The notes beneath the pieces were generated by a model, which did no database searches, had not been told where the DNA came from, and was given only the letters and a program-made list of their open reading frames with translations. A stretch of DNA of 64,000 bases from Candidatus Sumerlaeota bacterium (GTDB taxonomy: Bacteria; Sumerlaeota; Sumerlaeia; MWCT01; JAUWMI01): NCBI GenBank assembly GCA_030613245.1, contig JAUWMI010000024.1, forward strand, positions 1 through 64,000, written 5' to 3'. The position numbers and the translations under genes are program-made. Positions within the stretch are counted from its first letter, which is position 1. Every line of letters begins with the position of its first letter. Shown here in pieces: positions 1-64,000 of this stretch.

Positions 1-132
1 TTTGTTGTGCAACTTCCTCAATTGCTCGAGGAAATCTAAGAGCGAGATCTGATTCTGCGCCCCCCCGCCGATATTATATACGCGACCCTGGGTCGCCTCG
101 ATTTTCTCTATCGCAGCCAAAATCTCCATCAT
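1..132 (-). pseudogene. 5'-truncated copy of CDP-paratose 2-epimerase-like gene (runs off window)
   Basis: Positions 1-119 are identical, base for base, to 30137-30255, inside the minus-strand epimerase gene at 29951-30997 (about codons 248-287, containing YNIGGGAQNQ). The match breaks at 119/120. Two ATG codons in the same frame (130-132 and 127-129, minus strand) lie just beyond the breakpoint, so a short N-terminally truncated product is conceivable, but I see no good ribosome-binding site. The Rossmann domain is missing, so any product would not be an active epimerase. The copy may continue to the left of the window. It could be a real duplication scar or an assembly artefact. Confidence 0.8.
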
Positions 133-567
133 TTTAATTACTCGATAAATCGAACTTGTAACTAAGTATAGTGGCTCGGATAAAGTCCTTAATGAATCCG
201 CTTTGAGTTAGGATGTGTTCTGCAGGTGTATATTTCTTTTGCGAATTTGTTGGCTGTTGCGATTTTTACTTGAATGTATGCAAAACTTGCGGAATTATTT
301 CTTATTAGTTGTTGCAGGTAAGGGGCTTGATCTAGATGTTTTCACATGAATCGCACTATTTCGGCTGAGTTATAGAAGATTTGCTAATCGCCGTTCGTGC
401 TTCTTCCAGGAACATATTGATGTCCGGGACCGGGCGCACCCATATTTTCTACAACTCATTTACGTGAGCATTAAGAATTACATTGGGCGCATACTTTGTG
501 ATGTGAACTTACCTTCTCATTTTCATGGGGAGGTGAGACATGCTGTATCCCCTCTAGGGAGACGTAA
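120..567. other. gene-poor AT-rich stretch
   Basis: No convincing gene seen. A 76-codon open frame on the plus strand (464-694) has no family resemblance and overlaps the radical SAM relic in another frame. A short minus-strand open stretch around 355-450 reads like eroded coding sequence but I cannot name it. The region lies between the epimerase fragment and the split radical SAM gene and is probably recombination debris. Confidence 0.5.
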
Positions 568-741
568 ATGGAAGGTATTATTGTTGTTACCTACCGGTGT
601 AACGCTTGTTGCTATATGTGTCACACCTGGCAGCATTCATCAAATAAGGCTGATGAGATCACGCCTGCAGATATGGAAAAGCTTCCGAGCATGACTTTTG
701 CAAACATCACTGGAGGAGAGCCACTTCTCCGGATAGTGTAG
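568..741 (+). pseudogene. radical SAM enzyme, N-terminal fragment
   Basis: This 57-codon frame starts with ATG directly after an in-frame TAA and carries two hallmark motifs. One is the radical SAM cluster motif CNACCYMC (CxxxCxxC, residues 11-18), which binds the 4Fe-4S cluster and S-adenosylmethionine. The other is TGGEPLLR, the SAM-binding GGEP motif. Homology ends at the Arg codon 730-732; the next codons run to a TAG. The continuation of the same protein reappears at 2823, after two unrelated AT-rich genes, so the gene was split by insertion. The family is the short-N-terminus, CNxxCYMC type often found in biosynthetic and glycan loci; the substrate is unknown. Confidence 0.8.
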
Positions 742-2822
742 CATGTTTTATGTTAATTCATTATTGGAAGCGAATGAGATGCGGAGGTGAAAAGTGATAA
801 CAAAAGATACCAGGATTCTGGTCACCGGTTGTGGCGGAATGCTGGGAGAAGCGATTTATTCAAGTTTCTCTAGAATCTGTGTTGTTAAAGCCACAGATAT
901 AGATGTAAACAAAGAATGGATTTCCTATTTGGATGTGAGAGATTATCAATCTGTAAAAAGAGAGATCATTGAATTTAAGCCTACGGTTATTTTTCATTTA
1001 GCCGCTTTAACCGATTTGGAGTATTGTGAGCAAAATTCAAACGAAGCATATAGAACAAACGCTATAGGGACGGAAAACATAGCCCTTTTATGTAAAGAAT
1101 ACAACATTTTGGCAATTCATATTTCAACTGCTGGTATTTTTGATGGCAAGCAAGATGTATACAATGATTATGATTGCCCCAACCCGATAAATTATTATGG
1201 CAAATCTAAATACGCGGGAGAAGTATTTTTCAAATCTCATTTGGAAAAGTATTTTATTTTTAGGCCAGGGTGGATGATGGGCGGCGGTCCGGAAAAAGAT
1301 AAAAAATTTGTAAAAAAAATAATAGATCAAATTAATTCGGGGAAAAAAGAACTTTTTGTGGTTCTTGATAAATTGGGTACTCCTACTTATACATATGATT
1401 TCGCTAAAAATATGTTAGAGGTTATAAACTCCAGTTTTTTCGGCATATATAATATGGTATGTAAGGGGGAAGGAAGCAGATATGATGTTGCTCGAGAAAT
1501 CCTGAAAATTTTGAATCTAGAAAAAAGAATAAAACTTACAAAAGTGGATTCCGATTTTTTTAAAAAAGAGTATTTTGCTCCACGGCCATATTCCGAGAAA
1601 CTTTCGCCATTAAAATTGAAACTAAGAGGATTGTATAAAATGAGAAATTGGAAGGTGTGTTTAGAAGAGTATTTGTCAAAATACCACTGGTTAAAATAGG
1701 GAGTAAGATAGAAAATGAAGATTGCCATGATGGGGATTAGGGGGATACCTGCAAAATATGGGGGGTTTGAAACTTTTGCCGAACAGTTAGCTCCAAGATT
1801 GGCTGAGAAAGGACATCATGTTATTGTTTATGGCCGATCTAATATTATAAAGGACTACAAAACGGGGGATTACTATAAAGGATGTGAAATTGTAATTCTG
1901 CCTACGATCTCTCATAAATATTTAGACACAGTATGCCACACTTTTCTCTCGGTTATTCATTCGCTGTTTCATCGGTATGATGTAATTCTTATTTGTAATG
2001 CGGCAAACAGTGTTTTTGCTTTTATCCCAAGGTTAGTCGGGCAGAAAGTTCTTGTCAATGTGGACGGGATAGAGAGAAAAAGAACAAAATGGAATTGGCT
2101 GGGGAAATTATGGTATCTACTTGGTGAAATATTCTCTTCTATTTTTCCAAATGAAATTGTATCAGATGCAAAAGTTATTCAAGAGTATTATTGGAATAGA
2201 TACCGTAAAAAATCTAAATTCATCCCTTATGGTGCAAATGTTGGGAAATTAAATACATATCAAATCTTAGATAAATTTGGTGTAAAGCCGGAAGAATATG
2301 TTTTGTATGTCAGCAGGTTTGAACCGGAAAATAATGCGCATAGAGTAATTAAAGCATTTTCAAATGTTAACACGAAGAAAAAACTGATAATGGTTGGTGA
2401 TAGTCTGTATGCTTTAGAGTATAAAAAACATCTTTACGATTTAGCGAAAAGCGATGATAGAATAATTTTTACAGGCTATGTTTTTGGAACGGGATACAAA
2501 GAATTTCAGTCAAATGCATATTGCTATATTCATGCCGGAGAGGTAGGCGGCACCCCGCCGGCGTTGGTAGAGGCGATGGGTTTTGGAAATTGTGTTATTG
2601 CGAACGGAACACCAGGAAACATTGAAGTTGTTGGTGATGCAGGATTAATTTACGCAAAAAACGACGAAGAAGATTTAAGGAAAAAATTGCAATACATAAT
2701 AGATAAACCGGAAGTTATTAAATTGTATAAAGAAAAAGCACTGAGAAGAATTCAGGAATGTTATTCTTGGGAAACGGTTACGGATAAATATGAGAGTTTA
2801 TTTTTAAATTTATTGGGAACGT
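733..2822. mobile_element. inserted AT-rich two-gene cassette (RmlD-like + GT4)
   Basis: These bases lie between the two halves of one radical SAM gene. They are visibly more AT-rich than the flanking locus and carry exactly two co-directional genes, a sugar-nucleotide reductase and a glycosyltransferase. I found no terminal inverted repeats, target duplication or transposase, so this looks like illegitimate or recombination-driven insertion rather than a transposon. The boundaries are inferred from where radical SAM homology stops and restarts. Confidence 0.6.
794..1699 (+). CDS. RmlD-like NAD(P)-dependent sugar-nucleotide reductase/epimerase
   Basis: A 301-residue SDR protein of the RmlD substrate-binding family (dTDP-4-dehydrorhamnose reductase-like). 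It has an N-terminal Rossmann motif GCGGMLGEA (residues 13-21), the IFHLAALTD segment, and an active-site YGKSK (YxxxK) near residue 134. The family reduces or epimerises nucleotide-linked keto-sugars in the cytoplasm; the exact substrate cannot be read from sequence. No rmlA, rmlB or rmlC lies in this window, so rhamnose synthesis would need genes elsewhere. The start is GTG at 794, behind a good ribosome-binding site (gcggaggtg). It is followed 15 bp later by a glycosyltransferase; both are AT-rich and form the inserted cassette. Confidence 0.85.
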   Translation: MITKDTRILVTGCGGMLGEAIYSSFSRICVVKATDIDVNKEWISYLDVRDYQSVKREIIEFKPTVIFHLAALTDLEYCEQNSNEAYRTNAIGTENIALLCKEYNILAIHISTAGIFDGKQDVYNDYDCPNPINYYGKSKYAGEVFFKSHLEKYFIFRPGWMMGGGPEKDKKFVKKIIDQINSGKKELFVVLDKLGTPTYTYDFAKNMLEVINSSFFGIYNMVCKGEGSRYDVAREILKILNLEKRIKLTKVDSDFFKKEYFAPRPYSEKLSPLKLKLRGLYKMRNWKVCLEEYLSKYHWLK

Positions 2823-2824
2823 GA
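1715..2824 (+). CDS. GT4 glycosyltransferase with DUF1972 N-terminus
   Basis: A 369-residue GT-B fold glycosyltransferase. The N-terminus GIRGIPAKYGGFETFAEQL is the DUF1972 signature found in rhamnosyltransferase-like enzymes of polysaccharide loci. The C-terminal donor-binding half has LYVSRFEPENNAH and GGTPPALVEAMGFGN, the latter containing the acidic motif of GT4 enzymes. It probably transfers a sugar to a lipid-linked oligosaccharide at the inner face of the membrane. It follows the RmlD-like gene closely, has the same AT-rich composition, and its stop codon TGA falls at the right-hand junction of the inserted cassette. The donor sugar is unknown, though pairing with an RmlD-like gene fits a deoxysugar. 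Confidence 0.85.
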   Translation: MKIAMMGIRGIPAKYGGFETFAEQLAPRLAEKGHHVIVYGRSNIIKDYKTGDYYKGCEIVILPTISHKYLDTVCHTFLSVIHSLFHRYDVILICNAANSVFAFIPRLVGQKVLVNVDGIERKRTKWNWLGKLWYLLGEIFSSIFPNEIVSDAKVIQEYYWNRYRKKSKFIPYGANVGKLNTYQILDKFGVKPEEYVLYVSRFEPENNAHRVIKAFSNVNTKKKLIMVGDSLYALEYKKHLYDLAKSDDRIIFTGYVFGTGYKEFQSNAYCYIHAGEVGGTPPALVEAMGFGNCVIANGTPGNIEVVGDAGLIYAKNDEEDLRKKLQYIIDKPEVIKLYKEKALRRIQECYSWETVTDKYESLFLNLLGT

Positions 2825-2981
2825 GGATATTGAAGATGTTGTAGAAGTATTGCGTCGCAAGGCGAACCGAGTCGTCATCAGCACTAACGGAGCAGAGGTC
2901 ATTTATGTTCCCAATGGGGTAACAATACCCGAGATTCTCGCGCCTCATGATATAACACCGAGGTGGAATCTTAGGCGCTGA
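2823..2981 (+). pseudogene. radical SAM middle fragment fused to a GT4 fragment
   Basis: A 52-codon open stretch with no start of its own. Codons 1-23 (EDIEDVVEVLRRKANRVVI then STNG) continue the radical SAM protein whose N-terminus lies at 568-732. The charged helix and the ISTNG strand are what normally follows GGEPLLR in that family. From 2892 onward the resemblance switches to a GT4 glycosyltransferase: EVIYVPNGVTIPEI is the conserved NG(V/I) donor-domain entry, followed by ILAPHDITPRWNL. The frame ends at TGA. It is therefore a mosaic of two broken genes. The radical SAM assignment is firm from order and spacing; the GT4 part is from motif recognition. Confidence 0.7.
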
Positions 2982-3237
2982 TATCAGCGAAAGGGGTCGG
3001 GCAGGGGTCTATAGATTAATGTTGTAAGAGGAGGTATGTTCTGTTTATCTTTTTCTCTAGGGCAGAGCATACCAGGGGGCCAACAAGCAGATACTTCCAT
3101 ATCAGGGCGCAATGGAGAGGGGGCGGAGGTACAGAACCGCGTTCATGAGTGTGGGCGCTGTACTAGAGAAGCTTGACAGGATTAAGGGATTAATGGTAGA
3201 AGCACGTGTAGTTTATTGAACCTGCGGATAAGAGGAT

Positions 3238-3939
3238 GTGGATTATATCAATACAATAGGTACCCGCGCCTGGGGGTTCACGGATAGTATGAGTAGGCAC
3301 ACGCGCTGGAGCGGATTACTACTGGGCCTGGTGGTATTGACTCTCTTGGTGTTTTTGGAGGTTCAGGCTATCCGCAAGATTGGTGGGGAGTATTTTATCA
3401 ACCAGGCTCGGCTCAAAGGAAATGCTCAGGAATTCCTCCAAAATATGCGACGATCTCTCGGACTTGATTCCTCGAACGGGTTTGCTCATTTTCTCTTGTC
3501 TCGCTATTACGTGGAGACACGAAATTATCAGGAGGCACTCAACGAGGCTCTCCTTGCAAGAAAGAGTTTTATCTCGTTTAACGGCCTTATGCAAATCGGC
3601 TCCATTTATTTAAAAATACACAATTACAACATGGCAATTGAGACTTTTCGTCAGGCGAATCTTATGGTGCCCAGCAATGTAGTGGCGCAAAACTATTTGG
3701 CATATTCCTATCTGCGAACGAACGATGTTGAGCAGGCCAAGGAAGAACTATCTGCCATCCTCAGAAGCGATTGTCTTAATGCCAACTCACTATACTTAAT
3801 GGGTGTAGCGAGCGATATATCTGGAAAGCGGCGATTGGGCAGATACTATCATTATTGGGCTTTTCTCCAACAGCGAAAGAGAGAGAATCCTTTTTATGAT
3901 CGCGAATATCTCCTTAAAAGGATTCAGACTGTGAACTAG
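3238..3939 (+). CDS. membrane-anchored TPR protein
   Basis: A 233-residue protein with one N-terminal membrane segment (about residues 26-43, GLLLGLVVLTLLVFLEV) and a C-terminal part built of tetratricopeptide repeats (AHFLLSRYYVETRNYQEAL, YLKIHNYNMAIETFRQAN, and a third around LAYSYLRTNDVEQAKEEL). TPRs bind partner proteins. The position just before a second TPR membrane protein and a Wzz-like gene suggests a scaffold for polysaccharide export or assembly. The GTG start at 3238 follows a modest ribosome-binding site (aagagg); an ATG at codon 19 is the alternative. I recognise no enzyme domain. Confidence 0.7.
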   Translation: MDYINTIGTRAWGFTDSMSRHTRWSGLLLGLVVLTLLVFLEVQAIRKIGGEYFINQARLKGNAQEFLQNMRRSLGLDSSNGFAHFLLSRYYVETRNYQEALNEALLARKSFISFNGLMQIGSIYLKIHNYNMAIETFRQANLMVPSNVVAQNYLAYSYLRTNDVEQAKEELSAILRSDCLNANSLYLMGVASDISGKRRLGRYYHYWAFLQQRKRENPFYDREYLLKRIQTVN

Positions 3940-4036
3940 TCCAATGCACACTTCAGATTTTACTGCGCGCTCCTTGTATGTTGGCAGAGACTGTTAGATC
4001 TGATTGGTTTTGAGTAACTAGAGGATATCAGTTTCT

Positions 4037-5629
4037 ATGCAGACCAAGTCCCATGAGAGCAAACCCCGACGCCTGGGGCGAGCCACTATTGTGTTGCTTA
4101 TCGTGGTTCTTCTGGGAGGTGTAGCTATTGCGGTTCTTATTCGGGGAAACCATACCTTTTTCATGAAAAATAAATGCCATTATCTTATCAGCCGAGGGCT
4201 TTACAAAGAAGCGCTTGATCTGCTTCGTCCTTTGAATCAACGTTACCCTTCTGACCCAACGGTTCTGCACCACATGCTTCTTATTCATAACCATCTGGGC
4301 GACAATGAGAAGGCCTTCGCGTTGGCCAAGCAATTGGAAAACATGGCCAAGCCTGACAGGGAAGTGTACTGGGCTCTGGGGATACACTCCCTTCTGGCTC
4401 GTGATCTTGATGCTGCGAAGAACTCTTTCAGTGACTTCCCAATTACGGAACCTTTATCCCGACTGGATCGGGATACGTATCGTGTTCCATTTGTTCAAGG
4501 GATTATTGCCTATGTTGAACGCGACTATCAGTCTGCAGAACGGTTCTTAATTGATGCTTTGAATGAGGATGATGATGTTTACTTAACGCATCTTTATCTG
4601 GCAGAAACCTATATCAACAGAGGCAGGACAGATCAGGCAGAGGATTTCCTTGGGCTAACAAACAGCAAATTTCCCGAGAAGGCCGAGCCATGCGCATTAT
4701 TAGCTTCGCTATATTATCAAGAAGGTGATATGGATCGTGCCAGGTTCTATTTGGATAATGCTCAATTCCGTGGCTTGAACGCCTATGAAATGTTGGTGAC
4801 GGACATGTCTACAACATCAGGTCTGTATACACACAAGGATTTCGGCGAGTGTTTCCGGCAACTTGTGGATGGGAGAATTTACTCATCATGTACCCGTTTT
4901 GCTGGTAGAACGGAGCGAATGTATGGCGAGATTTTGCTCCACCTAAGGATGGGGAAATACCAAGAGGCTAAAGATTCGCTTGAAACTCTGCGCATGATCC
5001 AGCCTGAAATACCTGGAGTGAATTACCTGATGGCTCTGATTGTGGAGCAAATCGACGGGCCCGAGCAAGCAAAGGAACTCTTATACAGAGAAGTTGAAAT
5101 CAATCCATGGAATTTTAATGCTTACCTCAGATACCGGCAGCTATCGCCAGGTGCCTCCGACAGTCAAACAAGCCCGGCTATTGCACTGGTAAAGGAAAAT
5201 CTTGAGGGCAGAACAGTGGGTGAAAAGCGGGCGAAAACGGATTTCGCGTTTAATAAGGAAAACAATAACGAAGTGAAGGCACTCGTTAGTAATGGTACGG
5301 CACGAACTACCATGCAAGTTTCCAGTGACGGCGTCTACCTTCTTACCGTTATAGCTCGTGGCATGTCAGCCGGAGGAATATGGCCATTAATGTACGTCAA
5401 GATTGATGAATCTGATCCGCAAGCATTTTACGCGGACAGTCCCAATTGGAGAGCGTATAGCATCCCTGTCAACATTTACAGTGGCAGCCATACTGTCGAA
5501 ATTGAATTTGCTAACGATAAGATGGTGACGGCTGGAGGCAAAGAGGAAGACTGTAACCTGTTTATACAACGGGCTGTCCTGCTGCATGTGCCCCCGAGGG
5601 ACTTATTAGGCGGTTATGTGACGTATTGA
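4037..5629 (+). CDS. membrane TPR protein with C-terminal CBM36/60-like domain
   Basis: A 530-residue protein. Residues 1-17 are basic, about 18-36 form a membrane anchor (IVLLIVVLLGGVAIAVLI), and about 40-360 are TPR-like helices (YLISRGLYKEALDLLRPL, YLAETYINRGRTDQAEDFL). The last roughly 115 residues resemble Ca-dependent xylan-binding modules (CBM36/60): IARGMSAGGIWPLMYVKID, then SGSHTVEIEFANDKM, then EEDCNLFIQRAVL. In those modules the equivalent FxND...DRNL region supplies the calcium and sugar ligands. The topology puts TPRs and CBM outside the cytoplasm. The protein sits upstream of wzz and probably holds nascent glycan or organises the export complex; this is inference. A related tail occurs in the ligase at 27060-29525. 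Confidence 0.75.
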   Translation: MQTKSHESKPRRLGRATIVLLIVVLLGGVAIAVLIRGNHTFFMKNKCHYLISRGLYKEALDLLRPLNQRYPSDPTVLHHMLLIHNHLGDNEKAFALAKQLENMAKPDREVYWALGIHSLLARDLDAAKNSFSDFPITEPLSRLDRDTYRVPFVQGIIAYVERDYQSAERFLIDALNEDDDVYLTHLYLAETYINRGRTDQAEDFLGLTNSKFPEKAEPCALLASLYYQEGDMDRARFYLDNAQFRGLNAYEMLVTDMSTTSGLYTHKDFGECFRQLVDGRIYSSCTRFAGRTERMYGEILLHLRMGKYQEAKDSLETLRMIQPEIPGVNYLMALIVEQIDGPEQAKELLYREVEINPWNFNAYLRYRQLSPGASDSQTSPAIALVKENLEGRTVGEKRAKTDFAFNKENNNEVKALVSNGTARTTMQVSSDGVYLLTVIARGMSAGGIWPLMYVKIDESDPQAFYADSPNWRAYSIPVNIYSGSHTVEIEFANDKMVTAGGKEEDCNLFIQRAVLLHVPPRDLLGGYVTY

Positions 5630-5950
5630 ATCTTCCTGTGCCCCCAGGCTCGTACTTCGAGTTGCAGTCATTTAGTCCAGCGTAGCAAATAGCCGAGATG
5701 TAGATCGCTTGGCCCGTTAGGGGAAGAACCAAGCGTTTTGCGTGGCGCAATTTTCACGGGGTATGATCTGTATTGAGTTAATGAATGCCCTGGTCAGGAA
5801 ATAGAGAAGGCGGTTTAAACTTGAACATTACCTTACTTCTTTATGGTAACAATCTGGAGGATCAGCTTAATCACGAGAGTAAAATTGACTTGACTATCGG
5901 CACAAAAATGTCACCCTTAATTCTCAATTATTGAATTGGAGCATGGATAT
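5630..5950. other. 320-bp intergenic region before wzz-like gene
   Basis: No gene seen. It contains one copy of a roughly 48-nt element (5703-5750) that recurs upstream of the glycosyltransferase at 9166. Within it cttgg...ccaag can pair around the conserved ggcccgttagg. No clear promoter of TTGACA/TATAAT type was found. Confidence 0.5.
5703..5750 (+). promoter_or_regulatory. conserved leader element, copy A
   Basis: The segment matches 9066-9118 at roughly three quarters of positions, including ggcc(c/t)gttagg, an a/g-rich stretch and cgtggcg. Both copies lie in plus-strand intergenic leaders of polysaccharide genes. It does not match the c-di-GMP riboswitch or JUMPstart/ops consensus as I know them. 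It could be a structured leader, an antiterminator recruitment site or a dispersed repeat. Confidence 0.4.
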
Positions 5951-7381
5951 ATGAACGACATTCGAAGAGAGCGAAAAGAGTGGCGCAGTCAGTTCAAGTT
6001 TCTTTCCTTTGTTGAGCTAATTGACCTATTTTCTGGAAGACGTTATTTGATTTTGACAGTCTTTTTCATTTCTCTTATACTTTCCGCAGCGGTGAGTTTT
6101 ATACTGCCCAAGACCTATCGAGCCTATGCTTCACTTCTGGTAATGGCTCCGAAATGGCAGGCAGAACTGAGTCCTGATGAGCTTTCCGCTCAAACCTATA
6201 GGAAGATTCTTTTTTCCGATTCTTTGCTCGATAGGGTTAAGCGAGTACTTAATCTGGACATCACATTGAAAGAGCTAAAGAGAAATGTAGGCGTTGATGT
6301 TCTTCGAGAGAAATACGGTGCTGAAGTGCAATATTCTCCGCTCATAACCTTGTGGGTTGAGAGTGACACGCCCTCAGCGGCCCGCGATATTGCTAATACA
6401 TGGGCGGAGGAGTTTGTTTCCTGGGTAAGCTCAATGATGGTCGAAGGTACTGAGGGTTACGCGGATTTTGTTCTCGACCAGTTCACCGCACTTGAAACTA
6501 ATAACCTCCTGCCTGCTGAATCGACCCTAACTACTCGCACCCTCTATTACGCGGACACTATCGCTGATACGGAAAAAGAATGGGACGAGCGGATCACCGA
6601 GTTTAGCAGCGTGTGGAATATCGAACGAATGGAGGAAGAGCTTAAAGAATTGCACAAAACGATTGCAGAGCTCAGAAGTGAGCTTGCTGCGGTTCAATAT
6701 AAAATTGATCTTACCGACAGGAAGCTGAAACAGCAGCGCACCCAGCTTAAAGAATTGCCCCCTACTATAGCGCTCAGGAAGTCAATCACCGAAGATGCGT
6801 TCTGGGAATGGGTGATCGCAGCTCAAGGAAGCCCCGTAAAACCGGAAGATATCGAAAAACTCAGCATGACGTCCGAAGAGATCAATCCGACCCATGTCGA
6901 GCTTAGTAAACAGGCGGAAGAAACCGAAGTAGAACACAGCGTGTTCCTTGCAACGCGCGAGCTTCTTTCCAGAGAACTGAAAGGCATCGTTAATGAGACC
7001 GACAGCTTACGAAAGCTTAAAAAGGAAAAAGAACTCGAGATTGCAAAGATGGAAATCGACAAGAAAACGGAGATCGACAAGCTGACGGTTCGCAAAGAGA
7101 TTGAACTGGCACAGCTGACGCGAGATGTTGAAAAGTTAAGAGATACGTATAAGCTATTGGCGCCCGTGAGTGAAGCTGCTAAAATAAGCAAGAATGAAGA
7201 ATTTGATTTTGTGAAGATTGCAAGTAAGGCCGTTGCGCCCGACTATCGGATTGCTCCTACCAGGTCAGCTATCGTGGTACTTGGCACGTGCGGCTCAACC
7301 GGCCTGGTTATCGTTTTAATATTGCTAAGATTGTATTATGTGCAGCTGAGAGAGTTTTACCGCTTAAAAAAGGAAGACTAA
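5951..7381 (+). CDS. Wzz/chain-length determinant family protein
   Basis: A polysaccharide co-polymerase-like protein of about 476 residues. It has a membrane segment near the N-terminus (LILTVFFISLILSAAVSFI), followed by PKTYRAYASLLV, the typical Wzz periplasmic entry. A long charged coiled coil follows (about residues 210-420, rich in EKELEIAKMEIDKK-type heptads), then a second membrane segment close to the C-terminus (AIVVLGTCGSTGLVIVLIL). The family sets polymer length with Wzy. No cytoplasmic tyrosine-kinase domain is present. A TTG 15 bp upstream would keep the same frame, but ATG 5951 has ggag at suitable spacing. It precedes an O-antigen polymerase/ligase gene and belongs to the same plus-strand group. 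Confidence 0.85.
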   Translation: MNDIRRERKEWRSQFKFLSFVELIDLFSGRRYLILTVFFISLILSAAVSFILPKTYRAYASLLVMAPKWQAELSPDELSAQTYRKILFSDSLLDRVKRVLNLDITLKELKRNVGVDVLREKYGAEVQYSPLITLWVESDTPSAARDIANTWAEEFVSWVSSMMVEGTEGYADFVLDQFTALETNNLLPAESTLTTRTLYYADTIADTEKEWDERITEFSSVWNIERMEEELKELHKTIAELRSELAAVQYKIDLTDRKLKQQRTQLKELPPTIALRKSITEDAFWEWVIAAQGSPVKPEDIEKLSMTSEEINPTHVELSKQAEETEVEHSVFLATRELLSRELKGIVNETDSLRKLKKEKELEIAKMEIDKKTEIDKLTVRKEIELAQLTRDVEKLRDTYKLLAPVSEAAKISKNEEFDFVKIASKAVAPDYRIAPTRSAIVVLGTCGSTGLVIVLILLRLYYVQLREFYRLKKED

Positions 7382-7445
7382 ATACTCCTTAAGACATCTC
7401 TAATACTTTTTTAGACCCACCCTTTAAGGGACGTTCCTCCTGCCA

Positions 7446-8933
7446 ATGATAAAGAATGAGTCTATACGTAAAGATACGGTTGTCTTATGGCTGGCTTCGT
7501 TGGCAGTTGTAGTGCTGTTTAGCCTCCTCCCTCTTGCTTATCTAATTCTCCCTGCTTTCAAGAGATACGTACCCATACTGATTATGTTACCATTCGCTCT
7601 TGCCTATTCCATAGCGATATTTGCGTATCCCAGAGCGGGATTAGCCATCGCAACTTGCTTTGTCCCACTTCAATATTTTTTGACCAAACCGTTCGGAGAG
7701 ACGGCTGTGAAATATGCAGTGCTTCTCGACGAATTTACCCTCCTGATAATTACATTAGCATGGATGAGTGGAAATATAAATCGGAAAGGTAAAATATGGA
7801 CACCTACTGCGATTGATGTGCCGCTTCTTCTGTTTATTCTCGTAGCATTCATCTCAACGATACTGAACGGTGCACCTTTTTTCGAGGCCATGTTCGGCAT
7901 GCGCCAGCACATGCAGTACGCGCTCATATTTTACGCAATCGTGAATCTTGATCTTCCAAGAGTGTTTATACGGAAATTATTTCTTATCTCTCTTGGAATT
8001 GCTGCGATACAGTTACCCGTTATGATCGGGCAGTGGGACATTGCCGAGATTATTTTTCGCGAGCAGAATGCCCCGGATATTTTTGTCGGCACCATGGGAA
8101 AGGGTGGAGCGAATGCGGTGGGATTTTTTCTTTTGATCCACATCGCTTTTCTTCTCGGTCTTTTTCAGGCCGGCTACAGGCGCTATCCCAGCAGTTTTCT
8201 GATTTTGTTCTCCCTTTATCTTCTCGTTCCTTTCATCATGTGCGGTTCCCGTGTCGGCCTTCTCATTTTTCCATTCTTTATTCTCTGGCTCTTTTACAAA
8301 GACATCAGGAGGCCTCAGTATTTACTCGTTGGGCTCATTCTTGTGGGTGTTATGATACTTGGATCTATCTATTATGTTAAAAACATGCTGGTTGATTGGG
8401 ATTTGACCTATTCTTTGGAGACGAATATCAGTGCTGAAACAGATCCTCGAAAAGCTGGGCGTATCGCTTACTATGGGATTGGATGGGACGTGCTCCACCA
8501 CCACAGCGTGAGTCCGCTCATTGGCACAGGTCCTGGTACGTACTCGTCCTATGCTGCGCGCCGTTTTGAGCCTCCTTTGGCTCAGGCCTATGTTTACAAG
8601 GTAACACCTGGTGTTGAGCATTTAGTGGATTCCCAGATCATTGCCACAGGTGTGGAATATGGTTACCTGGGACTCGTCTTATTCTATCTGATTATCATTC
8701 AGTTCTGGCGGATGACCATCGAGGCGTACCGAACCACCACAGATTTGTTCTGGAAAGGGATCTCGAGGGGATTCGTGGCCACACTGATACTGGCCACGTT
8801 TGTTACACCGGTAATAAATGTCTGGGAGATTCAGTATTTCGCATATTATCTGTGGCTGTGGGCTGGAGTGATGTATTGCTTGAAGAGCGACCGAAGAGCA
8901 AAACAGATGCAAGCAGCTGTGGGTAATATATAA
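7446..8933 (+). CDS. O-antigen polymerase/ligase family membrane protein
   Basis: A 495-residue polytopic protein with about ten to twelve membrane segments and the Wzy_C/O-antigen ligase architecture: hydrophobic core, the central CGSRVGLLIFPFF motif around residues 265-277, and a large periplasmic loop after it (GIGWDVLHHHSVSPLIGTGPGTY). Such proteins polymerise repeat units or ligate polymer to a lipid acceptor at the periplasmic face. The position straight after a Wzz-like gene favours a Wzy-type polymerase. The ribosome-binding site before ATG 7446 is weak. A second member of the family lies at 27060-29525, so one may be polymerase and the other ligase. Confidence 0.8.
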   Translation: MIKNESIRKDTVVLWLASLAVVVLFSLLPLAYLILPAFKRYVPILIMLPFALAYSIAIFAYPRAGLAIATCFVPLQYFLTKPFGETAVKYAVLLDEFTLLIITLAWMSGNINRKGKIWTPTAIDVPLLLFILVAFISTILNGAPFFEAMFGMRQHMQYALIFYAIVNLDLPRVFIRKLFLISLGIAAIQLPVMIGQWDIAEIIFREQNAPDIFVGTMGKGGANAVGFFLLIHIAFLLGLFQAGYRRYPSSFLILFSLYLLVPFIMCGSRVGLLIFPFFILWLFYKDIRRPQYLLVGLILVGVMILGSIYYVKNMLVDWDLTYSLETNISAETDPRKAGRIAYYGIGWDVLHHHSVSPLIGTGPGTYSSYAARRFEPPLAQAYVYKVTPGVEHLVDSQIIATGVEYGYLGLVLFYLIIIQFWRMTIEAYRTTTDLFWKGISRGFVATLILATFVTPVINVWEIQYFAYYLWLWAGVMYCLKSDRRAKQMQAAVGNI

Positions 8934-9065
8934 TAATTGATCATCGTAGTCCGTGGGGAAGTAAATAGAAATGCTGGTGTTTTTTACAATTTAGGAAAAA
9001 CTGCTTTTGGGCTATTACTGTGAATTACAATCATCAAATCCTTTCCAGCGGATGGCCAAGACGCC

Positions 9066-9118
9066 AGTCGTATGGCCTGTTAGGTGCGGAGAAGGAGCAA
9101 AGGGTTCTTCGTGGCGAA
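9066..9118 (+). promoter_or_regulatory. conserved leader element, copy B
   Basis: Second copy of the element at 5703-5750, with ggcctgttagg, an insertion of about six bases, agcaaagggttcttcgtggcg, ending about 48 bp before the glycosyltransferase start. A regulatory role is inferred only from repetition and location. Confidence 0.4.
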
Positions 9119-9165
9119 GGCGTTACGGTGCTAAGCGTCGGTTCGTCTAATTCCCGGAATCTATA

Positions 9166-10392
9166 ATGGAGCAAGCAAAGCCAACGTCTGATAATGTGCA
9201 GAAGGAAGAACTCTCAGCACTATGGTTGACTGCCATTGTCCTGGATGATCCGCCACAATTTACAAGCCGGGGGGAAATGGCCAGAGTGCTGGGAAAGCGA
9301 GGAATTAGAACGCGAGCATTTTTTGCGTTCCGCAAAGTCCCAATCGAAGTGCCTGGATTTTACAAAACAACGCTCTTCAAATTGCCGTCAAACAGTGTCC
9401 TGGCCTACATCTACTTGAACTGGATGCTTTTTTTGCATATTCTCAGGAGTCCTGAACGGATCTTGATCACGAATTATCATGTGGTGCCTCATGCTGTTGC
9501 CGCACGTGTAATTGATTTTTTGCTACGACGCCATCGGCGCCGAACGTATGTTCTTGATGTTCGCTCTGGCCCGGTCAACTACGTAGGAACTTTTCGCGGC
9601 TTTTTGAAAATTACGCGATATCGAATCGGTTTATTCTTGGCACGGTGGGGCTTTGACGGCCTTAGTGTGATTACCGAAAAGATGAAGGAAAACATTCTGG
9701 CCCAGTTCGGCTTTCAGGAAGATCGCGTCTGTGTGTGGACATCTGGAGTCAACTTTAGCCTATTTCATCCACGCTCAGACAGCGTTGCGCTTAAGGCCAG
9801 GCTTTACGGAACCGTGCGGTTTGTGCTTCTCCATCACGGCGTGCTGGATTACAATCGCGGCATAGAGAATGTCGTGAGGGCCGTCCAGATGCTCAAGGAG
9901 GAATTTTCGCACATCTTGTTTGTGATTCTAGGGAAGGGGCCCATCGAAGCGAAGATTCAGAAGATGATCAAGGAAAATGCGCTTGAAGAGCACGTTAGAT
10001 TGCTGGGACGAAAGCCATACGCGGAGGTTCCGCTCTATATTGCCGGCAGTGACATTGGTGTGGTACCGCTGCTGAAATTGAAATGGTGGGAGGAGAGTTC
10101 TCCGCTAAAACTCATAGAATACCTTGCCGTAGGCAAACCGGTTCTCGTCACTGATATCTGGGCACATCGCTCTGTCCTGGACGACTCGCCTGCGGGTTTT
10201 TTCATTGCTGATAGTACGCCGGCGCTGATAGCCGATAAGCTCAGGGAGATAATGGGTTTGCCGGATCTGACAGAGCGCGGAGCGATAGGGCACCAGATTG
10301 CCAGCACGAACTATGATTGGAATGAGATGGGAGCCGCATTTGCCGCATTTCTTCGCAATTTGGCAGAAGGCAAAGAGCATAAAGGAGGCTGA
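9166..10392 (+). CDS. GT4 glycosyltransferase
   Basis: A 408-residue GT-B glycosyltransferase. The N-terminal half contains an acceptor-side domain (EMARVLGKRGIRTRAFFAF). The C-terminal donor domain shows VWTSGVNFSLFHP, LLHHGVLDYNRGIENVVRA, VILGKGPIEAKIQKMI, and the acidic EX7E motif in ESSPLKLIEYLAVGKPVLV. It would add a sugar to the lipid-linked repeat unit in the cytoplasm. It lies 6 bp before the radical SAM gene but differs sharply in base composition from it, so the neighbours probably have different histories. The donor and linkage are unknown. Confidence 0.85.
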   Translation: MEQAKPTSDNVQKEELSALWLTAIVLDDPPQFTSRGEMARVLGKRGIRTRAFFAFRKVPIEVPGFYKTTLFKLPSNSVLAYIYLNWMLFLHILRSPERILITNYHVVPHAVAARVIDFLLRRHRRRTYVLDVRSGPVNYVGTFRGFLKITRYRIGLFLARWGFDGLSVITEKMKENILAQFGFQEDRVCVWTSGVNFSLFHPRSDSVALKARLYGTVRFVLLHHGVLDYNRGIENVVRAVQMLKEEFSHILFVILGKGPIEAKIQKMIKENALEEHVRLLGRKPYAEVPLYIAGSDIGVVPLLKLKWWEESSPLKLIEYLAVGKPVLVTDIWAHRSVLDDSPAGFFIADSTPALIADKLREIMGLPDLTERGAIGHQIASTNYDWNEMGAAFAAFLRNLAEGKEHKGG

Positions 10393-10398
10393 TGAAGG

Positions 10399-11784
10399 AT
10401 GAAAACATTGTTGATCAACCCTGATTCACCGAAAATGTATGGAATTGGGGGTCAATGTGCTTTCCCATTGGGTTTGGGATATATCGCTGCAGTATTAGAG
10501 AAGGATCACGAGGTTAAGCTTATAGATGTCGCCGCAGAAAAACTTGATGATGATTCTTTAAGGGATAGAATCCTCAAGATATCTCCTGAAATAGTTGGAA
10601 TAACTTCAGATACTATCTCATTTCAAAGAGCGATAGCGATTGCAGAGTTGATACAACAGATTGATAAAGAAATTGTAATAGTAATTGGAGGTGCTCATTG
10701 TAATGCATTGCCGACTTATCCGCTCAAATATGATTGTTTTGACATAAGTGTATATGGCGAAGGAGAGAGAACAGCTTGTGAACTTTGGCATAGAATTGAG
10801 AGAAGAAAATCTTATGATGATGTTAGAGGGATAGTATTTAGAAAGAATGGAAAGATTGTTATTAATCCCAAACGGGAACTTATTGACAATCTCGATGAAT
10901 TACCTTTTCCAGCAAGACATTTATTTGCTATGAATAAATATATTGAGGAATCGCATTTGTATGCTTTTCCAGTTTATCCTATAGGCACTTCACGAGGATG
11001 TCCCTTCTCCTGTGCCTTTTGCAGCAATAATGTAGTTTTCGGAAGAAAGTACAGATTTAGAAGTGCCAGGAATGTTGTGGATGAAATTGAGATCTTAATT
11101 AATGAATACAACGCAAAGGGAATATATTTTAGAGAAGACCTATTTACAGTAAATGCAAAGAGAGTTATTGATGTTTGCAACGAAATCAAAAAAAGAAAAT
11201 TAGATTTTAAGTGGGAGTGCGAAAGCCGAGTAGACACGATAAATGAAGAAATGCTAAGGGTTATGAAAGATGCAGGGTGTGAGCTAATATGGTTTGGGGT
11301 TGAATCTGGGTCTCAGGAAATATTGGATTATATAAATAAAAAATTTACAATAAAACAAGTCAGGAATGCGTTTAGATTGTCTAAGAAGACTAAACTAAGA
11401 GCAGGTGCAAGTTTTATAATAGGCGTCCCTGGTGAAAAAATAGAAGATATATATAAGACAATCGACTTTGCCAAGGAACTTAAGCCAGACTTTGCATGGT
11501 TTAACATTTTTACAGGCTATCCAACTAGCCCATTGTACGAATATGTTGTAAAGAACAGCTTGTATGAAAAGAAAATATCTCATGGGATTTTGATTATTAG
11601 GACTGACAACTTTAATAGAGAGAAATTAGAAAAAATGCAAATATATGGAGATAGAAAAGTAAATAGAAATATAAAAAAGTTATTTAAGAAAGTATTATTT
11701 GAAATTAAACATGGAAATCTTACAAAAGATAAAATGATGAAAGGGATTAAATACATCAAACATTACTATTTCGGATCGGCGTAA
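10399..11784 (+). CDS. B12-binding-domain radical SAM protein
   Basis: A 461-residue protein with an N-terminal cobalamin-binding-like Rossmann domain (about 1-135; GLGYIAAVLEKDHEVKLIDV, VVIGGAHCNALP-like strand) and a radical SAM domain starting with SRGCPFSCAFCSNNV (CxxxCxxC, about residues 200-206). The DxHxxG histidine of methionine synthase is absent, as is common in this subgroup. Members methylate or rearrange unactivated carbons in lipids, hopanoids and antibiotics. In a polysaccharide locus it may modify a sugar or a lipid carrier. The ribosome-binding site aaaggagg precedes ATG 10399. The gene is visibly AT-rich against its neighbours, suggesting separate acquisition. Confidence 0.85.
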   Translation: MKTLLINPDSPKMYGIGGQCAFPLGLGYIAAVLEKDHEVKLIDVAAEKLDDDSLRDRILKISPEIVGITSDTISFQRAIAIAELIQQIDKEIVIVIGGAHCNALPTYPLKYDCFDISVYGEGERTACELWHRIERRKSYDDVRGIVFRKNGKIVINPKRELIDNLDELPFPARHLFAMNKYIEESHLYAFPVYPIGTSRGCPFSCAFCSNNVVFGRKYRFRSARNVVDEIEILINEYNAKGIYFREDLFTVNAKRVIDVCNEIKKRKLDFKWECESRVDTINEEMLRVMKDAGCELIWFGVESGSQEILDYINKKFTIKQVRNAFRLSKKTKLRAGASFIIGVPGEKIEDIYKTIDFAKELKPDFAWFNIFTGYPTSPLYEYVVKNSLYEKKISHGILIIRTDNFNREKLEKMQIYGDRKVNRNIKKLFKKVLFEIKHGNLTKDKMMKGIKYIKHYYFGSA

Positions 11785-11812
11785 GAGATAATTAAGGCTG
11801 TTGTATATTTGC

Positions 11813-12733
11813 TCAATGTTTATGATACTGTTTAATCCAGTCCCACGTACGATAAATCCCTTCGCGAAGATCGATTTTAGGTTTCCACTTAAAATATTTT
11901 TTTGCCGATGAGATATCTAACACGACTTTTCTTACATCAAATCCTCTTGACGCTTCATATACAATCTGAGGTCGTTCGCCCACAATCTCGCCGACGCATT
12001 CAAGAATGTCGTTGAGAGAATATCCTATTCCGCTGCCCGCATTATATACTCCCGTATTATCCGCCATTCCCGCTTCCAGGCAAAGTCTCGCCAAATCCGA
12101 AACATATATGTAATCCCTGACAACGGAGCCGTCTCCCCATATGCTGGTTGGAACATTGTTCAGCAAGTTGTTAAGTAACGTAGAAATAACTCCTTGAACT
12201 CCTTTATGCCCCTGCCTCGGTCCGTAAGGATTGGAGCCACGCAGCACAACGGGTTTCAATCCATAAAGATGTTGATAGACGTGAAGATATTTCTCGATGG
12301 CGATTTTTACAACGCCGTATGAACAAATCGGACTAAGCGGATGATCTTCGGTAATAGGAAGTGATCGAGGATTTCCATACACCGTTCCGCCTGACGACAT
12401 AAAAACAAAGCGTTTTACATTGGCTTTAACAATCTGATCGAGGAGCCGAATCGTTCCAACGAGATTGTTTTCAATATCCGCAATAGGATCAAGATTAGAT
12501 GTCCCCGGTACCGTTGTGCTGACGAGGTGATAAACGATATCGACTTGTTCGAGAGCTTCCGCCATTGCAAAAGGGTCGCCAAAATTTGCAGTGTAGTATT
12601 CAACGTTATCAAGAGGAGCGCGAAACGGTTCGGGCATATGATCGAAAATGCGAACAGTATGTCCTTCTTTCAGTAATTGGTCTACAAGATGCGAGCCAAT
12701 AAAACCATTGCCGCCAAATACGATGATTCTCAA
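11813..12733 (-). CDS. NAD-dependent epimerase (UDP-glucose 4-epimerase-like SDR)
   Basis: A 306-residue extended SDR with GGNGFIGSHL at residues 8-17, DIVYHLVS, the active-site Ser of FMSSGGTVYG and the catalytic YGVVK (YxxxK). It keeps the substrate-loop RGSNPYGPRQ and the FKWKPKIDLREGI C-terminus typical of GalE/WbpP-type nucleotide-sugar 4-epimerases. Its start overlaps the stop of the upstream GT4 gene by 4 bp (ATGA), so the two are translationally coupled. Base composition is between the AT-rich cassettes and the rest. The substrate could be UDP-hexose or UDP-N-acetylhexosamine. Confidence 0.85.
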   Translation of the reverse strand: MRIIVFGGNGFIGSHLVDQLLKEGHTVRIFDHMPEPFRAPLDNVEYYTANFGDPFAMAEALEQVDIVYHLVSTTVPGTSNLDPIADIENNLVGTIRLLDQIVKANVKRFVFMSSGGTVYGNPRSLPITEDHPLSPICSYGVVKIAIEKYLHVYQHLYGLKPVVLRGSNPYGPRQGHKGVQGVISTLLNNLLNNVPTSIWGDGSVVRDYIYVSDLARLCLEAGMADNTGVYNAGSGIGYSLNDILECVGEIVGERPQIVYEASRGFDVRKVVLDISSAKKYFKWKPKIDLREGIYRTWDWIKQYHKH

Positions 12734-13953
12734 GATAAAACTCCCTTGTAGATATCGATCAATGATTGATAAAACCGTTCGTCGTTAAATTCATTCTCGA
12801 CATAACTCCGAGCCTTCTTGCCCATCGCGACCGCTTTCTCAGGAGCGTTCCAAAGCTGCTGAATGCAATTCGCCAGTTTTTCCGGATCAGTCGAAGGATA
12901 TAAAAGACCACGCTCTCCATCTTGCACAAGTTCGGGAATTCCTCCATGTTTACTGCCTATAACCGGTTTCCCCGAGGCAAACGATTGCAGAATCACGTAG
13001 GGAAAATTCTCATTCCAGATGGACGGAACAATGACAAAACGGGCGCGCATAAGATAAGAGTTCAGATCTTTTCCCCATTTAGGTCCTGCGAATTCCACAT
13101 TTTTAAGATTAAGTCTATCTGCCAACGTATGCAGTTCGTTCCACTGAGGACCATCCCCTATGATGACTAACCGCACCGAAGAAGGCAGATGACTCATCGC
13201 CTTAATCAGAATATCTACACCTTTCTCATCGATAAGACGCCCGAAGTAAAGACAAAAGTCATCATATTTTTCCGAGTAATCGTATGAGAAAGTATCAAAG
13301 GGATTCTTCAACATAGCGTACCGGAACGTGTTGGCACCCCAAAATTCCTTTACCTTGTTCGCCATAAACTCGCTGGAGAAAAGAAAGGTATGGATATTGC
13401 GCCGATAGATATTGAGGATGTTATGTGCATAAGCTTCTAAACTGCTGGCAATGCTGAATGCCCAGGAGTTTTGACAGCATTTGTTGATTATGGGCATGTA
13501 AAACCTCCCACCCTTACAATCTTCGCACAGGTGGCCATGATGGTACAACTTATAATTAGGACAAATGATCTTGTAGTCGTTATTTGACATTACGACAGGC
13601 GCATTTGCATTCCTACATGCATCAAGAATCGAAGGGGAAATATGGATGTTTATCGCGAATAAATGAACAATATCAGGTTTAAAATCACTCAGTAGTTGTG
13701 CAAATTGTTTTTTTGCTTCTCCTGAATAGATTATTTTTGAAAAATCAAGAACTCTCCTAAGTATAGGACCATTTCGATATTCAGGAGGCTTGACGAAATA
13801 CTTCGAGTATTCGCAGGAACGATTACGTTCATTCAAGGTAGAAAAATAAGCTACTTTGTGGCCATACCGCTCTAAAACCCTTCCGGTCTCGAAGAAGAAG
13901 AAGTCTGCTCCCCCTGTAAGATAAAAAAATTTATGTCCGAGTAAGATTTTCAT
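12730..13953 (-). CDS. GT4 glycosyltransferase with Cys-rich insert
   Basis: A 407-residue GT-B protein. The N-terminus TGGADFFFFETGRVLERYGHKVAYF-type acceptor domain (residues about 13-38) is followed by CPNYKLYHHGHLCEDCKGG and NKCCQNS, a cysteine-rich insert seen in one GT4 subgroup of exopolysaccharide enzymes and plausibly metal-binding. The donor domain has LYFGRLIDEKGVDILIKA and VPSIWNENFPYVILQSFASG. In the EX7E motif the second acid is Gln (ENFPYVILQ), an unusual substitution. It is coupled to the epimerase at 11813-12733 and transcribed away from the wzx gene at 14077. Confidence 0.85.
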   Translation of the reverse strand: MKILLGHKFFYLTGGADFFFFETGRVLERYGHKVAYFSTLNERNRSCEYSKYFVKPPEYRNGPILRRVLDFSKIIYSGEAKKQFAQLLSDFKPDIVHLFAINIHISPSILDACRNANAPVVMSNNDYKIICPNYKLYHHGHLCEDCKGGRFYMPIINKCCQNSWAFSIASSLEAYAHNILNIYRRNIHTFLFSSEFMANKVKEFWGANTFRYAMLKNPFDTFSYDYSEKYDDFCLYFGRLIDEKGVDILIKAMSHLPSSVRLVIIGDGPQWNELHTLADRLNLKNVEFAGPKWGKDLNSYLMRARFVIVPSIWNENFPYVILQSFASGKPVIGSKHGGIPELVQDGERGLLYPSTDPEKLANCIQQLWNAPEKAVAMGKKARSYVENEFNDERFYQSLIDIYKGVLS

Positions 13954-14076
13954 TTAGCTATATTCAGTATCGAATGAGCATTTTATGAAATTGACAATAC
14001 CTAGGAGTTGGGTCATATTTCAAGCACTTTGTCGTTGTGTAGTCAGAGCGCAAACAGGCATAGGGGTTTCCTCGAG

Positions 14077-15513
14077 ATGAATCGCTCCCGGCGAATAGCG
14101 ATTAACACTATAGGCCTCTTTGTCATGACACTGGCCGTCAAATGCTTTGCCTTCCTGCTCGTCATCAAGATTGCCAGGGGCCTCGGCCCTGCAGGACTTG
14201 GACAATACTCTTTCCTCATTAATCTGGCAATCCTTCTGGCACTTTTCTCTGACATGGGTCTCAGCACAATGTCCATCCGCACATTTGCACGGGAAAGACG
14301 CAAAATACGCGATTCGACGTTCGACCTTCTTTCCATTAAGCTTGTTTTGTCAGTTATTGTGTTCGGCTTTACGCTGGTATTCATCCGTATCTATCGGCCC
14401 GATTCGCCCCCAATCATTGCGGCGACCACATGGTTTATTCTTTCAGCAATTCTTGATTCCTTTTCCACTTTTATTCGCAGCATCTTCGACTCGCAGGAAA
14501 AGATGCTCTACCGCTCTGTCATTGAAACGATACACCAGGGAAGCACGGTGACCCTCTGCCTGGTTTTGCTGGCCATGGGCTATGGCGTCATCAGCCTTAG
14601 CTACGCTTTCTTTGCGGTTAGCGCGGCAATTTTTCTGGCCTGGATTGTCTGTTACATGCGGGTCTTTGGCTGGCCTTTTGCAGTAATCCATCCGCAGATG
14701 TGGAAGGGCCTCGTGCTGGCGGGTATTCCTTTTGCTTTCTACACCATTTTTAATATGATCCAGTATCGCATTGATATTCTCCTTATCCCAAAGCTTTCTC
14801 CTCATGGCGATAAGGCTGTTGGCTATTACAATGCGGGTGGAACTATTTTGAGTGTGATTCTGATGTTTTCATTTGTCTTCGTAAACGCCATCTACCCGGT
14901 TTTCTGCTCCCTCTACAACGACCCGCAAGGGCGTCTGAAAAAGTTCTATGCTAAAGCGACGCATTACAGTCTCTTTGTTGGGATTCCCATCTCGGTAGGG
15001 GGTGTATGTCTGGCTCGTGAGATTATTTTGCTCATTTACAAAAGTGAGTATGTCCCTGCGATTGTTCCTTTTGCGTGGCTGATTTGCTCAGCGCCATTGG
15101 TTTTTTACTATATCGTGGCCGACGTATTGCTCAAGGCTGTGGGTAAGGAACGCCTCTGCCTTCTCTATGTAATTCTTGGGTCTTTGGTGAACGTAGCCTT
15201 GAACGTCATCCTGATACCGCGCTTTGACATACTTGGCGCGTGTTGGGCCACCATCGCGTGTAAAATGGTTATGGCCGGCTGTTACCTCTATTCAACTATG
15301 CGTTTCTTTCAAGGATTTCAGTTTGCGGGTCCTTTGCTGAAGAGCCTGGCAGCATCAGCTATCATGGCAGTTTTTATCATCCTTTTTCGCGACAGACTTC
15401 CTCTTGCTGCGATCCTGGGCCTTGCGGTTTTTATCTATGGGACCAGCGGCTTAATTATGGGGATGTTTACAAAAGAAGACGGGGAGGTGATACGGAATAT
15501 TCTCGTACACTGA
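14077..15513 (+). CDS. Wzx-type polysaccharide flippase
   Basis: A polytopic MOP-superfamily protein of about 478 residues with twelve or more membrane segments. The N-terminus NTIGLFVMTLAVKCFAFLL followed by RGLGPAGLGQYSFLINLAI is the classic Wzx/RfbX opening, and RIDILLIPKLSP lies in the central gate region. It would flip undecaprenyl-linked repeat units across the inner membrane. It is the only flippase in the window and therefore the likely partner of the two Wzy-type proteins. The open frame extends 69 bp upstream to a TTG, but homology and the ATG at 14077 support the shorter start. Confidence 0.85.
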   Translation: MNRSRRIAINTIGLFVMTLAVKCFAFLLVIKIARGLGPAGLGQYSFLINLAILLALFSDMGLSTMSIRTFARERRKIRDSTFDLLSIKLVLSVIVFGFTLVFIRIYRPDSPPIIAATTWFILSAILDSFSTFIRSIFDSQEKMLYRSVIETIHQGSTVTLCLVLLAMGYGVISLSYAFFAVSAAIFLAWIVCYMRVFGWPFAVIHPQMWKGLVLAGIPFAFYTIFNMIQYRIDILLIPKLSPHGDKAVGYYNAGGTILSVILMFSFVFVNAIYPVFCSLYNDPQGRLKKFYAKATHYSLFVGIPISVGGVCLAREIILLIYKSEYVPAIVPFAWLICSAPLVFYYIVADVLLKAVGKERLCLLYVILGSLVNVALNVILIPRFDILGACWATIACKMVMAGCYLYSTMRFFQGFQFAGPLLKSLAASAIMAVFIILFRDRLPLAAILGLAVFIYGTSGLIMGMFTKEDGEVIRNILVH

Positions 15514-15968
15514 ATGTTATTCCCTTTTTTCTGCATATGAAGGATAATGCATACAAAACGAACGTGGCAATAAGTACCCATTCAGGAGCATGAACAAAAT
15601 CGGAGTATAAGGCAAGAATAACCTTGGAAAGGAAGGACCGAAGCAAAAAGATTTTTGCTAGCACCTCCTGAGTATATCCTGTACTTTCCATAATGAAAGG
15701 CCAGTAGTTTTATCAATAGAATTTCCTGACGTACATGCAGCCGATTCATATTCTGTATAGTAAACCAAGGGTTTTCATTTTCATTGACACCAGTATTTCC
15801 CCCTGATATTTGATATCAAATTACTCTTAATCCCCTCATCTAGTACAGGCTGCGTAGTGTTTATAATTGACAGTCTTAGGTGAGTACTTATTGTAATATA
15901 CTCGGCTTCGGTTTCAAGGAAAGTGTCTTTAGACGGTATATAAAAAACTCTCGAGTGAGACATCTACC
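15514..15968. other. 455-bp intergenic region before gmd
   Basis: No confident gene. A minus-strand frame (15467-15691) encodes a hydrophobic peptide that could be the tail of a lost membrane protein, but it has no ribosome-binding site and overlaps the flippase end. Confidence 0.4.
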
Positions 15969-17015
15969 ATGAGCCAGAAAAGAAAACGTTGTCTGATCAC
16001 GGGCATTACAGGACAAGATGGTTCATATCTGGCTGAGTTGCTTTTAAAAAAAGGATATGAAGTCCATGGAATTATTCGCCGATCGAGCTCGTTCAATACA
16101 CAGAGAATTGATCACCTCTATCGCGATCCTCACGTAGAAGACGTCCGTCTTTTCCTTCACTATGGAGATCTTTGTGAAGGTAGCATACTGCGGCGTTTAA
16201 TAGATAAAATCCAACCTCAGGAGGTTTACAATCTTGGTGCTCAGTCGCATGTTAGGGTTTCGTTTGACATCGCGGTAAACACGTGTGACGTAGTAGCTCT
16301 GGGAACTGTTCGTCTCCTGGAAGCAATTCGTGACACGGGAATTGAAACCAAGTTCTATCAGGCTTCTTCCAGTGAGATGTTTGGCATGGCTCAGGAAATA
16401 CCACAGCGGGAAACAACACCGTTTCATCCGCGCTCGCCATATGCGGTAGGGAAAGTAATGGCGCACTGGATTACTGTCAATTACCGTGAATCGTTTAATA
16501 TGTTTTGCTGCAGTGGGATACTCTTCAATCATGAGAGTCCTCGGCGAGGTGAAACGTTTGTTACACGAAAAATTACACGAGGTATTGCTAATATATTGGC
16601 AGGTAACCAGAAGAAGATATACTTAGGCAATCTTGATGCAAAGCGGGATTGGGGTTACGCACCTGATTATGTAGAAGGCATGTGGCTCATGCTTCAGGAG
16701 GATGAGCCTGATGATTATGTCCTGGCAACTGGAGAGACTCATTCGGTTCGCGAGTTTCTTGAGGAGTGCTGCCGGCTGGTGAAGCTGGACCCTGAAAAGA
16801 TCTACGAGGTCGATCCGCGATATTATCGTCCGGCTGAGGTTAATTTGCTATGCGGGGATGCTTCCAAGGCGCAAAGGAAACTCGGGTGGAAGCCAAAAGT
16901 GGATTTCAAAGGGCTTGTGAGAATTATGCTGAGCTACGACATCAAAGGGGCTGGACTCAATCCTAAAGATTACGGTCTCGAACCCGCGAAAGAAGAGCAA
17001 CTGTTTGAAGATTAA
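15969..17015 (+). CDS. gmd: GDP-mannose 4,6-dehydratase
   Basis: A 348-residue SDR that converts GDP-D-mannose to GDP-4-dehydro-6-deoxy-D-mannose in the cytoplasm. Diagnostic stretches are [15 protein letters not shown] (residues 11-25), [45 protein letters not shown], and [10 protein letters not shown] with the catalytic YxxxK, plus [16 protein letters not shown]. The length is normal for the family. Downstream, an intact Fcl/GME-like SDR (17146-18123, opposite strand) and a broken GDP-fucose synthase fragment (18395-18556) point to a GDP-6-deoxyhexose such as GDP-L-fucose as the product. A ribosome-binding site is not obvious. Confidence 0.93.
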
Positions 17016-17047
17016 AAGGGCTTTAGTCCGTGTGAGGAGGTAATGAA

Positions 17048-17116
17048 TTGAAAGTTGGACTTGTATTGCTGACCTACAATGAAATTGACGGCGTTACGTA
17101 TAAAAAAGATACTTGA
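17048..17116 (+). pseudogene. GT2 glycosyltransferase, N-terminal stub
   Basis: A strong ribosome-binding site (gaggagg, 17034-17040) leads to a TTG codon and 22 codons. The first 14 or so, MKVGLVLLTYNEIDGV, match the N-terminus of DPM1-like family 2 glycosyltransferases (nucleotide-binding LTYNE). The reading frame then loses homology and stops at TGA. The remainder of the gene is not next to it; the neighbouring gene is on the opposite strand. This is the left edge of a deletion or replacement. Confidence 0.7.
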
Positions 17117-17145
17117 TAATCCAACCACACACAACGGTTGGTGTC

Positions 17146-18123
17146 TTACTTTAACTGATTCTTGCGATACCACTCAATCATCTCAGTCAGCCCCTCCTCA
17201 ACCGAGATCGAAGGGATAAAACCGCCAGTCACTTTCTTTAGTTTAGTGGTATCAGCAGCGCGGCGCGGATAGCCTTCTGGCATTGAGGTGTCGTAATAGA
17301 CGTTTCGTTTCAGGCCAGTGAGCTCAAGAATCTTTGCCAGGAGATCTTTGATGCTGATTTCATCATCATGGCCCACATTGACCGGGTCGGGATAAGGATA
17401 TTTCTCAGCAAGGAGTTTAATGCCATGCGCGAAGTCTTTTGCATGGACAAAAACGCGGCTCTGGTTACCGCTTCCCCAGACCACTACAGGATCGTCGCCA
17501 TCCAACACCTTTTTGATCAAGGCGGGGATGACGTGGGAGGTCTTTACATCATAATAATCGCGCGGGCCATATGCATTAAACGGCCGGACAATGCCAATTT
17601 CCATGTCGGTTTCCTGTGCGTAGTATTCTGCCAGGCGTTCGCCCATGCGTTTTGACCAGCCATAGCCCTCATTAGTTGGCTCAGGAGTGCCGCGTGTGCC
17701 TTCGCTTTCCGGGGTGGGAACAATGGCATCATGGGGATAGATACACGCCGTAGAAACCTGAATAAAGCGTTTCACGCCGACTTCGTGTGCCGCTCTTAAG
17801 GGGAGCTGCTGCAGAAGCATGTTGTGCTCAAACATCTCGGCCTGATGGGTACGATTATATTCAATGCCGGTAACTCTTGCGGCAAGGTTCAAGACAATCT
17901 CCTGATCTTTGGAGACATTGACACAATTTTCCGCAACGCAAAGATCCGTCTTCACAAACCGAATCTGATCTATTACGGCATCGAGGTTTGATAGTCGGCC
18001 TCTCTCAAGGTTATCAGCCACCGTGAGTACCGCTCCATCTTCCACTAATTCTTCAACAAGATGCGAGCCGATGAATCCCGCACCGCCTGTTACAAGCACT
18101 TTCTTGCCTGTCCAGAATCCCAT
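17146..18123 (-). CDS. Fcl/GME-like NAD-dependent nucleotide-sugar epimerase
   Basis: A 325-residue SDR with GGAGFIGSHLVEEL at the N-terminus, LNLAARVTGIEYNRTHQ, the active-site STACIYP, and EPTNEGYGWSKRMGE holding the catalytic YxxxK. The CIYP and EPTNExY motifs are shared with GDP-L-fucose synthase and GDP-mannose 3,5-epimerase, so it may act on the product of the gmd gene, which lies tail-to-tail with it. Alternatives in the same family (other C3/C5-epimerases) cannot be excluded. ATG 18123 is preceded on the minus strand by an aggac-type weak ribosome-binding site. Confidence 0.8.
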   Translation of the reverse strand: MGFWTGKKVLVTGGAGFIGSHLVEELVEDGAVLTVADNLERGRLSNLDAVIDQIRFVKTDLCVAENCVNVSKDQEIVLNLAARVTGIEYNRTHQAEMFEHNMLLQQLPLRAAHEVGVKRFIQVSTACIYPHDAIVPTPESEGTRGTPEPTNEGYGWSKRMGERLAEYYAQETDMEIGIVRPFNAYGPRDYYDVKTSHVIPALIKKVLDGDDPVVVWGSGNQSRVFVHAKDFAHGIKLLAEKYPYPDPVNVGHDDEISIKDLLAKILELTGLKRNVYYDTSMPEGYPRRAADTTKLKKVTGGFIPSISVEEGLTEMIEWYRKNQLK

Positions 18124-18394
18124 AGTTTTCTGTCCTTTTTGCCGTGCCCTTGTTACAACGCTCTCTGCTTGTCGGCCGCCGGGCTGACACTAGTTAGCAT
18201 GGTCTCGGTCGTGGTTCACACCCATAGCACTTTTACCAATCGAGCGTCATGCTTCCTGGCGAACCGCCGAAAGCTTACGGCAATTGAAAACACATGTAAT
18301 AATGTAACTTTCTAATGAAACCACATTAAAAGGTCAACAAGAAATATCATCCGATAGTGATTCAGAGAAAAGGACAACTTTGCTGTTGCCCGGC

Positions 18395-18556
18395 TTCAAA
18401 GGCAGGGTGGTCTGGGATACTTCAAAACCCGATGGCCAGCCTCGCCGCTGCCTTGATACCACGCGTGGAGAGCGCGAATTCGGCTTTCGGGCGAAAATGG
18501 ATTTCGAGGAAGGCCTCAGGCGCACGATTCAGTACTATCGAGAACACTTCGGCTGA
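18395..18556 (+). pseudogene. GDP-L-fucose synthase, C-terminal fragment
   Basis: The plus-strand frame reads [20 protein letters not shown], then [17 protein letters not shown], then [16 protein letters not shown] and TGA. The [12 protein letters not shown] and FGFxA..[13 protein letters not shown] segments are the conserved C-terminus of GDP-L-fucose synthase (GDP-4-keto-6-deoxymannose epimerase/reductase). Everything upstream of about 18390 is lost and no start exists. It is on the same strand as gmd and would normally follow it, so the original gmd-fcl pair seems to have been broken by insertion of the minus-strand SDR gene and loss of the fcl N-terminus. Confidence 0.85.
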
Positions 18557-18637
18557 TTCCTATTGTTTCAGACCTTATTCCTGAAACAAAATATATGGAT
18601 TTTGTGAAATCTTAAGGTGACTAATTGCAATTGTTAT

Positions 18638-19318
18638 CTACTTGCTATTTCGATTTCTCTTATGAAGCAACATATTAAAATAGAGTGCTGCAAATGATGG
18701 GACAAAGGGAGGTGTTTTGGAAAATTTAATCAATGTAAAGCACCTGCGCGCTGCATCGAGAAACTGGCGATAAGTGGTCACATGGTGTTCTTTAATCTCC
18801 GGATAACCAATCAAGGAGAATAGTTTCCCCATAAGAGGATCAACTCTTGGCATTCCTACTAAAAAATGTCCACTTGCCTTTAGGAGACGATGCACTTCGC
18901 TTAATGCGGGCTCAAGGTCGCTAATATGCTCGAATATTGATATCCCCACTATTAGATCAAAACTCTCGTCTGGATAAGCTGTATTCCGTAGGTCACACCG
19001 TTGCAGCGAAGCCCTCACCCCCAATTTTTCCAAATGTCGCTGGACACTTTCAGGATCTGACTCAATGTCAATACCACATACAGTTTTTCCAATAGAAGCA
19101 AGCGTGGGTAAAAGTATACCGCTACCGTACCCAAGTTCCAATATTGAGTCATATGGAGGTATAATTAGAGAGAGTGCATTTCGGATTCTGGCACGATAAA
19201 GATATCCAACAAACGGGCGGTAATAGTAAAAAAGGGGGTCTTCCGGTCCGGTTTGCTCGAGAGCTCCCTTTGGTGGGATACAGAAAGTGACTCTTCGAAC
19301 TGAGATTGGTGTATTCAT
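18638..19318 (-). CDS. class I SAM-dependent methyltransferase
   Basis: A 226-residue protein with the Methyltransf_11-type core: motif I ILELGYGSGILLPTLA (about residues 56-71), the acidic end of beta 2 in CGIDIESD, and SFDLIVGISIFEHI followed by LSEVHRLLKASGHFLVGMP. It would methylate a small substrate, in this context perhaps a sugar hydroxyl or a glycan end. It is the last gene of a minus-strand group of three (21581 to 18638), each carrying a methyltransferase domain. The acceptor is unknown. Confidence 0.8.
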   Translation of the reverse strand: MNTPISVRRVTFCIPPKGALEQTGPEDPLFYYYRPFVGYLYRARIRNALSLIIPPYDSILELGYGSGILLPTLASIGKTVCGIDIESDPESVQRHLEKLGVRASLQRCDLRNTAYPDESFDLIVGISIFEHISDLEPALSEVHRLLKASGHFLVGMPRVDPLMGKLFSLIGYPEIKEHHVTTYRQFLDAARRCFTLIKFSKTPPFVPSFAALYFNMLLHKRNRNSK

Positions 19319-19394
19319 TATATTCTCTTTGAAAAGTTACTATAAGTCAGCCCTCTAAGGCTATGCTTTTTCATGCCAGTCGTTAATTGACATA

Positions 19395-20114
19395 TTATGC
19401 TTTCTCGGCTACGATAAGTAGGGAACCGGCAAGCTCGCGGAGCAGCGGTACTTTTTCAGCTAAACGTCCGGCTTTGTCAATAGCCGTGATCAGCGGCTTG
19501 GGTATCCATGGATGTAGGAAATCGAAGGGCACGATTCGAATCACTTTGAAACCGACGGCTGTAATTTCACGTCGCAGCGACCACTTCCAGAATGCCGTTT
19601 CATCTGGGGAATCACCAAGCAGGCGTTTGATAAAGGGCACATTTTTTTGAACAAGTATTTGTGGATTCATCATATTTGGCTCAGTGAAAATGAACCTCCC
19701 ACCACTCCGTAACACGCGCACGCTTTCCCGGAGAACATTTTTCATATCCAGGTGATGAAGGATTGAGACGCCTACCACCGCATTGAAAGAAGAATCTGCA
19801 AACGGCAAGCAATGCGCGTCTGTATTTATATAATATGCTCCTAAAACCCTTTGACGTGCTTTCCGGAGGAGATCCACTGAAATATCGATCGGAACAACGG
19901 CTGCGCCGCTCTTTTCAATCTCCTGTGTATACAAACCTGTGCCGCAACCGAGTTCGAGAACAATCGCTCCTTCTTTTAGATTGCCGTGTTCGATCAACAG
20001 CTCGGCGCGTCGCCGCATCCGTTCTTTGCCTGCTGGAGTTCCCCAACCCCAGAAAAACTCAGCGTCTTCTAGTATTTTCTTACCATGTTTTATTTCGCGT
20101 TCTATACGGCTCAT
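19395..20114 (-). CDS. class I SAM-dependent methyltransferase
   Basis: A 239-residue methyltransferase: motif I VLELGCGTGLYTQEIE at about residues 53-68, VPIDISVDLLRKARQR, then SFNAVVGVSILHHLDM and VLRSGGRFIFTEPNMMNP (motifs II and III). It resembles UbiE/Methyltransf_11 family members that act on diverse small molecules. It has a 76-bp gap to the next methyltransferase and 42 bp to the fused methyltransferase-GT2 gene upstream; all three are probably co-transcribed. The ORF after SAM motifs ends with a hydrophobic, basic tail and no second domain. The acceptor cannot be told from sequence. Confidence 0.8.
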   Translation of the reverse strand: MSRIEREIKHGKKILEDAEFFWGWGTPAGKERMRRRAELLIEHGNLKEGAIVLELGCGTGLYTQEIEKSGAAVVPIDISVDLLRKARQRVLGAYYINTDAHCLPFADSSFNAVVGVSILHHLDMKNVLRESVRVLRSGGRFIFTEPNMMNPQILVQKNVPFIKRLLGDSPDETAFWKWSLRREITAVGFKVIRIVPFDFLHPWIPKPLITAIDKAGRLAEKVPLLRELAGSLLIVAEKA

Positions 20115-20156
20115 AGAAGTTTCTTTCAGCTGACCATTCTGACAAGAATTTCTCCA

Positions 20157-21581
20157 TCATTGTAATTTGAGCTTAAAAAAAGCGATACCGCACATTCGGA
20201 ATAAAAGCATGGCATGCTTCCAGCGCTGAATCTTGATCTCGCCATAAGCTCGCTCTCGGTATCGAATCGGCAGATCAACTATCTTGCGGTCTAATTTCGT
20301 GGCACCGAAAAGAAGATCGAAATCACCAAACGGATCAAAGTCCCCAAAATACGCTCGATTTGCCGTGATCTGTTCGTAATCTTTTCGCCAGAGCACTTTC
20401 GTCCCACATAACGTGTCCTTGATTCGCTGGTTGAGTAGCCAGGTGAACAGCATGCTAAATACCTTGTTACCGAAATAATTGATAATGCGCATCGCCTGTT
20501 TTTCCATTGGATAGACCAGCCGGCATCCGTTTATAAACTCTCCCTTACCCGCTGCAATTGCCTCATAGTACTTTGGTAGATCCTCTGGTGGCATCGTCAG
20601 ATCGGAATCAAGAATCATTAAAATATCGCCGCGAGCCTGGGCAAAGCCTTTACGCACAGCATCACCCTTGCCGCTCCCTTCGCCCTGAGGGATTAGAAGA
20701 ACCCGCTCCCATTCATGAGCGTGTTTGTCCATTCCCTCTTCAATAGCTTCAACTGTGCCATCTGTTGAATTGCCGTCAACGAAGATGAGCTCCGTCCATT
20801 TGCCCAGTTTCGGTGTTCTCTCAAAGCAACCAGGGATATTACCCGCTTCGTCCCGTGTGGGAATCACAATAGAAACAGACCAGCGTTTTTCCCAGTCAGG
20901 CTTCGCATGTGGCTGGGGGCGAACTACTAAGTATTGGACAAGACACAATTTTCTAAAGAAAGGCAAATTACCTAGAATTCGGTTGCTAAAAGAAGATAGG
21001 AGAGGAATATTGCGAGGGAGAAGCATCCTGTATCCGCGGGAGACTATATCGAATCCACCGAGGTAAAAAATATTTTCCATATCTACCAACGACAGCCAGT
21101 TGCTGACAGGATTTCGCATCTTCAAGCCGACCCACTCGCCGAACTTGAGTATAGGCTCCCATAGGTGATTGAAGAAGTTGCAAATAATTCTAGTACCAGG
21201 GTGACAGCACTTTGTGAGTTGCTTAATCGCAGCCTGAATGTCGTCGAGACTGTCAAGGACATCGGACAGGATAATATAGTCGAATTTTCCAAGCAGTGGA
21301 AGGTCTTCGATATCCGCCTGGATAAAATGACACTCTGGATGTCGCTGCTTAGCCTCTTTGACAAATTCAAAACAAAAATCAACCCCGACTCCGAAGGATG
21401 GGCGCAGTGCCGCCAGCAAGTCTCCCTTGCCACACCCCAGCTCCAGAACACGCCGACCGGGGCTTATATGAAACTGGTAAAAGCGGGTAAGATCCTTATA
21501 GTAATAGCGGTTCTTGCGGACAAACCGATCCCTCTGTTGAGCCAAAGCTTTAAAAATACTTCGTTTTTCTGGTCTTGCCAT
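20157..21581 (-). CDS. methyltransferase-GT2 glycosyltransferase fusion
   Basis: A 474-residue two-domain protein. Residues about 1-220 are a SAM-dependent methyltransferase (motif I VLELGCGKGDLLAAL, then FDYIILSDVLDSLDDIQAA). Residues about 235-474 are a family 2 glycosyltransferase (SIVIPTRDEAGNI, IFVDGNSTDGT, GKGDAVRKGFAQARGD, and the metal-binding DSD of MILDSDLTMPPEDL, then DTLCGTKVLWRKDY). The GT2 part resembles DPM1/polyprenyl-phosphate glycosyltransferases but lacks the C-terminal membrane helices. A single protein may therefore glycosylate and methylate the same lipid or glycan. It leads a minus-strand group with two further methyltransferases. Confidence 0.85.
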   Translation of the reverse strand: MARPEKRSIFKALAQQRDRFVRKNRYYYKDLTRFYQFHISPGRRVLELGCGKGDLLAALRPSFGVGVDFCFEFVKEAKQRHPECHFIQADIEDLPLLGKFDYIILSDVLDSLDDIQAAIKQLTKCCHPGTRIICNFFNHLWEPILKFGEWVGLKMRNPVSNWLSLVDMENIFYLGGFDIVSRGYRMLLPRNIPLLSSFSNRILGNLPFFRKLCLVQYLVVRPQPHAKPDWEKRWSVSIVIPTRDEAGNIPGCFERTPKLGKWTELIFVDGNSTDGTVEAIEEGMDKHAHEWERVLLIPQGEGSGKGDAVRKGFAQARGDILMILDSDLTMPPEDLPKYYEAIAAGKGEFINGCRLVYPMEKQAMRIINYFGNKVFSMLFTWLLNQRIKDTLCGTKVLWRKDYEQITANRAYFGDFDPFGDFDLLFGATKLDRKIVDLPIRYRERAYGEIKIQRWKHAMLLFRMCGIAFFKLKLQ

Positions 21582-21753
21582 AATACGAAATGCCTTGCCT
21601 GAAGATAGATAGAAAAAATCGTAATTTTCTTGTTATATGTCAAGCCTAAACTGCAAGACTCGGTCTCCTACGATGTAATGCAAATCGTTTTGCTATGAAT
21701 TATTTCACAGATTTTCCTGCCCTTCAACAATCAATATTCCAATCTTGTTTACC

Positions 21754-21781
21754 TTGACACGCCAGGACTGGTCATTATTAT
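21754..21781 (+). promoter_or_regulatory. sigma-70-type promoter, near-leaderless
   Basis: TTGACA (21754-21759), a 16-bp spacer and TATTAT (21776-21781). The expected start of transcription is about 21788, only a few bases before the ATG at 21791, and no Shine-Dalgarno sequence is present there. This suggests a nearly leaderless transcript. Confidence 0.45.
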
Positions 21782-21790
21782 TCCATAGTC

Positions 21791-24700
21791 ATGCATAAAA
21801 AGAAGCGTCTGGCAATTGTAATCTTCCTGGTTTGCGTGGGGGTGCTGCTACGTTTCTTGTTTTACAAGGGATCTCTCTGGCTGGATGAATTTACCACGGT
21901 CGACATTAGTGAGAAAAACATTTCAAGCCTCTTTGCTTCACTCGATCGAAGCCAGGCTGCTCCGCCATTTGATCACCTCTGCCATCATGTCGCATCATAT
22001 CTACCCGACTTTGAACATCAGTTCCACTTCTTTTCCCTCTTCTTCGGCCTCGCCTCGATCATAGTGATTTACCGCTTGGGGAAATTTCTTTTTGACCGGC
22101 GTATAGGAATTGCCGCTGCTATTTTGCTCACACTCCACTGGCTTCCCGTTCATTATTCTTTGGAAGCGCGGATGTATTCATCATTTCTTTTCTGGACAAT
22201 GCTATCAAGTCTCTTTCTTTTCCGTGTAATCCAAACTGGGCATATCAAGGATTGGCTCGCGTACGCGCTCAGTACGCTGGTCTATCTCTATCTCCACTAT
22301 TTCAGCATTTTCATCCTAGGGATTCAGTTCGGACTCCTTGGATTGGAATTCATCATCAGACTTGGTAACCGTTCCCAGAGGAAAACAATCGGAAAGTACT
22401 GTCTCTTGCTGGTTGGAACGTTTGCTTTGATCTTCATTGGATATCTTCCCTGGCTTTCTCATTTGATTCATAAGATTACGACGACTGCTGCCATATCCGC
22501 ACCATCGAAGTATGGAGACCATCTGACCCTGGACACATTACTTGTCGTGGTTCGAGGATTAACCTTAAATCTCAATCAGCCCTATCTCTTCATTATCCCG
22601 CTGTTATTTTTCATGGCTGGCTTGATTTCGTGTATGAACAAGAGACTGTATAAATTAGCGATATTTACCACAATCTATGTAATTTTTCTTATTCCTTTTT
22701 TGCTTTATTTTCTCACTCGCTCGAAGACGTTTTTCGCGCTCAGATATTTCCTGGTCATGCTTCCGTTTGTTATCCTGATGATACTTAGGGGATTCGAGAT
22801 CACGGCGGAGCTGCTCGGGAAATTGAGCCGCCGTCTTATTCCTGACCCAGGACCGAGGTCTCGTCTTGTGCTGACATATCTATTTGGCTTTTTTGTTTTC
22901 TTTCTGAGTATTGCTTGTGTATTGGACTTGCCGAAATCCGCTCGCTACACTTCCAAACAGTGGTCGCAAATAGCCGATGTTGTGAAAAAGGAATTCTCGC
23001 CAGGTGACTGCATTCTGATTGCTCCCGGGGAAGAGCATGAATTTAAGTATACATTCTATTATCGACGCGAGCCCTATCGAAAGGTGCTGGGAGCTCTTCC
23101 CCAAACTGAGGAAGATCTCCGATTCATGGTATCGCGATTTGATACGGTCTGGGTAATCTTCCCCAAAATCGCCAAAGCGTCGCAGGAAGTTGCCCCGCTC
23201 CTGAAAGAATGGTTTGAACTTGTAGAAGAGTTTCCTGAGGCATGGATATTTAAGAGCCGTGATTTTGAAAAATTCCGCTTTATGGTTTCTTCCCTCATTA
23301 TCGAACCAGAATGGAAGCGTATCACGAGCGCAATTGTTGACAGCGCACATACGCCTCTTCCGATGGATGGCAAAGAATGTTTGTTCCCCCTGGTGTTTGA
23401 AGAAGAAGGGGAATATGCATTGATGCTTGAAACAACCGGGCCCGCCGACCCTGAGCTGTTTTCCCTGTTACTGACAGGCGATGATGAAACTACCGTCCCC
23501 GTACACCTCTCGGCTGATTCATCAGAGCATCGTCTAAACGGACGTCTTACGGTAGAAGCCGCTGGAAAGGTGCAACTACTTCTCCTTGAAAAATCAGGTG
23601 AGTCGCGCATAGCCGACCTCAATATTACTCAAACCTCAGATTCCGTTCTTAAGAAAATCCCGGTTTTGATTCGCAAGAATATGGAACGATCAGCTCATAT
23701 TCCTCTTGTTGGCAGCGAAGTGGAAAGCCCGTCAGGAGAGAAAAGGCGGGTTCGCTTTCCATTCTCCTGGACACAAAAAGAAGTTGTTCTTCTGGACATT
23801 AATCAGGGAGAGATGATGGTATCCGAGCCCGAGATGATCATTGATCTGCGGAAAGAAAAAGATGCACCTGCTCCTCATATTCAAACCGGCGACCTGATTG
23901 TCAGTCTTATCCAAGACGGGAAGGAAAGGATTCTAAAGTCTTCGATAAAAGATGGGTATTTGAGATTCAACGTAGCCCTGGAACACCCTGATTATGGACA
24001 AACTATAAGCGTCAAGACCAAGAAGGATATTGATATTGATACAATTCATTTTAGCGCTTATTCTTTCAAGAATATTCACCCGCCTGTAGATATCACTGGC
24101 CGTATCGAACTCCTTGGTTATGGGATCGAGCCAGAGGTTGCTCCACTTGGCGAGCCGCGTTCTGTTACACTATACTGGCGATGCCAGAAGCCAATCAACC
24201 GTGATTTATTCCGCTTCTTCTCATTCAACGATCGCTATACACGTCTTTACTCAAGCGTGCAGCTTCCCTTGTCCGGAATGAGCAAGACTTCCGAGTGGCA
24301 AAAAGGCCAAATTGTAAAGGAAGTGCTCCGTTTTAAGCCCCGCATGATTGAGGAAGACAAGAGTCTGTTCAACATTTCTGTTAACTTCTTTTATAGAAGC
24401 CGGCAGGGCGCATATATTAAGGATATGACCATTTACGATTCTTTTCATGTCTTCAATTATCTACATGTAGGCCCAGTCGAAGCACACAACGAAGTGGCCT
24501 CTGTCTACCGCTTGGAAAGGATGCCGGAGCCTATGATTCCCGTTGGAACAACGATCGCCGACTCCATTCGCTGGATCGGGTATGATTGGCAGGTAAAAGG
24601 TAAATTCCTATTCATGAAGAACTATTTTCACTGTCTCGACTATACAGACAAGAATCTGTTCTTCCAGTTTCATTTTATGCACGACGATAAGACCGTACTT

Positions 24701-24904
24701 TTCGCCCAAGGCGTTCCTTTCCAATCCTCCTTTGGATACACAATGTATTGGCAGAAAGGCGATATTCTGAGGGACGAAATTGTTGTACCGTTAAGGCCAG
24801 CAATTCAAAAAGGGGCTTACGAGATACGGTGTACAATAATTGACATGAACAGCCGGACCGGATTGTGGGACAAAAAACCCATAGGCACAGTGAAGCTGGA
24901 CTAA
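21791..24904 (+). CDS. GT39/PMT-type membrane glycosyltransferase with large C-terminal domains
   Basis: A 1037-residue protein. Residues about 1-385 form roughly nine to ten membrane segments with the catalytic WLDE-type acidic pair in LWLDEFTTVDIS on the first periplasmic loop, as in protein mannosyltransferase/ArnT enzymes using polyprenyl-phosphate sugars. The remaining 650 residues are extracytoplasmic. Two related beta-sandwich units follow, RIELLGYGIEP...VTLYWRC (from about residue 775) and SIRWIGYDW... with YWQKGDILRDEIVVPL (about 915-1035), of the kind often appended to this family. It probably decorates surface glycan or protein. There is no ribosome-binding site; the promoter abuts the start. 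A second GT39-like gene follows immediately. Confidence 0.8.
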   Translation: MHKKKRLAIVIFLVCVGVLLRFLFYKGSLWLDEFTTVDISEKNISSLFASLDRSQAAPPFDHLCHHVASYLPDFEHQFHFFSLFFGLASIIVIYRLGKFLFDRRIGIAAAILLTLHWLPVHYSLEARMYSSFLFWTMLSSLFLFRVIQTGHIKDWLAYALSTLVYLYLHYFSIFILGIQFGLLGLEFIIRLGNRSQRKTIGKYCLLLVGTFALIFIGYLPWLSHLIHKITTTAAISAPSKYGDHLTLDTLLVVVRGLTLNLNQPYLFIIPLLFFMAGLISCMNKRLYKLAIFTTIYVIFLIPFLLYFLTRSKTFFALRYFLVMLPFVILMILRGFEITAELLGKLSRRLIPDPGPRSRLVLTYLFGFFVFFLSIACVLDLPKSARYTSKQWSQIADVVKKEFSPGDCILIAPGEEHEFKYTFYYRREPYRKVLGALPQTEEDLRFMVSRFDTVWVIFPKIAKASQEVAPLLKEWFELVEEFPEAWIFKSRDFEKFRFMVSSLIIEPEWKRITSAIVDSAHTPLPMDGKECLFPLVFEEEGEYALMLETTGPADPELFSLLLTGDDETTVPVHLSADSSEHRLNGRLTVEAAGKVQLLLLEKSGESRIADLNITQTSDSVLKKIPVLIRKNMERSAHIPLVGSEVESPSGEKRRVRFPFSWTQKEVVLLDINQGEMMVSEPEMIIDLRKEKDAPAPHIQTGDLIVSLIQDGKERILKSSIKDGYLRFNVALEHPDYGQTISVKTKKDIDIDTIHFSAYSFKNIHPPVDITGRIELLGYGIEPEVAPLGEPRSVTLYWRCQKPINRDLFRFFSFNDRYTRLYSSVQLPLSGMSKTSEWQKGQIVKEVLRFKPRMIEEDKSLFNISVNFFYRSRQGAYIKDMTIYDSFHVFNYLHVGPVEAHNEVASVYRLERMPEPMIPVGTTIADSIRWIGYDWQVKGKFLFMKNYFHCLDYTDKNLFFQFHFMHDDKTVLFAQGVPFQSSFGYTMYWQKGDILRDEIVVPLRPAIQKGAYEIRCTIIDMNSRTGLWDKKPIGTVKLD

Positions 24905-24909
24905 AAGGA

Positions 24910-27027
24910 ATGGATATCCCTATACCCTCGCGTTTCCGTGTAAATAAAGAATCTCTTGCGTGGGTTCTTTTTTTGTTTCTTCTTGCCTCTCTTGCCCTCT
25001 ATTATTTTTCATTCATTGATAATAGCTGGGCGCCAACCCCGGACAGTGCGTATTATGTGAGCCTTGCCCAATCAATTGCGCATGGCAAAGGCTATACATT
25101 TGACGGGCAGGCTCACGTTAAATACCCACCTGGTCTTCCTCTTCTTTTGGCTCCGTCCTATCTCTTTAAAAAACCGTACCTCTACGATCATGTCGTGATG
25201 GTCCTCTTCGTACTGGGAATATTGACAGCTCTTTATGTGGGTTTCAGAAGGCAGATAGGCATTTTTTCATGCTTGCTGATGGTCGCATTAATAGGGTGTT
25301 CCTATTGGTTCTGGCAATTCAGCTGCGTGTTTATTCTTTCTGATGTTCCTTTTACAGCACTCGTGCTGTTTACCTGCCTTGCGGGAAGGGTTTTTCTTGA
25401 TGAACCTTCGCCTTCCTGGCGTTTATCACTGGTTTTGGCGGTGCTTCTTATTTTGTCATGCCTGATTCGGACAATCGGTATTGTTCTTTTTCCAGCTCTA
25501 ATTGGTGCTGCATTAGTGAAGAATGCAAACAGAGAGCAGTGGAAAAAGACAGCAGCGATACTGACTCTAGGCATTCTTGTTCTAGGTGGGTGGGCGTTAC
25601 GTAATCATTTTGTTGGCCAGCAAATCCCTTTTGCTGAAGACACGTATATTGAGCAGCTTCTGTGGAAAGATCCGTATAATATGGATGAGGGCCGAATGAC
25701 ACTTGGTGCAATTCCACAAAGAATCACAACGAATCTAGTGCATTATGCTATTGCGAGCGAGGCTTTGTTTCTGAACAATGGGCGTAAATCCTCTAGTGGT
25801 ATTTCGATAATCGGTTTCTTCATCTTAATGTTGGTCTTAGGCAGAAGCTTCTTGCAATTGTGGAAAAATGGGGAACTCCAGGACTTCTTCGTGATCATTT
25901 ATTTCTCGTTTCTGCTCCTTTGGCCGCGCCAGGGTAGTACGCGCTTTTTGCTTCCTATTTTCATCTTCCTTCTCTACTCACTCTGGAAAACAGGACGAGA
26001 AATTTTCGCATGGGCGCCTGCACGATTGACCAAGAGTTTGACCGGGCAGAAATTGATGCAAAAGGTGCTGGTGGCTCTTGCAGTTCTATTGTGTCTGGGA
26101 CTTTCGGCGAAAGGAATTTCGGAGATTCACGCTTCTCGCAAGATGAAAGATTCTGTAGTTTCTCATGCGAGCCCTCTTGTTACATTGGGAGAGTGGCTTA
26201 GAGAAGAATCCCAGACTTCGCCTGTTGTGTTTTCCAATGTTCCCTCGATCGCCTACAGGCTGATGGGAGCACATGTGATTGCCGGTGAATACAGTTCCTT
26301 TTTTTTAAAGAATCTGAAGCGAATAGACGAAAGCAGCGCTTCTTACGCAGTTATTCGCGAATCTCACAAAGCCGATCAGGCCTTCCTGGTGCTGCTCGTT
26401 AGGTGCTTCCCTGATGTGTTTTCTTTGAAAAAAAGAGAAGGGGATTTTCTTCTCTATGAAGTCAATCGCGCAGAGATGGCTGCGATTAACTATGAACGTA
26501 TCCAGTCCTGGAACTCAAAAACCATAGTAAAGGAGTACGGAGAAAATCTGCTATCTAACGGTGGCTTTGAGCTGAGCAATTCTGAGGAGAATCTGAAAAA
26601 TTGGATTAACTGCCAGAGTGCCCGCATAGATCGGGAAGTCTTTTACGAGGGGCAGGCAAGCCTGTCGGCTGAGATTTCCGGGGGCGAGACGGTCAATTGG
26701 TATTTCCCCTCTCAGACTGTTTCAGTTAAGCCCGGTAGACTCTATAGGCTTTCCGGCTTCGTCAAGGGAAAGGGAGTGAACGGTGCAATGATGATTGAAG
26801 CACAGCATGCACGATCGTACAAAGAGGGCTTATGGAGAACGTTAACATACAGTGGCACTTTCGACTGGCGACAGGTGGAGGTAGAATTTGCGGCTCCTCC
26901 TGGCACCGAGAAAATTAGAATATATCCTATCCGAGTCCCACATTTTAAAAAAGGCCAGGTCTGGGTGGACCAACTTGTGTTTGAGGAAGTCGTTTACCGG
27001 CATGGAGGCATGGTGTCATCTTTCTAA
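24910..27027 (+). CDS. GT39/PMT-type membrane glycosyltransferase with CBM_4_9-like tail
   Basis: About 705 residues. The N-terminal 400 residues are polytopic and carry the first-loop acidic site in WAPTPDSAYYVSLAQ and the KYPPGLPLLLAP motif typical of GT39/ArnT enzymes. After a periplasmic segment, the last 170 residues form a jelly-roll like CBM_4_9 (LLSNGGFELSNSEENLKNW, EGQASLSAEISGG, WRQVEVEFAAPPGTEKIRI, VWVDQLVFEEV), a carbohydrate-binding type fold. ATG 24910 lies six bases after the previous stop, with agg too close to be a standard ribosome-binding site; an in-frame GTG at 24865 would overlap the upstream gene. Coupled translation is likely. Confidence 0.75.
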   Translation: MDIPIPSRFRVNKESLAWVLFLFLLASLALYYFSFIDNSWAPTPDSAYYVSLAQSIAHGKGYTFDGQAHVKYPPGLPLLLAPSYLFKKPYLYDHVVMVLFVLGILTALYVGFRRQIGIFSCLLMVALIGCSYWFWQFSCVFILSDVPFTALVLFTCLAGRVFLDEPSPSWRLSLVLAVLLILSCLIRTIGIVLFPALIGAALVKNANREQWKKTAAILTLGILVLGGWALRNHFVGQQIPFAEDTYIEQLLWKDPYNMDEGRMTLGAIPQRITTNLVHYAIASEALFLNNGRKSSSGISIIGFFILMLVLGRSFLQLWKNGELQDFFVIIYFSFLLLWPRQGSTRFLLPIFIFLLYSLWKTGREIFAWAPARLTKSLTGQKLMQKVLVALAVLLCLGLSAKGISEIHASRKMKDSVVSHASPLVTLGEWLREESQTSPVVFSNVPSIAYRLMGAHVIAGEYSSFFLKNLKRIDESSASYAVIRESHKADQAFLVLLVRCFPDVFSLKKREGDFLLYEVNRAEMAAINYERIQSWNSKTIVKEYGENLLSNGGFELSNSEENLKNWINCQSARIDREVFYEGQASLSAEISGGETVNWYFPSQTVSVKPGRLYRLSGFVKGKGVNGAMMIEAQHARSYKEGLWRTLTYSGTFDWRQVEVEFAAPPGTEKIRIYPIRVPHFKKGQVWVDQLVFEEVVYRHGGMVSSF

Positions 27028-27059
27028 AGCGTATGCTGCATGCCTATTTATAAGAAGTA

Positions 27060-29525
27060 TCATAAATCTTGTTTGCCGACAAAAACGTCGCCGCATGAGA
27101 GATTACGATCTTCATCCGATTCGGATAAAACCGTATCGTTGAGAAACCGTATGCGCAATTCCTGGCCACTGGGCAAACTCTGTTCAATCCAAACCATGTA
27201 GGGAGCTGGCTTCCCGCCTCGGACGTAGCAAAAAGTAGATTGATTGCCCACCGTAATTTCCACCAATGGATGAACGTTGATCACGGGAGTGCCTTGTATC
27301 CAGATCCATAAGGAGGAGCCAGCCGGGATTGCTTCTGTCAGCGTCATGGATATTATTCCCTTACTGTAAAGGGTTTCATTTCTTCCAATGCCTTCCACCA
27401 CTTTCCAATCGTGGGGTGTACCAATTCGGGCTAGCGAATCTTTGGCAAGGCGATACTCAGCAGAGATCTCTCCAAATCGCTGCGATTGAATGGGCGTTTC
27501 AGAGGGGAAATCAGAGGCTGTGAATGTATCTTCTTCGATCAATTTGCGCCGGATTTCTAATGCCAATTGTTGATGTCCTTCGCTAAAGATAAAGCTCAAA
27601 AGCGCTGACTGAACCGCAACGGATGATTTGTAATCTGCACGAGCCCACACCTCCTCCAGCATCTCTTCGACCGTTACTCCATAGTCGTGCGCCAAAGAAA
27701 GCAGCATGTCTGGGTCCTCACAATCACCCAGACTGAGCTTGAAAAGTGTATATTCGAAAAAGAAATGTCCAATCCAGTAGCCGTAGCGTTCCTGGTGATA
27801 GAGAGATTCGATGAAACGCTGATAGAGATTATCCGCCGCTTCTGTATTTTTTTCGTTGATGTAGATTTGAAGGAGATCGTAATACGCCTTCATGTTAGTG
27901 GGACTCTCGCGAATTTTTCCCTCCAAAGACGACTGCGTTTGAGCCTGTGAGGCTTCAACGGACTTGTAATAGCTTTTCGCCATTGCGCGAGAGACGGGTG
28001 GGATTGCTAAGAAACACACTCCATAGAAAAGGACGATGCCAGCTATCATCAAAGCAATTGGAAGGCGCCAGGATCTGATTCTGCTTCCAACGATTTGCTT
28101 TTCCGTGGCGAATCCCGCCTCACCAGACGTCCCAGGAATTCCAACAGCGAGCAAGAACCAGAATAGCGGGCCACTCAGGGGCAAATCCAGTGGGAAACTG
28201 GGCAGGGAGACAATAGCATAGAACATAACGCCCCCGATCAGAAATGGATACAGCAGATCCGAATTATGCTTGTTGATTTGCTTAAGACGGCGCAAACTCG
28301 CGCAAAAGAAAACGGCAAGGATAAGAAAAAAGCTCGCAATACCCCCAAGACCTATTCCTGTAGCAATTTCCAGATATTCATTATGAATATATCCGGGGGG
28401 AGTGCCTTCAATAAAAACCAGGATATCTCGATAGATGACGTTTTCAGGATCGGCTTGGAGGTCTGCAGCAGTATCCCAGAACGTGTCGGTAAAGCTTCTG
28501 AAGCCGGTACCCGTCAGCATATTTGCTCCCAGCATTTTCACAGCAACATGATAGCCATATGCCCGACTGAGGAGAGCCTGCTTATCGGTGACCCGGGTGA
28601 GCACATTATATCGTGGTGTTACGATTGGATTCGGCACGGAGAACAAAAGCATCAGCAAAATGAACGCCGCGCCCAGACAAGCCAGCAAAACCTTCACTCG
28701 TTTGGCTGCTGCTCCGCGCAAAATGCCTCCTACCCCTAGAAACAGCCCGACAACGAATAGTCCTACCCATGATCCCCGCGCTCCGGCCAGGAAGATGCAA
28801 TAGGCAAGTATAGCGAGAGCACCGATAGCGGCAATACGTGTCAAACGGCGTGTCGTTGTAAACACTAATGCCACACCCATCAGCAAAATGGGACCAAGGT
28901 ACGCACTAAGAAAATTGGGATGTCCTGCAAGCGACAGTACAGCAAATTTCCCTATCTTTTGCTCTTCCACGTATCCAAGCTCACCACGCCGAGTGGCAAG
29001 TTGTATATCAATGCCATAGTATTGCAGGATTCCGTAAATCGATAGGAGAACTCCAATGCCGAGTAGAATCCAGATGACTTTCGACAGATGGTATGCGGTG
29101 AACTTCAGATTTGCAGCAAGTAGGAAGAAGATAATACAACTCAGCGGGAAAAGACTTTCCCTTAAACTGTATAGAGGTGATCTCGAGAACAAGCAGGAGA
29201 ACAGGCAAAAGAAGCCAAATAATAGTGCCGGAATGCATACGGGATGACGGAATGCTCTCACAGGCACACGCAATATAACATGCAATACGGCTATCAGTAT
29301 CGCCAGATTGATGACCGACAGCTGGAAATAGAACGCCTGGCTTACCGTAGGCCTGGGAAAGATAAAGGCCAGTGTGAACGGAATCATGGAAAATGGAATA
29401 GAGGCGAGCAATGCAAAAATGCCCACAAAATTCATTTTTGCAAGGAGGGTTTGGGCATTACCGTGGGAAACCGGGAGTTGCGCGAAGGCTTCTAGATGAT
29501 TAGCTTGTTCTTTATTGTCCGACAT
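27060..29525 (-). CDS. O-antigen ligase/polymerase with TPR and CBM36/60-like C-terminus
   Basis: An 821-residue protein. Residues about 30-470 are polytopic with the Wzy_C/ligase hallmark LAGARGSWVGLFV and the large loop that follows (TGTGFRSFTDTFWD, YIHNEYLEIATGIGLGG). A last helix near 490-510 precedes TPR-like helices (AYYDLLQIYINEKNTEAADN). The final 120 residues resemble a Ca-dependent carbohydrate-binding module: SSLWIWIQGTPVINVHPLVE, ELRIRFLNDTV and DEDRNLSCGDVFV, the FxND...DRNL pattern of CBM36/60. This matches the tail of the TPR protein at 4037-5629. It probably polymerises or ligates surface glycan and holds it through the tail. It is convergent with the GT39 gene. Confidence 0.8.
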   Translation of the reverse strand: MSDNKEQANHLEAFAQLPVSHGNAQTLLAKMNFVGIFALLASIPFSMIPFTLAFIFPRPTVSQAFYFQLSVINLAILIAVLHVILRVPVRAFRHPVCIPALLFGFFCLFSCLFSRSPLYSLRESLFPLSCIIFFLLAANLKFTAYHLSKVIWILLGIGVLLSIYGILQYYGIDIQLATRRGELGYVEEQKIGKFAVLSLAGHPNFLSAYLGPILLMGVALVFTTTRRLTRIAAIGALAILAYCIFLAGARGSWVGLFVVGLFLGVGGILRGAAAKRVKVLLACLGAAFILLMLLFSVPNPIVTPRYNVLTRVTDKQALLSRAYGYHVAVKMLGANMLTGTGFRSFTDTFWDTAADLQADPENVIYRDILVFIEGTPPGYIHNEYLEIATGIGLGGIASFFLILAVFFCASLRRLKQINKHNSDLLYPFLIGGVMFYAIVSLPSFPLDLPLSGPLFWFLLAVGIPGTSGEAGFATEKQIVGSRIRSWRLPIALMIAGIVLFYGVCFLAIPPVSRAMAKSYYKSVEASQAQTQSSLEGKIRESPTNMKAYYDLLQIYINEKNTEAADNLYQRFIESLYHQERYGYWIGHFFFEYTLFKLSLGDCEDPDMLLSLAHDYGVTVEEMLEEVWARADYKSSVAVQSALLSFIFSEGHQQLALEIRRKLIEEDTFTASDFPSETPIQSQRFGEISAEYRLAKDSLARIGTPHDWKVVEGIGRNETLYSKGIISMTLTEAIPAGSSLWIWIQGTPVINVHPLVEITVGNQSTFCYVRGGKPAPYMVWIEQSLPSGQELRIRFLNDTVLSESDEDRNLSCGDVFVGKQDL

Positions 29526-29568
29526 CTGAAATCTATCTCACGCCAGTTCGAAGGGAGTCCTCATGTAG

Positions 29569-29700
29569 TCAATATTCGTCCAGGTTCTCCTTAAGAAACT
29601 CGATAGTGAGGCGAAGTACATCATCCAGCGAGTGGGAGGGCTCGAAGCCGATTATCTCTTTGATCCTGGTTATGTTCAAAATGCAAAAGGCGAAGTCCAG
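29569..29700 (-). pseudogene. NAD-dependent epimerase, C-terminal fragment
   Basis: The minus-strand frame reads ILNITRIKEIIGFEPSHSL, then DDVLRLTIEFLKENLDEY and TGA. The pattern (D/N)xxRIKExIGFEPxxSLxxxLxxTIEFxxEN is the conserved end of extended SDR nucleotide-sugar epimerases. No start or Rossmann part is present; homology fades at about 29690, next to the tRNA relic. A third epimerase remnant in this locus. Confidence 0.7.
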
Positions 29701-29710
29701 TAAAATCAAA

Positions 29711-29764
29711 GTACGCCCGGCGGGATTCGAAATCCGTTGCTCTATCCGACTGAGCTACGGGCGC
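29711..29764 (-). pseudogene. tRNA-Arg(UCG) relic with internal deletion
   Basis: On the minus strand this has a full acceptor stem (GCGCCCG pairing with CGGGCGT), TA, and an intact D arm (GCTC-AGTCGGATA-GAGC). It then goes ACGGA-TTTCGAA-TCC, an arginine-type anticodon stem with loop TTTCGAA (anticodon TCG), and passes directly into CGCCGGGCG, the 3' T stem and acceptor. The 3' anticodon stem, variable loop and 5' T stem are missing. The anticodon loop TTCGAATCC and the usual T loop TTCGAATCC are the same nine bases, so recombination between them explains the loss. It cannot be a functional tRNA. Exact 8-bp repeats AAAATCAA flank it (29702-29709, 29765-29772). Confidence 0.8.
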
Positions 29765-29950
29765 AAAATCAAGGTGACGTCGGGTTTTTACCCGGAGATT
29801 TTCTTTAAGTCAGAGGCTTATGAAAACGAATCAAAGGTACCGTACTCTCGCTGCGCTTCTTGCGTCAAGGCTTATCAATAAAGCATATTCCTCTTCTTTT
29901 TGGCAAACTTCATCTTTGTCAATCCATTGACTTTCGAAGAGGGGCATTTC

Positions 29951-30997
29951 TCATCCCCCCGCGAAGAGTTTTGTAAAAAGGCTTTGATTTTCAAGCACCC
30001 AACTGTAGATTTTCCCTACTCCGTCTTCAATTGTTGTTTTGGGTGCCCAGCCAAACGCGCGTTTCGCTTCCCGAATGTCACTGACGTAAATCTTCTGATC
30101 CCCTGGCCGCCAGTCGGCAAATCTATACGCGATGTTTTTGTTGTGCAACTTCCTCAATTGCTCGAGGAAATCTAAGAGCGAGATCTGATTCTGCGCCCCC
30201 CCGCCGATATTATATACGCGACCCTGGGTCGCCTCGATTTTCTCTATCGCAGCCAGGTAGCAATCAATGAGATCGTCAATATAGAGCACATCGCGAACCT
30301 GCTTGCCGTTGCCGTAAATGGTAATAGCCTTGTTAAGCAGGGCAGCAATAGTAAACCAGCCGACCCACCCCTGGTCTTCCACACCAAATTGCCTGCTACC
30401 ATAAATACAGGATTGGCGAAACACAATTGTCGGGATGTTGTAGATACGCCAGTAATCCCGGACATATTGATCGCCGGTTCCTTTAGAGCATCCGTATGGC
30501 GAATAGAAATCTAGCGGCATCCGCTCACTCACGCCGTGAGGAAGATCAGCGTAGCGATATGCAGTCTCTCCTTCCTCGATTTTAACGTTTTCCATTTCGC
30601 CATACACTTTGTTTGTAGAGGCGTAGATAATAATCGGTCGAATACCCGCCAGGCGTACGGCTTCCAGGAGATTAAACGTACCCACGGCATTCACTTCGAA
30701 GTCTTCTCGCGGATTTTCCACCGACGTGGTCACTGCCACCTGGGCCGCCATGTGATACACGACCCGGGCGTCCGGGTGTTTGCGAAAAAGGTCTTGAAGC
30801 GTTGCGAAGTCGCGAATGTCGCCTTTGATGAACGTCAGATTTCCCTGTGACCGAAGCCATTCGAGATTCTGCGCTACGCCCAGGCGCTACATATTATCGA
30901 AAACCACGATCTCCTCGCCCAGCTCCATGAGCTTCCTGGCCACATTACAGCCAATGAATCCTGCCCCGCCGACAATCAGATTTTTTCGTCTGGCCAT
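29951..30997 (-). pseudogene. CDP-paratose 2-epimerase-like gene with amber codon 37
   Basis: Full-length (348 codons) SDR in one frame: [17 protein letters not shown] at the N-terminus, HMAAQVAVTTSV, STNKVYGE, YSPYGCSKGTGDQYV with YxxxK, and RQSCIYGSRQFGVEDQGWVG, the last diagnostic of CDP-paratose/CDP-tyvelose 2-epimerases. Codon 37 is TAG (30887-30889) inside VVFDNM-stop-RLGVAQNLEWL, where the family usually has Ser, so TCG to TAG is a likely single change. Translation could restart at MYHMAAQ (30760), but that product lacks the NAD-binding motif. Other genes here use TAG as stop, so recoding is unlikely. Other paratose genes are not seen. Part of this gene is duplicated at 1-119. Confidence 0.85.
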
Positions 30998-31094
30998 GTT
31001 TGGTTGTCCTCGATCATCATGAGTCGTACTGCAAAAGGTCTGCTCTCAGTACATATTTCAGAGGCCTGTTCTTGATTCTGCCCGATTTTTCTCC

Positions 31095-31607
31095 TTACAC
31101 CGTTAGGAGCGTGAAGTAAGGATACTCTTTCACTTTCGCGCGGCCGTTGAGAAAGGACAGTTCGATCAGGATTGCCACCTCAACAATCGAGCCGCCGAGT
31201 TTTTCGACTAAGCGGCAGGTAGCCGCTAATGTTCCGCCTGTGGCAATCAGGTCATCCAGTACCAGCACGTGATCGCCCGGCTTAATAGCATCTTCGTGCA
31301 CCTCCATCGTGTCAGTCCCATACTCCAGCTCATAGGTTTCGCTCAGCGTTTTATAAGGAAGTTTCCCCTTTTTGCGCACGGGAACCATGCCTGTACCGAG
31401 GCGATATGCCAGGGCTCCGGCGAAGATGAAGCCACGGGCTTCGATGCCGACGATTTTGTCTATGCGCTTGCCGGCGTAGCGCGAGGCCAGCTGGTCGATA
31501 GCGGCCTTGAATGCCTCGGGGTTGTTCAATAGCGGAGTAATATCCTTAAAGATTATACCCGGCTTTGGGAAATCAGGAATGTCACGAATGAATGTGAGCA
31601 AATCCAT
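31095..31607 (-). CDS. apt: adenine phosphoribosyltransferase
   Basis: A 170-residue type I phosphoribosyltransferase that makes AMP from adenine and PRPP (purine salvage). Visible family segments are FIRDIPDFPKPGIIFKDITP at the N-terminus, VGIEARGFIFAGALAYRLG (adenine pocket) and VLVLDDLIATGGTLAATC, the PRPP-binding loop. The length is standard for the family. The ATG at 31607 follows a gaggagg ribosome-binding site on the minus strand. It is the first housekeeping gene beyond the polysaccharide locus and sits about 100 bp upstream of the damaged epimerase gene on the same strand. Confidence 0.95.
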   Translation of the reverse strand: MDLLTFIRDIPDFPKPGIIFKDITPLLNNPEAFKAAIDQLASRYAGKRIDKIVGIEARGFIFAGALAYRLGTGMVPVRKKGKLPYKTLSETYELEYGTDTMEVHEDAIKPGDHVLVLDDLIATGGTLAATCRLVEKLGGSIVEVAILIELSFLNGRAKVKEYPYFTLLTV

Positions 31608-31825
31608 GACTGCGACTCCTCCTCTCCAGATGATCAGTGGTGCCTTTATGGGAGGAAGTGTGCATCATACAAATTGGCAATGTCAAATTCTTTCAGTTTG
31701 GAATGTGCTCCTTCAGGTTAATTTTAAAGTCTGCCTCAGAGAAACAGAGGCACAGAGTTTGGTGCGGCGCATTTATCCCAGATTTTGCGTTAAAGAAGAA
31801 TCTCTTCTCTTTTAAGTTAAGAATT

Positions 31826-31980
31826 TGGACAGGATTTACAGGATCAATAGGATTTATCAGGGGTTGAGGGGATTCTTTACACTTTCTTATCTTGTTAATC
31901 TTGTTCATCCTGTCTAATATTTTTGTAATTTTCTTGTGCTTCTTTTTATTTTTTTGGACAAGATTTACAGGATTATTTTG
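31826..31980. repeat. GGACAGGATTTACAGGAT-type repeat cluster
   Basis: Three degenerate copies of a short unit occur within 155 bp: ggacaggatttacaggat at about 31828, an inverted copy ending atcttgttcatcctgtc at about 31916, and ggacaagatttacaggat at about 31956. The first two form an imperfect inverted repeat. Similar AGGATTxACAGGAT units are widely dispersed between genes in many bacterial genomes; the function is unknown. Confidence 0.7.
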
Positions 31981-32076
31981 TCACTTTCTTTAAACTCAAC
32001 TGCAAAATTTGGGTTTATTAATGAAGCGACATTTGGTGGGCGCAGGAGGGCTTCTTCGCTGGCATGGGGTTTGGCG

Positions 32077-32114
32077 AAAAAAAAGAAGGCGCAATCTTTC
32101 GAGACGGCGCCTCT
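32077..32114 (-). terminator. rho-independent terminator of clpB
   Basis: Read on the minus strand, aggcgcc...gcgcct forms a GC-rich stem around a loop of about 14 bases and is followed by a run of T residues (ttctttttttt). It begins about 18 bp after the clpB stop codon. Confidence 0.75.
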
Positions 32115-32131
32115 TAATGATGATCATTTGC

Positions 32132-34723
32132 TCACGTTTTTGAGAATACGATCTCTGATTTACCGTTCAGATCAACTTTTACCGTATCGCCTTCCTGAAA
32201 TTTGCCTTCCAGCATATCCAGAGCCAGCGGATCGAGTATCGTGCGCTGGATGGAGCGCTTGAGCGGGCGAGCGCCATATGCCGGATCGTAACCTTGCTCA
32301 ACCAGGGAGTTTTTCGCCGAATTGGTGAGTACCAGACTGAGCTGGCGATCCTTAAGTCGTTCCTGGATGCGCGCAAGCTGGATATCAATGATCTGCGTAA
32401 TGTGCTCGCGGGTCAGATTGTTAAAGATAATGATCTCATCAATGCGGTTCAGAAACTCTGGCCGGAACTGCTCGCGCATTGCTTCGCGTACACGCTTTTG
32501 GAGCTCCTCGCGGTCTTTGGCGCCGAGTTGGTCAATCCACTGCGAGCCAACGTTCGACGTCATCACAACAACTGTATTTTTGAAGTTCACAATGCGGCCG
32601 TGGCTATCGGTCAGCCGCCCATCTTCAAGAATCTGGAGCAGGACGTTAAAGACCTCCGGGTGCGCCTTCTCGATTTCATCAAAGAGAACCACACTATAGG
32701 GCTTGCGGCGCACGGTTTCAGTCAGTTGTCCGCCCTCTTCGTAGCCAACATACCCAGGAGGCGCTCCGATCAGGCGCGACACACTGTGGCGTTCCATATA
32801 CTCACTCATGTCAATGCGTGCCATGTTCGATTCGTCGTCGAAGAGGAATTCAGCAAGGGCGCGAGCCAGCTCGGTTTTGCCGACGCCGGTTGGCCCGAGA
32901 AAGATAAATGAGCCGAGCGGGCGGTTGGGGTCCTGGAGACCTGCACGGGCACGGCGTACCGCATTCGACACCGCTGTAATCGCTTCATCCTGCCCTACGA
33001 CGCGCAGGCGCAAACGTTCTTCCATGTGCACGAGTTTCTCGATTTCACCTTCCATAAGACGCGTTACAGGTATTCCCGTCCATTTGCTGACGATCTCGCC
33101 GATATCTTCTTCGTCTACTTCTTCCTTGAGCATTTTTTTATCTTTTTGCAGTGCGGTGAGCTGTTGATTTGCCTCGGTAATTTCTTTTTCCAGCTGCGGC
33201 ATGCGGCCATGGCGTAGCTCTGCAGCCTTCTCCAGATTCCCCTCGCGTTCTGCTTTCTGCTCGTGAATTTTCGCTTGTTCCAGCTCTTCTTTTAGGGTCT
33301 GAATTTTTCCTATATGCTTCTTCTCGTTTTCCCAATGAACTTTCATCTGGCTCGACTGTTCGCGGAGCTCGGCAAGGTCTTTTTCCAGGTTACTGAGGCG
33401 TTCCTTGGACGCCTTGTCCTTCTCCTTGCGCAGCGCTTGTCGTTCGATCTCCAGCTGCATGATCTTACGCTCGACCTCGTCGATTTCCTGCGGCATGCTG
33501 TCAATCTCGATGCGCAATCGCGATGCCGCTTCGTCCATCAGATCTACGGCCTTGTCAGGAAGGTAGCGGTCTGAGATGTAGCGGTGTGACAGCACGGCGG
33601 CAGCGATGAGAGCCGTGTCTTTGATGCGCACGCCATGGTACACTTCATAGCGCTCTTTCAGACCGCGCAAAATGGCGATGGTGTCTTCTACCGAGGGCTC
33701 ATCTACGATGATCTGCTGGAAGCGGCGCTCCAGGGCTGCATCCTTTTCGATGTTCTTACGGTATTCGTCCAGTGTCGTGGCGCCAATGCAGCGAAGCTCG
33801 CCGCGTGCCAGGGCTGGCTTGAGCATGTTCGATGCATCCACCGAACCTTCGGCTGCGCCAGCACCAACCAGTGTATGGAGCTCGTCAATGAATAGAATGA
33901 CCGAGCCCTCAGCTTCTTCGATTTCCTTGATCACGGCTTTGAGGCGGTCTTCAAATTCACCGCGAAACTTCGATCCTGCAACGAGCGCACCAATATCCAG
34001 CTGAACGAGCTGTTTCCGCTTAAGGCCTTCAGGCACGTCGCCCGACACGATGCGCTGCGCTAGGCCTTCAACAATCGCTGTCTTGCCCACGCCCGGATCG
34101 CCGATCAACACCGGGTTGTTTTTGGTGCGGCGCGAGAGCACCTGGATGAGGCGGCGAATCTCGTCGTCGCGACCAATAACGGGATCGAGTTTTCCAGCAC
34201 GCGCCTGTTCAGTCAGGTCGCGGCCGAAGCGCTTCAGCGCCTGGTATTTATCTTCCGGGTGAGGATCAGTGACCCGTTGGGAGCCGCGCACTTCGCGCAG
34301 TGCCGTCATAATTGCAGCTTCAGTAGCCCCCAGATCGTTGAGCAGCTTCCCTGCGGGAAGACTTTTGTTCTTCGCGATTCCCAACAAGAGATGCTCGGTA
34401 CTTAGATACTCGTCTTTGAGCCGCTGCGCTTCTTTCCAGGCGTCGTCAAGAACCTGCTTCAGAACAGCGGAAATGTAGACATTTTGCGGCATTCCGTCGG
34501 AAATCCGAGGCAAGCGATTGATATGTTCCTGCAGGCTGCTGCGCACCTGACCTGGGTCAACGCCAATCTTCTGCAATACCGGCATCACCACGCCTTCCTT
34601 CTGCTCGATCAATGCCAGCAGAAGATGCTCAGGTGTGATCTCCTGATGTCCCAGTTGATCACACTGATCCTGGGCGTGCGCCAGCGCCTCCTGTGCTTTA
34701 ATGGTAAGCTTATCCAGTCTCAT
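32132..34723 (-). CDS. clpB: ATP-dependent disaggregase ClpB
   Basis: An 863-residue Hsp100 chaperone that pulls proteins out of aggregates with DnaK. It has the full layout: N-terminal double Clp repeat (residues about 1-145), first AAA+ domain with [17 protein letters not shown] and [18 protein letters not shown], a long coiled-coil middle domain (about 405-525), and second AAA+ domain with [20 protein letters not shown] and [14 protein letters not shown]. It ends in the C-terminal D2-small domain ([12 protein letters not shown]). The length is normal. It has its own terminator. The Hsp20 gene lies upstream on the same strand, 308 bp away, consistent with a stress-response pair. Confidence 0.97.
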
Positions 34724-35031
34724 GTAACACTCCCTTTCGGTTTTTACAATTCAAATTCAAGATAGGTAATGCGTGGCCAAGATGTTACATTTAACGCGCC
34801 ATACAAAACATTCATGCCTTCTACCCAATTCTCTATAGGCAAAACGCAGTACCAATGCTAGAAAAAAAACCTTTATCAGAGATATTTCAGTATAGCTAAA
34901 AGAACAGGGGAGCAATGTGCAGAAAAGCATGGGGATTCTTTCCACTGTCTTGCTTCGCAATTGCTCCCCGACGATTCAGCGTTCACAGTACGGAAATTCG
35001 CAGCAACGAGTAGATTCAGCCCGCGGTTCTG
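34724..35031. other. 308-bp gap between hsp20 and clpB
   Basis: No gene seen. On the minus strand, ggggagcaat...attgctcccc (34910-34967) can pair around a long loop and is followed by tgttctttt, so it may be a weak terminator for the Hsp20 gene. I found no CIRCE operator and no clear sigma-32 promoter before clpB. The segment acaggggagcaatgtgc also occurs at 47408-47424. Confidence 0.45.
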
Positions 35032-35490
35032 CTATTTCACGTCAACTTTGATCTTCCTCGGCTTTGCCGATTCCACTTGCGGCAGCACTATCTCCAGCAC
35101 GCCGTCTTTGTACGTGGCTTTCACCTTAGAGCTGTCAACATCAGTTGGCAATTTGATGGTGCGCTGGAAAGATCCAAAAGTTCGCTCAACGCAGTAGCAG
35201 CTTTCCTCTTTGATCTCCTTCTCGCGCCTTTTCTGCCCTTTGAGAGTCAGAACGTTGTTCTGCATGGAGATGTCTATGTCGTCCTTTGACAGGCCAGGAA
35301 GATCAGCAGTCACCACAACGTTGCCATTTTTGATGGCAAGGTCAACAGCCGGAGCCCATTTAACTTCCGAGAGTGCTGGAGTCGTTCTGGCAAGTGCATG
35401 GTTAAACAGGTGATTAATTTCATCCCCTAGGCCCAGGAAATCGGCAAAAGGATCCCATTCGTGTCTTGGTCGCCATCTCACGAGTGCCAT
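35032..35490 (-). CDS. Hsp20/alpha-crystallin family small heat-shock protein
   Basis: About 152 residues. The N-terminus contains the aromatic RPRHEWDPFADFLGL segment, the alpha-crystallin domain spans about residues 45-135 (WAPAVDLAIKNGNVVVTADL, PGLSKDDIDISMQNNVLTL), and it includes the conserved terminal YKDGVLEIVLPQVE and the KPRKIKV tail. It is an ATP-independent holdase. The ATG at 35490 has an aaggggg ribosome-binding site; an in-frame GTG nine bases upstream is less likely. It is preceded by a sigma-54-like promoter and followed by clpB on the same strand. Confidence 0.93.
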   Translation of the reverse strand: MALVRWRPRHEWDPFADFLGLGDEINHLFNHALARTTPALSEVKWAPAVDLAIKNGNVVVTADLPGLSKDDIDISMQNNVLTLKGQKRREKEIKEESCYCVERTFGSFQRTIKLPTDVDSSKVKATYKDGVLEIVLPQVESAKPRKIKVDVK

Positions 35491-35837
35491 GGTTAACACC
35501 CCCTTTTCAGAGTTCCGAAGTTTACTTTTCGCCTATATATAGAGCATTGTTTGTGCCACTTTCCATTCATTTCAGGTCATGACGCTAAGTCGTGGTTCTT
35601 CAGCGATTTGAGAGACAATAACTCGCTCGATTCGGGTATCACAGGCAGGCAATAAGCACCACTATGGGCAGGATTGAAACATCGTCCAAAGAAACCGCTT
35701 CTTTTGCATCATTATGACACACTGTTCTGGCTTCATAACCAAGGTATGGGACATAGCAAAAGCTCCATATTGAGGTCAGTAGAGTCGAGGCGCTGAGGGG
35801 AGAATGTGAAATTAGCAGGAAGCCTATGCACTCCTTT
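35491..35837. other. intergenic region between hsp20 and LAB_N gene
   Basis: Apart from the sigma-54-like promoter at 35543-35558, I see no feature. A minus-strand frame (35639-35989) overlaps the LAB_N gene and has no family resemblance. Confidence 0.45.
35543..35558 (-). promoter_or_regulatory. sigma-54 (-24/-12) promoter for hsp20
   Basis: The minus strand reads TGGCACAAACAATGCT. This matches the -24/-12 consensus TGGCACRNNNNTTGCW at every fixed position except one (A for the first T of TTGC), with the GG and GC at the right spacing. The predicted transcript would begin about 40 bases before the ATG at 35490. No enhancer-binding site or RpoN gene is visible in the window. Confidence 0.5.
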
Positions 35838-36140
35838 TCAGTCAGGAGGCATACGAGTTGAAGCGCTCTTCTTCTCACGTTCAATAAGCATGAGATTGCG
35901 GATATAGATAAAGAATCCGCAAGCTGTCCCGGCGGTAAAGACCGGGTCGTGCTGGCTAATGGCATAGACCAGCAGGATCGAGGTACCAATAAGACTGAGA
36001 TACCAGAACGCGAGTGGAATGACGCTCTTTTTCAATCGTTCACTGACGTACCATTGTACGCAAAATCGCGAGAAGAAAAATGCCTGGCCGATATAACCAA
36101 CGGCTTGCCAGGTGCCAAATTCCCAGCTGCCAATTTGCAT
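35838..36140 (-). CDS. LAB_N domain membrane protein
   Basis: A 100-residue protein with three membrane segments and the N-terminal lipid-A-biosynthesis (LAB_N) signature: VGYIGQAFFFSRFCVQWYVSE, VIPLAFWYLSLIGTSILL, and a last helix ending in FIYIRNLML with a charged tail. The domain occurs free or fused to lipid-A-disaccharide synthase; free forms lie beside GT2 and GT39 genes and are thought to take part in polyprenyl-phosphate sugar transfer. The ribosome-binding site (ggag) lies within the end of the upstream GT2 gene and only 3 bp separate the two, so they form one transcription unit. Confidence 0.85.
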   Translation of the reverse strand: MQIGSWEFGTWQAVGYIGQAFFFSRFCVQWYVSERLKKSVIPLAFWYLSLIGTSILLVYAISQHDPVFTAGTACGFFIYIRNLMLIEREKKSASTRMPPD

Positions 36141-36143
36141 GGC

Positions 36144-36875
36144 TCACAGCTCCTTTTCAATTTTATAGCGCAGGGATCGCTTTTGCATCCAACGCACTGC
36201 AAGAAGGTCTTTCAGGGCCTTAAACATGCGGTTTGTCATGGAGTATTTCGTCTTGCCGTGCGTGCGCGGAAGATGGTTCACCGGAATTTGCTCCACGCGA
36301 AACCCCTCAAGCTGAAACAGGGTCGGGAGAAACCGATGCATCCCTTCGTGGAGCTTGACGTTCTGGAGACAGTGTGTGTGGAAGGCTTTCAGAGTACATC
36401 CAGTGTCAATAATGGAATCGTGCGTGATCCAATTGCGAATGCCGTTGGCGATTCTGGATTGAATGCGCCGGAGCCATGAGTCTTTGCGGCGCACGCGATA
36501 GCCGCACACCACGTCAGTATGCTGAAGCCGCTCGAGCAGATGCGGGATGTCGTGCGGGTCGTTCTGCAAATCACCGTCCATCATAACGATAGTGTCGCTT
36601 TGGGCATGGCGGAATCCAGCGTCCAGTGCTGCGGTCTGGCCATAGTTTCTGTCAAACTTAAGCACGCGGAGCTCGGGCGTATGCTGACAGAGCCGGGCAA
36701 GGAGCTCGTATGAACTATCGGTTGAGCCGTCATCAATGTAGATGATTTCAAATGCGCGCCCCAGAGGCGTAAGGGCCGCTTGAATCCGTCGTACGAGCTC
36801 CTCAATATTCTCGTGTTCGTTCTTGATGGGAATGATGATGGACAGCTCAGGCTTGACAGGATGTGCGAGTACCAC
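36144..36875 (-). CDS. DPM1/ArnC-like GT2 glycosyltransferase
   Basis: A 243-residue family 2 glycosyltransferase. It has SIIIPIKNEHENIEELVRRI, the DDG of IIYIDDGSTDSSYELLA, RNYGQTAALDAGFRHA, and the metal-binding DGD of MMDGDLQNDPHDIP, followed by KDSWLRRIQSRIANGIRN. The family transfers a sugar to polyprenyl phosphate. Unlike many relatives it ends without C-terminal membrane helices; the adjacent LAB_N protein may supply the membrane part. The product could feed the GT39-type enzymes of this window. The likely donor is UDP-sugar or GDP-mannose. Confidence 0.9.
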   Translation of the reverse strand: MVLAHPVKPELSIIIPIKNEHENIEELVRRIQAALTPLGRAFEIIYIDDGSTDSSYELLARLCQHTPELRVLKFDRNYGQTAALDAGFRHAQSDTIVMMDGDLQNDPHDIPHLLERLQHTDVVCGYRVRRKDSWLRRIQSRIANGIRNWITHDSIIDTGCTLKAFHTHCLQNVKLHEGMHRFLPTLFQLEGFRVEQIPVNHLPRTHGKTKYSMTNRMFKALKDLLAVRWMQKRSLRYKIEKEL

Positions 36876-37018
36876 GGCCAGATCTCAGTTAGGGATGATT
36901 AGGCCTCTTACTTAGCGTTGCCATTGCTTGTGTAGGCATATACAAAAAGGCACGAAGGGCATTCAGACATAAACGCAGATCTTCGTGCTTGCGAATCCTT
37001 GGGAGCGCATGAGAATAC

Positions 37019-37354
37019 TTATCCCATGTTGCCGCATACCGGGCACTTCATTTTCCCGCCTGTTGGAGCGCCGCACAGCCGACAGTGCTTACTCGGGTCA
37101 ACGCTGGAGTAGCTGCGGAAGACCTTATAGATTTCGAGTGGTGTTTTTGGGCGTTGGCCAGTTTTATCTTCTGTATCGGCCTCCGCAACGTCGGGCAGCT
37201 CCTTCTCATAGCGGGCTTCCATGAGGTACATTGCGAGGTCAACAATATAATTCACAAAATCAGGTTCGTTTTTATAAAGGTCTACATTGCGCTTCAAGAT
37301 GTCAATGATCTCATCCTTTGAGAGCTTCTTCTTTGCGGTCCGATAGGGAACCAT
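37019..37354 (-). CDS. zinc-ribbon protein of unknown function
   Basis: About 111 residues. The N-terminal part is an acidic, helical region (LSKDEIIDILKRNVDLYKN, LAMYLMEARYEKELPD). The C-terminus has two CxxC pairs in HCRLCGAP and KCPVCGNMG, a zinc ribbon of rubredoxin-like form. ATG 37354 has aaaggag at good spacing, so the upstream in-frame start (37375) is not used. No enzyme motif is visible; a nucleic-acid or protein-binding role is possible. The ribosome-binding site and isolated position, with folC upstream on the same strand, suggest a separate or read-through unit. Confidence 0.7.
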   Translation of the reverse strand: MVPYRTAKKKLSKDEIIDILKRNVDLYKNEPDFVNYIVDLAMYLMEARYEKELPDVAEADTEDKTGQRPKTPLEIYKVFRSYSSVDPSKHCRLCGAPTGGKMKCPVCGNMG

Positions 37355-37491
37355 GTCACACTCCTTTAGGCTCAAGGCTCATTTAAGCGAGCGGAAAGTT
37401 CAACACCGAGAGAAAATTGCGCGCGTTTTTTCATCACAGAGAACTTCTTGCGTCAATGGCTTATTATACATAGGCGAGCCGGCTGAGAATG

Positions 37492-38871
37492 TCAAATGTT
37501 TATCGCCTTGTGTTTCTGGTAGCGGTGTCGTATGGGCCCTACGTTATAGAGAGAACCAAGAGCAGCGATGACCTCTTCGCGTGATGCGATTGTGAGAGCC
37601 AGGTCAGTCGCCTTTTCCGCAGAGTCGGCGCTTTGCACCTCAGGGCAACAAGAAGTAGCCTGGGCTGTGAGGGTCTCCAACGGGCAGGCACGAGGGCTTG
37701 GTGCCGGGAAAACGATCAGGCGCCGCAAATTCCGGGACGAACCGAGCAGCTGAAGAATCTGGTTAATCATCTTATCACGCAGAACGCCCAGAAGCAACGT
37801 GCGCGGCTGCGTGGGAAAGAGGTTGTCCAGAGTATTCAGGAGTGCAGTAACCGAGATGGGGCAGTGTGCTCCATCTACTATAAAATAAGGGTTACGGCCC
37901 AGGACTTCAACGCGGCCCGGCAGGCTGCACTGCCGAACGCCGGCGATTATGGCATCGTCCGCGCAAGGAAATCCGTGTTCGGAAACAATCTCGAGAGCCG
38001 CCAGTGCAGTCAGAATATTGTCAGCCTGGTGATTCCCAAGCAGGGGTGTGGTGAGATGAATAATCCGGCTCTCTGGCATTCGTCCAGGCGAACAAGTTTG
38101 ATAAACGAGCTGCTGGCCTTCCAGGTTCTGCGAGGCTTTCACCACATTCACCTGCTCCCAGCTATTAACTAAAGTAGCCTGTTTCTCGTGGCAGACTTCT
38201 TCGATAATAGGTAAGCCCTCGTCCAGTGCTACCTTGGATTGTGGGGCGAGCACAACCGGGGTTCTCGATTTGATGATACCGGCTTTTTCTCGGGCAATGG
38301 CACTGAGCGTGGGGCCGAGAGTGTGAATATGGTCCAGGCCGAGCGACGTCAAGATTGACACGATTGGCTGCAACACATTGGTAGAGTCCAGGCGGCCTCC
38401 CAGCCCCACCTCGATAACGGCAATGTTGACCTTTTGCCTGGCAAAATGGATAAAAGCAAGAGCCGTCAGGAGCTCAAACACCGTCCGGAAAGATGCTGGC
38501 TGCTGGACCGACTTTTGTGCCAGATTTGATCTAAGCGACGCCAGAATCTCGGCAAACTCTGCTTCAGTGATTGGCTGTCCGTTCACCTGTACGCGTTCGC
38601 AATAGGAGTTGATATGTGGGGACGCGAAAAGCCCTGTCCGATAGCCTGCGGCGTTCAGAATAGATGCGAAGATGGCGGCGGTAGACCCCTTGCCTTTGGT
38701 TCCAGCGATGTGAATAGATGCGAATCTGGTCTGGGGATTACCAAGGCGAGAAAGGAACTCTGCAAAGTCCGAGAGGTCAAACCTGGTGTCCATCTGCTGC
38801 GGTTGCAGGAGGAGCCGCTCATAGTCAACGAACTGCGACAGAAAACGGATGGAGTCGGCGTAAGTCCACAT
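37492..38871 (-). CDS. folC: folylpolyglutamate/dihydrofolate synthase
   Basis: About 459 residues, a Mur-ligase-family ATP enzyme that adds glutamate to (dihydro)folates. It has the P-loop HIAGTKGKGSTAAIFASILN (about residues 50-70), FASPHINSYCERVQVNG, VGLGGRLDSTNVL with the metal-binding region, LGLDHIHTLGPTLSAIA and the C-terminal IVDGAHCP. The open frame extends another 96 bp upstream (38967), but the extension has no family resemblance, and MWTYADSIRFL at 38871 fits the usual N-terminus; the ribosome-binding site is weak. It is the last minus-strand gene before a switch to plus-strand genes. Confidence 0.93.
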   Translation of the reverse strand: MWTYADSIRFLSQFVDYERLLLQPQQMDTRFDLSDFAEFLSRLGNPQTRFASIHIAGTKGKGSTAAIFASILNAAGYRTGLFASPHINSYCERVQVNGQPITEAEFAEILASLRSNLAQKSVQQPASFRTVFELLTALAFIHFARQKVNIAVIEVGLGGRLDSTNVLQPIVSILTSLGLDHIHTLGPTLSAIAREKAGIIKSRTPVVLAPQSKVALDEGLPIIEEVCHEKQATLVNSWEQVNVVKASQNLEGQQLVYQTCSPGRMPESRIIHLTTPLLGNHQADNILTALAALEIVSEHGFPCADDAIIAGVRQCSLPGRVEVLGRNPYFIVDGAHCPISVTALLNTLDNLFPTQPRTLLLGVLRDKMINQILQLLGSSRNLRRLIVFPAPSPRACPLETLTAQATSCCPEVQSADSAEKATDLALTIASREEVIAALGSLYNVGPIRHRYQKHKAINI

Positions 38872-39031
38872 GCAACGAGACCCTGTGTTGCTGGCTGGAT
38901 GCCAATCCTCTTGACACGTCAACCAGCGTCTCGGTAAAGTAAGAAGTGTTGTACAGAACGTTATCAAGATTTCAGCGGTCTATCCGCATGAAAGCCGACT
39001 GACTATACACAGCCGCAAAGGAGGATGTCAA

Positions 39032-39580
39032 ATGATACAGCGAGGAGCGATGGGAATTGGGATCGGGCTGGTAGCAATTGTGCTTGTAGGATGCGCGTTC
39101 AATACCAGGCCCATGTTCGACTACAAGGAGGACGGGGAGCAGGTGCAGGTCAAGCGGATTGCCAAGCATCAAAGCATTGACTATTTCCATAGATGGCGGC
39201 GTACGGCCTACGTGAAAAACACCGGGGAACTGCACTGGCTGCTTTCGCAGGATCAGAAAGAAATCACCGCCGAATATGGCCAGCCCGACTACCTCCGCCG
39301 AACGTTCCGTTCGATCCGAGGAGATCTGGTCAAGGAATGGGCCTACGTTGCTCAGGGCAAGATGTTTCAGTTTGTGCGCCGACAGCTGGTGTATGAGGGC
39401 GAGCTGACCGATCTCGAGAAGACGTTGATTCAGTACGGGTATCCCAACTTTGTGTTTGCCGAGCAACTGGAGCCCGATATTACACGGTTGACATTTATAT
39501 ACAAAAGTATTTTTGGTCTCCGGAGACAAGTATTTAGCTTTGCAGACGGCCACTTATGCTATAGCCAGGATACGCTGTAG
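39032..39580 (+). CDS. lipoprotein of unknown function
   Basis: A 182-residue secreted lipoprotein. The signal peptide (MIQRGAMGIGIGLVAIVLVGC) ends in a lipobox LVGC with Cys21 as the lipidation site. The mature part has a GQPDYLRRTFRS segment and many aromatic and charged residues, with no recognised domain; the GxPDY motif recalls small outer-membrane lipoproteins with a repeat around a glycine-proline turn. A strong ribosome-binding site (aaaggagg) precedes ATG 39032. It lies 113 bp before the TPR lipoprotein start and is probably in the same unit. Function unknown. Confidence 0.7.
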   Translation: MIQRGAMGIGIGLVAIVLVGCAFNTRPMFDYKEDGEQVQVKRIAKHQSIDYFHRWRRTAYVKNTGELHWLLSQDQKEITAEYGQPDYLRRTFRSIRGDLVKEWAYVAQGKMFQFVRRQLVYEGELTDLEKTLIQYGYPNFVFAEQLEPDITRLTFIYKSIFGLRRQVFSFADGHLCYSQDTL

Positions 39581-39692
39581 GCGGTAGGTTATGGCATCAG
39601 CGGCTAAAGCTGATTGGGGCGATATGAATAAATCGGAGCATGCTGGAGGCCCGGTAATGGAACGCGGTGTAGCGCAGTTCGGGGAGTTAGCC

Positions 39693-40991
39693 GTGAGCGA
39701 GAAAAGCTGGCGGATGTCCCTGTGTTGTATTTTGATCTTGCTGGTGGCGTGCACGGTATGCATTGGGTTTATAGGATGCCGGCATACGCAGCATTTGTCG
39801 CCGGTTGAGGCACGGCGACAGGCCATAGACCTCCTGACCCAGGGAGAGCGCTACGAGGCTGAGGGTGAGTATCAACTGGCTCTGGAGTTTTTTATTCAGG
39901 CCGCTGAGCACTCGCCACGACCGGCTATTTTTTATCACATGGGCCATTGTTATGCCGCGCTCGGCCAATACGAACGAGCTATTCCGCATTACCAGAAAGC
40001 GCTGTCGCTGGCACCAGACTATGCGCTGGCGAAGTATGAGCTCGCTCAGGCTGAGTATCAGGCCAATCGTCTATATGCTGAACAGCCGGGTCATCGTGTC
40101 CAACGTGCACCAGCTTCCATGGATAGTTTATCACAGAACAACCAGCAATCCGACACGGAGCCAAAGGCTGAGGTAGAGTCCAGGAGTACGCCAACGTCTT
40201 CGGATTTGGAGTCTCACGATGCGGCTCCTGGCGCTCACGTATCCGCCGCGGCGGAGACAAAACCTTTGGATATCTCGACTGAGACCAGTTCACCAACGCT
40301 CTCAGAGGTCAGTATTCAGAAAACCGAGCAAGGCGTTCCCTCTCTGGAAAAGGTGAAGCAGCTGTTATTCGAGCGAGAGCCTGGGAGTAATGCTGTGCAA
40401 CGCTACAATAAGCAAGACAGTATGATTCTCGGCAGTTTCGCCTACCATTTTCAGAAAGCCGAGTCGTTCCGGAAAAAGATGATGTATCAGGAGGCTATTG
40501 GGGAGTACGAGGATGCTCTGAAGCTGAATCCCCGGCACGTACAATGCCACATGATGCTTGCGGACAGCTCGAGGAAATTGAAACGCTTTGATCGAGCGGA
40601 GCAACATTATCTGGCCGCGCTGGATCTTGCGCCGGATAATGCCGAGAGCTATTTTAAACTCGGAAATCTTTATCTTGAGCAGAAACGATATCCTCAAGCA
40701 GTGACCTCCTACGCGCGCTCCGTCGAGCTCAATCCTGAGCAGTGCAATGTGGTTAATAACCTCGGCGTGGTCTATATGAAGCAAAACGAGTACGAAAAGG
40801 CACTGGAAGCATTTCGCCACGTCCTGGTCCTTGACCCCGGATTTGCAAATGCTTACCTGAACCTGGGTATTATCTTTAGTGATGTATATCGGGATCGCAC
40901 TAAGGCTTTATTGTATTTTGAAAAGTATGTGGAGCTCGATGGGCCACGTAAAGATGAGGTTCGTGCGTGGATGGCCGAGCTGAAGTCATAA
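39693..40991 (+). CDS. TPR lipoprotein
   Basis: About 432 residues from GTG 39693, which has a good ribosome-binding site (ggggag) and gives a compact signal peptide ending in FIGC, a lipobox; an in-frame ATG at 39591 would make an atypical long leader. Two TPR blocks are separated by a low-complexity Ser/Thr/Glu linker (about residues 125-215). The first covers YEAEGEYQLALEFFIQAAEH and AALGQYERAIPHYQKALSLA. The second, near the C-terminus, has at least five repeats (YQEAIGEYEDALKLNPRH, YLEQKRYPQAVTSYARSVEL, MKQNEYEKALEAFRHVLVL). It is probably periplasmic or outer-membrane and may organise an assembly complex. Similar to PilF/BamD-like scaffolds only in general design. Confidence 0.75.
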   Translation: MSEKSWRMSLCCILILLVACTVCIGFIGCRHTQHLSPVEARRQAIDLLTQGERYEAEGEYQLALEFFIQAAEHSPRPAIFYHMGHCYAALGQYERAIPHYQKALSLAPDYALAKYELAQAEYQANRLYAEQPGHRVQRAPASMDSLSQNNQQSDTEPKAEVESRSTPTSSDLESHDAAPGAHVSAAAETKPLDISTETSSPTLSEVSIQKTEQGVPSLEKVKQLLFEREPGSNAVQRYNKQDSMILGSFAYHFQKAESFRKKMMYQEAIGEYEDALKLNPRHVQCHMMLADSSRKLKRFDRAEQHYLAALDLAPDNAESYFKLGNLYLEQKRYPQAVTSYARSVELNPEQCNVVNNLGVVYMKQNEYEKALEAFRHVLVLDPGFANAYLNLGIIFSDVYRDRTKALLYFEKYVELDGPRKDEVRAWMAELKS

Positions 40992-41400
40992 GATAAAGTT
41001 AATCCAAGAGACCAGGAGGTTAAGAAAACGTATGGGAGGCTCGATAAATGAGGATGAGCGGGAAATCGAAGGGATAAGACAGAAGAAAACAGCGAAAGGC
41101 GGGGTTTAGAGTGACTGAAAAGAAAGTACGTTCTCTATTTGCCCTAAGTTCAATGAAGTTAGTACTGAAAAGCAATAAGTATCATTGCCCAGAATGATTA
41201 TGTCAGGATTAGCCAGGAGACAGCGTCCGACGTGAAGCTGCGTAAAAAAAAGCTTGACAGCAATGGCAAAAGAAGCATACAAAGTAGAACTAGATTCAAG
41301 TCGTTTGTCCTGTGGTTTCATTTCCAGCGGACATATATTCTGTAGCTCCTGTAGCAGTTGCCATCCTGAAGTTTTCAGAGACGGTTCCTACTAAATTGAG

Positions 41401-41429
41401 TTGACGACTTGGCGACAATAGTATATAAA
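41401..41429 (+). promoter_or_regulatory. sigma-70 promoter of secreted protein gene
   Basis: TTGACG (41401-41406), a 17-bp spacer and TATAAA (41424-41429). Transcription would start near 41436, leaving a leader of about 140 bases. Confidence 0.6.
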
Positions 41430-41476
41430 TAAAGCCAGTACGGGGTAGTATCGCTTATCGGCCAGGAGGTGATAGC

Positions 41477-41524
41477 AACACCCTCTTTACCATTTGCTTG
41501 GTGTAAGTTCATAGGCGGGGTGTT
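41477..41524 (+). promoter_or_regulatory. possible structured leader
   Basis: aacaccc (41477-41483) pairs with gggtgtt (41518-41524) across a 34-base loop, inside the leader and about 50 bases before the start codon. It does not match a riboswitch class I know; a role in mRNA stability or regulation is only a guess. Confidence 0.3.
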
Positions 41525-41576
41525 ACCAAACCTAGCACTGTGAACGCACATTTTGGATAGCAGAAAGGAGGGAAAT

Positions 41577-43154
41577 ATGATGCGAAAGGGGTTATTCGTA
41601 ACCCTGGCGATTGTTGCTATTGCCTTGCTTAGTGGTAGCGTATATGGTTATGCGCCTGTCATCGGGAATATTCCGGACGTTATAATTGGCGATCAGGAAG
41701 ACGAGGCGGGCTGGACGATTGATCGGAACTTCTTCCGATACACCAATGCGTTCGACTTTCTCGCCTATGTTAGCGACGGAGACACTACTGAGACGTTGCT
41801 GAAATGGTCGTTCATCGAGGAAGCGAGTCCCGGTGGAACGCCTACCGATTGGTTCGAGATTAGCGGAGTTACGCAGACAACGGTGGGCAGTACCAACCCA
41901 CCCGCTGGTGCTAAGGATTTAACACTAGGCGGAACTGATTATACCCCCACTTTCCGGGATACTTACGCGAGCCCAGGTACCGAGGATCCAGGTCCCTACA
42001 CAGGGATTGTGGAGGGGTCAGGACAGCACAGCAAGCTGATCTGGCTGTATGCATCTGACGGCACGCGGGAAGATTCCAAGGACATAATAGTCTACTCGAT
42101 TGATGGGGAGTATGACGACCTTAGCGGTGGTCCAATCTTCATAAAGGAATATACCTTTGATACAACTGTTGAAGGTTGGTCATTCTTGGGCTTAGTTGGT
42201 ACTGGCTTCACTGGGGCAACGTCCAGCTATACTGCCGGTCGGTTAGGCATCATTTCAACAAATGATTCAACCAACCGCGTGGGGTTCTGGCAAAGCCCGG
42301 TTGATATTGCTTATGTGGCAGATAATGTGTACCGGGCAAGATACCTGGTCTCCTCAAGTGCAGCCACGGCTAATCAGAATCCGCAGTTCCGCATGCGATG
42401 GACCCATGATGTATCGCTCCAGTCCGCAACGCAGGTAGTGAATGCATCAGGCACGTACGACAATTCCGTGCCAACTGACCCAACAACGAAAGAATACTCG
42501 TCCTATTTTGATCCAGCCGTGGGCGGAAATATGGGTGTTGCATTTGACATGCTTGACTTCGACGTAAATCAGTATGGGACGCATTATGTGGATTCAGTGA
42601 TTGTGGAGCGGTTCCCGGATCCGGCAGCAGGCACAGCGGTCAAGACATATACCGATTCCGCTGACTTTGCAAACTGGGGATTCGTGACCAACGTCGGCTA
42701 CGGTCCAGTTACGTCCGGTGGCGCAGGCACTGGCACGCTTTCCATTACGTCTGTGACTGCTGACGCCAGCAATTATGGCTGGTGGCAGTCCAGTGGGTCG
42801 GCTAACGAGCTGACATATGTGGCGGATAAGCTCTATCGGGCTACATACACTCTGAGATGCGCGAGTGACACGGCCCGGAACACCATGCCACAGGTCAGAC
42901 TGCGTACCCAGAATGATGACGCACAGATGACGCAGACGATGGAGCTGAACAGCCAAGGTACTGGCCCAGGCGCAATGCCAGCAGTTGGTGGTACTGACTA
43001 CGGCGTCTACTTCGAGACGCCAACTCTGCCCGGCTCACCAACGACCGCGAATGATGGATTCATCGTGGCGATTGATGTGCTTGACTTCAACTCGGCGCAG
43101 GGCGGTACCATCTACATGGACAGCGTTGCGATTGATTATCTTGCGATTCCTTAA
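41577..43154 (+). CDS. secreted protein with duplicated beta-sandwich domain
   Basis: A 525-residue exported protein. ATG 41577 follows a perfect aaaggagg ribosome-binding site. The signal peptide (KGLFVTLAIVAIALLSGSVYGY) is followed by a region with SDGDTTETLLKWSF typical of extracellular all-beta folds. From about residue 185 two related units of about 165 residues occur. Each has G(F/W)WQS, YVAD(N/K)(L/V)YRA, a middle RMRW/RLRT strand, then (F/V)A(F/I)D(M/V)LDF and (Y/M)(M/V)DSV; they resemble carbohydrate-binding jelly rolls and arose by duplication. No anchor is visible. Strong promoter, ribosome-binding site and terminator suggest an abundant secreted or surface-layer-like product. Function unknown. 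Confidence 0.75.
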   Translation: MMRKGLFVTLAIVAIALLSGSVYGYAPVIGNIPDVIIGDQEDEAGWTIDRNFFRYTNAFDFLAYVSDGDTTETLLKWSFIEEASPGGTPTDWFEISGVTQTTVGSTNPPAGAKDLTLGGTDYTPTFRDTYASPGTEDPGPYTGIVEGSGQHSKLIWLYASDGTREDSKDIIVYSIDGEYDDLSGGPIFIKEYTFDTTVEGWSFLGLVGTGFTGATSSYTAGRLGIISTNDSTNRVGFWQSPVDIAYVADNVYRARYLVSSSAATANQNPQFRMRWTHDVSLQSATQVVNASGTYDNSVPTDPTTKEYSSYFDPAVGGNMGVAFDMLDFDVNQYGTHYVDSVIVERFPDPAAGTAVKTYTDSADFANWGFVTNVGYGPVTSGGAGTGTLSITSVTADASNYGWWQSSGSANELTYVADKLYRATYTLRCASDTARNTMPQVRLRTQNDDAQMTQTMELNSQGTGPGAMPAVGGTDYGVYFETPTLPGSPTTANDGFIVAIDVLDFNSAQGGTIYMDSVAIDYLAIP

Positions 43155-43202
43155 TCGTGATACTCGACAGTAATTAAGCGAACCGCGGGATACGCAGCAT
43201 AG

Positions 43203-43247
43203 GCAGGTAAAAGATGGGTTTTTAACATCTTTTACCTGCTTTTTTTT
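43203..43247 (+). terminator. rho-independent terminator
   Basis: A perfect 14-bp stem (gcaggtaaaagatg pairing with catcttttacctgc) around a loop of nine bases is followed by eight T. It ends the transcript of the secreted protein gene, 49 bp after its stop codon. Confidence 0.92.
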
Positions 43248-43417
43248 ATTTTCAAGCGACGCGGGTTCCAGGTCCTGGCTCATGCTGGTAGCCATGCACA
43301 GAGAAAAAAATTGTGAGCGGCTCCTAGTGCATGGCCAAGGTTGTTTTGACGGATACGTGCCCGCCAGTGGTGCATAGTCGGGAAAGCATCCTCCTGCATT
43401 AAAAGGCGAAAGATTTT

Positions 43418-43445
43418 GTAGGGGCACGCCGCGGCGTGCCCCTAC
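43418..43445. repeat. 28-bp perfect palindrome (GTAGGGGCACGCCG arms)
   Basis: Two 14-bp arms with no spacer form a perfect palindrome. A related GC-rich palindrome is found at 53797-53817 (gggcgacccg arms). Such GGGGC(G)AC...palindromes are a dispersed class in several bacterial lineages and resemble REP/BIME or small non-autonomous elements. The perfect symmetry suggests recent origin or selection for hairpin formation. Confidence 0.75.
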
Positions 43446-43594
43446 ATGCCTTATTGCAAAGTTGGCGCTGTACCAGTACTGCGCGGGCAGGGAAGAATTT
43501 TCTTGATCTTTTGCCGTAGCCAGGGGTCAACTAAGCCCTGCAATGGAACAGGGGGGGAATCGCGCGCCGCCCGCCTGGAGGTCGCAATAGGCAT

Positions 43595-44464
43595 GTGGCG
43601 GCGCCTTATCAGGTAGGCATTATGCGCATCTTGGTGACGCTGTGGCAGTCGCGAGAGTTGGTGTGGAATCTGATCAAGCGTGAGCTTAAGACGCGCTACA
43701 AGGGGTCGGTGCTGGGGTTTGTGTGGTCAGTGGCCAAACCGCTGTTGCTCACGTTGGTACTGCTACTGGTCTTCTCATTCATTATTCCATTTCGTTTACG
43801 CAATCCCGGATTGCCATTTGTTTTTCACCTTCTTGCGGGTGTTCTGGCATGGATGTTCTTTGCCGGGACATTAATGGAGTCATTGTATTCCATACTGGGC
43901 AACGCAAATCTGATCAAGAAGGTCCAGGTGCCGGCTGTTGTGTTTCCAGCCGCAACGGTTCTGGCGAATCTGGTGCATTTTCTCCTTGCGCTGATTGTGC
44001 TGCTTGCCTTCATGGTCGGCTTTGGGATCCCATTGTCTCCATACCTTGTGTTGATCCCCATTGGCGTAGTGCTGCAGACACTCCTGATTTTTTCGCTGGC
44101 CCTGCTCATCTCTTCGCTGAATGTATTCTACCGCGACGTAACTTCGATTACAGAGGTTGTGCTCAACCTCTGGTTCTACGTCACGCCGATTTTTTATGCG
44201 GTGTATCATGTACAAGACAAAGTGGACCAGCGCTATTCCGACGGGCTGTTTTTACTCTACTTTTTTTACCTCTGGAATCCGATGACGCCGATTGTGTTGT
44301 TCTATCGGCGGGTACTATACCATACAGTACTGACACCGCCTGAATTTGACGATGCGAGCCTGGTCTATTTCCTCATCATCGCTACATGTCTGATCGCTCT
44401 CTGTTTTCTGGTGGCCTCGAAAGTCTTTCAGCACTATAGCCGGAGGTTTGCAGACGAACTGTAG
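43595..44464 (+). CDS. Wzm-type ABC polysaccharide exporter permease
   Basis: A 289-residue ABC-2 transporter membrane protein. The N-terminal LVWNLIKRELKTRYKGSVLGFVWSVAKPLLLTL stretch (split over two helices) is the hallmark of Wzm/TagG/KpsM permeases for O-antigen, teichoic acid or capsule. Six membrane segments follow, with VPAVVFPAATVLANLVHFLL and NLWFYVTPIFYAVYHV. The partner ATPase (Wzt) is normally next to it, but no ABC ATPase lies in the window. GTG 43595 has no good ribosome-binding site; ATG 43622 (MRILVTLW) is an alternative start. The substrate is probably a lipid-linked polymer made by genes elsewhere or by the GTs here. Confidence 0.85.
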   Translation: MAAPYQVGIMRILVTLWQSRELVWNLIKRELKTRYKGSVLGFVWSVAKPLLLTLVLLLVFSFIIPFRLRNPGLPFVFHLLAGVLAWMFFAGTLMESLYSILGNANLIKKVQVPAVVFPAATVLANLVHFLLALIVLLAFMVGFGIPLSPYLVLIPIGVVLQTLLIFSLALLISSLNVFYRDVTSITEVVLNLWFYVTPIFYAVYHVQDKVDQRYSDGLFLLYFFYLWNPMTPIVLFYRRVLYHTVLTPPEFDDASLVYFLIIATCLIALCFLVASKVFQHYSRRFADEL

Positions 44465-44748
44465 AGCCGGATTTCCCACTTAAGTCTAACTTGAACTTGT
44501 AAGTTTTGCAAAGCCTGTAAAACAGGTATATGATTGAATTTCAAATGGGCTTGGGCGAGGGGATCTAATCGGTGACAGAAAAAAGGGAGTAGTTCGGGTC
44601 GAGTTTGATCCGTGTTTGGAGCTGCAATTTCGAGGAGCTAGGATCAGCAGTAGAAGGAATTCCTGCGATAGATATCTGAGAGAATTAATATGCAACAAAA
44701 TGCCTGGTATGAACGCTGGCCAACTTCAGATAGGAAGTTTTGTATTAC

Positions 44749-46056
44749 ATGAATGAATTTGAATCATTGAAAGAAGACTCCAGGCTCCGCCCTCTTGAGA
44801 TATTCAACGCAGCAAAGACATCCCACAAAATTATTCTCCTTCTAAGTATCGTGATTCATCTTTCATTCCTCTTCGGACTCAAAGACGGATTCTGGCGGCG
44901 ATTATTTTCCGACACGCACCACATCAGTATCGCTGCTGATACATTCTCTATCTGCGAGGCGGGCTACAGGATAAGACAAGGGTTGAACATTTATGTACGT
45001 GAAGACGGGGAGCCGACAAAGACCCCTTATTCCTCCGGGTATCGCTACCTCCCATTTACCGCTTTCCTGCTAGGCATTCCTCTGAGCCTCCTTCCTCCCT
45101 CTGAGGCCTATAAGATCTGGGTCGCCATCATCGAACTTCTCGTAGTCGTAAATATCATATTAACCCTCAGGTGGACACGCGGGAGAAAACTCCTATTGGC
45201 AGCTATGTGGCTTGCTTTCACCCCTTTCTATGTTGAGCTTTACATGGGTCAGTTCTCGTTCCTTATGAGCTCCCTGATATTCTGGACATATCTCGCGATG
45301 GATAAAAAGAAGGACATCCCGCTCGGATTTTGCTGGATCTGGTCAGTTCTCCTCAAGAGTTTTACTGTCTTTCTTTTATTCATCTGGATAAAGATGAAAA
45401 AATGGCAGCTACTATTCTGGTGCATCTTAATTATATTGCTCACCTCCGTTCCTTACTATCTGCTTTTCCCCAAAGGTTGGGACTATTTCAGATTGTTGAA
45501 CCTTGAAATTACTATCGGACTTGGTGGCCCCACATACAAAGGAATGCACAGTCTGCAGGCGTTATTATCTTTTATTGCGTTTCTCCTTCTACCCAAAGAG
45601 GTCCTGTTCCACTATCTTGGGCGGGAAATAACCTTTCAAAATGTGTTTCCACTCTTTATCATCACCGGGATTTTTGCCTTGGTCGCTTATCTCACGTTTT
45701 TGCGCAAGACCGACTCTGAAATACTCTTTACACTCTGGATCACCTTTTTCTTTGTCTGCTTCCGAGACATATGGGAGAACCAGTACGTAATGATTATTCC
45801 CCTCTTTGTCATACTCGCCGGCAAAGAAAGGCTTCCACTTGGTTATATCATACCGGCATTTATTCTCATTGCGCTTCCGAGCGCTTACGGGGTATTTCAG
45901 AAACCCGAACACTTCGCCGATATCTATGAAAAACACTGGACGTCACTCATGCGGGGAATTTACCATCTACAGAAACCATTAGGAGTCGTGATCTTACTCA
46001 TAGGACAAGTGAGAGAAGCATTTATAAGCAGCTCACCACGCTCAGGCGCAAAATAA
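44749..46056 (+). CDS. GT87-like (DUF2029) membrane mannosyltransferase
   Basis: A polytopic protein of about 435 residues with eight to ten membrane segments. Family features are the first-loop AGYRIRQGLNIYVREDG and SGYRYLPFTAFLLGIPL (GT87 has YxxPP here), YMGQFSFLMSSLIFW (the conserved GQ) and the following SVLLKSFTVFLLF. GT87 enzymes such as PimE transfer mannose from polyprenyl phosphate on the periplasmic face. The acceptor here is unknown. ATG 44749 has ataggaag upstream at a long spacing; a TTG nine bases upstream is in frame but less likely. It is preceded by a 284-bp gap with nothing recognised. Confidence 0.7.
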   Translation: MNEFESLKEDSRLRPLEIFNAAKTSHKIILLLSIVIHLSFLFGLKDGFWRRLFSDTHHISIAADTFSICEAGYRIRQGLNIYVREDGEPTKTPYSSGYRYLPFTAFLLGIPLSLLPPSEAYKIWVAIIELLVVVNIILTLRWTRGRKLLLAAMWLAFTPFYVELYMGQFSFLMSSLIFWTYLAMDKKKDIPLGFCWIWSVLLKSFTVFLLFIWIKMKKWQLLFWCILIILLTSVPYYLLFPKGWDYFRLLNLEITIGLGGPTYKGMHSLQALLSFIAFLLLPKEVLFHYLGREITFQNVFPLFIITGIFALVAYLTFLRKTDSEILFTLWITFFFVCFRDIWENQYVMIIPLFVILAGKERLPLGYIIPAFILIALPSAYGVFQKPEHFADIYEKHWTSLMRGIYHLQKPLGVVILLIGQVREAFISSSPRSGAK

Positions 46057-46226
46057 GGCGGTCATACTTCCTATCTTCCACGACAGATCACGCCATATTT
46101 CTTAATGGCCCTGGAAGTGTGCAGGTATAAGAAAAGACTTGCAGGGGTCGGAATGGAATGGGTAGATACGTCATTTCTTACACGTGCAGTATGTGCAGGA
46201 CGCCTTTTTAGGCAGGAGGTAAAGCT

Positions 46227-47396
46227 ATGGTTCGCCGATGGCTGATCAGAGTGATAGGTGGAGCGCTCCTGGTAGTAGCGCTAGTACAGTGCTCCAGAAG
46301 TGTAGCCGAAGAAAATGTGACCCCAATTAACAACCGAGAATACGCGCCAACGGTCATGAAGCTGATCCAGGAGGCGCGTTCGAACATCAAGCTGATGCTC
46401 TATCAGACACGCTTTTACGAGGAGTATCCCGACAGTGAGTCCAATCGTCTGCTTGAAGCGCTCCTGGATGCTAAGAAACGCGGAGTTTTCGTCGTGGCTG
46501 TGCTTGATCTTTCTGACTGGAACGAAGAGAACATGCGTTACAATACTGACTTCGGCAAGCGCCTCGCTGCCGGTGGGATTGAGGTGTACTTCGACAATCC
46601 TAAGGTGGTGAGCCACCAAAAAGTCATTCTGATTGACGATGCGATCAGCGTGGTCAGCTCGACGAATTGGTCGCACTATTCCATTACACAGAATGAAGAA
46701 GTGGCGGTGACCATCTGGTCACAGCGAGTGAACCAGGCTTTGACGCACTATTTTAATCAGATGATGGCGCAGGCAACACGATACCTCGCAGAGCCAAGCA
46801 TCCCCGGGTTGGCACAGGCGCGAGGCTTTTTATCGTTCCCTGCGGAACAGATCGGGATTCTGGCAAATCGTGACTACTTTCCTGCAGTCCACCGGGCGTT
46901 CCAGGCTGCGCGTAAGCGCATTGACGTTGTGCAGCTGGAGGCTATGTACTATATGGTGCGGCTTCCCTACGCAACAGAGCCGCAGAAAGTCGGCGAGTCA
47001 GCAAGCCAGACCAATGTGTTGTTACGAGATCTGGCCGAGGCAAAGGCTCGTGGGGTAGAGGTACGAGTGATTCTTGATGTTCAAGAGAACCGAGCAAACC
47101 GGAATCTGGATTTCGCCAATCGCCTGTTGGCGTATAGTGTGCCGGTTTATTTTGATAGTCCGGAAGTGCAATCTCACTGCAAGCTGATTCTGGTTGATGA
47201 TGATGTAACCATTCTCGGCTCGACGAACTGGAGCTACAATGCCCTCCAGGAAGGAAATGAAGTGTCGGTGGTCATTCGATCGCGAGCCGTGGCTAAGCAG
47301 TATCGCAACTACTTTGAGGAGATTCTAAAAACCGCATCTCCAGTGGTTGCGGGCGCAGATTTCATCACCACTCCCGGGTTGCATTCACAGAACTAA
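46227..47396 (+). CDS. exported phospholipase D-like protein (two HKD motifs)
   Basis: A 389-residue protein with an N-terminal hydrophobic segment (LIRVIGGALLVVALVQC) that could be a signal peptide or an imperfect lipobox, followed by two PLD-like halves. Each has the catalytic pattern HxKx4D: SHQKVILIDDAISVVSSTNW and SHCKLILVDDDVTILGSTNW. The fold is used by phospholipases, cardiolipin synthases and nucleases acting on phosphodiesters. A cardiolipin-synthase role is possible, but the family's two N-terminal helices are missing and export suggests a secreted hydrolase or transphosphatidylase. The ribosome-binding site caggagg is strong. A hairpin follows the stop (47412-47428). Confidence 0.8.
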   Translation: MVRRWLIRVIGGALLVVALVQCSRSVAEENVTPINNREYAPTVMKLIQEARSNIKLMLYQTRFYEEYPDSESNRLLEALLDAKKRGVFVVAVLDLSDWNEENMRYNTDFGKRLAAGGIEVYFDNPKVVSHQKVILIDDAISVVSSTNWSHYSITQNEEVAVTIWSQRVNQALTHYFNQMMAQATRYLAEPSIPGLAQARGFLSFPAEQIGILANRDYFPAVHRAFQAARKRIDVVQLEAMYYMVRLPYATEPQKVGESASQTNVLLRDLAEAKARGVEVRVILDVQENRANRNLDFANRLLAYSVPVYFDSPEVQSHCKLILVDDDVTILGSTNWSYNALQEGNEVSVVIRSRAVAKQYRNYFEEILKTASPVVAGADFITTPGLHSQN

Positions 47397-47411
47397 GAGG
47401 AGCTAGGACAG

Positions 47412-47428
47412 GGGAGCAATGTGCTCCC
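47412..47428 (+). terminator. short hairpin after PLD gene
   Basis: gggagca-atg-tgctccc, a 7-bp stem with a 3-base loop, is followed by tttga. It is a weak terminator candidate, 15 bp after the stop. Its left half plus flank (acaggggagcaatgtgc) is shared with 34907-34923. Confidence 0.45.
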
Positions 47429-47479
47429 TTTGATTACCACCCCAGTGACAGGTCGCGTTTGCACTGGAGACCTTCATCT

Positions 47480-49915
47480 ATGGAGCAATCAATGTCTTCT
47501 AATAGGCTCGCCTCGCGGGGGACAGAAGCCGTTGGCATTCAGATTGGTCTGTTTCTGATCTCTTTTGCCACCCTGGTGCTTCAGATCGGGCAGATGCGTC
47601 TGTTTGCATTCAGCTTGCAATTTCTGCTCACGCACATCGTCTTGAGCATCGCCTTGCTGGGCTTCGGAATTAGCGGAACGCTGTTCGCCACACAGACCTT
47701 GAAGGGGATACAGGGCTATCGGCTGGTGATCCTGGCCAGTTTTATTGGATTCAGCCTGAGTGTGGTAGGTGTGAACGCCTTCTTTTGCGTGGTTTCGTCT
47801 CGTGTGAACCTGATGCTAATCAGTTTTTTGCCCTGGGTGGTTTTAGCGCTCTTCGTGCTGGCCATACCATACATTTTTGCAGGGCTTGCCATTTGTGCGA
47901 TTTTTACGAAGGAATCGGAACGCATCAATCTTTGCTATTGTGTGAACCTGATCGGCTCTGCGCTGGGCTGTCTGGTGATTTTTTCTCTGCTTTCTCCAAT
48001 GGGAATGGAACGCCTCTTACTTTTCGTTGCGGTCGTGGGATGTGTGGCTGGTGGAGTCTATGCGCTTAGTTTTTCCCGTCTCATTGCAGCCGGGTGCACC
48101 CTGCTGGCGGTTATGGGTGTCCTGCTTCTTCCTCAAAGTGCGGCAATCTTCCCATTTCAGGCGGATAATAATGACCAGTATGCTGGGATTAAGAAGGGAT
48201 TACAGGCGAAAGGCGATTTTCATGAGACGCATGAGTTCTCAGTTTGGGATCCTGCAGGCAAGATAGACATCTTTTCCTTTCGCGGAGGAGTGTTTCATTT
48301 TCCCGAGCGCGTTGAAGCGAAGTGGTTTTGTCAAGATAGCGGAGCGGGTTCGATCTTGTATAATTTTGGGCCGGACTATAAGAAGGGGCGCCAGTTCTTT
48401 AAGCACACAGTCTATGGACTGCCGTACCTGTTGCTTGACAAGCCAAAAGTGCTGGTGGTCGGCCTGGGTGGGGGGATAGACGTCCAGACGGCGCTCTACT
48501 ACGATGCGCGCGAGGTGACGGGAGTTGAAATCAACAAAGCAGCCATTGAGGCCATTGAAGGGCCGTTTGCCGAGTTCGTGGGCGATCCCTATGGGAAGCC
48601 GAATGTGAATATCGTCCACACGGATGGGCGTACCTTTGCCTGGAAAACTGAAGAGCGCTACGATCTGATCCAGATGACCGGAGCAGATACTAAGACCTTC
48701 TGGACATCGAATTCCCTGGCCCTGACGATCAATTATCTCTACACCGTTGAGGCGTTTAAGGATTATCTGCGACATTTAACCCCTGGCGGCATATTGTCAA
48801 TAAGCCGGTTTGGCCTGGACCTGATGCGCCTGTCCAGCATTGCTGAGGAGGCGATGCGTCAGCTCGGCATCGCCCATCCCGAACGCCACGTCATGATTGT
48901 TTTTCAGGGCATCTGGGGGAATATCCTAATCAAGACCACTCCATTTACGTCAGAAGAGATTCAGCGCATGCAGGTGCATATTGATGGCCATAATGCCGAT
49001 CCGACGAAGTGGATTAACATCCCCTGGTACGATTACATCGGATTTTCGCTGGAGAAGCCGTTTGAGTTTACTTATTTTCCCGGAACTGATCAGCAGAACT
49101 CGTATGCGGATTTCTTCAGTGCCGTTGCCGCGCATCGTGAGGATGACTTCCTGGCACGCCAGCATAATCGGCTGACGCCCACAACCGACGACAATCCGTT
49201 CTTTTTCATGCAGGCGTGGTGGAGACATCTATTGATGCCGGGTACTCTTTATCTGAAAATCTATCTCGGATTTATTCTCTCCGTTTTGTTCTTTTCCTTT
49301 ATCTTCATCTTCCTGCCATTGTTCGTCTCAATCCGCCCTGGCGGACGACTCGGGAGCTGGGTGAATTTTCTGGTCTACTTTTTCGCTATTGGCGTGGGCT
49401 TTATGTTTACAGAGATTGGCCTGATGCAGAAGTTGGGGATTTTTCTCGGAAATCCAAGCTACGCTGTTTCAATTACGCTCTTCGCGCTGCTCTTCTTTTC
49501 TGGGCTGGGGAGCATGACAGCGCAGGGTCTATTTCCACGCAACAAAGCCCGGTTGATTATATTCAGTATCGGAGGGTACGCGCTTTACCTTGCGCTTTGG
49601 CTTCTTGGCCATGGTGCACTGCTCAGGGCCTTTATTCCCAGCGGGATCGAGGTAAGGGCGCTGGTAGTGATTCTGAGTCTCGCGCCGCTGGGATTTTGTA
49701 TGGGGATGCCATTTCCCTCAGGGCTGGCTTTGGCGCGCAAGTGCGACCTCCACCTGGTCCCATGGGCCTTCGGTGTCAATGGGTTTGCATCAGTGTTTGG
49801 GTCGCTCTCATTCGTCCTGCTGGTGATTGGATTAGGATTTACGATTTCGCTACTGATCGGGATGGGGGTATATCTCATTGCCCTACTGTCAATAGCGCTA
49901 CTCCGTGAGCAATAG
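47480..49915 (+). CDS. membrane-embedded spermidine synthase-like protein
   Basis: About 811 residues. Residues 15-210 hold six to seven membrane segments (GFGISGTLFATQ, WVVLALFVLAIPYIFAGLAIC). A cytosolic or periplasmic domain of the polyamine aminopropyltransferase fold follows (VLVVGLGGGIDVQTALYYDA, VTGVEINKAAIEAI, HTDGRTFAW, DLIQMTGADTKTFW), then at least seven further helices (YFFAIGVGFMFTEIGLMQKL). The aminopropyl-binding Asp/Tyr residues of true spermidine synthases are not all evident, so the substrate is unknown. Such fused proteins occur in many environmental bacteria. ATG 47480 and ATG 47492 are both possible starts. Confidence 0.75.
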   Translation: MEQSMSSNRLASRGTEAVGIQIGLFLISFATLVLQIGQMRLFAFSLQFLLTHIVLSIALLGFGISGTLFATQTLKGIQGYRLVILASFIGFSLSVVGVNAFFCVVSSRVNLMLISFLPWVVLALFVLAIPYIFAGLAICAIFTKESERINLCYCVNLIGSALGCLVIFSLLSPMGMERLLLFVAVVGCVAGGVYALSFSRLIAAGCTLLAVMGVLLLPQSAAIFPFQADNNDQYAGIKKGLQAKGDFHETHEFSVWDPAGKIDIFSFRGGVFHFPERVEAKWFCQDSGAGSILYNFGPDYKKGRQFFKHTVYGLPYLLLDKPKVLVVGLGGGIDVQTALYYDAREVTGVEINKAAIEAIEGPFAEFVGDPYGKPNVNIVHTDGRTFAWKTEERYDLIQMTGADTKTFWTSNSLALTINYLYTVEAFKDYLRHLTPGGILSISRFGLDLMRLSSIAEEAMRQLGIAHPERHVMIVFQGIWGNILIKTTPFTSEEIQRMQVHIDGHNADPTKWINIPWYDYIGFSLEKPFEFTYFPGTDQQNSYADFFSAVAAHREDDFLARQHNRLTPTTDDNPFFFMQAWWRHLLMPGTLYLKIYLGFILSVLFFSFIFIFLPLFVSIRPGGRLGSWVNFLVYFFAIGVGFMFTEIGLMQKLGIFLGNPSYAVSITLFALLFFSGLGSMTAQGLFPRNKARLIIFSIGGYALYLALWLLGHGALLRAFIPSGIEVRALVVILSLAPLGFCMGMPFPSGLALARKCDLHLVPWAFGVNGFASVFGSLSFVLLVIGLGFTISLLIGMGVYLIALLSIALLREQ

Positions 49916-50173
49916 GGTTCATGGCATCCAGAATTTGCCCTCTTTCTGGCTTCCCCCACAGAGCTCACGCCGGGGAAGTTTCTCTTGACAGAAGAGTCGC
50001 AACAGGAGTTACTGTTCCCACTGTAAATGCCTATGATTGGTGGGATTAAAGGGATTTTTCTCTTTTGCATTCTCTAAGTTTTCTTGACAATGTGGATGAT
50101 GTGGAATATGAAATACGGAGATGCTAAGGAGCATCAGTTCTCCGTGACTTGGCAAGTGTGAGGAGATGAGTGC

Positions 50174-51109
50174 GTGGCCCGAACTCTGGTTACAGGCGGT
50201 GCAGGGTTTCTAGGATCGCACCTGTGCGATTTTCTTCTTGAGCAAGGTCATACTGTGATCTGTATGGATAATTTGTCAACCGGGAGCATTGAGAACATTG
50301 ATCACATTCGGAGCGAAGAGTTCAGTTTTATCAAGCACGACGTGACAGAATATATTTACGTTCAGGGCAAGCTGGACTATATTCTGCATTTTGCATCGCC
50401 GGCGAGTCCATGCGATTATATGGAGATGCCGATTCAGACTCTGAAGGTCGGTTCTTTGGGGACGCACAAGGCACTGGGGCTTGCCAAGGAGAAGAATGCG
50501 GTTTTTCTGCTCGCATCTACATCGGAGGTGTACGGGGATCCGCTGGTCCATCCGCAGCGGGAGGATTACTGGGGAAACGTAAATCCGATCGGGCCACGGG
50601 GCGTGTACGATGAAGCCAAGCGATTTGCCGAGGCGATGACAATGGCCTATCATCGCTACCATGGTGTAAGAACGCGGATAGTGCGCATCTTTAATACCTA
50701 TGGGCCACGAATGCGCCTTCATGATGGGCGCGTTGTGCCCACTCTTATTTACCAGGCCCTGACTAATCAGCCTCTCACTGTCTACGGCGATGGATCTCAG
50801 ACACGTAGTTTCTGCTATGTCTCGGACCTTATTAGGGGGATTTGCCAACTTTTAGTCTCTGATATCACTGATCCAGTGAATCTGGGGAATAATCATGAGA
50901 TGAACATTCTGGAATTTGCGCAACATGTCCGGCGACTGAGCGGGACATCGAGTGAGATTGTTTTTAAAGAGCTGCCGGTGGATGACCCGAAAACGCGCCA
51001 GCCTGATATCACCAGAGCGCGAGAATGCTTGCACTGGGAGCCGCAAGTTTCATTTGAAGAAGGCCTGCACAAGACCATTGAATGGTTTTCCACACGTGTC
51101 TTACGATAA
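50174..51109 (+). CDS. uxs: UDP-glucuronate decarboxylase (UDP-xylose synthase)
   Basis: A 311-residue SDR that oxidises and decarboxylates UDP-glucuronate to UDP-xylose. Diagnostic features are [28 protein letters not shown], the [21 protein letters not shown] substrate segment, [15 protein letters not shown], and [11 protein letters not shown] with the catalytic YxxxK, then [13 protein letters not shown] and [14 protein letters not shown]. The gene is closely followed by UDP-glucose dehydrogenase, which makes its substrate, so the pair supplies UDP-xylose or UDP-glucuronate to glycan synthesis. The start is GTG at 50174 with an upstream gaggag ribosome-binding site. Confidence 0.92.
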
Positions 51110-51209
51110 AGCAGGCATCCCGAGCGAACCTCTTTACCGATTTTCCCTCAGTCAAGATGCCGGATGGCAAAGGGTGCTCGGGACGACGCAATGAGGAAGG
51201 AGTGGATGA

Positions 51210-52505
51210 ATGAATGTCTGCGTAATCGGGACTGGCTACGTAGGGCTGGTCACTGGCGCGGTGTTTGCCGACCTTGGGAATGATGTGATCTGCGTTGACA
51301 ATGATAAAGAGAAAATTACCAGGTTAAAAAAGGGTGTGATGCCTATTTACGAGCCCGGCCTGGAGGAAATGGTACAGCGCAATGTAAGCGATAACCGCCT
51401 GAGATTCACCACAGACATTGCCGAGGCCGTGAAAAAGAGCGAGGTAATTTTTATTGCTGTTGGCACGCCACCCAAGGAGAATGGCGAGACGGACCTCTCA
51501 TATATAGAGGCAGTGGCCAAGGAAATCGCACGAAGCATTGATCGGTATAAGATTATTGTGAATAAGAGTACCGTGCCAGTGGGAACCGGAGATTTTGTGC
51601 GAAACATTATTCAGACGAACAAGCAGCGTGACGTAGACTTTGACGTAGTGTCGAACCCGGAGTTTTTACGAGAAGGCTCGGCGATTTCAGATTCCTTGTA
51701 TCCCGAACGGATTGTCATCGGTGCGCCCAATCAGAACGTGGCTATGGCTCTACTGGAGCTCTATGCGCCACTGGAACGACCGATGTTGATTACTGACGTC
51801 GAGAGTGCTGAGATGATCAAGTATGCCTCGAACGCATTTCTGGCGATGAAAATTTCATTTGTTAATTTCATTGCAGACATCTGCGAGAAGGCTGGAGCGG
51901 ATATTACCCAGGTCGTTAAAGGGATGGGATACGACTCGCGGATTGGATCGGCGTTTCTCCAGGCGGGGCTTGGCTTCGGCGGATCGTGCTTTCCCAAAGA
52001 TACGCTAAGCCTGATCCAAACGGGGCGTAAGTTTCATGAACCCCCTGCCTTACTTGAAGCTGTAATTGCGATCAATGAAGCACGGATTTCTGGCTTTGTT
52101 CGCCGGATTGAGAAACGGCTCAATCCGCTCTCAGGCAAGGTGATCGGTATTCTGGGCCTCGCGTTCAAACCCAATACCGATGATATGCGCGATGCGAAAA
52201 GTCTGGAGATTATCGCTTTGCTCCGAAACAAGGGTGTGACACTTAAGGTGTATGACCCTATTGCCATGGATAACGCCAAGAGCCTGTTGGGAGATGCAGT
52301 CGCCTATTGCAGGAATGCCTACGAGACTGCACACGGTGCTGATGCAGTCGTGGTGGTGACCGACTGGAACGAGTTCAAGCTCCTCAACCTTGACAAGCTT
52401 AAGCAGGAGATGAAACAGCCGATCATCTTTGATGGTCGGAACATTTACTCGCCCGAACGAATGAAGAAGATGGGGTTTGAGTATATCAGCATAGGGAGGA
52501 GGTAG
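51210..52505 (+). CDS. ugd: UDP-glucose 6-dehydrogenase
   Basis: A 431-residue enzyme converting UDP-glucose to UDP-glucuronate with two NAD. It shows GTGYVGLVTGAVFADLGN at the N-terminus, VGTPPKENGETDLSYI, NPEFLREGSAISDSLYPERI and the active-site cysteine in GLGFGGSCFPKDTLSLI, then the C-terminal GLAFKPNTDDMRDAKSLEII. It lies 100 bp after the UDP-glucuronate decarboxylase and feeds it. The ATG 51210 is preceded by gaaggag. The next gene, pilT, starts 5 bp after the stop. Confidence 0.95.
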   Translation: MNVCVIGTGYVGLVTGAVFADLGNDVICVDNDKEKITRLKKGVMPIYEPGLEEMVQRNVSDNRLRFTTDIAEAVKKSEVIFIAVGTPPKENGETDLSYIEAVAKEIARSIDRYKIIVNKSTVPVGTGDFVRNIIQTNKQRDVDFDVVSNPEFLREGSAISDSLYPERIVIGAPNQNVAMALLELYAPLERPMLITDVESAEMIKYASNAFLAMKISFVNFIADICEKAGADITQVVKGMGYDSRIGSAFLQAGLGFGGSCFPKDTLSLIQTGRKFHEPPALLEAVIAINEARISGFVRRIEKRLNPLSGKVIGILGLAFKPNTDDMRDAKSLEIIALLRNKGVTLKVYDPIAMDNAKSLLGDAVAYCRNAYETAHGADAVVVVTDWNEFKLLNLDKLKQEMKQPIIFDGRNIYSPERMKKMGFEYISIGRR

Positions 52506-52510
52506 GGATT

Positions 52511-53623
52511 GTGGAGATAAAACTGGAATCCTTGTTGCAAGAGATGGTAGATCGTTCGGCATCAGACCTGTTCTTAAAAGCCGGATCGGCCCCATATCTG
52601 CGGATTGATGGCGCAATCGTTCCTATAGACTCAGCAGATCTTACGGTGGAGGATACGCATAAGGTGGCTTATGAGTTGATGAACGAAGCGCAGGTGCGCC
52701 ATTTTGAACAGTCCCCTGAGATGGATCTGGCGATGGGCATCCGTGGCGTAGGTCGCTTTCGGGTGAATGTCTTCCGGCAGCGCGGGTCGACCGGACTGGT
52801 GTTTCGATACATTACCCGGCCGAATTTTGATTTCGAGGAATTGAACCTGCCACCGGCGGTCAAAACCCTGGCGGAAAAGCAGCGTGGAATGGTGCTGGTG
52901 ACGGGCACCACTGGCAGTGGCAAGTCAACCACGCTTGCCGCGATGATTAATCATATTAATAAGATTCGTAGGGCGCACATCATGACGATTGAGGATCCTA
53001 TCGAGTTCCTGCACCGCGACAATATATCTATCATTAGCCAGCGCGAAGTAGGGTTTGATACGAAGACTTTCTCCGACGCCCTCAAGCATGTGCTGCGGCA
53101 AAGTCCGGACGTGATTTTGATCGGTGAGATGCGCGACCTGGAGACGATCTCCACGGCTATCAGTGCGTCAGAAACCGGACACCTGGTGCTGAGCACACTC
53201 CATACTACTGATGCGGTGCAGACCGTGGAGCGGATTATCAACTATTTCCCCGCCTATCTGCATCAGCAGATCCGCATGGAGCTCGCGCTCTGCTTGAATG
53301 GAGTGATTTCCATGCGCTTGCTGCCCCATGCCTCGGGCACAGGACGTATACCTGCGGTGGAGGTGATGATTGCCACCCCCACAGTTAAAAAGATCCTCTA
53401 CGAAGGCAAAACCCTCGAGCTCTCTCAGCATATTGAGGCTGGTGGCCACGTGGGTATGCAGAGCTTCAACCAGTCGCTGCTAAGTCTCTACAAGCGTAAG
53501 ATGATTAAAATGGAAGACGCGCTGGCCTACGCTACCAGTCCCGACGAATTTCGGCTCATGGCCGAAGGGATCACCTCCGGCGTGCGCGCAAAAGAGTATG
53601 GCAGCGGATTGCACCTTGAATGA
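52511..53623 (+). CDS. pilT: type IV pilus retraction ATPase PilT
   Basis: A 370-residue hexameric ATPase for pilus retraction. Walker A GTTGSGKSTTLAAMI (about residues 135-149), the Asp box MTIEDPIEFLH, Walker B VILIGEMRDLETI and the His box STLHTTDAVQTVERI are all present, and the N-terminal RSASDLFLKAGSAPYLRIDG is typical. GTG 52511 follows a ggaggagg ribosome-binding site in the end of ugd. No PilB, PilC, pilin or PilQ gene is in the window, so the machinery is encoded elsewhere; PilU-like use cannot be excluded. Linked to nucleotide-sugar genes by the 5-bp spacing. Confidence 0.93.
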   Translation: MEIKLESLLQEMVDRSASDLFLKAGSAPYLRIDGAIVPIDSADLTVEDTHKVAYELMNEAQVRHFEQSPEMDLAMGIRGVGRFRVNVFRQRGSTGLVFRYITRPNFDFEELNLPPAVKTLAEKQRGMVLVTGTTGSGKSTTLAAMINHINKIRRAHIMTIEDPIEFLHRDNISIISQREVGFDTKTFSDALKHVLRQSPDVILIGEMRDLETISTAISASETGHLVLSTLHTTDAVQTVERIINYFPAYLHQQIRMELALCLNGVISMRLLPHASGTGRIPAVEVMIATPTVKKILYEGKTLELSQHIEAGGHVGMQSFNQSLLSLYKRKMIKMEDALAYATSPDEFRLMAEGITSGVRAKEYGSGLHLE

Positions 53624-54187
53624 CGTGGACTCTGGAACACTTTCCTTCTGATCCACACCGGGTGAGGAATCTACCAACGCGAGCAGGACAAAAGGAGCTT
53701 CTGATTTGCAGGAGATCTGAGAGAGGCTCTTACAATAAAATTTAATGCGCCTAAGGCGCATTAACCACAACGATACAACGTACACCATGGGAGTAGGGGC
53801 GACCCGGCGGGTCGCCCTTACTTTTTAAATTAAGGCGCATATACGTCGTGCCGTCGTGGTTTGATATTTCTTTTTGTTGTGCGCTCCAAGTCGTTATGCT
53901 TGTGACCAGATCATTGCTGCGAGCGAGACCAGCGAGAAAGCATTTCAATGTTTATCCGGCATGGGATACAAGAAGGGCCTCAGAGAATTTACGCATACAG
54001 CGAAGAGCGAGCAAAACAGGTACAATTATTGCTAAAGCTGAACAATATCCCCCGATTTCTTGGAATTTGTTTGACATTTCTGCCGGGATGCTAAAGAAAT
54101 ATGTAAAAAGGATGGATGAGAAGTTACGTCATTTTTTTCGTACGCCTCAGACAACACCCGTTTTTCCCAAGCTCGCAGGGAGCAACC
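53624..54187. other. 564-bp intergenic region with folded element
   Basis: Contains the inverted-repeat element at 53742-53861. The remaining sequence before the Lon-domain gene has a 72-bp in-frame extension (54116-54187) that I treat as leader, not coding. Confidence 0.5.
53742..53861. mobile_element. MITE/BIME-like inverted-repeat element
   Basis: Three nested foldbacks are present. ttaatgcgcct (53742-53752) pairs with aggcgcattaa (53754-53764) around one base. gggcgacccg (53797-53806) pairs with cgggtcgccc (53808-53817). Around these, aaccacaacgatacaacgta (from 53763) is complementary, with a few substitutions, to tacgtcgtgccgtcgtggtt (53842-53861). The whole segment can fold into one long hairpin with a GC-rich tip. 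Compensating A/G exchanges in the arms suggest the hairpin is maintained. No coding capacity; it looks like a small non-autonomous element. Confidence 0.7.
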
Positions 54188-54838
54188 ATGGAAAACAGCG
54201 TTCACACGATACCGCTCTTACCATTGAGCGAAGTGGTCTTTTTCCCCAAAACGTTGTTGCCCCTTTTCGTTTATGAGCCGCGGTATCAGCAAATGCTTGC
54301 CCATTGTCTGGCGGGTGATCGCAGGTTGGGGATTGTGCTCCTGCGCAATGGCTACGATCCAGGCGATTACTGGAACGGGCCGGTCTTCAGAGCGCTCTGT
54401 ATTGGAAAAGTCATTGACGAAGAGAAGCTGGCGGATGGGAATTATAATATACTAATTGAGGGCATGGAGAGGGCGCAGATTATTCAGGAAGTCCAGCAGA
54501 AGCCATATCGTGTTGCGCAGGTGGAAAGCCTGCAGGATTTCATTGAGGAGAAGAAGAAAGGCGAGCTCAACGAGGCGGTGAAGCAGCTCATGCGGCTGTG
54601 TAATCATCTGGGCGCACAGTTTCCACAGCATGAGGATACGTTGAAGAGCATTTTTGCATCCCATCTGCACCCGGGAATTATTGTAGATATAATTGCGTAC
54701 ACATTTGTGCAAGGCCAGTACGAACGCCAGTGCATTCTGAACGAGTTAAACATCGTGCGGCGGATTCGGCTGGTGCAGGTTCAGCTGAGGCATCTTATTC
54801 GCCGCCATAGCAAAGAGCCCTATCCCGATTTTCTCTAA
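54188..54838 (+). CDS. Lon N-terminal-domain (LON substrate-binding) protein
   Basis: About 216 residues. It has the LON_substr_bdg/PUA-like N-terminus: TIPLLPLSEVVFFPKTLLPL, then FVYEPRYQQMLAHCL, GDRRLGIVLLRNGYD, and an alpha-helical second half, with no AAA+ or protease domain. Stand-alone members are found in many bacteria; their role is uncertain, possibly protein binding or adaptor function. The ATG at 54188 follows an agggag ribosome-binding site; the longer in-frame start at 54116 has none. It stands alone between the folded element and cobO on the opposite strand. Confidence 0.85.
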   Translation: MENSVHTIPLLPLSEVVFFPKTLLPLFVYEPRYQQMLAHCLAGDRRLGIVLLRNGYDPGDYWNGPVFRALCIGKVIDEEKLADGNYNILIEGMERAQIIQEVQQKPYRVAQVESLQDFIEEKKKGELNEAVKQLMRLCNHLGAQFPQHEDTLKSIFASHLHPGIIVDIIAYTFVQGQYERQCILNELNIVRRIRLVQVQLRHLIRRHSKEPYPDFL

Positions 54839-54959
54839 TTTTCTCCTTTCCGGTTTTTGCCTGGCCTCGATTCCTAACAAGTATCCTTCGGCGCATCTTG
54901 CATGCGCATCGCGTGACTCATGGTGTAGCCTGGCCCTGGGAAGCGACGGCAAGCCGGGT

Positions 54960-55505
54960 CTAGTAATCAATGCCTTTGAGTGCTTTGCGTCCTGTGTGGA
55001 GGTAGTGCTTGACGGGCCGCATCTCGGTGACCAGGTCGGCTTGTTTGATCAAGGCTCTGGATGCACCACGGCCGGTCAGCACAAGTTCAGCTATTGGATT
55101 TTTTTTGTATTCGAGAATCAGCTCGTGGAGCTCCTCCGGTGCGATCAGGTGGATGTAGGTCGCCGTAATGATTTCGTCAAGGATGATCAGGAAATAGGTG
55201 GGGATGCGGATGAGCTGGTAGGCTGTTTCAAGCGCCCGGTGGGCTTCCTCAATATCTTCTTGCTGTGTGCCATGGCGAAACTGGCCCTCAGGTCGAATGC
55301 GTGGACATCCATATGTGAAGAGATCTATTTCGTGAATCGAGCGAAGAATATTCCGCTCGCTATAATATTCATCTCGGCTATGGGGGCCTTTATCAAACTG
55401 CACAATAGCGGTCTTTTTTCCCGCTCCGGCGGCCCGTATGGCAAGGCCCAGAGCTGCCGTAGTCTTTCCTTTCCCGTCTCCAGTGTAAATATGTAAACAG
55501 CCCAT
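54960..55505 (-). CDS. cobO: cob(I)alamin/corrinoid adenosyltransferase
   Basis: A 181-residue enzyme of the CobO/BtuR/CobA family that transfers the adenosyl group of ATP to cob(I)yrinic acid a,c-diamide or cobalamin. The N-terminal P-loop-like HIYTGDGKGKTTAALGLAIR and the downstream IVQFDKGPHSR, then IILDEIITATYI and ELVLTGRGASRALIKQAD, are all typical. No other cobalamin gene lies in the window, so this is probably for salvage. It may supply cobalamin to the B12-type radical SAM enzyme of the polysaccharide locus, but that is inference only. ATG 55505 has an aaggag ribosome-binding site on the minus strand. Confidence 0.93.
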   Translation of the reverse strand: MGCLHIYTGDGKGKTTAALGLAIRAAGAGKKTAIVQFDKGPHSRDEYYSERNILRSIHEIDLFTYGCPRIRPEGQFRHGTQQEDIEEAHRALETAYQLIRIPTYFLIILDEIITATYIHLIAPEELHELILEYKKNPIAELVLTGRGASRALIKQADLVTEMRPVKHYLHTGRKALKGIDY

Positions 55506-55949
55506 ACCGTATCGCTCCTTTAAGCTTCAATGGCAGCATCCTGCTGCCCGGTGATTTAAGCCCGCCTTCTGCTCATCCCGCAATGTAAAAAGTCTGCCCT
55601 GCAGATTAATATACAGTCTATGGTTCCCACCCTCCTGTTTTACATTTTGTACACGCGAGACGCGCAAAGATCAAGGATTTTTGCCGAAGTTGCTCATCCA
55701 ACTGTGCAAAGTTTACATCGTGGCAGAGAATCAGCCGCACTTACCGAATTGATGGACAGCCTTGTTGCTCATGAAGTGTGCGTTTCCAGCTTCGGCATTG
55801 ACAAGATAATGTACATCCGATAAAACTCCACTGTCTTCTGCCAGGTGGAAAGCAGGGGAAGGTGACGACTGCGACATAAAGCTGCGTGAAAGATTCGGGG
55901 GATACCCCCTTGCATCCCATCTCGCATAGCCAGGGCAGAAAGGAAGACC
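55506..55949. other. 444-bp divergent intergenic region
   Basis: No gene seen. A possible promoter for the plus-strand gene lies at 55798-55826 (TTGACA, 17 bp, TAAAAC). A small hairpin (ggggg-ata-ccccc) is at about 55897-55909. Confidence 0.4.
55798..55826 (+). promoter_or_regulatory. candidate sigma-70 promoter
   Basis: TTGACA (55798-55803), a 17-bp spacer and TAAAAC (55821-55826). The -35 box is perfect and the -10 matches TATAAT at four of six positions. It would drive the large TPR/DUF3857 gene. Confidence 0.4.
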
Positions 55950-58900
55950 GTGTCAGACCGATTTAAGAGTTGTCTGCCTCTTGTCTGCACATTAAGCGTT
56001 TCGATCATTCTGAGCGTGTTTATCTTCCCGCAGGATGGAGCGGGATTCCTGTGGCGAACAAAGCGGGCAAAGGCAGCTGAATCAAAAAAGTCGGTCACGG
56101 CGTTATTTCTTGGTGTGAAAGGAGCGACTCGCCAGGGATGGCGCGCACTGCTGGAGAACGAACACTCGGCGGCGGTGCGTGCTTTTGAGAAGGCTGTGAA
56201 GCGGCTACCGGACGATGTGTTCGCACTTGATGGCCTGGGTCTCATTGCCTTCGAGCGCGGACAGCCCCTCGAGGCGCAGCTATTTTGGATGCAGGCGCTT
56301 GAGGCCAGTGCATTCGAGCCACTGGGTGAGGTCTTTGTCCGCCGGCTGCGTTATTACAGCAGCGCGTTGCCCGACAAGGCTTCGCTCGTTGAACTTTACG
56401 GGCGTTTATGGGATTCTGGAAAACTTCAGGGAGTGACGAGGGCACTCATTGGAGAAGCTCTGCTGGATTTTTCGGTTCAATCCATTAAGATCGAGCAGGC
56501 CGAGCAACTTCTCAAGGCGCTCGGCTACATTACGACGTGGCAGTGGGTAGTCGGACCTTTTGGTGAATACGGATCAACCGACTTTGATCATCTGTTCGGG
56601 CCAGAGATTTCGCCCGGCACTGAGCAATTTGATAACCGCGGGCGACTGTTGCGAAAGCGACCGGTTCGGCCAAACGGGTTATCGCCCGCTCTTGATCTGG
56701 ACTCTCTCCTCTATCCGTTCCATGGCACAGCCTATGCGATGACATCGTTTTCGGTCCCTGTGCTTTCACATCCATATTGGTTGCGGATTGTATCAAACGA
56801 TGCAGTGAAGGTCTGGCATAATGGGAAACTGATCTTTTCGCACCATCCCTACCGAGAGTATTATGCGCATGAATTCTTTGTAGATTTCTGGCCTGTAAGC
56901 GGCCCGAATTATCTGATTGTCAAAGTGACGAGGGCAAATGATCCATGGGCGCTCACCTTGCAGCTGATTGATCCTGAGGTGGGCGAGGTGCACCTTGAGC
57001 CGGCATTTGTCGCAGAAGATGAAATGCTGCCACTCACAGGTCATATGATTCCTTCGGCACGCTATGTGTCAGTGTGCGAGCAGGCAATTGCAACACTTGA
57101 GAGTGAATTTTTTCGCCGGTTTTATGGGTTTTTTCTGGCTCAAGCCGTGCATGACTATCATGAGGCAGAGGTACAGGTGACGGCATTACTTGATGTATGT
57201 CCGGGGGCGACTATACTGAGGAATTACCTTGGTTTTGCCAGGCTTTTTCATTGTGAGGTAAAACCGGAATCTGCGTTGCGGCTACGCAATCAAGCACGTG
57301 AGTCGTTTGAAGCAGTACTGAAGGATGACCCTGATAATGTGCGCGCGACGCTGGGGATGGGTTTGTTTTATTTTTTTCAAAATCGCCTTGACGAAGCGCG
57401 AAAACAATTTGAGCAGGCACAAAAGCTCGCGCCGCAGTCCGCTGGCCCATTCTATTTTCTCGCCAAGCTCGCTCAGCAAAAGGGATGGAAGAAAGAAACC
57501 CTGAGATTTCTGAACGAAGCTGCACAGCGCGATCCGCTAAATCAAAGTGTGCTGATGGATCTGGCCGCGTATTTTGAACGTCAGGGCAACATACCGGAGG
57601 CGATGCAGAAACTCGCACCGCTACTCGAATCTGGATGCGGCACTACCCGAGTAAGAAAGAGGGCTGCAGACCTTACGTATGCAATGCACGACTTCCCAAC
57701 AACAGAGGATTTATATCGTGAGGCTCTTACTGTCAGGCCTAACAACACGGACACGCTATATTCACTTGGCGCTCTCTATATGCAATGGGGCCAAAGCGCG
57801 AAGGCCCGCGAGATGTTTCTTCGGGCCGCAGATATCTCATCCTCAAATCCGCTCAGCTACGATGCCCTGGCACAACTTTCACTTGTGCAAGGCCACACCA
57901 CTCAGGCCATTTCTTTCTATCGGAAGGCGCTACGCGCCAATCCCAGTAACGAGACGACAAGGGAAAAGATTCAACTCGCCGAGCGCGGCACACCCTTCTA
58001 CGCACCTTACGATGTAGACTACAGTGCCGTGGATCACTCCAGCTTTACACGTCAGCAGTATCCCAGGTCGCGGGTCGCATGGCTAGTGGATGTAATGGTG
58101 CTGGACGTTCACCCGGACGGCAGCTACTCAACGATGATTCATCATTCTATTAAAGTGCTGACTAAGGAAGGGCGGGCGCACTGGGACGAGCTAGCGCTTC
58201 CTGCAGCCGGCACAGAGCTGTTGTTCGTTCGAGCCGTTCTCCCGGATGGTACTGTGTTTGAGCCAGTTTCCATCCAGACCGCCGAAGCACGGTATCTCAT
58301 TTCGATGTACGGCCTGGTAGACGATGCCATCATAGATTATGCCTACGTTACGCATTCGGGGAGCTCGAGCGTACCGTGGCTGAATATGATCAGCCAGCTT
58401 TTCATTTTTCAACAAATTGACAATCCTGTGGCTCTTGCGCGCCTCGTGTGTATCGTGCCCGAGGAATTTCCGCTGAATTTTCGCACCTGGCCACAAACGT
58501 TTGCTCCTGAAATCTCCCAACTGCCTGATGGCAGTACGGTATACGTCTGGGAGAAACACCACCTCGATGGCATTATGCACGAAGCGTATCAGCCATCTGT
58601 GGATGAGCTGGCACCGGTGGTCTATTATTCCTCATACAGGAACTGGCGCGATTTTGCCGAGCCAGTTCTGGGCAGCTACTACGGGATGCAGGATTATGAT
58701 GACTCGGTGGTCAAGGTTGTTCAGGAGATAACACGAGATACACTGACTGATCAGGAGAAGCTTGAGCGCATCTACCAATATGTGAATGAAACGATTAAGC
58801 AGGGGATGAGCGGCGGCACGGCGCTGGATACCTTTTATCTCAAGACTGGCTATTCAGATGAGAAGGAGATCCTGGCCAGCATAATGCTCAAGCTTGCAGG

Positions 58901-59849
58901 TATTCCTAACCAGATTGCCTTTTACGAAGAGCCGCCAGATATTCCAGTGCTTGTCGATTTTCCCCATCCCAACCGCTTTAGCCAGCAAGCCGTATATATT
59001 CCGCAGCTCGACGGGTCTCCATGGTGTTTCCGATTTGGGAGCCGGTTTACGCCTTTACAAAATCTCTTTGTCACATTGGAAGCACGGCCACTGCTCGTGC
59101 TTGAGGAGGGCCGGGCCTATTTCATAAAGATGGGACGCCGCACCAGCGAGGAGAGCTGGGAGACCAGTAAGACTCGTTATGCGATTCAGGAGGATGGCTC
59201 AGCGCGATTGGAGGGCACGATCGCGTTTCACGGCGTGCAGAGCGAGCAGCTTCGGCGCATGTATGGCGATCCGAGTAAGCGCAAGATGCTGCTGGATCAG
59301 ATACTCCTGGTGATTTTTAAGGACATCGTGGAGCTTCAGGTAGAGGCAGAGGAGGACGAGAAACTCGATGCGCCATTCACGCTTCACTTTTCATGCGTGG
59401 ATCCAGACGTCCTTATTTCAGAAGGATCGGACTACGCGTTTCGGCCGTTTGCGTATCCCACCGATCTTGCGGAGTTCATTGTGATGGAGAAGCGCGAAAG
59501 CCCGCTCAAAATCAAAGGAAATGTCAAGGCTTCGTTTGACGAGGTCACTTTTGCACTTCCTTCGACGTTCTATTTTGCGCATATTCCCGAGGATTATCTC
59601 ACGCACACGCGCTTTGGTTACTATTCTATTACTTATGAAAACCAGGACCGCGCTCTGACTGTCCGGCGTGTATCGGAAGTTCAGAATCTGGAGGTTGAAC
59701 CAGACGTCTATCCGGATTTTGTGAGATTTTGCCGTGATGCCGACGAGCAGGAGACACGGAAAATTCTGGTGCGGCAAGTTCCTTCGATACAAAGTCACGT
59801 AAGCTCGATGCAAGAAGTAGGGATTGTTCCTGACGCACAAGGAATGTGA
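55950..59849 (+). CDS. TPR/DUF3857/transglutaminase-like protein with degenerate active site
   Basis: A 1299-residue exported protein. An N-terminal hydrophobic segment (LVCTLSVSIILSVFIF) is followed by TPR units from about residue 55, a beta-rich insert (about 190-345), and a second TPR array (about 425-670; LDEARKQFEQAQKLAPQSA, TTQAISFYRKALRANPSN). Then comes DUF3857 (about 710-900; GSYSTMIHHSIKVLTKEGRA) and a transglutaminase-like fold (about 910-1080). The usual catalytic GdCxDk cysteine is replaced in TGYSDEKEILASIMLKLAGIP, and the His strand reads SQQAVYIPQLDG, so catalysis is unlikely. A C-terminal beta region follows. GTG 55950 has gaaaggaag upstream. Probably periplasmic; function unknown. 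Confidence 0.75.
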   Translation: MSDRFKSCLPLVCTLSVSIILSVFIFPQDGAGFLWRTKRAKAAESKKSVTALFLGVKGATRQGWRALLENEHSAAVRAFEKAVKRLPDDVFALDGLGLIAFERGQPLEAQLFWMQALEASAFEPLGEVFVRRLRYYSSALPDKASLVELYGRLWDSGKLQGVTRALIGEALLDFSVQSIKIEQAEQLLKALGYITTWQWVVGPFGEYGSTDFDHLFGPEISPGTEQFDNRGRLLRKRPVRPNGLSPALDLDSLLYPFHGTAYAMTSFSVPVLSHPYWLRIVSNDAVKVWHNGKLIFSHHPYREYYAHEFFVDFWPVSGPNYLIVKVTRANDPWALTLQLIDPEVGEVHLEPAFVAEDEMLPLTGHMIPSARYVSVCEQAIATLESEFFRRFYGFFLAQAVHDYHEAEVQVTALLDVCPGATILRNYLGFARLFHCEVKPESALRLRNQARESFEAVLKDDPDNVRATLGMGLFYFFQNRLDEARKQFEQAQKLAPQSAGPFYFLAKLAQQKGWKKETLRFLNEAAQRDPLNQSVLMDLAAYFERQGNIPEAMQKLAPLLESGCGTTRVRKRAADLTYAMHDFPTTEDLYREALTVRPNNTDTLYSLGALYMQWGQSAKAREMFLRAADISSSNPLSYDALAQLSLVQGHTTQAISFYRKALRANPSNETTREKIQLAERGTPFYAPYDVDYSAVDHSSFTRQQYPRSRVAWLVDVMVLDVHPDGSYSTMIHHSIKVLTKEGRAHWDELALPAAGTELLFVRAVLPDGTVFEPVSIQTAEARYLISMYGLVDDAIIDYAYVTHSGSSSVPWLNMISQLFIFQQIDNPVALARLVCIVPEEFPLNFRTWPQTFAPEISQLPDGSTVYVWEKHHLDGIMHEAYQPSVDELAPVVYYSSYRNWRDFAEPVLGSYYGMQDYDDSVVKVVQEITRDTLTDQEKLERIYQYVNETIKQGMSGGTALDTFYLKTGYSDEKEILASIMLKLAGIPNQIAFYEEPPDIPVLVDFPHPNRFSQQAVYIPQLDGSPWCFRFGSRFTPLQNLFVTLEARPLLVLEEGRAYFIKMGRRTSEESWETSKTRYAIQEDGSARLEGTIAFHGVQSEQLRRMYGDPSKRKMLLDQILLVIFKDIVELQVEAEEDEKLDAPFTLHFSCVDPDVLISEGSDYAFRPFAYPTDLAEFIVMEKRESPLKIKGNVKASFDEVTFALPSTFYFAHIPEDYLTHTRFGYYSITYENQDRALTVRRVSEVQNLEVEPDVYPDFVRFCRDADEQETRKILVRQVPSIQSHVSSMQEVGIVPDAQGM

Positions 59850-59877
59850 TTGGATTCTGAGGGATAGGACTCCGCAA

Positions 59878-60261
59878 ATGATTCTCGGTGTTGGTATGGA
59901 CATCGTTGAGGTGCACCGAATTGAGACGCTGCTGCGCCGGTTCGGCTCGCGCTTTGTGACACGCATCTTCAGTGACTATGAGATTGCTTACTGCGAAAAG
60001 CGAAGCAGGCCGGCACGGCATTACGCCGTGCGCTTCGCCGCGAAAGAGGCATTTGTCAAGGCACTGGGCGAGCGGCGTGCAGCGTACCCGGGTATGCGCT
60101 GGTCAGATATCGGTGTGCAGCGCTCGCCACAGGGACAACCTACATTTATATTTTCAGGCACAATCAAGGAAGCGATTGGGCAGATCGGCCTGCGCCAGGC
60201 ACATCTTAGCCTCACGCATTCCACAGAGTATGCCGCTGCTGTGGTGATTCTGGAAACGTAA
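59878..60261 (+). CDS. acpS: holo-[acyl-carrier-protein] synthase
   Basis: About 127 residues, group I phosphopantetheinyl transferase that activates acyl carrier protein from CoA. GVGMDIVEVHRIETLLRRFG carries the metal-binding Asp, FAAKEAFVKALG the catalytic Glu/Lys motif, and the C-terminus SLTHSTEYAAAVVIL the conserved His-Ser strand. The standard N-terminus starts at ATG 59878, 28 bp after the preceding stop; the longer in-frame start at 59824 overlaps the upstream gene and has no homology. The standard family length and motifs make the assignment safe. Confidence 0.95.
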   Translation: MILGVGMDIVEVHRIETLLRRFGSRFVTRIFSDYEIAYCEKRSRPARHYAVRFAAKEAFVKALGERRAAYPGMRWSDIGVQRSPQGQPTFIFSGTIKEAIGQIGLRQAHLSLTHSTEYAAAVVILET

Positions 60262-60495
60262 AGCATGATCGGCGCAAGGCCAGAGAAAGCCGTATGCACA
60301 AGAACATAATAATCGGCTGAGCACGTGCCTGCAGGATTAATATTTCTAAGGCCGATTTGGTTTGCAGGCTGTGCGGCTTCATATTGCGGAAGATAATCAT
60401 AATAATATTCGTGCTCCCGGGAAATGGCGAGATAACGGTGAGCGTTCTGCCAGGCGTGACGTACGATTCTGGACACTGTACTCAGGGCTGCAGTA

Positions 60496-62961
60496 ATGGA
60501 CGCTAAAGAGACACGGGAAGAGAAACGCAAAAAACGTATTGACTGGGAAAAAGCAGCAGACCAGTTAGCGAAACAAGCGCGCGAAGCTCCTCGCTGGGTT
60601 GGCCGGTTTACCCTCGCCGTTGTGTTGCTGGGATGGGCGCTGCTTATCTCGTTCTATTTCCTCTACAGAAATGCTGCGCTCCTTTTAGTCTTCCCTAATT
60701 TATTCCGGCATTACAACCTGAATTTTGCTGCGTTTCAGTATTGGGACTGCCTTTATTCGGCAGCAGCGATTTGCGTATATCTGCTCATTGGCCATCTCTT
60801 TCTCGCCTGTTTTAATCTCTACCTCCCTCGGTTAGCTGATCTGGCACTATCGTTTGTGTTCGGACTTGGCCTGGTGACCGTGGTCTTTGAACTGCTCACC
60901 ATGGCGCACCTTCTCTATCAACCAGTCGCTATTGCTGCGGTAGGGATCATTCTGATCGCCGTGCTGCTGGCTGCGGTTCGACACAATGCGAGTCCGGTTG
61001 TTGGGACGAGCGAGATGGTAGACCCGCGATTTTTTCGCAGGTCGCAACTCTATATGGCGCGCCAGAAATTTAGCAACTCCCTGATTCAACCCAGAGGTTT
61101 TGCTCCGCAGATCGCGTTTTGTTCAGCAGCGGGGTTGATTGGCCTCATTACTCTCCTGACGTTCTATCATGGCGTGCTCTTTCCCGAGACCTCCTGGGAT
61201 GCGCTGATTCTCTACATTGGCTATGCGCGAAAGATATTTTTTGCCCACGCATTTCCGTTCAAGGCCGTGGCCCAGGTAGGCATTGGCCTGGGGTCAAACT
61301 ATCCGCATCTCTATCCGCTGATGAGCGCCAGTATTGCCACGGTGGTTGGCCACTGGTCGGATCTCTTTGCGCAGCTGGCACCTCCATTCGCAGGCCTGCT
61401 GGCCACTTTCCTGGTCTATCAAATTGTGCTGCGCCTGTCGCGGAATATGCTGACCGCCATAGCGATTGCTCTCCTGTTTCGCATAGTTCCATACGGGATA
61501 GCGTACTTCGCGTATGCAACGGATTATGCATTCGCAATTCTATTCACCACTGCTTTTCTCTACGCAGCGCTGCTTTACATTGAGCGCGGGCTGTGGAGCT
61601 ACTTTGTACTGGCAACGCTTATTCCAGCATTCAGTGTTCACATTAACTACCTCATGTGGATCCTGTGGGGCCCGTGGCTGGTTATGGTGATTGTAGCGCA
61701 CACAAAGAGCCGGAGCTTGCGGCGGTATGAGGACGAAAAGGAGAAGATTGACGTTGAAGAGGTACGGCCAGACTACGAATTGGACTATACGTACATTGAA
61801 CAGCGAAAGCCGCTCGCTGCTTTTGTGCTGTCAAAACAGTTTCTCCTGCCGCTGATCATTGCTCTGATCCTGGCCTCGCCATGGTATTTGAGAAATTTGG
61901 TTCTGACCGGAAATCCCGTGTACCCATTCTTTGCGAGCATTCTTGGTGGGGTTCATATCAATCCCGAGGTTCTGGCGTCGTGCAAGGCAGAGTGGTTGGC
62001 AAATGGGGACGGCATTGGGAAGCTGGGACGCACGCTTGGCGAAAAGATACGCGCCTCATGGCACTTCTTTGTCATCTGGCAGCATGCCTGGAAGCTAGCG
62101 CCGGTCTTTATTGGCTTCATGCTGCCCGGTGTGCTGATCTTTTTAATCCGAGCAATTGGCCGATTGCTAATCGGGCAAAAACATGCGAAGCTGGGACGGC
62201 GCGTTCGTGTGTTCGACGATCTCACGAAATTTGGCCTGGTGGCTTTTACGCTGCTCGTACTGCTGTTCATCTATCATTACGCAATCGCGAGCATGTATCT
62301 CTACCAGATTATTATTATCCTGCCGCTAATGGCAATCTTCACCTATTTTGTATTTGATCGGTGCGCGATGAAACCGCTGCGCGGCGGGCTTCTCACACTC
62401 TGCCTGGTGCTGGGCATTGTCCCGGGTCTGGCCATGGGGTTGATGGGATTCAAGTTTAAACAAAACGTCGAGATTGCGGGTAAATACTATAATCCTCTTC
62501 AGCTGGTTGCATTCCGGAATCCGTGCATGAATCGAGACCTCTTCTTAAAACTCGAATTTGGTGAAGATGTGAAGATGTGGGATTATCTGAATGTAGATCT
62601 ATTTGGCGAGAAGATTCTCACTCACGAAAACCGTCATCGGATGCTGGATGAGTCAATAACACTCATTCATCTGGATGACTGGGAGATTCAAGATACTTAC
62701 CAGATGACAAACGATGCTGAGAAGATGCGGCTGTTTAAGTACCTGGAAATTCGGCATTATCTTTACGTACCGATGGAGGAGAAACATCCCATCACAAAGC
62801 GTGTAGGGCTGGACGCATGGCGCCATAGGCCGGAACTGATGACTGAAATTTTTCGTGCTGGCGAGAACGTGCTCTATGAGTTCAATTGGGAGTTTCCAGC
62901 CTCTGGGCCTGCCAGGCCACCTGCCGCGACACCCTCAGGCGATTCTGCAACAACCAGATAG
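60496..62961 (+). CDS. large polytopic membrane protein, GT39-like
   Basis: An 821-residue protein. A charged cytoplasmic N-terminus (ETREEKRKKRIDWEKAADQLAKQ-like, split over residues 4-26) precedes ten or more membrane segments. A first-loop acidic motif in FPETSWDALILYIGYARKIFF and NYPHLYPLMSASIATVVGHW recalls GT39/ArnT-like polyprenyl-sugar transferases. The C-terminal 180 residues are soluble and predicted periplasmic (FRNPCMNRDLFLKLEFGEDV). No close family can be named. The last gene of the window, a similar polytopic protein, starts 21 bp after its stop, so they may be a transcription pair. Confidence 0.65.
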   Translation: MDAKETREEKRKKRIDWEKAADQLAKQAREAPRWVGRFTLAVVLLGWALLISFYFLYRNAALLLVFPNLFRHYNLNFAAFQYWDCLYSAAAICVYLLIGHLFLACFNLYLPRLADLALSFVFGLGLVTVVFELLTMAHLLYQPVAIAAVGIILIAVLLAAVRHNASPVVGTSEMVDPRFFRRSQLYMARQKFSNSLIQPRGFAPQIAFCSAAGLIGLITLLTFYHGVLFPETSWDALILYIGYARKIFFAHAFPFKAVAQVGIGLGSNYPHLYPLMSASIATVVGHWSDLFAQLAPPFAGLLATFLVYQIVLRLSRNMLTAIAIALLFRIVPYGIAYFAYATDYAFAILFTTAFLYAALLYIERGLWSYFVLATLIPAFSVHINYLMWILWGPWLVMVIVAHTKSRSLRRYEDEKEKIDVEEVRPDYELDYTYIEQRKPLAAFVLSKQFLLPLIIALILASPWYLRNLVLTGNPVYPFFASILGGVHINPEVLASCKAEWLANGDGIGKLGRTLGEKIRASWHFFVIWQHAWKLAPVFIGFMLPGVLIFLIRAIGRLLIGQKHAKLGRRVRVFDDLTKFGLVAFTLLVLLFIYHYAIASMYLYQIIIILPLMAIFTYFVFDRCAMKPLRGGLLTLCLVLGIVPGLAMGLMGFKFKQNVEIAGKYYNPLQLVAFRNPCMNRDLFLKLEFGEDVKMWDYLNVDLFGEKILTHENRHRMLDESITLIHLDDWEIQDTYQMTNDAEKMRLFKYLEIRHYLYVPMEEKHPITKRVGLDAWRHRPELMTEIFRAGENVLYEFNWEFPASGPARPPAATPSGDSATTR

Positions 62962-62981
62962 CCGCAAAAAAAGGAGCCAGG

Positions 62982-64000
62982 GTGGGACAGCCAGGTCGAA
63001 CGCCGACAACGTGGAAAACGTATCTGCTTCCTCTTTTGCTTTATGGGGCGCTCACAGCTGTGATGACCTTTCCGCTGGTTGTCTATTTTGGCAAGCGCAT
63101 CATCGGGGAGCCGTACGATGCGACAATGTTTGTCTGGAACATGTGGTGGTTCAAACACGCGTTGTTTGGCCTGCACACATATCCCTTTTATACCGACTAT
63201 ATTTTTTACCCAGAGGGCGTAAATCTCTACCTCCAGACCCTCTGTCTGTTCAAGGTTTTTGTCTCAATTCCCTTGCAATATTTTCTCTCAATTATAGTTA
63301 CGTACAATCTCATGGTTTTTGTCACATTTGTGGGCAGTGGTTTTACCGGCTATTTACTGGGGCGGTACCTGATTCGCGATGCCTTTGGCGCATTTATCTG
63401 CGGCGTGATCTTCGCCTTCAGTACATTTCGCCTGGTTCATTGTCTGGGCCACCTAAACCTGATATCAACTGAGTGGATACCACTTTTTGTGCTGTTTCTG
63501 ATCAAGCTCTTGCGAAGACCGACATGGAGTGCAGCGTTGTTGACAGGTTTGTTCTTTCTGTTAGTGGCTCTAAGCTCATGGTATCTTGCAACGGGGTGTG
63601 TTATTTTGGGCGCCGTTGTGGTAGTCTGGCATTTAGTGCGGGGAAAGGTCAGATGGCGGCACATCGGATATCTCGCGCTCGCAGGAGCGCTGAGTGGAGT
63701 GCTTCTCATGCCCCTCATGGTGCCGATGGTTCGAATCGTCCTGAGTGGAGAGCAACCGGTGGTAGGTATGACCGCGCAAGATCAGGTGCACTATTCCATG
63801 GATCTTGCCTCGCCATTCATTTTTTCCCCAAGGCATTTTCTCTTTGGACAGGTCGCGCAGGAGGTATATAACAATCGGATGTCAGGGGTAGGGCTGGAGC
63901 GCGACTCGTATGTGGGGTTCGTAGCAATAATTTTGAGTTTCATTGCAGTGCGTCGCCTGAAAAAAGTAACCTGGCTCTGGATATGGTGTGGCGCGGTTTT
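62982..64000 (+). CDS. polytopic membrane protein, possible glycosyltransferase (3' truncated by window)
   Basis: The frame is open from GTG 62982 to the window end (339 codons, no stop). A good ribosome-binding site (aaggag) precedes the start. The first helix (LPLLLYGALTAVMTFPLV) is followed by a loop with GEPYDATMFVWNMWWFKHAL and YTDYIFYPEGVNLYLQTL. This GDxxxxxWNxWW...FYPxG pattern is common in a family of large membrane proteins near GT39 enzymes, of unproven glycosyltransferase activity. Further helices follow (IVTYNLMVFVTFVGSGFTG, AALLTGLFFLLVALSSWYL). The function is unknown and the C-terminus is outside the window. Confidence 0.7.
   Translation, partial: MGQPGRTPTTWKTYLLPLLLYGALTAVMTFPLVVYFGKRIIGEPYDATMFVWNMWWFKHALFGLHTYPFYTDYIFYPEGVNLYLQTLCLFKVFVSIPLQYFLSIIVTYNLMVFVTFVGSGFTGYLLGRYLIRDAFGAFICGVIFAFSTFRLVHCLGHLNLISTEWIPLFVLFLIKLLRRPTWSAALLTGLFFLLVALSSWYLATGCVILGAVVVVWHLVRGKVRWRHIGYLALAGALSGVLLMPLMVPMVRIVLSGEQPVVGMTAQDQVHYSMDLASPFIFSPRHFLFGQVAQEVYNNRMSGVGLERDSYVGFVAIILSFIAVRRLKKVTWLWIWCGAV

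Follow-up and report, generated by a model that had tools for sequence, protein, structure and literature searches.

Near the left end of a contig from an uncultured bacterial lineage, the opening residues of a radical-SAM protein and the residues expected to follow them are encoded on either side of an AT-rich block that carries two sugar genes. Was a single gene interrupted here and, if so, by what and by which route? The stretch analyzed (the window) covers the first 64 kb of the 66,370-bp contig C16, with base 1 of the window being base 1 of the contig, from a 4.29-Mb genome assembly of 97 contigs and 96% completeness. Its left part is a polysaccharide locus encoding TPR proteins, a Wzz-like protein, GT4 glycosyltransferases, and epimerases. 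The evidence on the split gene and its insert comes from this single metagenome-type contig, and the features discussed are collected in Table 1.

Table 1. Features of the interrupted radical-SAM locus (window coordinates)
Feature	Position	Strand	Basis
Radical-SAM remnant, residues 1-55 (CxxxCxxC, GGEPLLR)	568..732	+	66-67% identity to the intact G009/G017 proteins; alignment
AT-rich inserted block, 2,090 bp, edges to ~3 bp	733..2822	+	GC contrast; protein alignment free of gaps apart from this block
RmlD-like reductase, 301 aa, intact	794..1699	+	PF04321 6.5e-58; GTG start, GGAGGTG ahead
DUF1972 GT4 glycosyltransferase, 369 aa, intact	1715..2824	+	PF09314 3.9e-14, PF00534 1.6e-20
Radical-SAM remnant, residues 56-78, next in sequence after 568-732	2823..2891	+	Alignment to intact homologues
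Remnant of the native DUF1972 glycosyltransferase (middle part), in-frame fusion with the radical-SAM remnant	2895..2978	+	Alignment to the G015 glycosyltransferase, shuffles

A radical-SAM gene in two consecutive pieces

The open reading frame that begins at 568 encodes MEGIIVVTYRCNACCYMCHTWQHSSNKADEITPADMEKLPSMTFANITGGEPLLR and then two codons of different sequence before the stop at 741, while the DNA from 2823 onward encodes EDIEDVVEVLRRKANRVVISTNG, the next radical-SAM residues in the same order. An earlier note on this DNA had assigned both pieces to one radical-SAM protein, and alignment to homologues confirmed this for the N-terminal piece with its CxxxCxxC and GGEPLLR motifs, whose PF04055 match (E = 0.0025) lies below that family's cut-off. 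When the 55 and 23 residues flanking the block are joined, none is lost or gained: the resulting 78-residue sequence is 63% identical to the protein of G009, 62% identical to that of G017, and 58% identical to one encoded on a Latescibacterota MAG contig (JAFGMP010000413.1), in each case without a gap at the junction, which upholds the proposed continuation from 2823. Joining also raises the bit score against G009 from 93.6 to 115. Identities to the homologues of G040, G006, G015, and G011 range from 37 to 45%. Across the junction position G009 reads GGEPFLR-DDVGEFVERLRKKSRRIVVSTNG, and most of these homologues carry x-D-I/V/L after GGEPxxR; intact relatives have residues of the expected kind at this point, and the two pieces match consecutive positions of a single protein rather than different families. 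The split of this gene by the block is real.

In the host genome itself, the next best matches to the joined piece are distant radical-SAM paralogues with at most 42% identity. A whole-genome search with the intact radical-SAM protein of G017 found no further part of the gene elsewhere, and about three quarters of it are missing, not merely displaced.

The block differs in base composition from its surroundings, as the earlier note had proposed, with 34.6% GC compared with 43.2% in the left flank (1-732) and 46.2% in the right flank (2823-5000). It is the most AT-rich 2,090-bp block in the window, and its genes have a GC3 of 0.30-0.31 versus 0.53 ± 0.07 (mean, s.d.) for the other window genes listed. 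A single AT-rich segment fitted by GC alone spans approximately 852-2850, with its right end near the protein-defined edge and its left end approximately 120 bp inside the block. Both sides carry the CG of an Arg codon (CGG at 730-732, CGT at 2820-2822), which fixes the edges to within about 3 bp; nearly exact edges stand, while single-base resolution slightly overstates the case. If the right side is taken as a guide and the target was CGT GAG, nothing was removed, and the ambiguity is at most the 2 bp of CG.

The native glycosyltransferase and the ancestral operon

The right-hand reading frame, previously taken as radical SAM along its whole length to 2981, leaves that family at 2891, after ISTNG. 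From 2895 to approximately 2978 it encodes EVIYVPNGVTIPEILAPHDITPRWNLR, the counterpart of which in G015 comprises residues 188-215 of a DUF1972 GT4 glycosyltransferase, EALYIPNGVDLPELLAPREITERWGLR (alignment score 105; maximum of 100 shuffles, 38). The same remnant scored 62 against the glycosyltransferase of G011, compared with 39 for shuffles, and barely or not above its own shuffles against those of G009, G017, and G040. Past 2978 no further glycosyltransferase sequence was found, the translated comparison stopping at approximately 2975, and a whole-genome search with the G015 glycosyltransferase located no pieces of the native gene elsewhere. Because its right end is glycosyltransferase, the idea that 568-2981 represents two halves of a single gene was rejected.

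A radical-SAM gene followed by a DUF1972 glycosyltransferase gene is the order found in five relatives (G009, G017, G015, G011, and G040), directly so in G015, and this order together with the remnant makes the ancestral neighbor of the radical-SAM gene known. The locus shares the radical-SAM protein and the gene order with these five, its glycosyltransferase remnant being closest to G015; unlike in the relatives, where the pair is intact, it is interrupted and mostly deleted here. The radical-SAM/glycosyltransferase operon underwent insertion plus deletions. From the sequence, the in-frame fusion is best read as a deletion whose ends lie near radical-SAM residue 79 and glycosyltransferase residue 188, with the remaining glycosyltransferase also lost. 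What survives of the earlier proposal is therefore a split gene but not a cleanly split one, given that only a remnant is left, and most of the radical-SAM gene and of its glycosyltransferase neighbor are gone.

The inserted reductase and glycosyltransferase genes

The block does contain the RmlD-like gene and the DUF1972 GT4 gene attributed to it, both intact. A Shine-Dalgarno-like stretch lies ahead of each, the pair is presumably expressed, and the TGA stop codon of the glycosyltransferase gene straddles the right edge of the insert. The reductase carries a nucleotide-binding motif (GCGGMLG) and a YxxxK motif (YGKSK); its match to PF04321 (RmlD_sub_bind) is well above the cut-off of that family, and its 204 bits against TIGR01214 fall below the curated cut-off of 224. 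For the glycosyltransferase, the nearest NCBIfam model is the Cps2T rhamnosyltransferase (NF046071), at 168 bits versus a cut-off of 500.

Among the 386 genomes sampled, the best relative of the insert glycosyltransferase (68-69% identity) belongs to another phylum and lies in a 30%-GC locus; the best relative from the host's own class is 53% identical. Phylogenetically, the enzyme pairs with the other-phylum glycosyltransferase (96/96), apart from the glycosyltransferases adjacent to radical-SAM genes (100/99). Transfer within the class is conceivable because G014, of the same class as the host, also has a glycosyltransferase of this clade. The best relative of the reductase (52%) likewise comes from another phylum and is directly followed there by a DUF1972 glycosyltransferase gene; such adjacent RmlD/DUF1972 pairs occur in G091 and, as a second case, in G225. 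The best matches of the two insert proteins lie in different genomes, so their joint transfer as a unit is no more than possible. Composition and phylogeny fit foreign sugar genes, and the two-gene insert apparently came from another bacterial phylum.

In streptococci, GacA is an RmlD and GacB is a DUF1972 glycosyltransferase that adds rhamnose (PMC6802508). A GacA/GacB-type module would carry out rhamnosyl transfer to lipid-linked GlcNAc. The insert similarly pairs an RmlD-like reductase with a DUF1972 GT4 enzyme and, by this analogy, is likely a rhamnose-type module; the comparison with Cps2T/WchF, the nearest model of the insert glycosyltransferase, would extend only to how the enzyme works. 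Unlike GacA/GacB and Cps2T, both insert proteins score below the curated family cut-offs, and their activities are putative. Elsewhere in the host genome are a second RmlD, above the cut-off, on contig C29 and one RmlC-family gene on contig C32, while all candidates for a dTDP-glucose dehydratase score below the cut-off. A literature search returned no paper on an RmlD/DUF1972 pair in this lineage. Since one DUF1972 glycosyltransferase was lost and another arrived, the exchange may represent a like-for-like transferase swap.

Plasmid carriers of the insert reductase were limited to matches of 31-34% identity at most, and viral contigs gave reductase relatives at 47-49% without an accompanying glycosyltransferase. 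The latter are twelve viral-classed contigs (L119-L130), mostly AT-rich (27-31% GC); on L122 the RmlD-like gene sits among sugar and methyltransferase genes.

How the block came to lie in the gene

Our preferred history, which we regard as quite probable as a whole, begins with an operon of a radical-SAM gene followed by a DUF1972 GT4 gene. A foreign, AT-rich piece of 2.1 kb, whose cargo was an intact RmlD-like gene plus a DUF1972 GT4 gene distinct from the native one, would have entered the only copy of the radical-SAM gene in a single event, between codons 55 and 56 and without loss of target codons. A separate in-frame deletion would have brought radical-SAM codon 78-79 next to a codon near 188 in the native glycosyltransferase gene, the remainder of which would also have been lost; any order of insertion and deletion is presumptive. 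Joining was most likely illegitimate, that is, homology-independent or dependent on very short homology. We infer this as the default mechanism, having found neither an exact target duplication beyond 2 bp nor a terminal inverted repeat nor a recombinase. The longest exact direct repeat around the edges is 7 bp and lies away from the insert ends. A resemblance of the left edge to the 3′ end of the insert glycosyltransferase gene was dismissed because it lacked significance (p values of 0.03 when judged within the insert and 0.11 when judged by shuffling), and no Rfam match to a structured RNA or intron was found in 1-5000.

Insertion of a mobile element that has since lost its transposase or integrase and left its passenger genes behind is unlikely, although it has more to recommend it than the other alternatives. 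It would suit the full preservation of the target codons and an imperfect 20-nt direct similarity between 731-750 and 2825-2843 (p ~0.002-0.03, by length and null; noticed post hoc), which could be a decayed target duplication and hence the mark of an element. Such decay, however, calls for the deletion of 4 bases, one insertion, and a number of substitutions, all within 24 bases that adjoin 165 bases without a frameshift. Furthermore, the insert ends score 5 for terminal inverted repeats against a background mean of 6.8, exact repetition at the very ends does not exceed the 2 bp of CG, and no transposase, integrase, or other recombinase reading frame occurs in 733-2822, whose only substantial genes are the two sugar genes. 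The hallmarks of an insertion sequence or transposon, terminal inverted repeats and a transposase or integrase, are lacking, whereas the locus does display the composition, discordant phylogeny, and edge remnants of horizontally acquired polysaccharide genes that displaced others. The earlier note's phrase "without a transposase" is true of the sequence as it stands but not necessarily of its past: no more than 732 bp separate the insert from the contig start, that edge is full of gene fragments, and an element may have been lost.

An assembly chimera, in which the assembler misjoined an AT-rich block or remnants, is slightly less credible again. The left neighborhood is filled with fragments, and window positions 1-119 exactly copy 30137-30255 at the contig end, as is typical of an unresolved repeat, so local assembly errors may have occurred; a chimera would nevertheless require two false joins at the same codon of one gene, with strand and order preserved, and block and flanks share no sequence of assembler-overlap length at the joins. 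Partial gene copies are common at this contig edge, and one might accordingly see two truncated radical-SAM copies flanking older AT-rich genes in place of one split copy. This is highly improbable, as the second piece resumes at the very codon after which the first breaks off, with nothing repeated or missing between them, a coincidence with odds of about 1 in 330, the number of codons in the gene. A programmed interruption, whose excision would restore a working gene, could account for the codon-exact break, but the insert has no recombinase and excision would restore nothing: the rest of the radical-SAM gene has been deleted and was not found elsewhere in the genome. We rejected this explanation, to which we attach virtually no weight, since the missing C-terminal part contradicts gene restoration.

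Foreign insertion into the radical-SAM gene, together with deletions, leaves a clear scar, but the turnover that it records is of a fairly ordinary sort and offers no look at a novel mechanism of insertion. The split gene alone does not reveal how insertion took place, and one product in one snapshot, devoid of mechanistic marks, does not bear out the earlier claim of a direct view of sugar-gene gain at this locus. O-antigen clusters of the Salmonella galactose-initiated group provide a precedent, having gained foreign low-GC sugar genes and retained wzy remnants shortened by serial deletion (PMC3715488). Foreign sugar genes, serially deleted remnants, and partial gene duplications are common to both cases, but the Salmonella clusters offer variants and insertion sequences across strains, whereas the present case is one contig from an uncultured lineage with no insertion sequence. 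It is ordinary polysaccharide-locus turnover of a known kind in a new host, unusually legible on account of its clear edges: within an uncultured phylum, a foreign reductase/transferase pair lies inside a native radical-SAM gene, and the remnants of the displaced pair can still be read.

Positions 1-567, to the left of the radical-SAM remnant, are a scrapyard of gene fragments, and the frequency of fragments and partial duplications at the edges of the locus makes the split gene less surprising. The 119-bp direct repeat at 1-119 derives from an epimerase gene segment; its left copy is cut short where the contig starts and, on the other side, loses the similarity abruptly at base 120. The corresponding epimerase frame (29951-30982, minus strand) is open over its full length except for one in-frame TAG (FDNM*RLGVAQN), which may mean that the gene has recently become a pseudogene, that its start lies later, or that the sequence contains an error. 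Positions 261-419 are 72% identical over 159 bp to 764-922 of contig C56 (L055), another polysaccharide contig, with the window copy frameshifted. The same contig carries, at 1016-1287, a 92% identical copy of 29402-29673 (272 bp), which comprises the start of a large membrane-protein gene (27060-29525) and its upstream region; the copy on C56 ends in a broken reading frame.

A broader proposal, in which the uptake of short AT-rich sugar-gene cassettes would be a recurrent event in this lineage, transposase-free and nearly scarless, with the split gene as one trace and 10399-11784 perhaps as another, strikes us as doubtful, about on a par with an assembly chimera. The latter region is a second AT-rich gene, encoding a B12-binding radical-SAM protein (GC3 0.29), that lies between host-like genes and is possibly another acquired gene.
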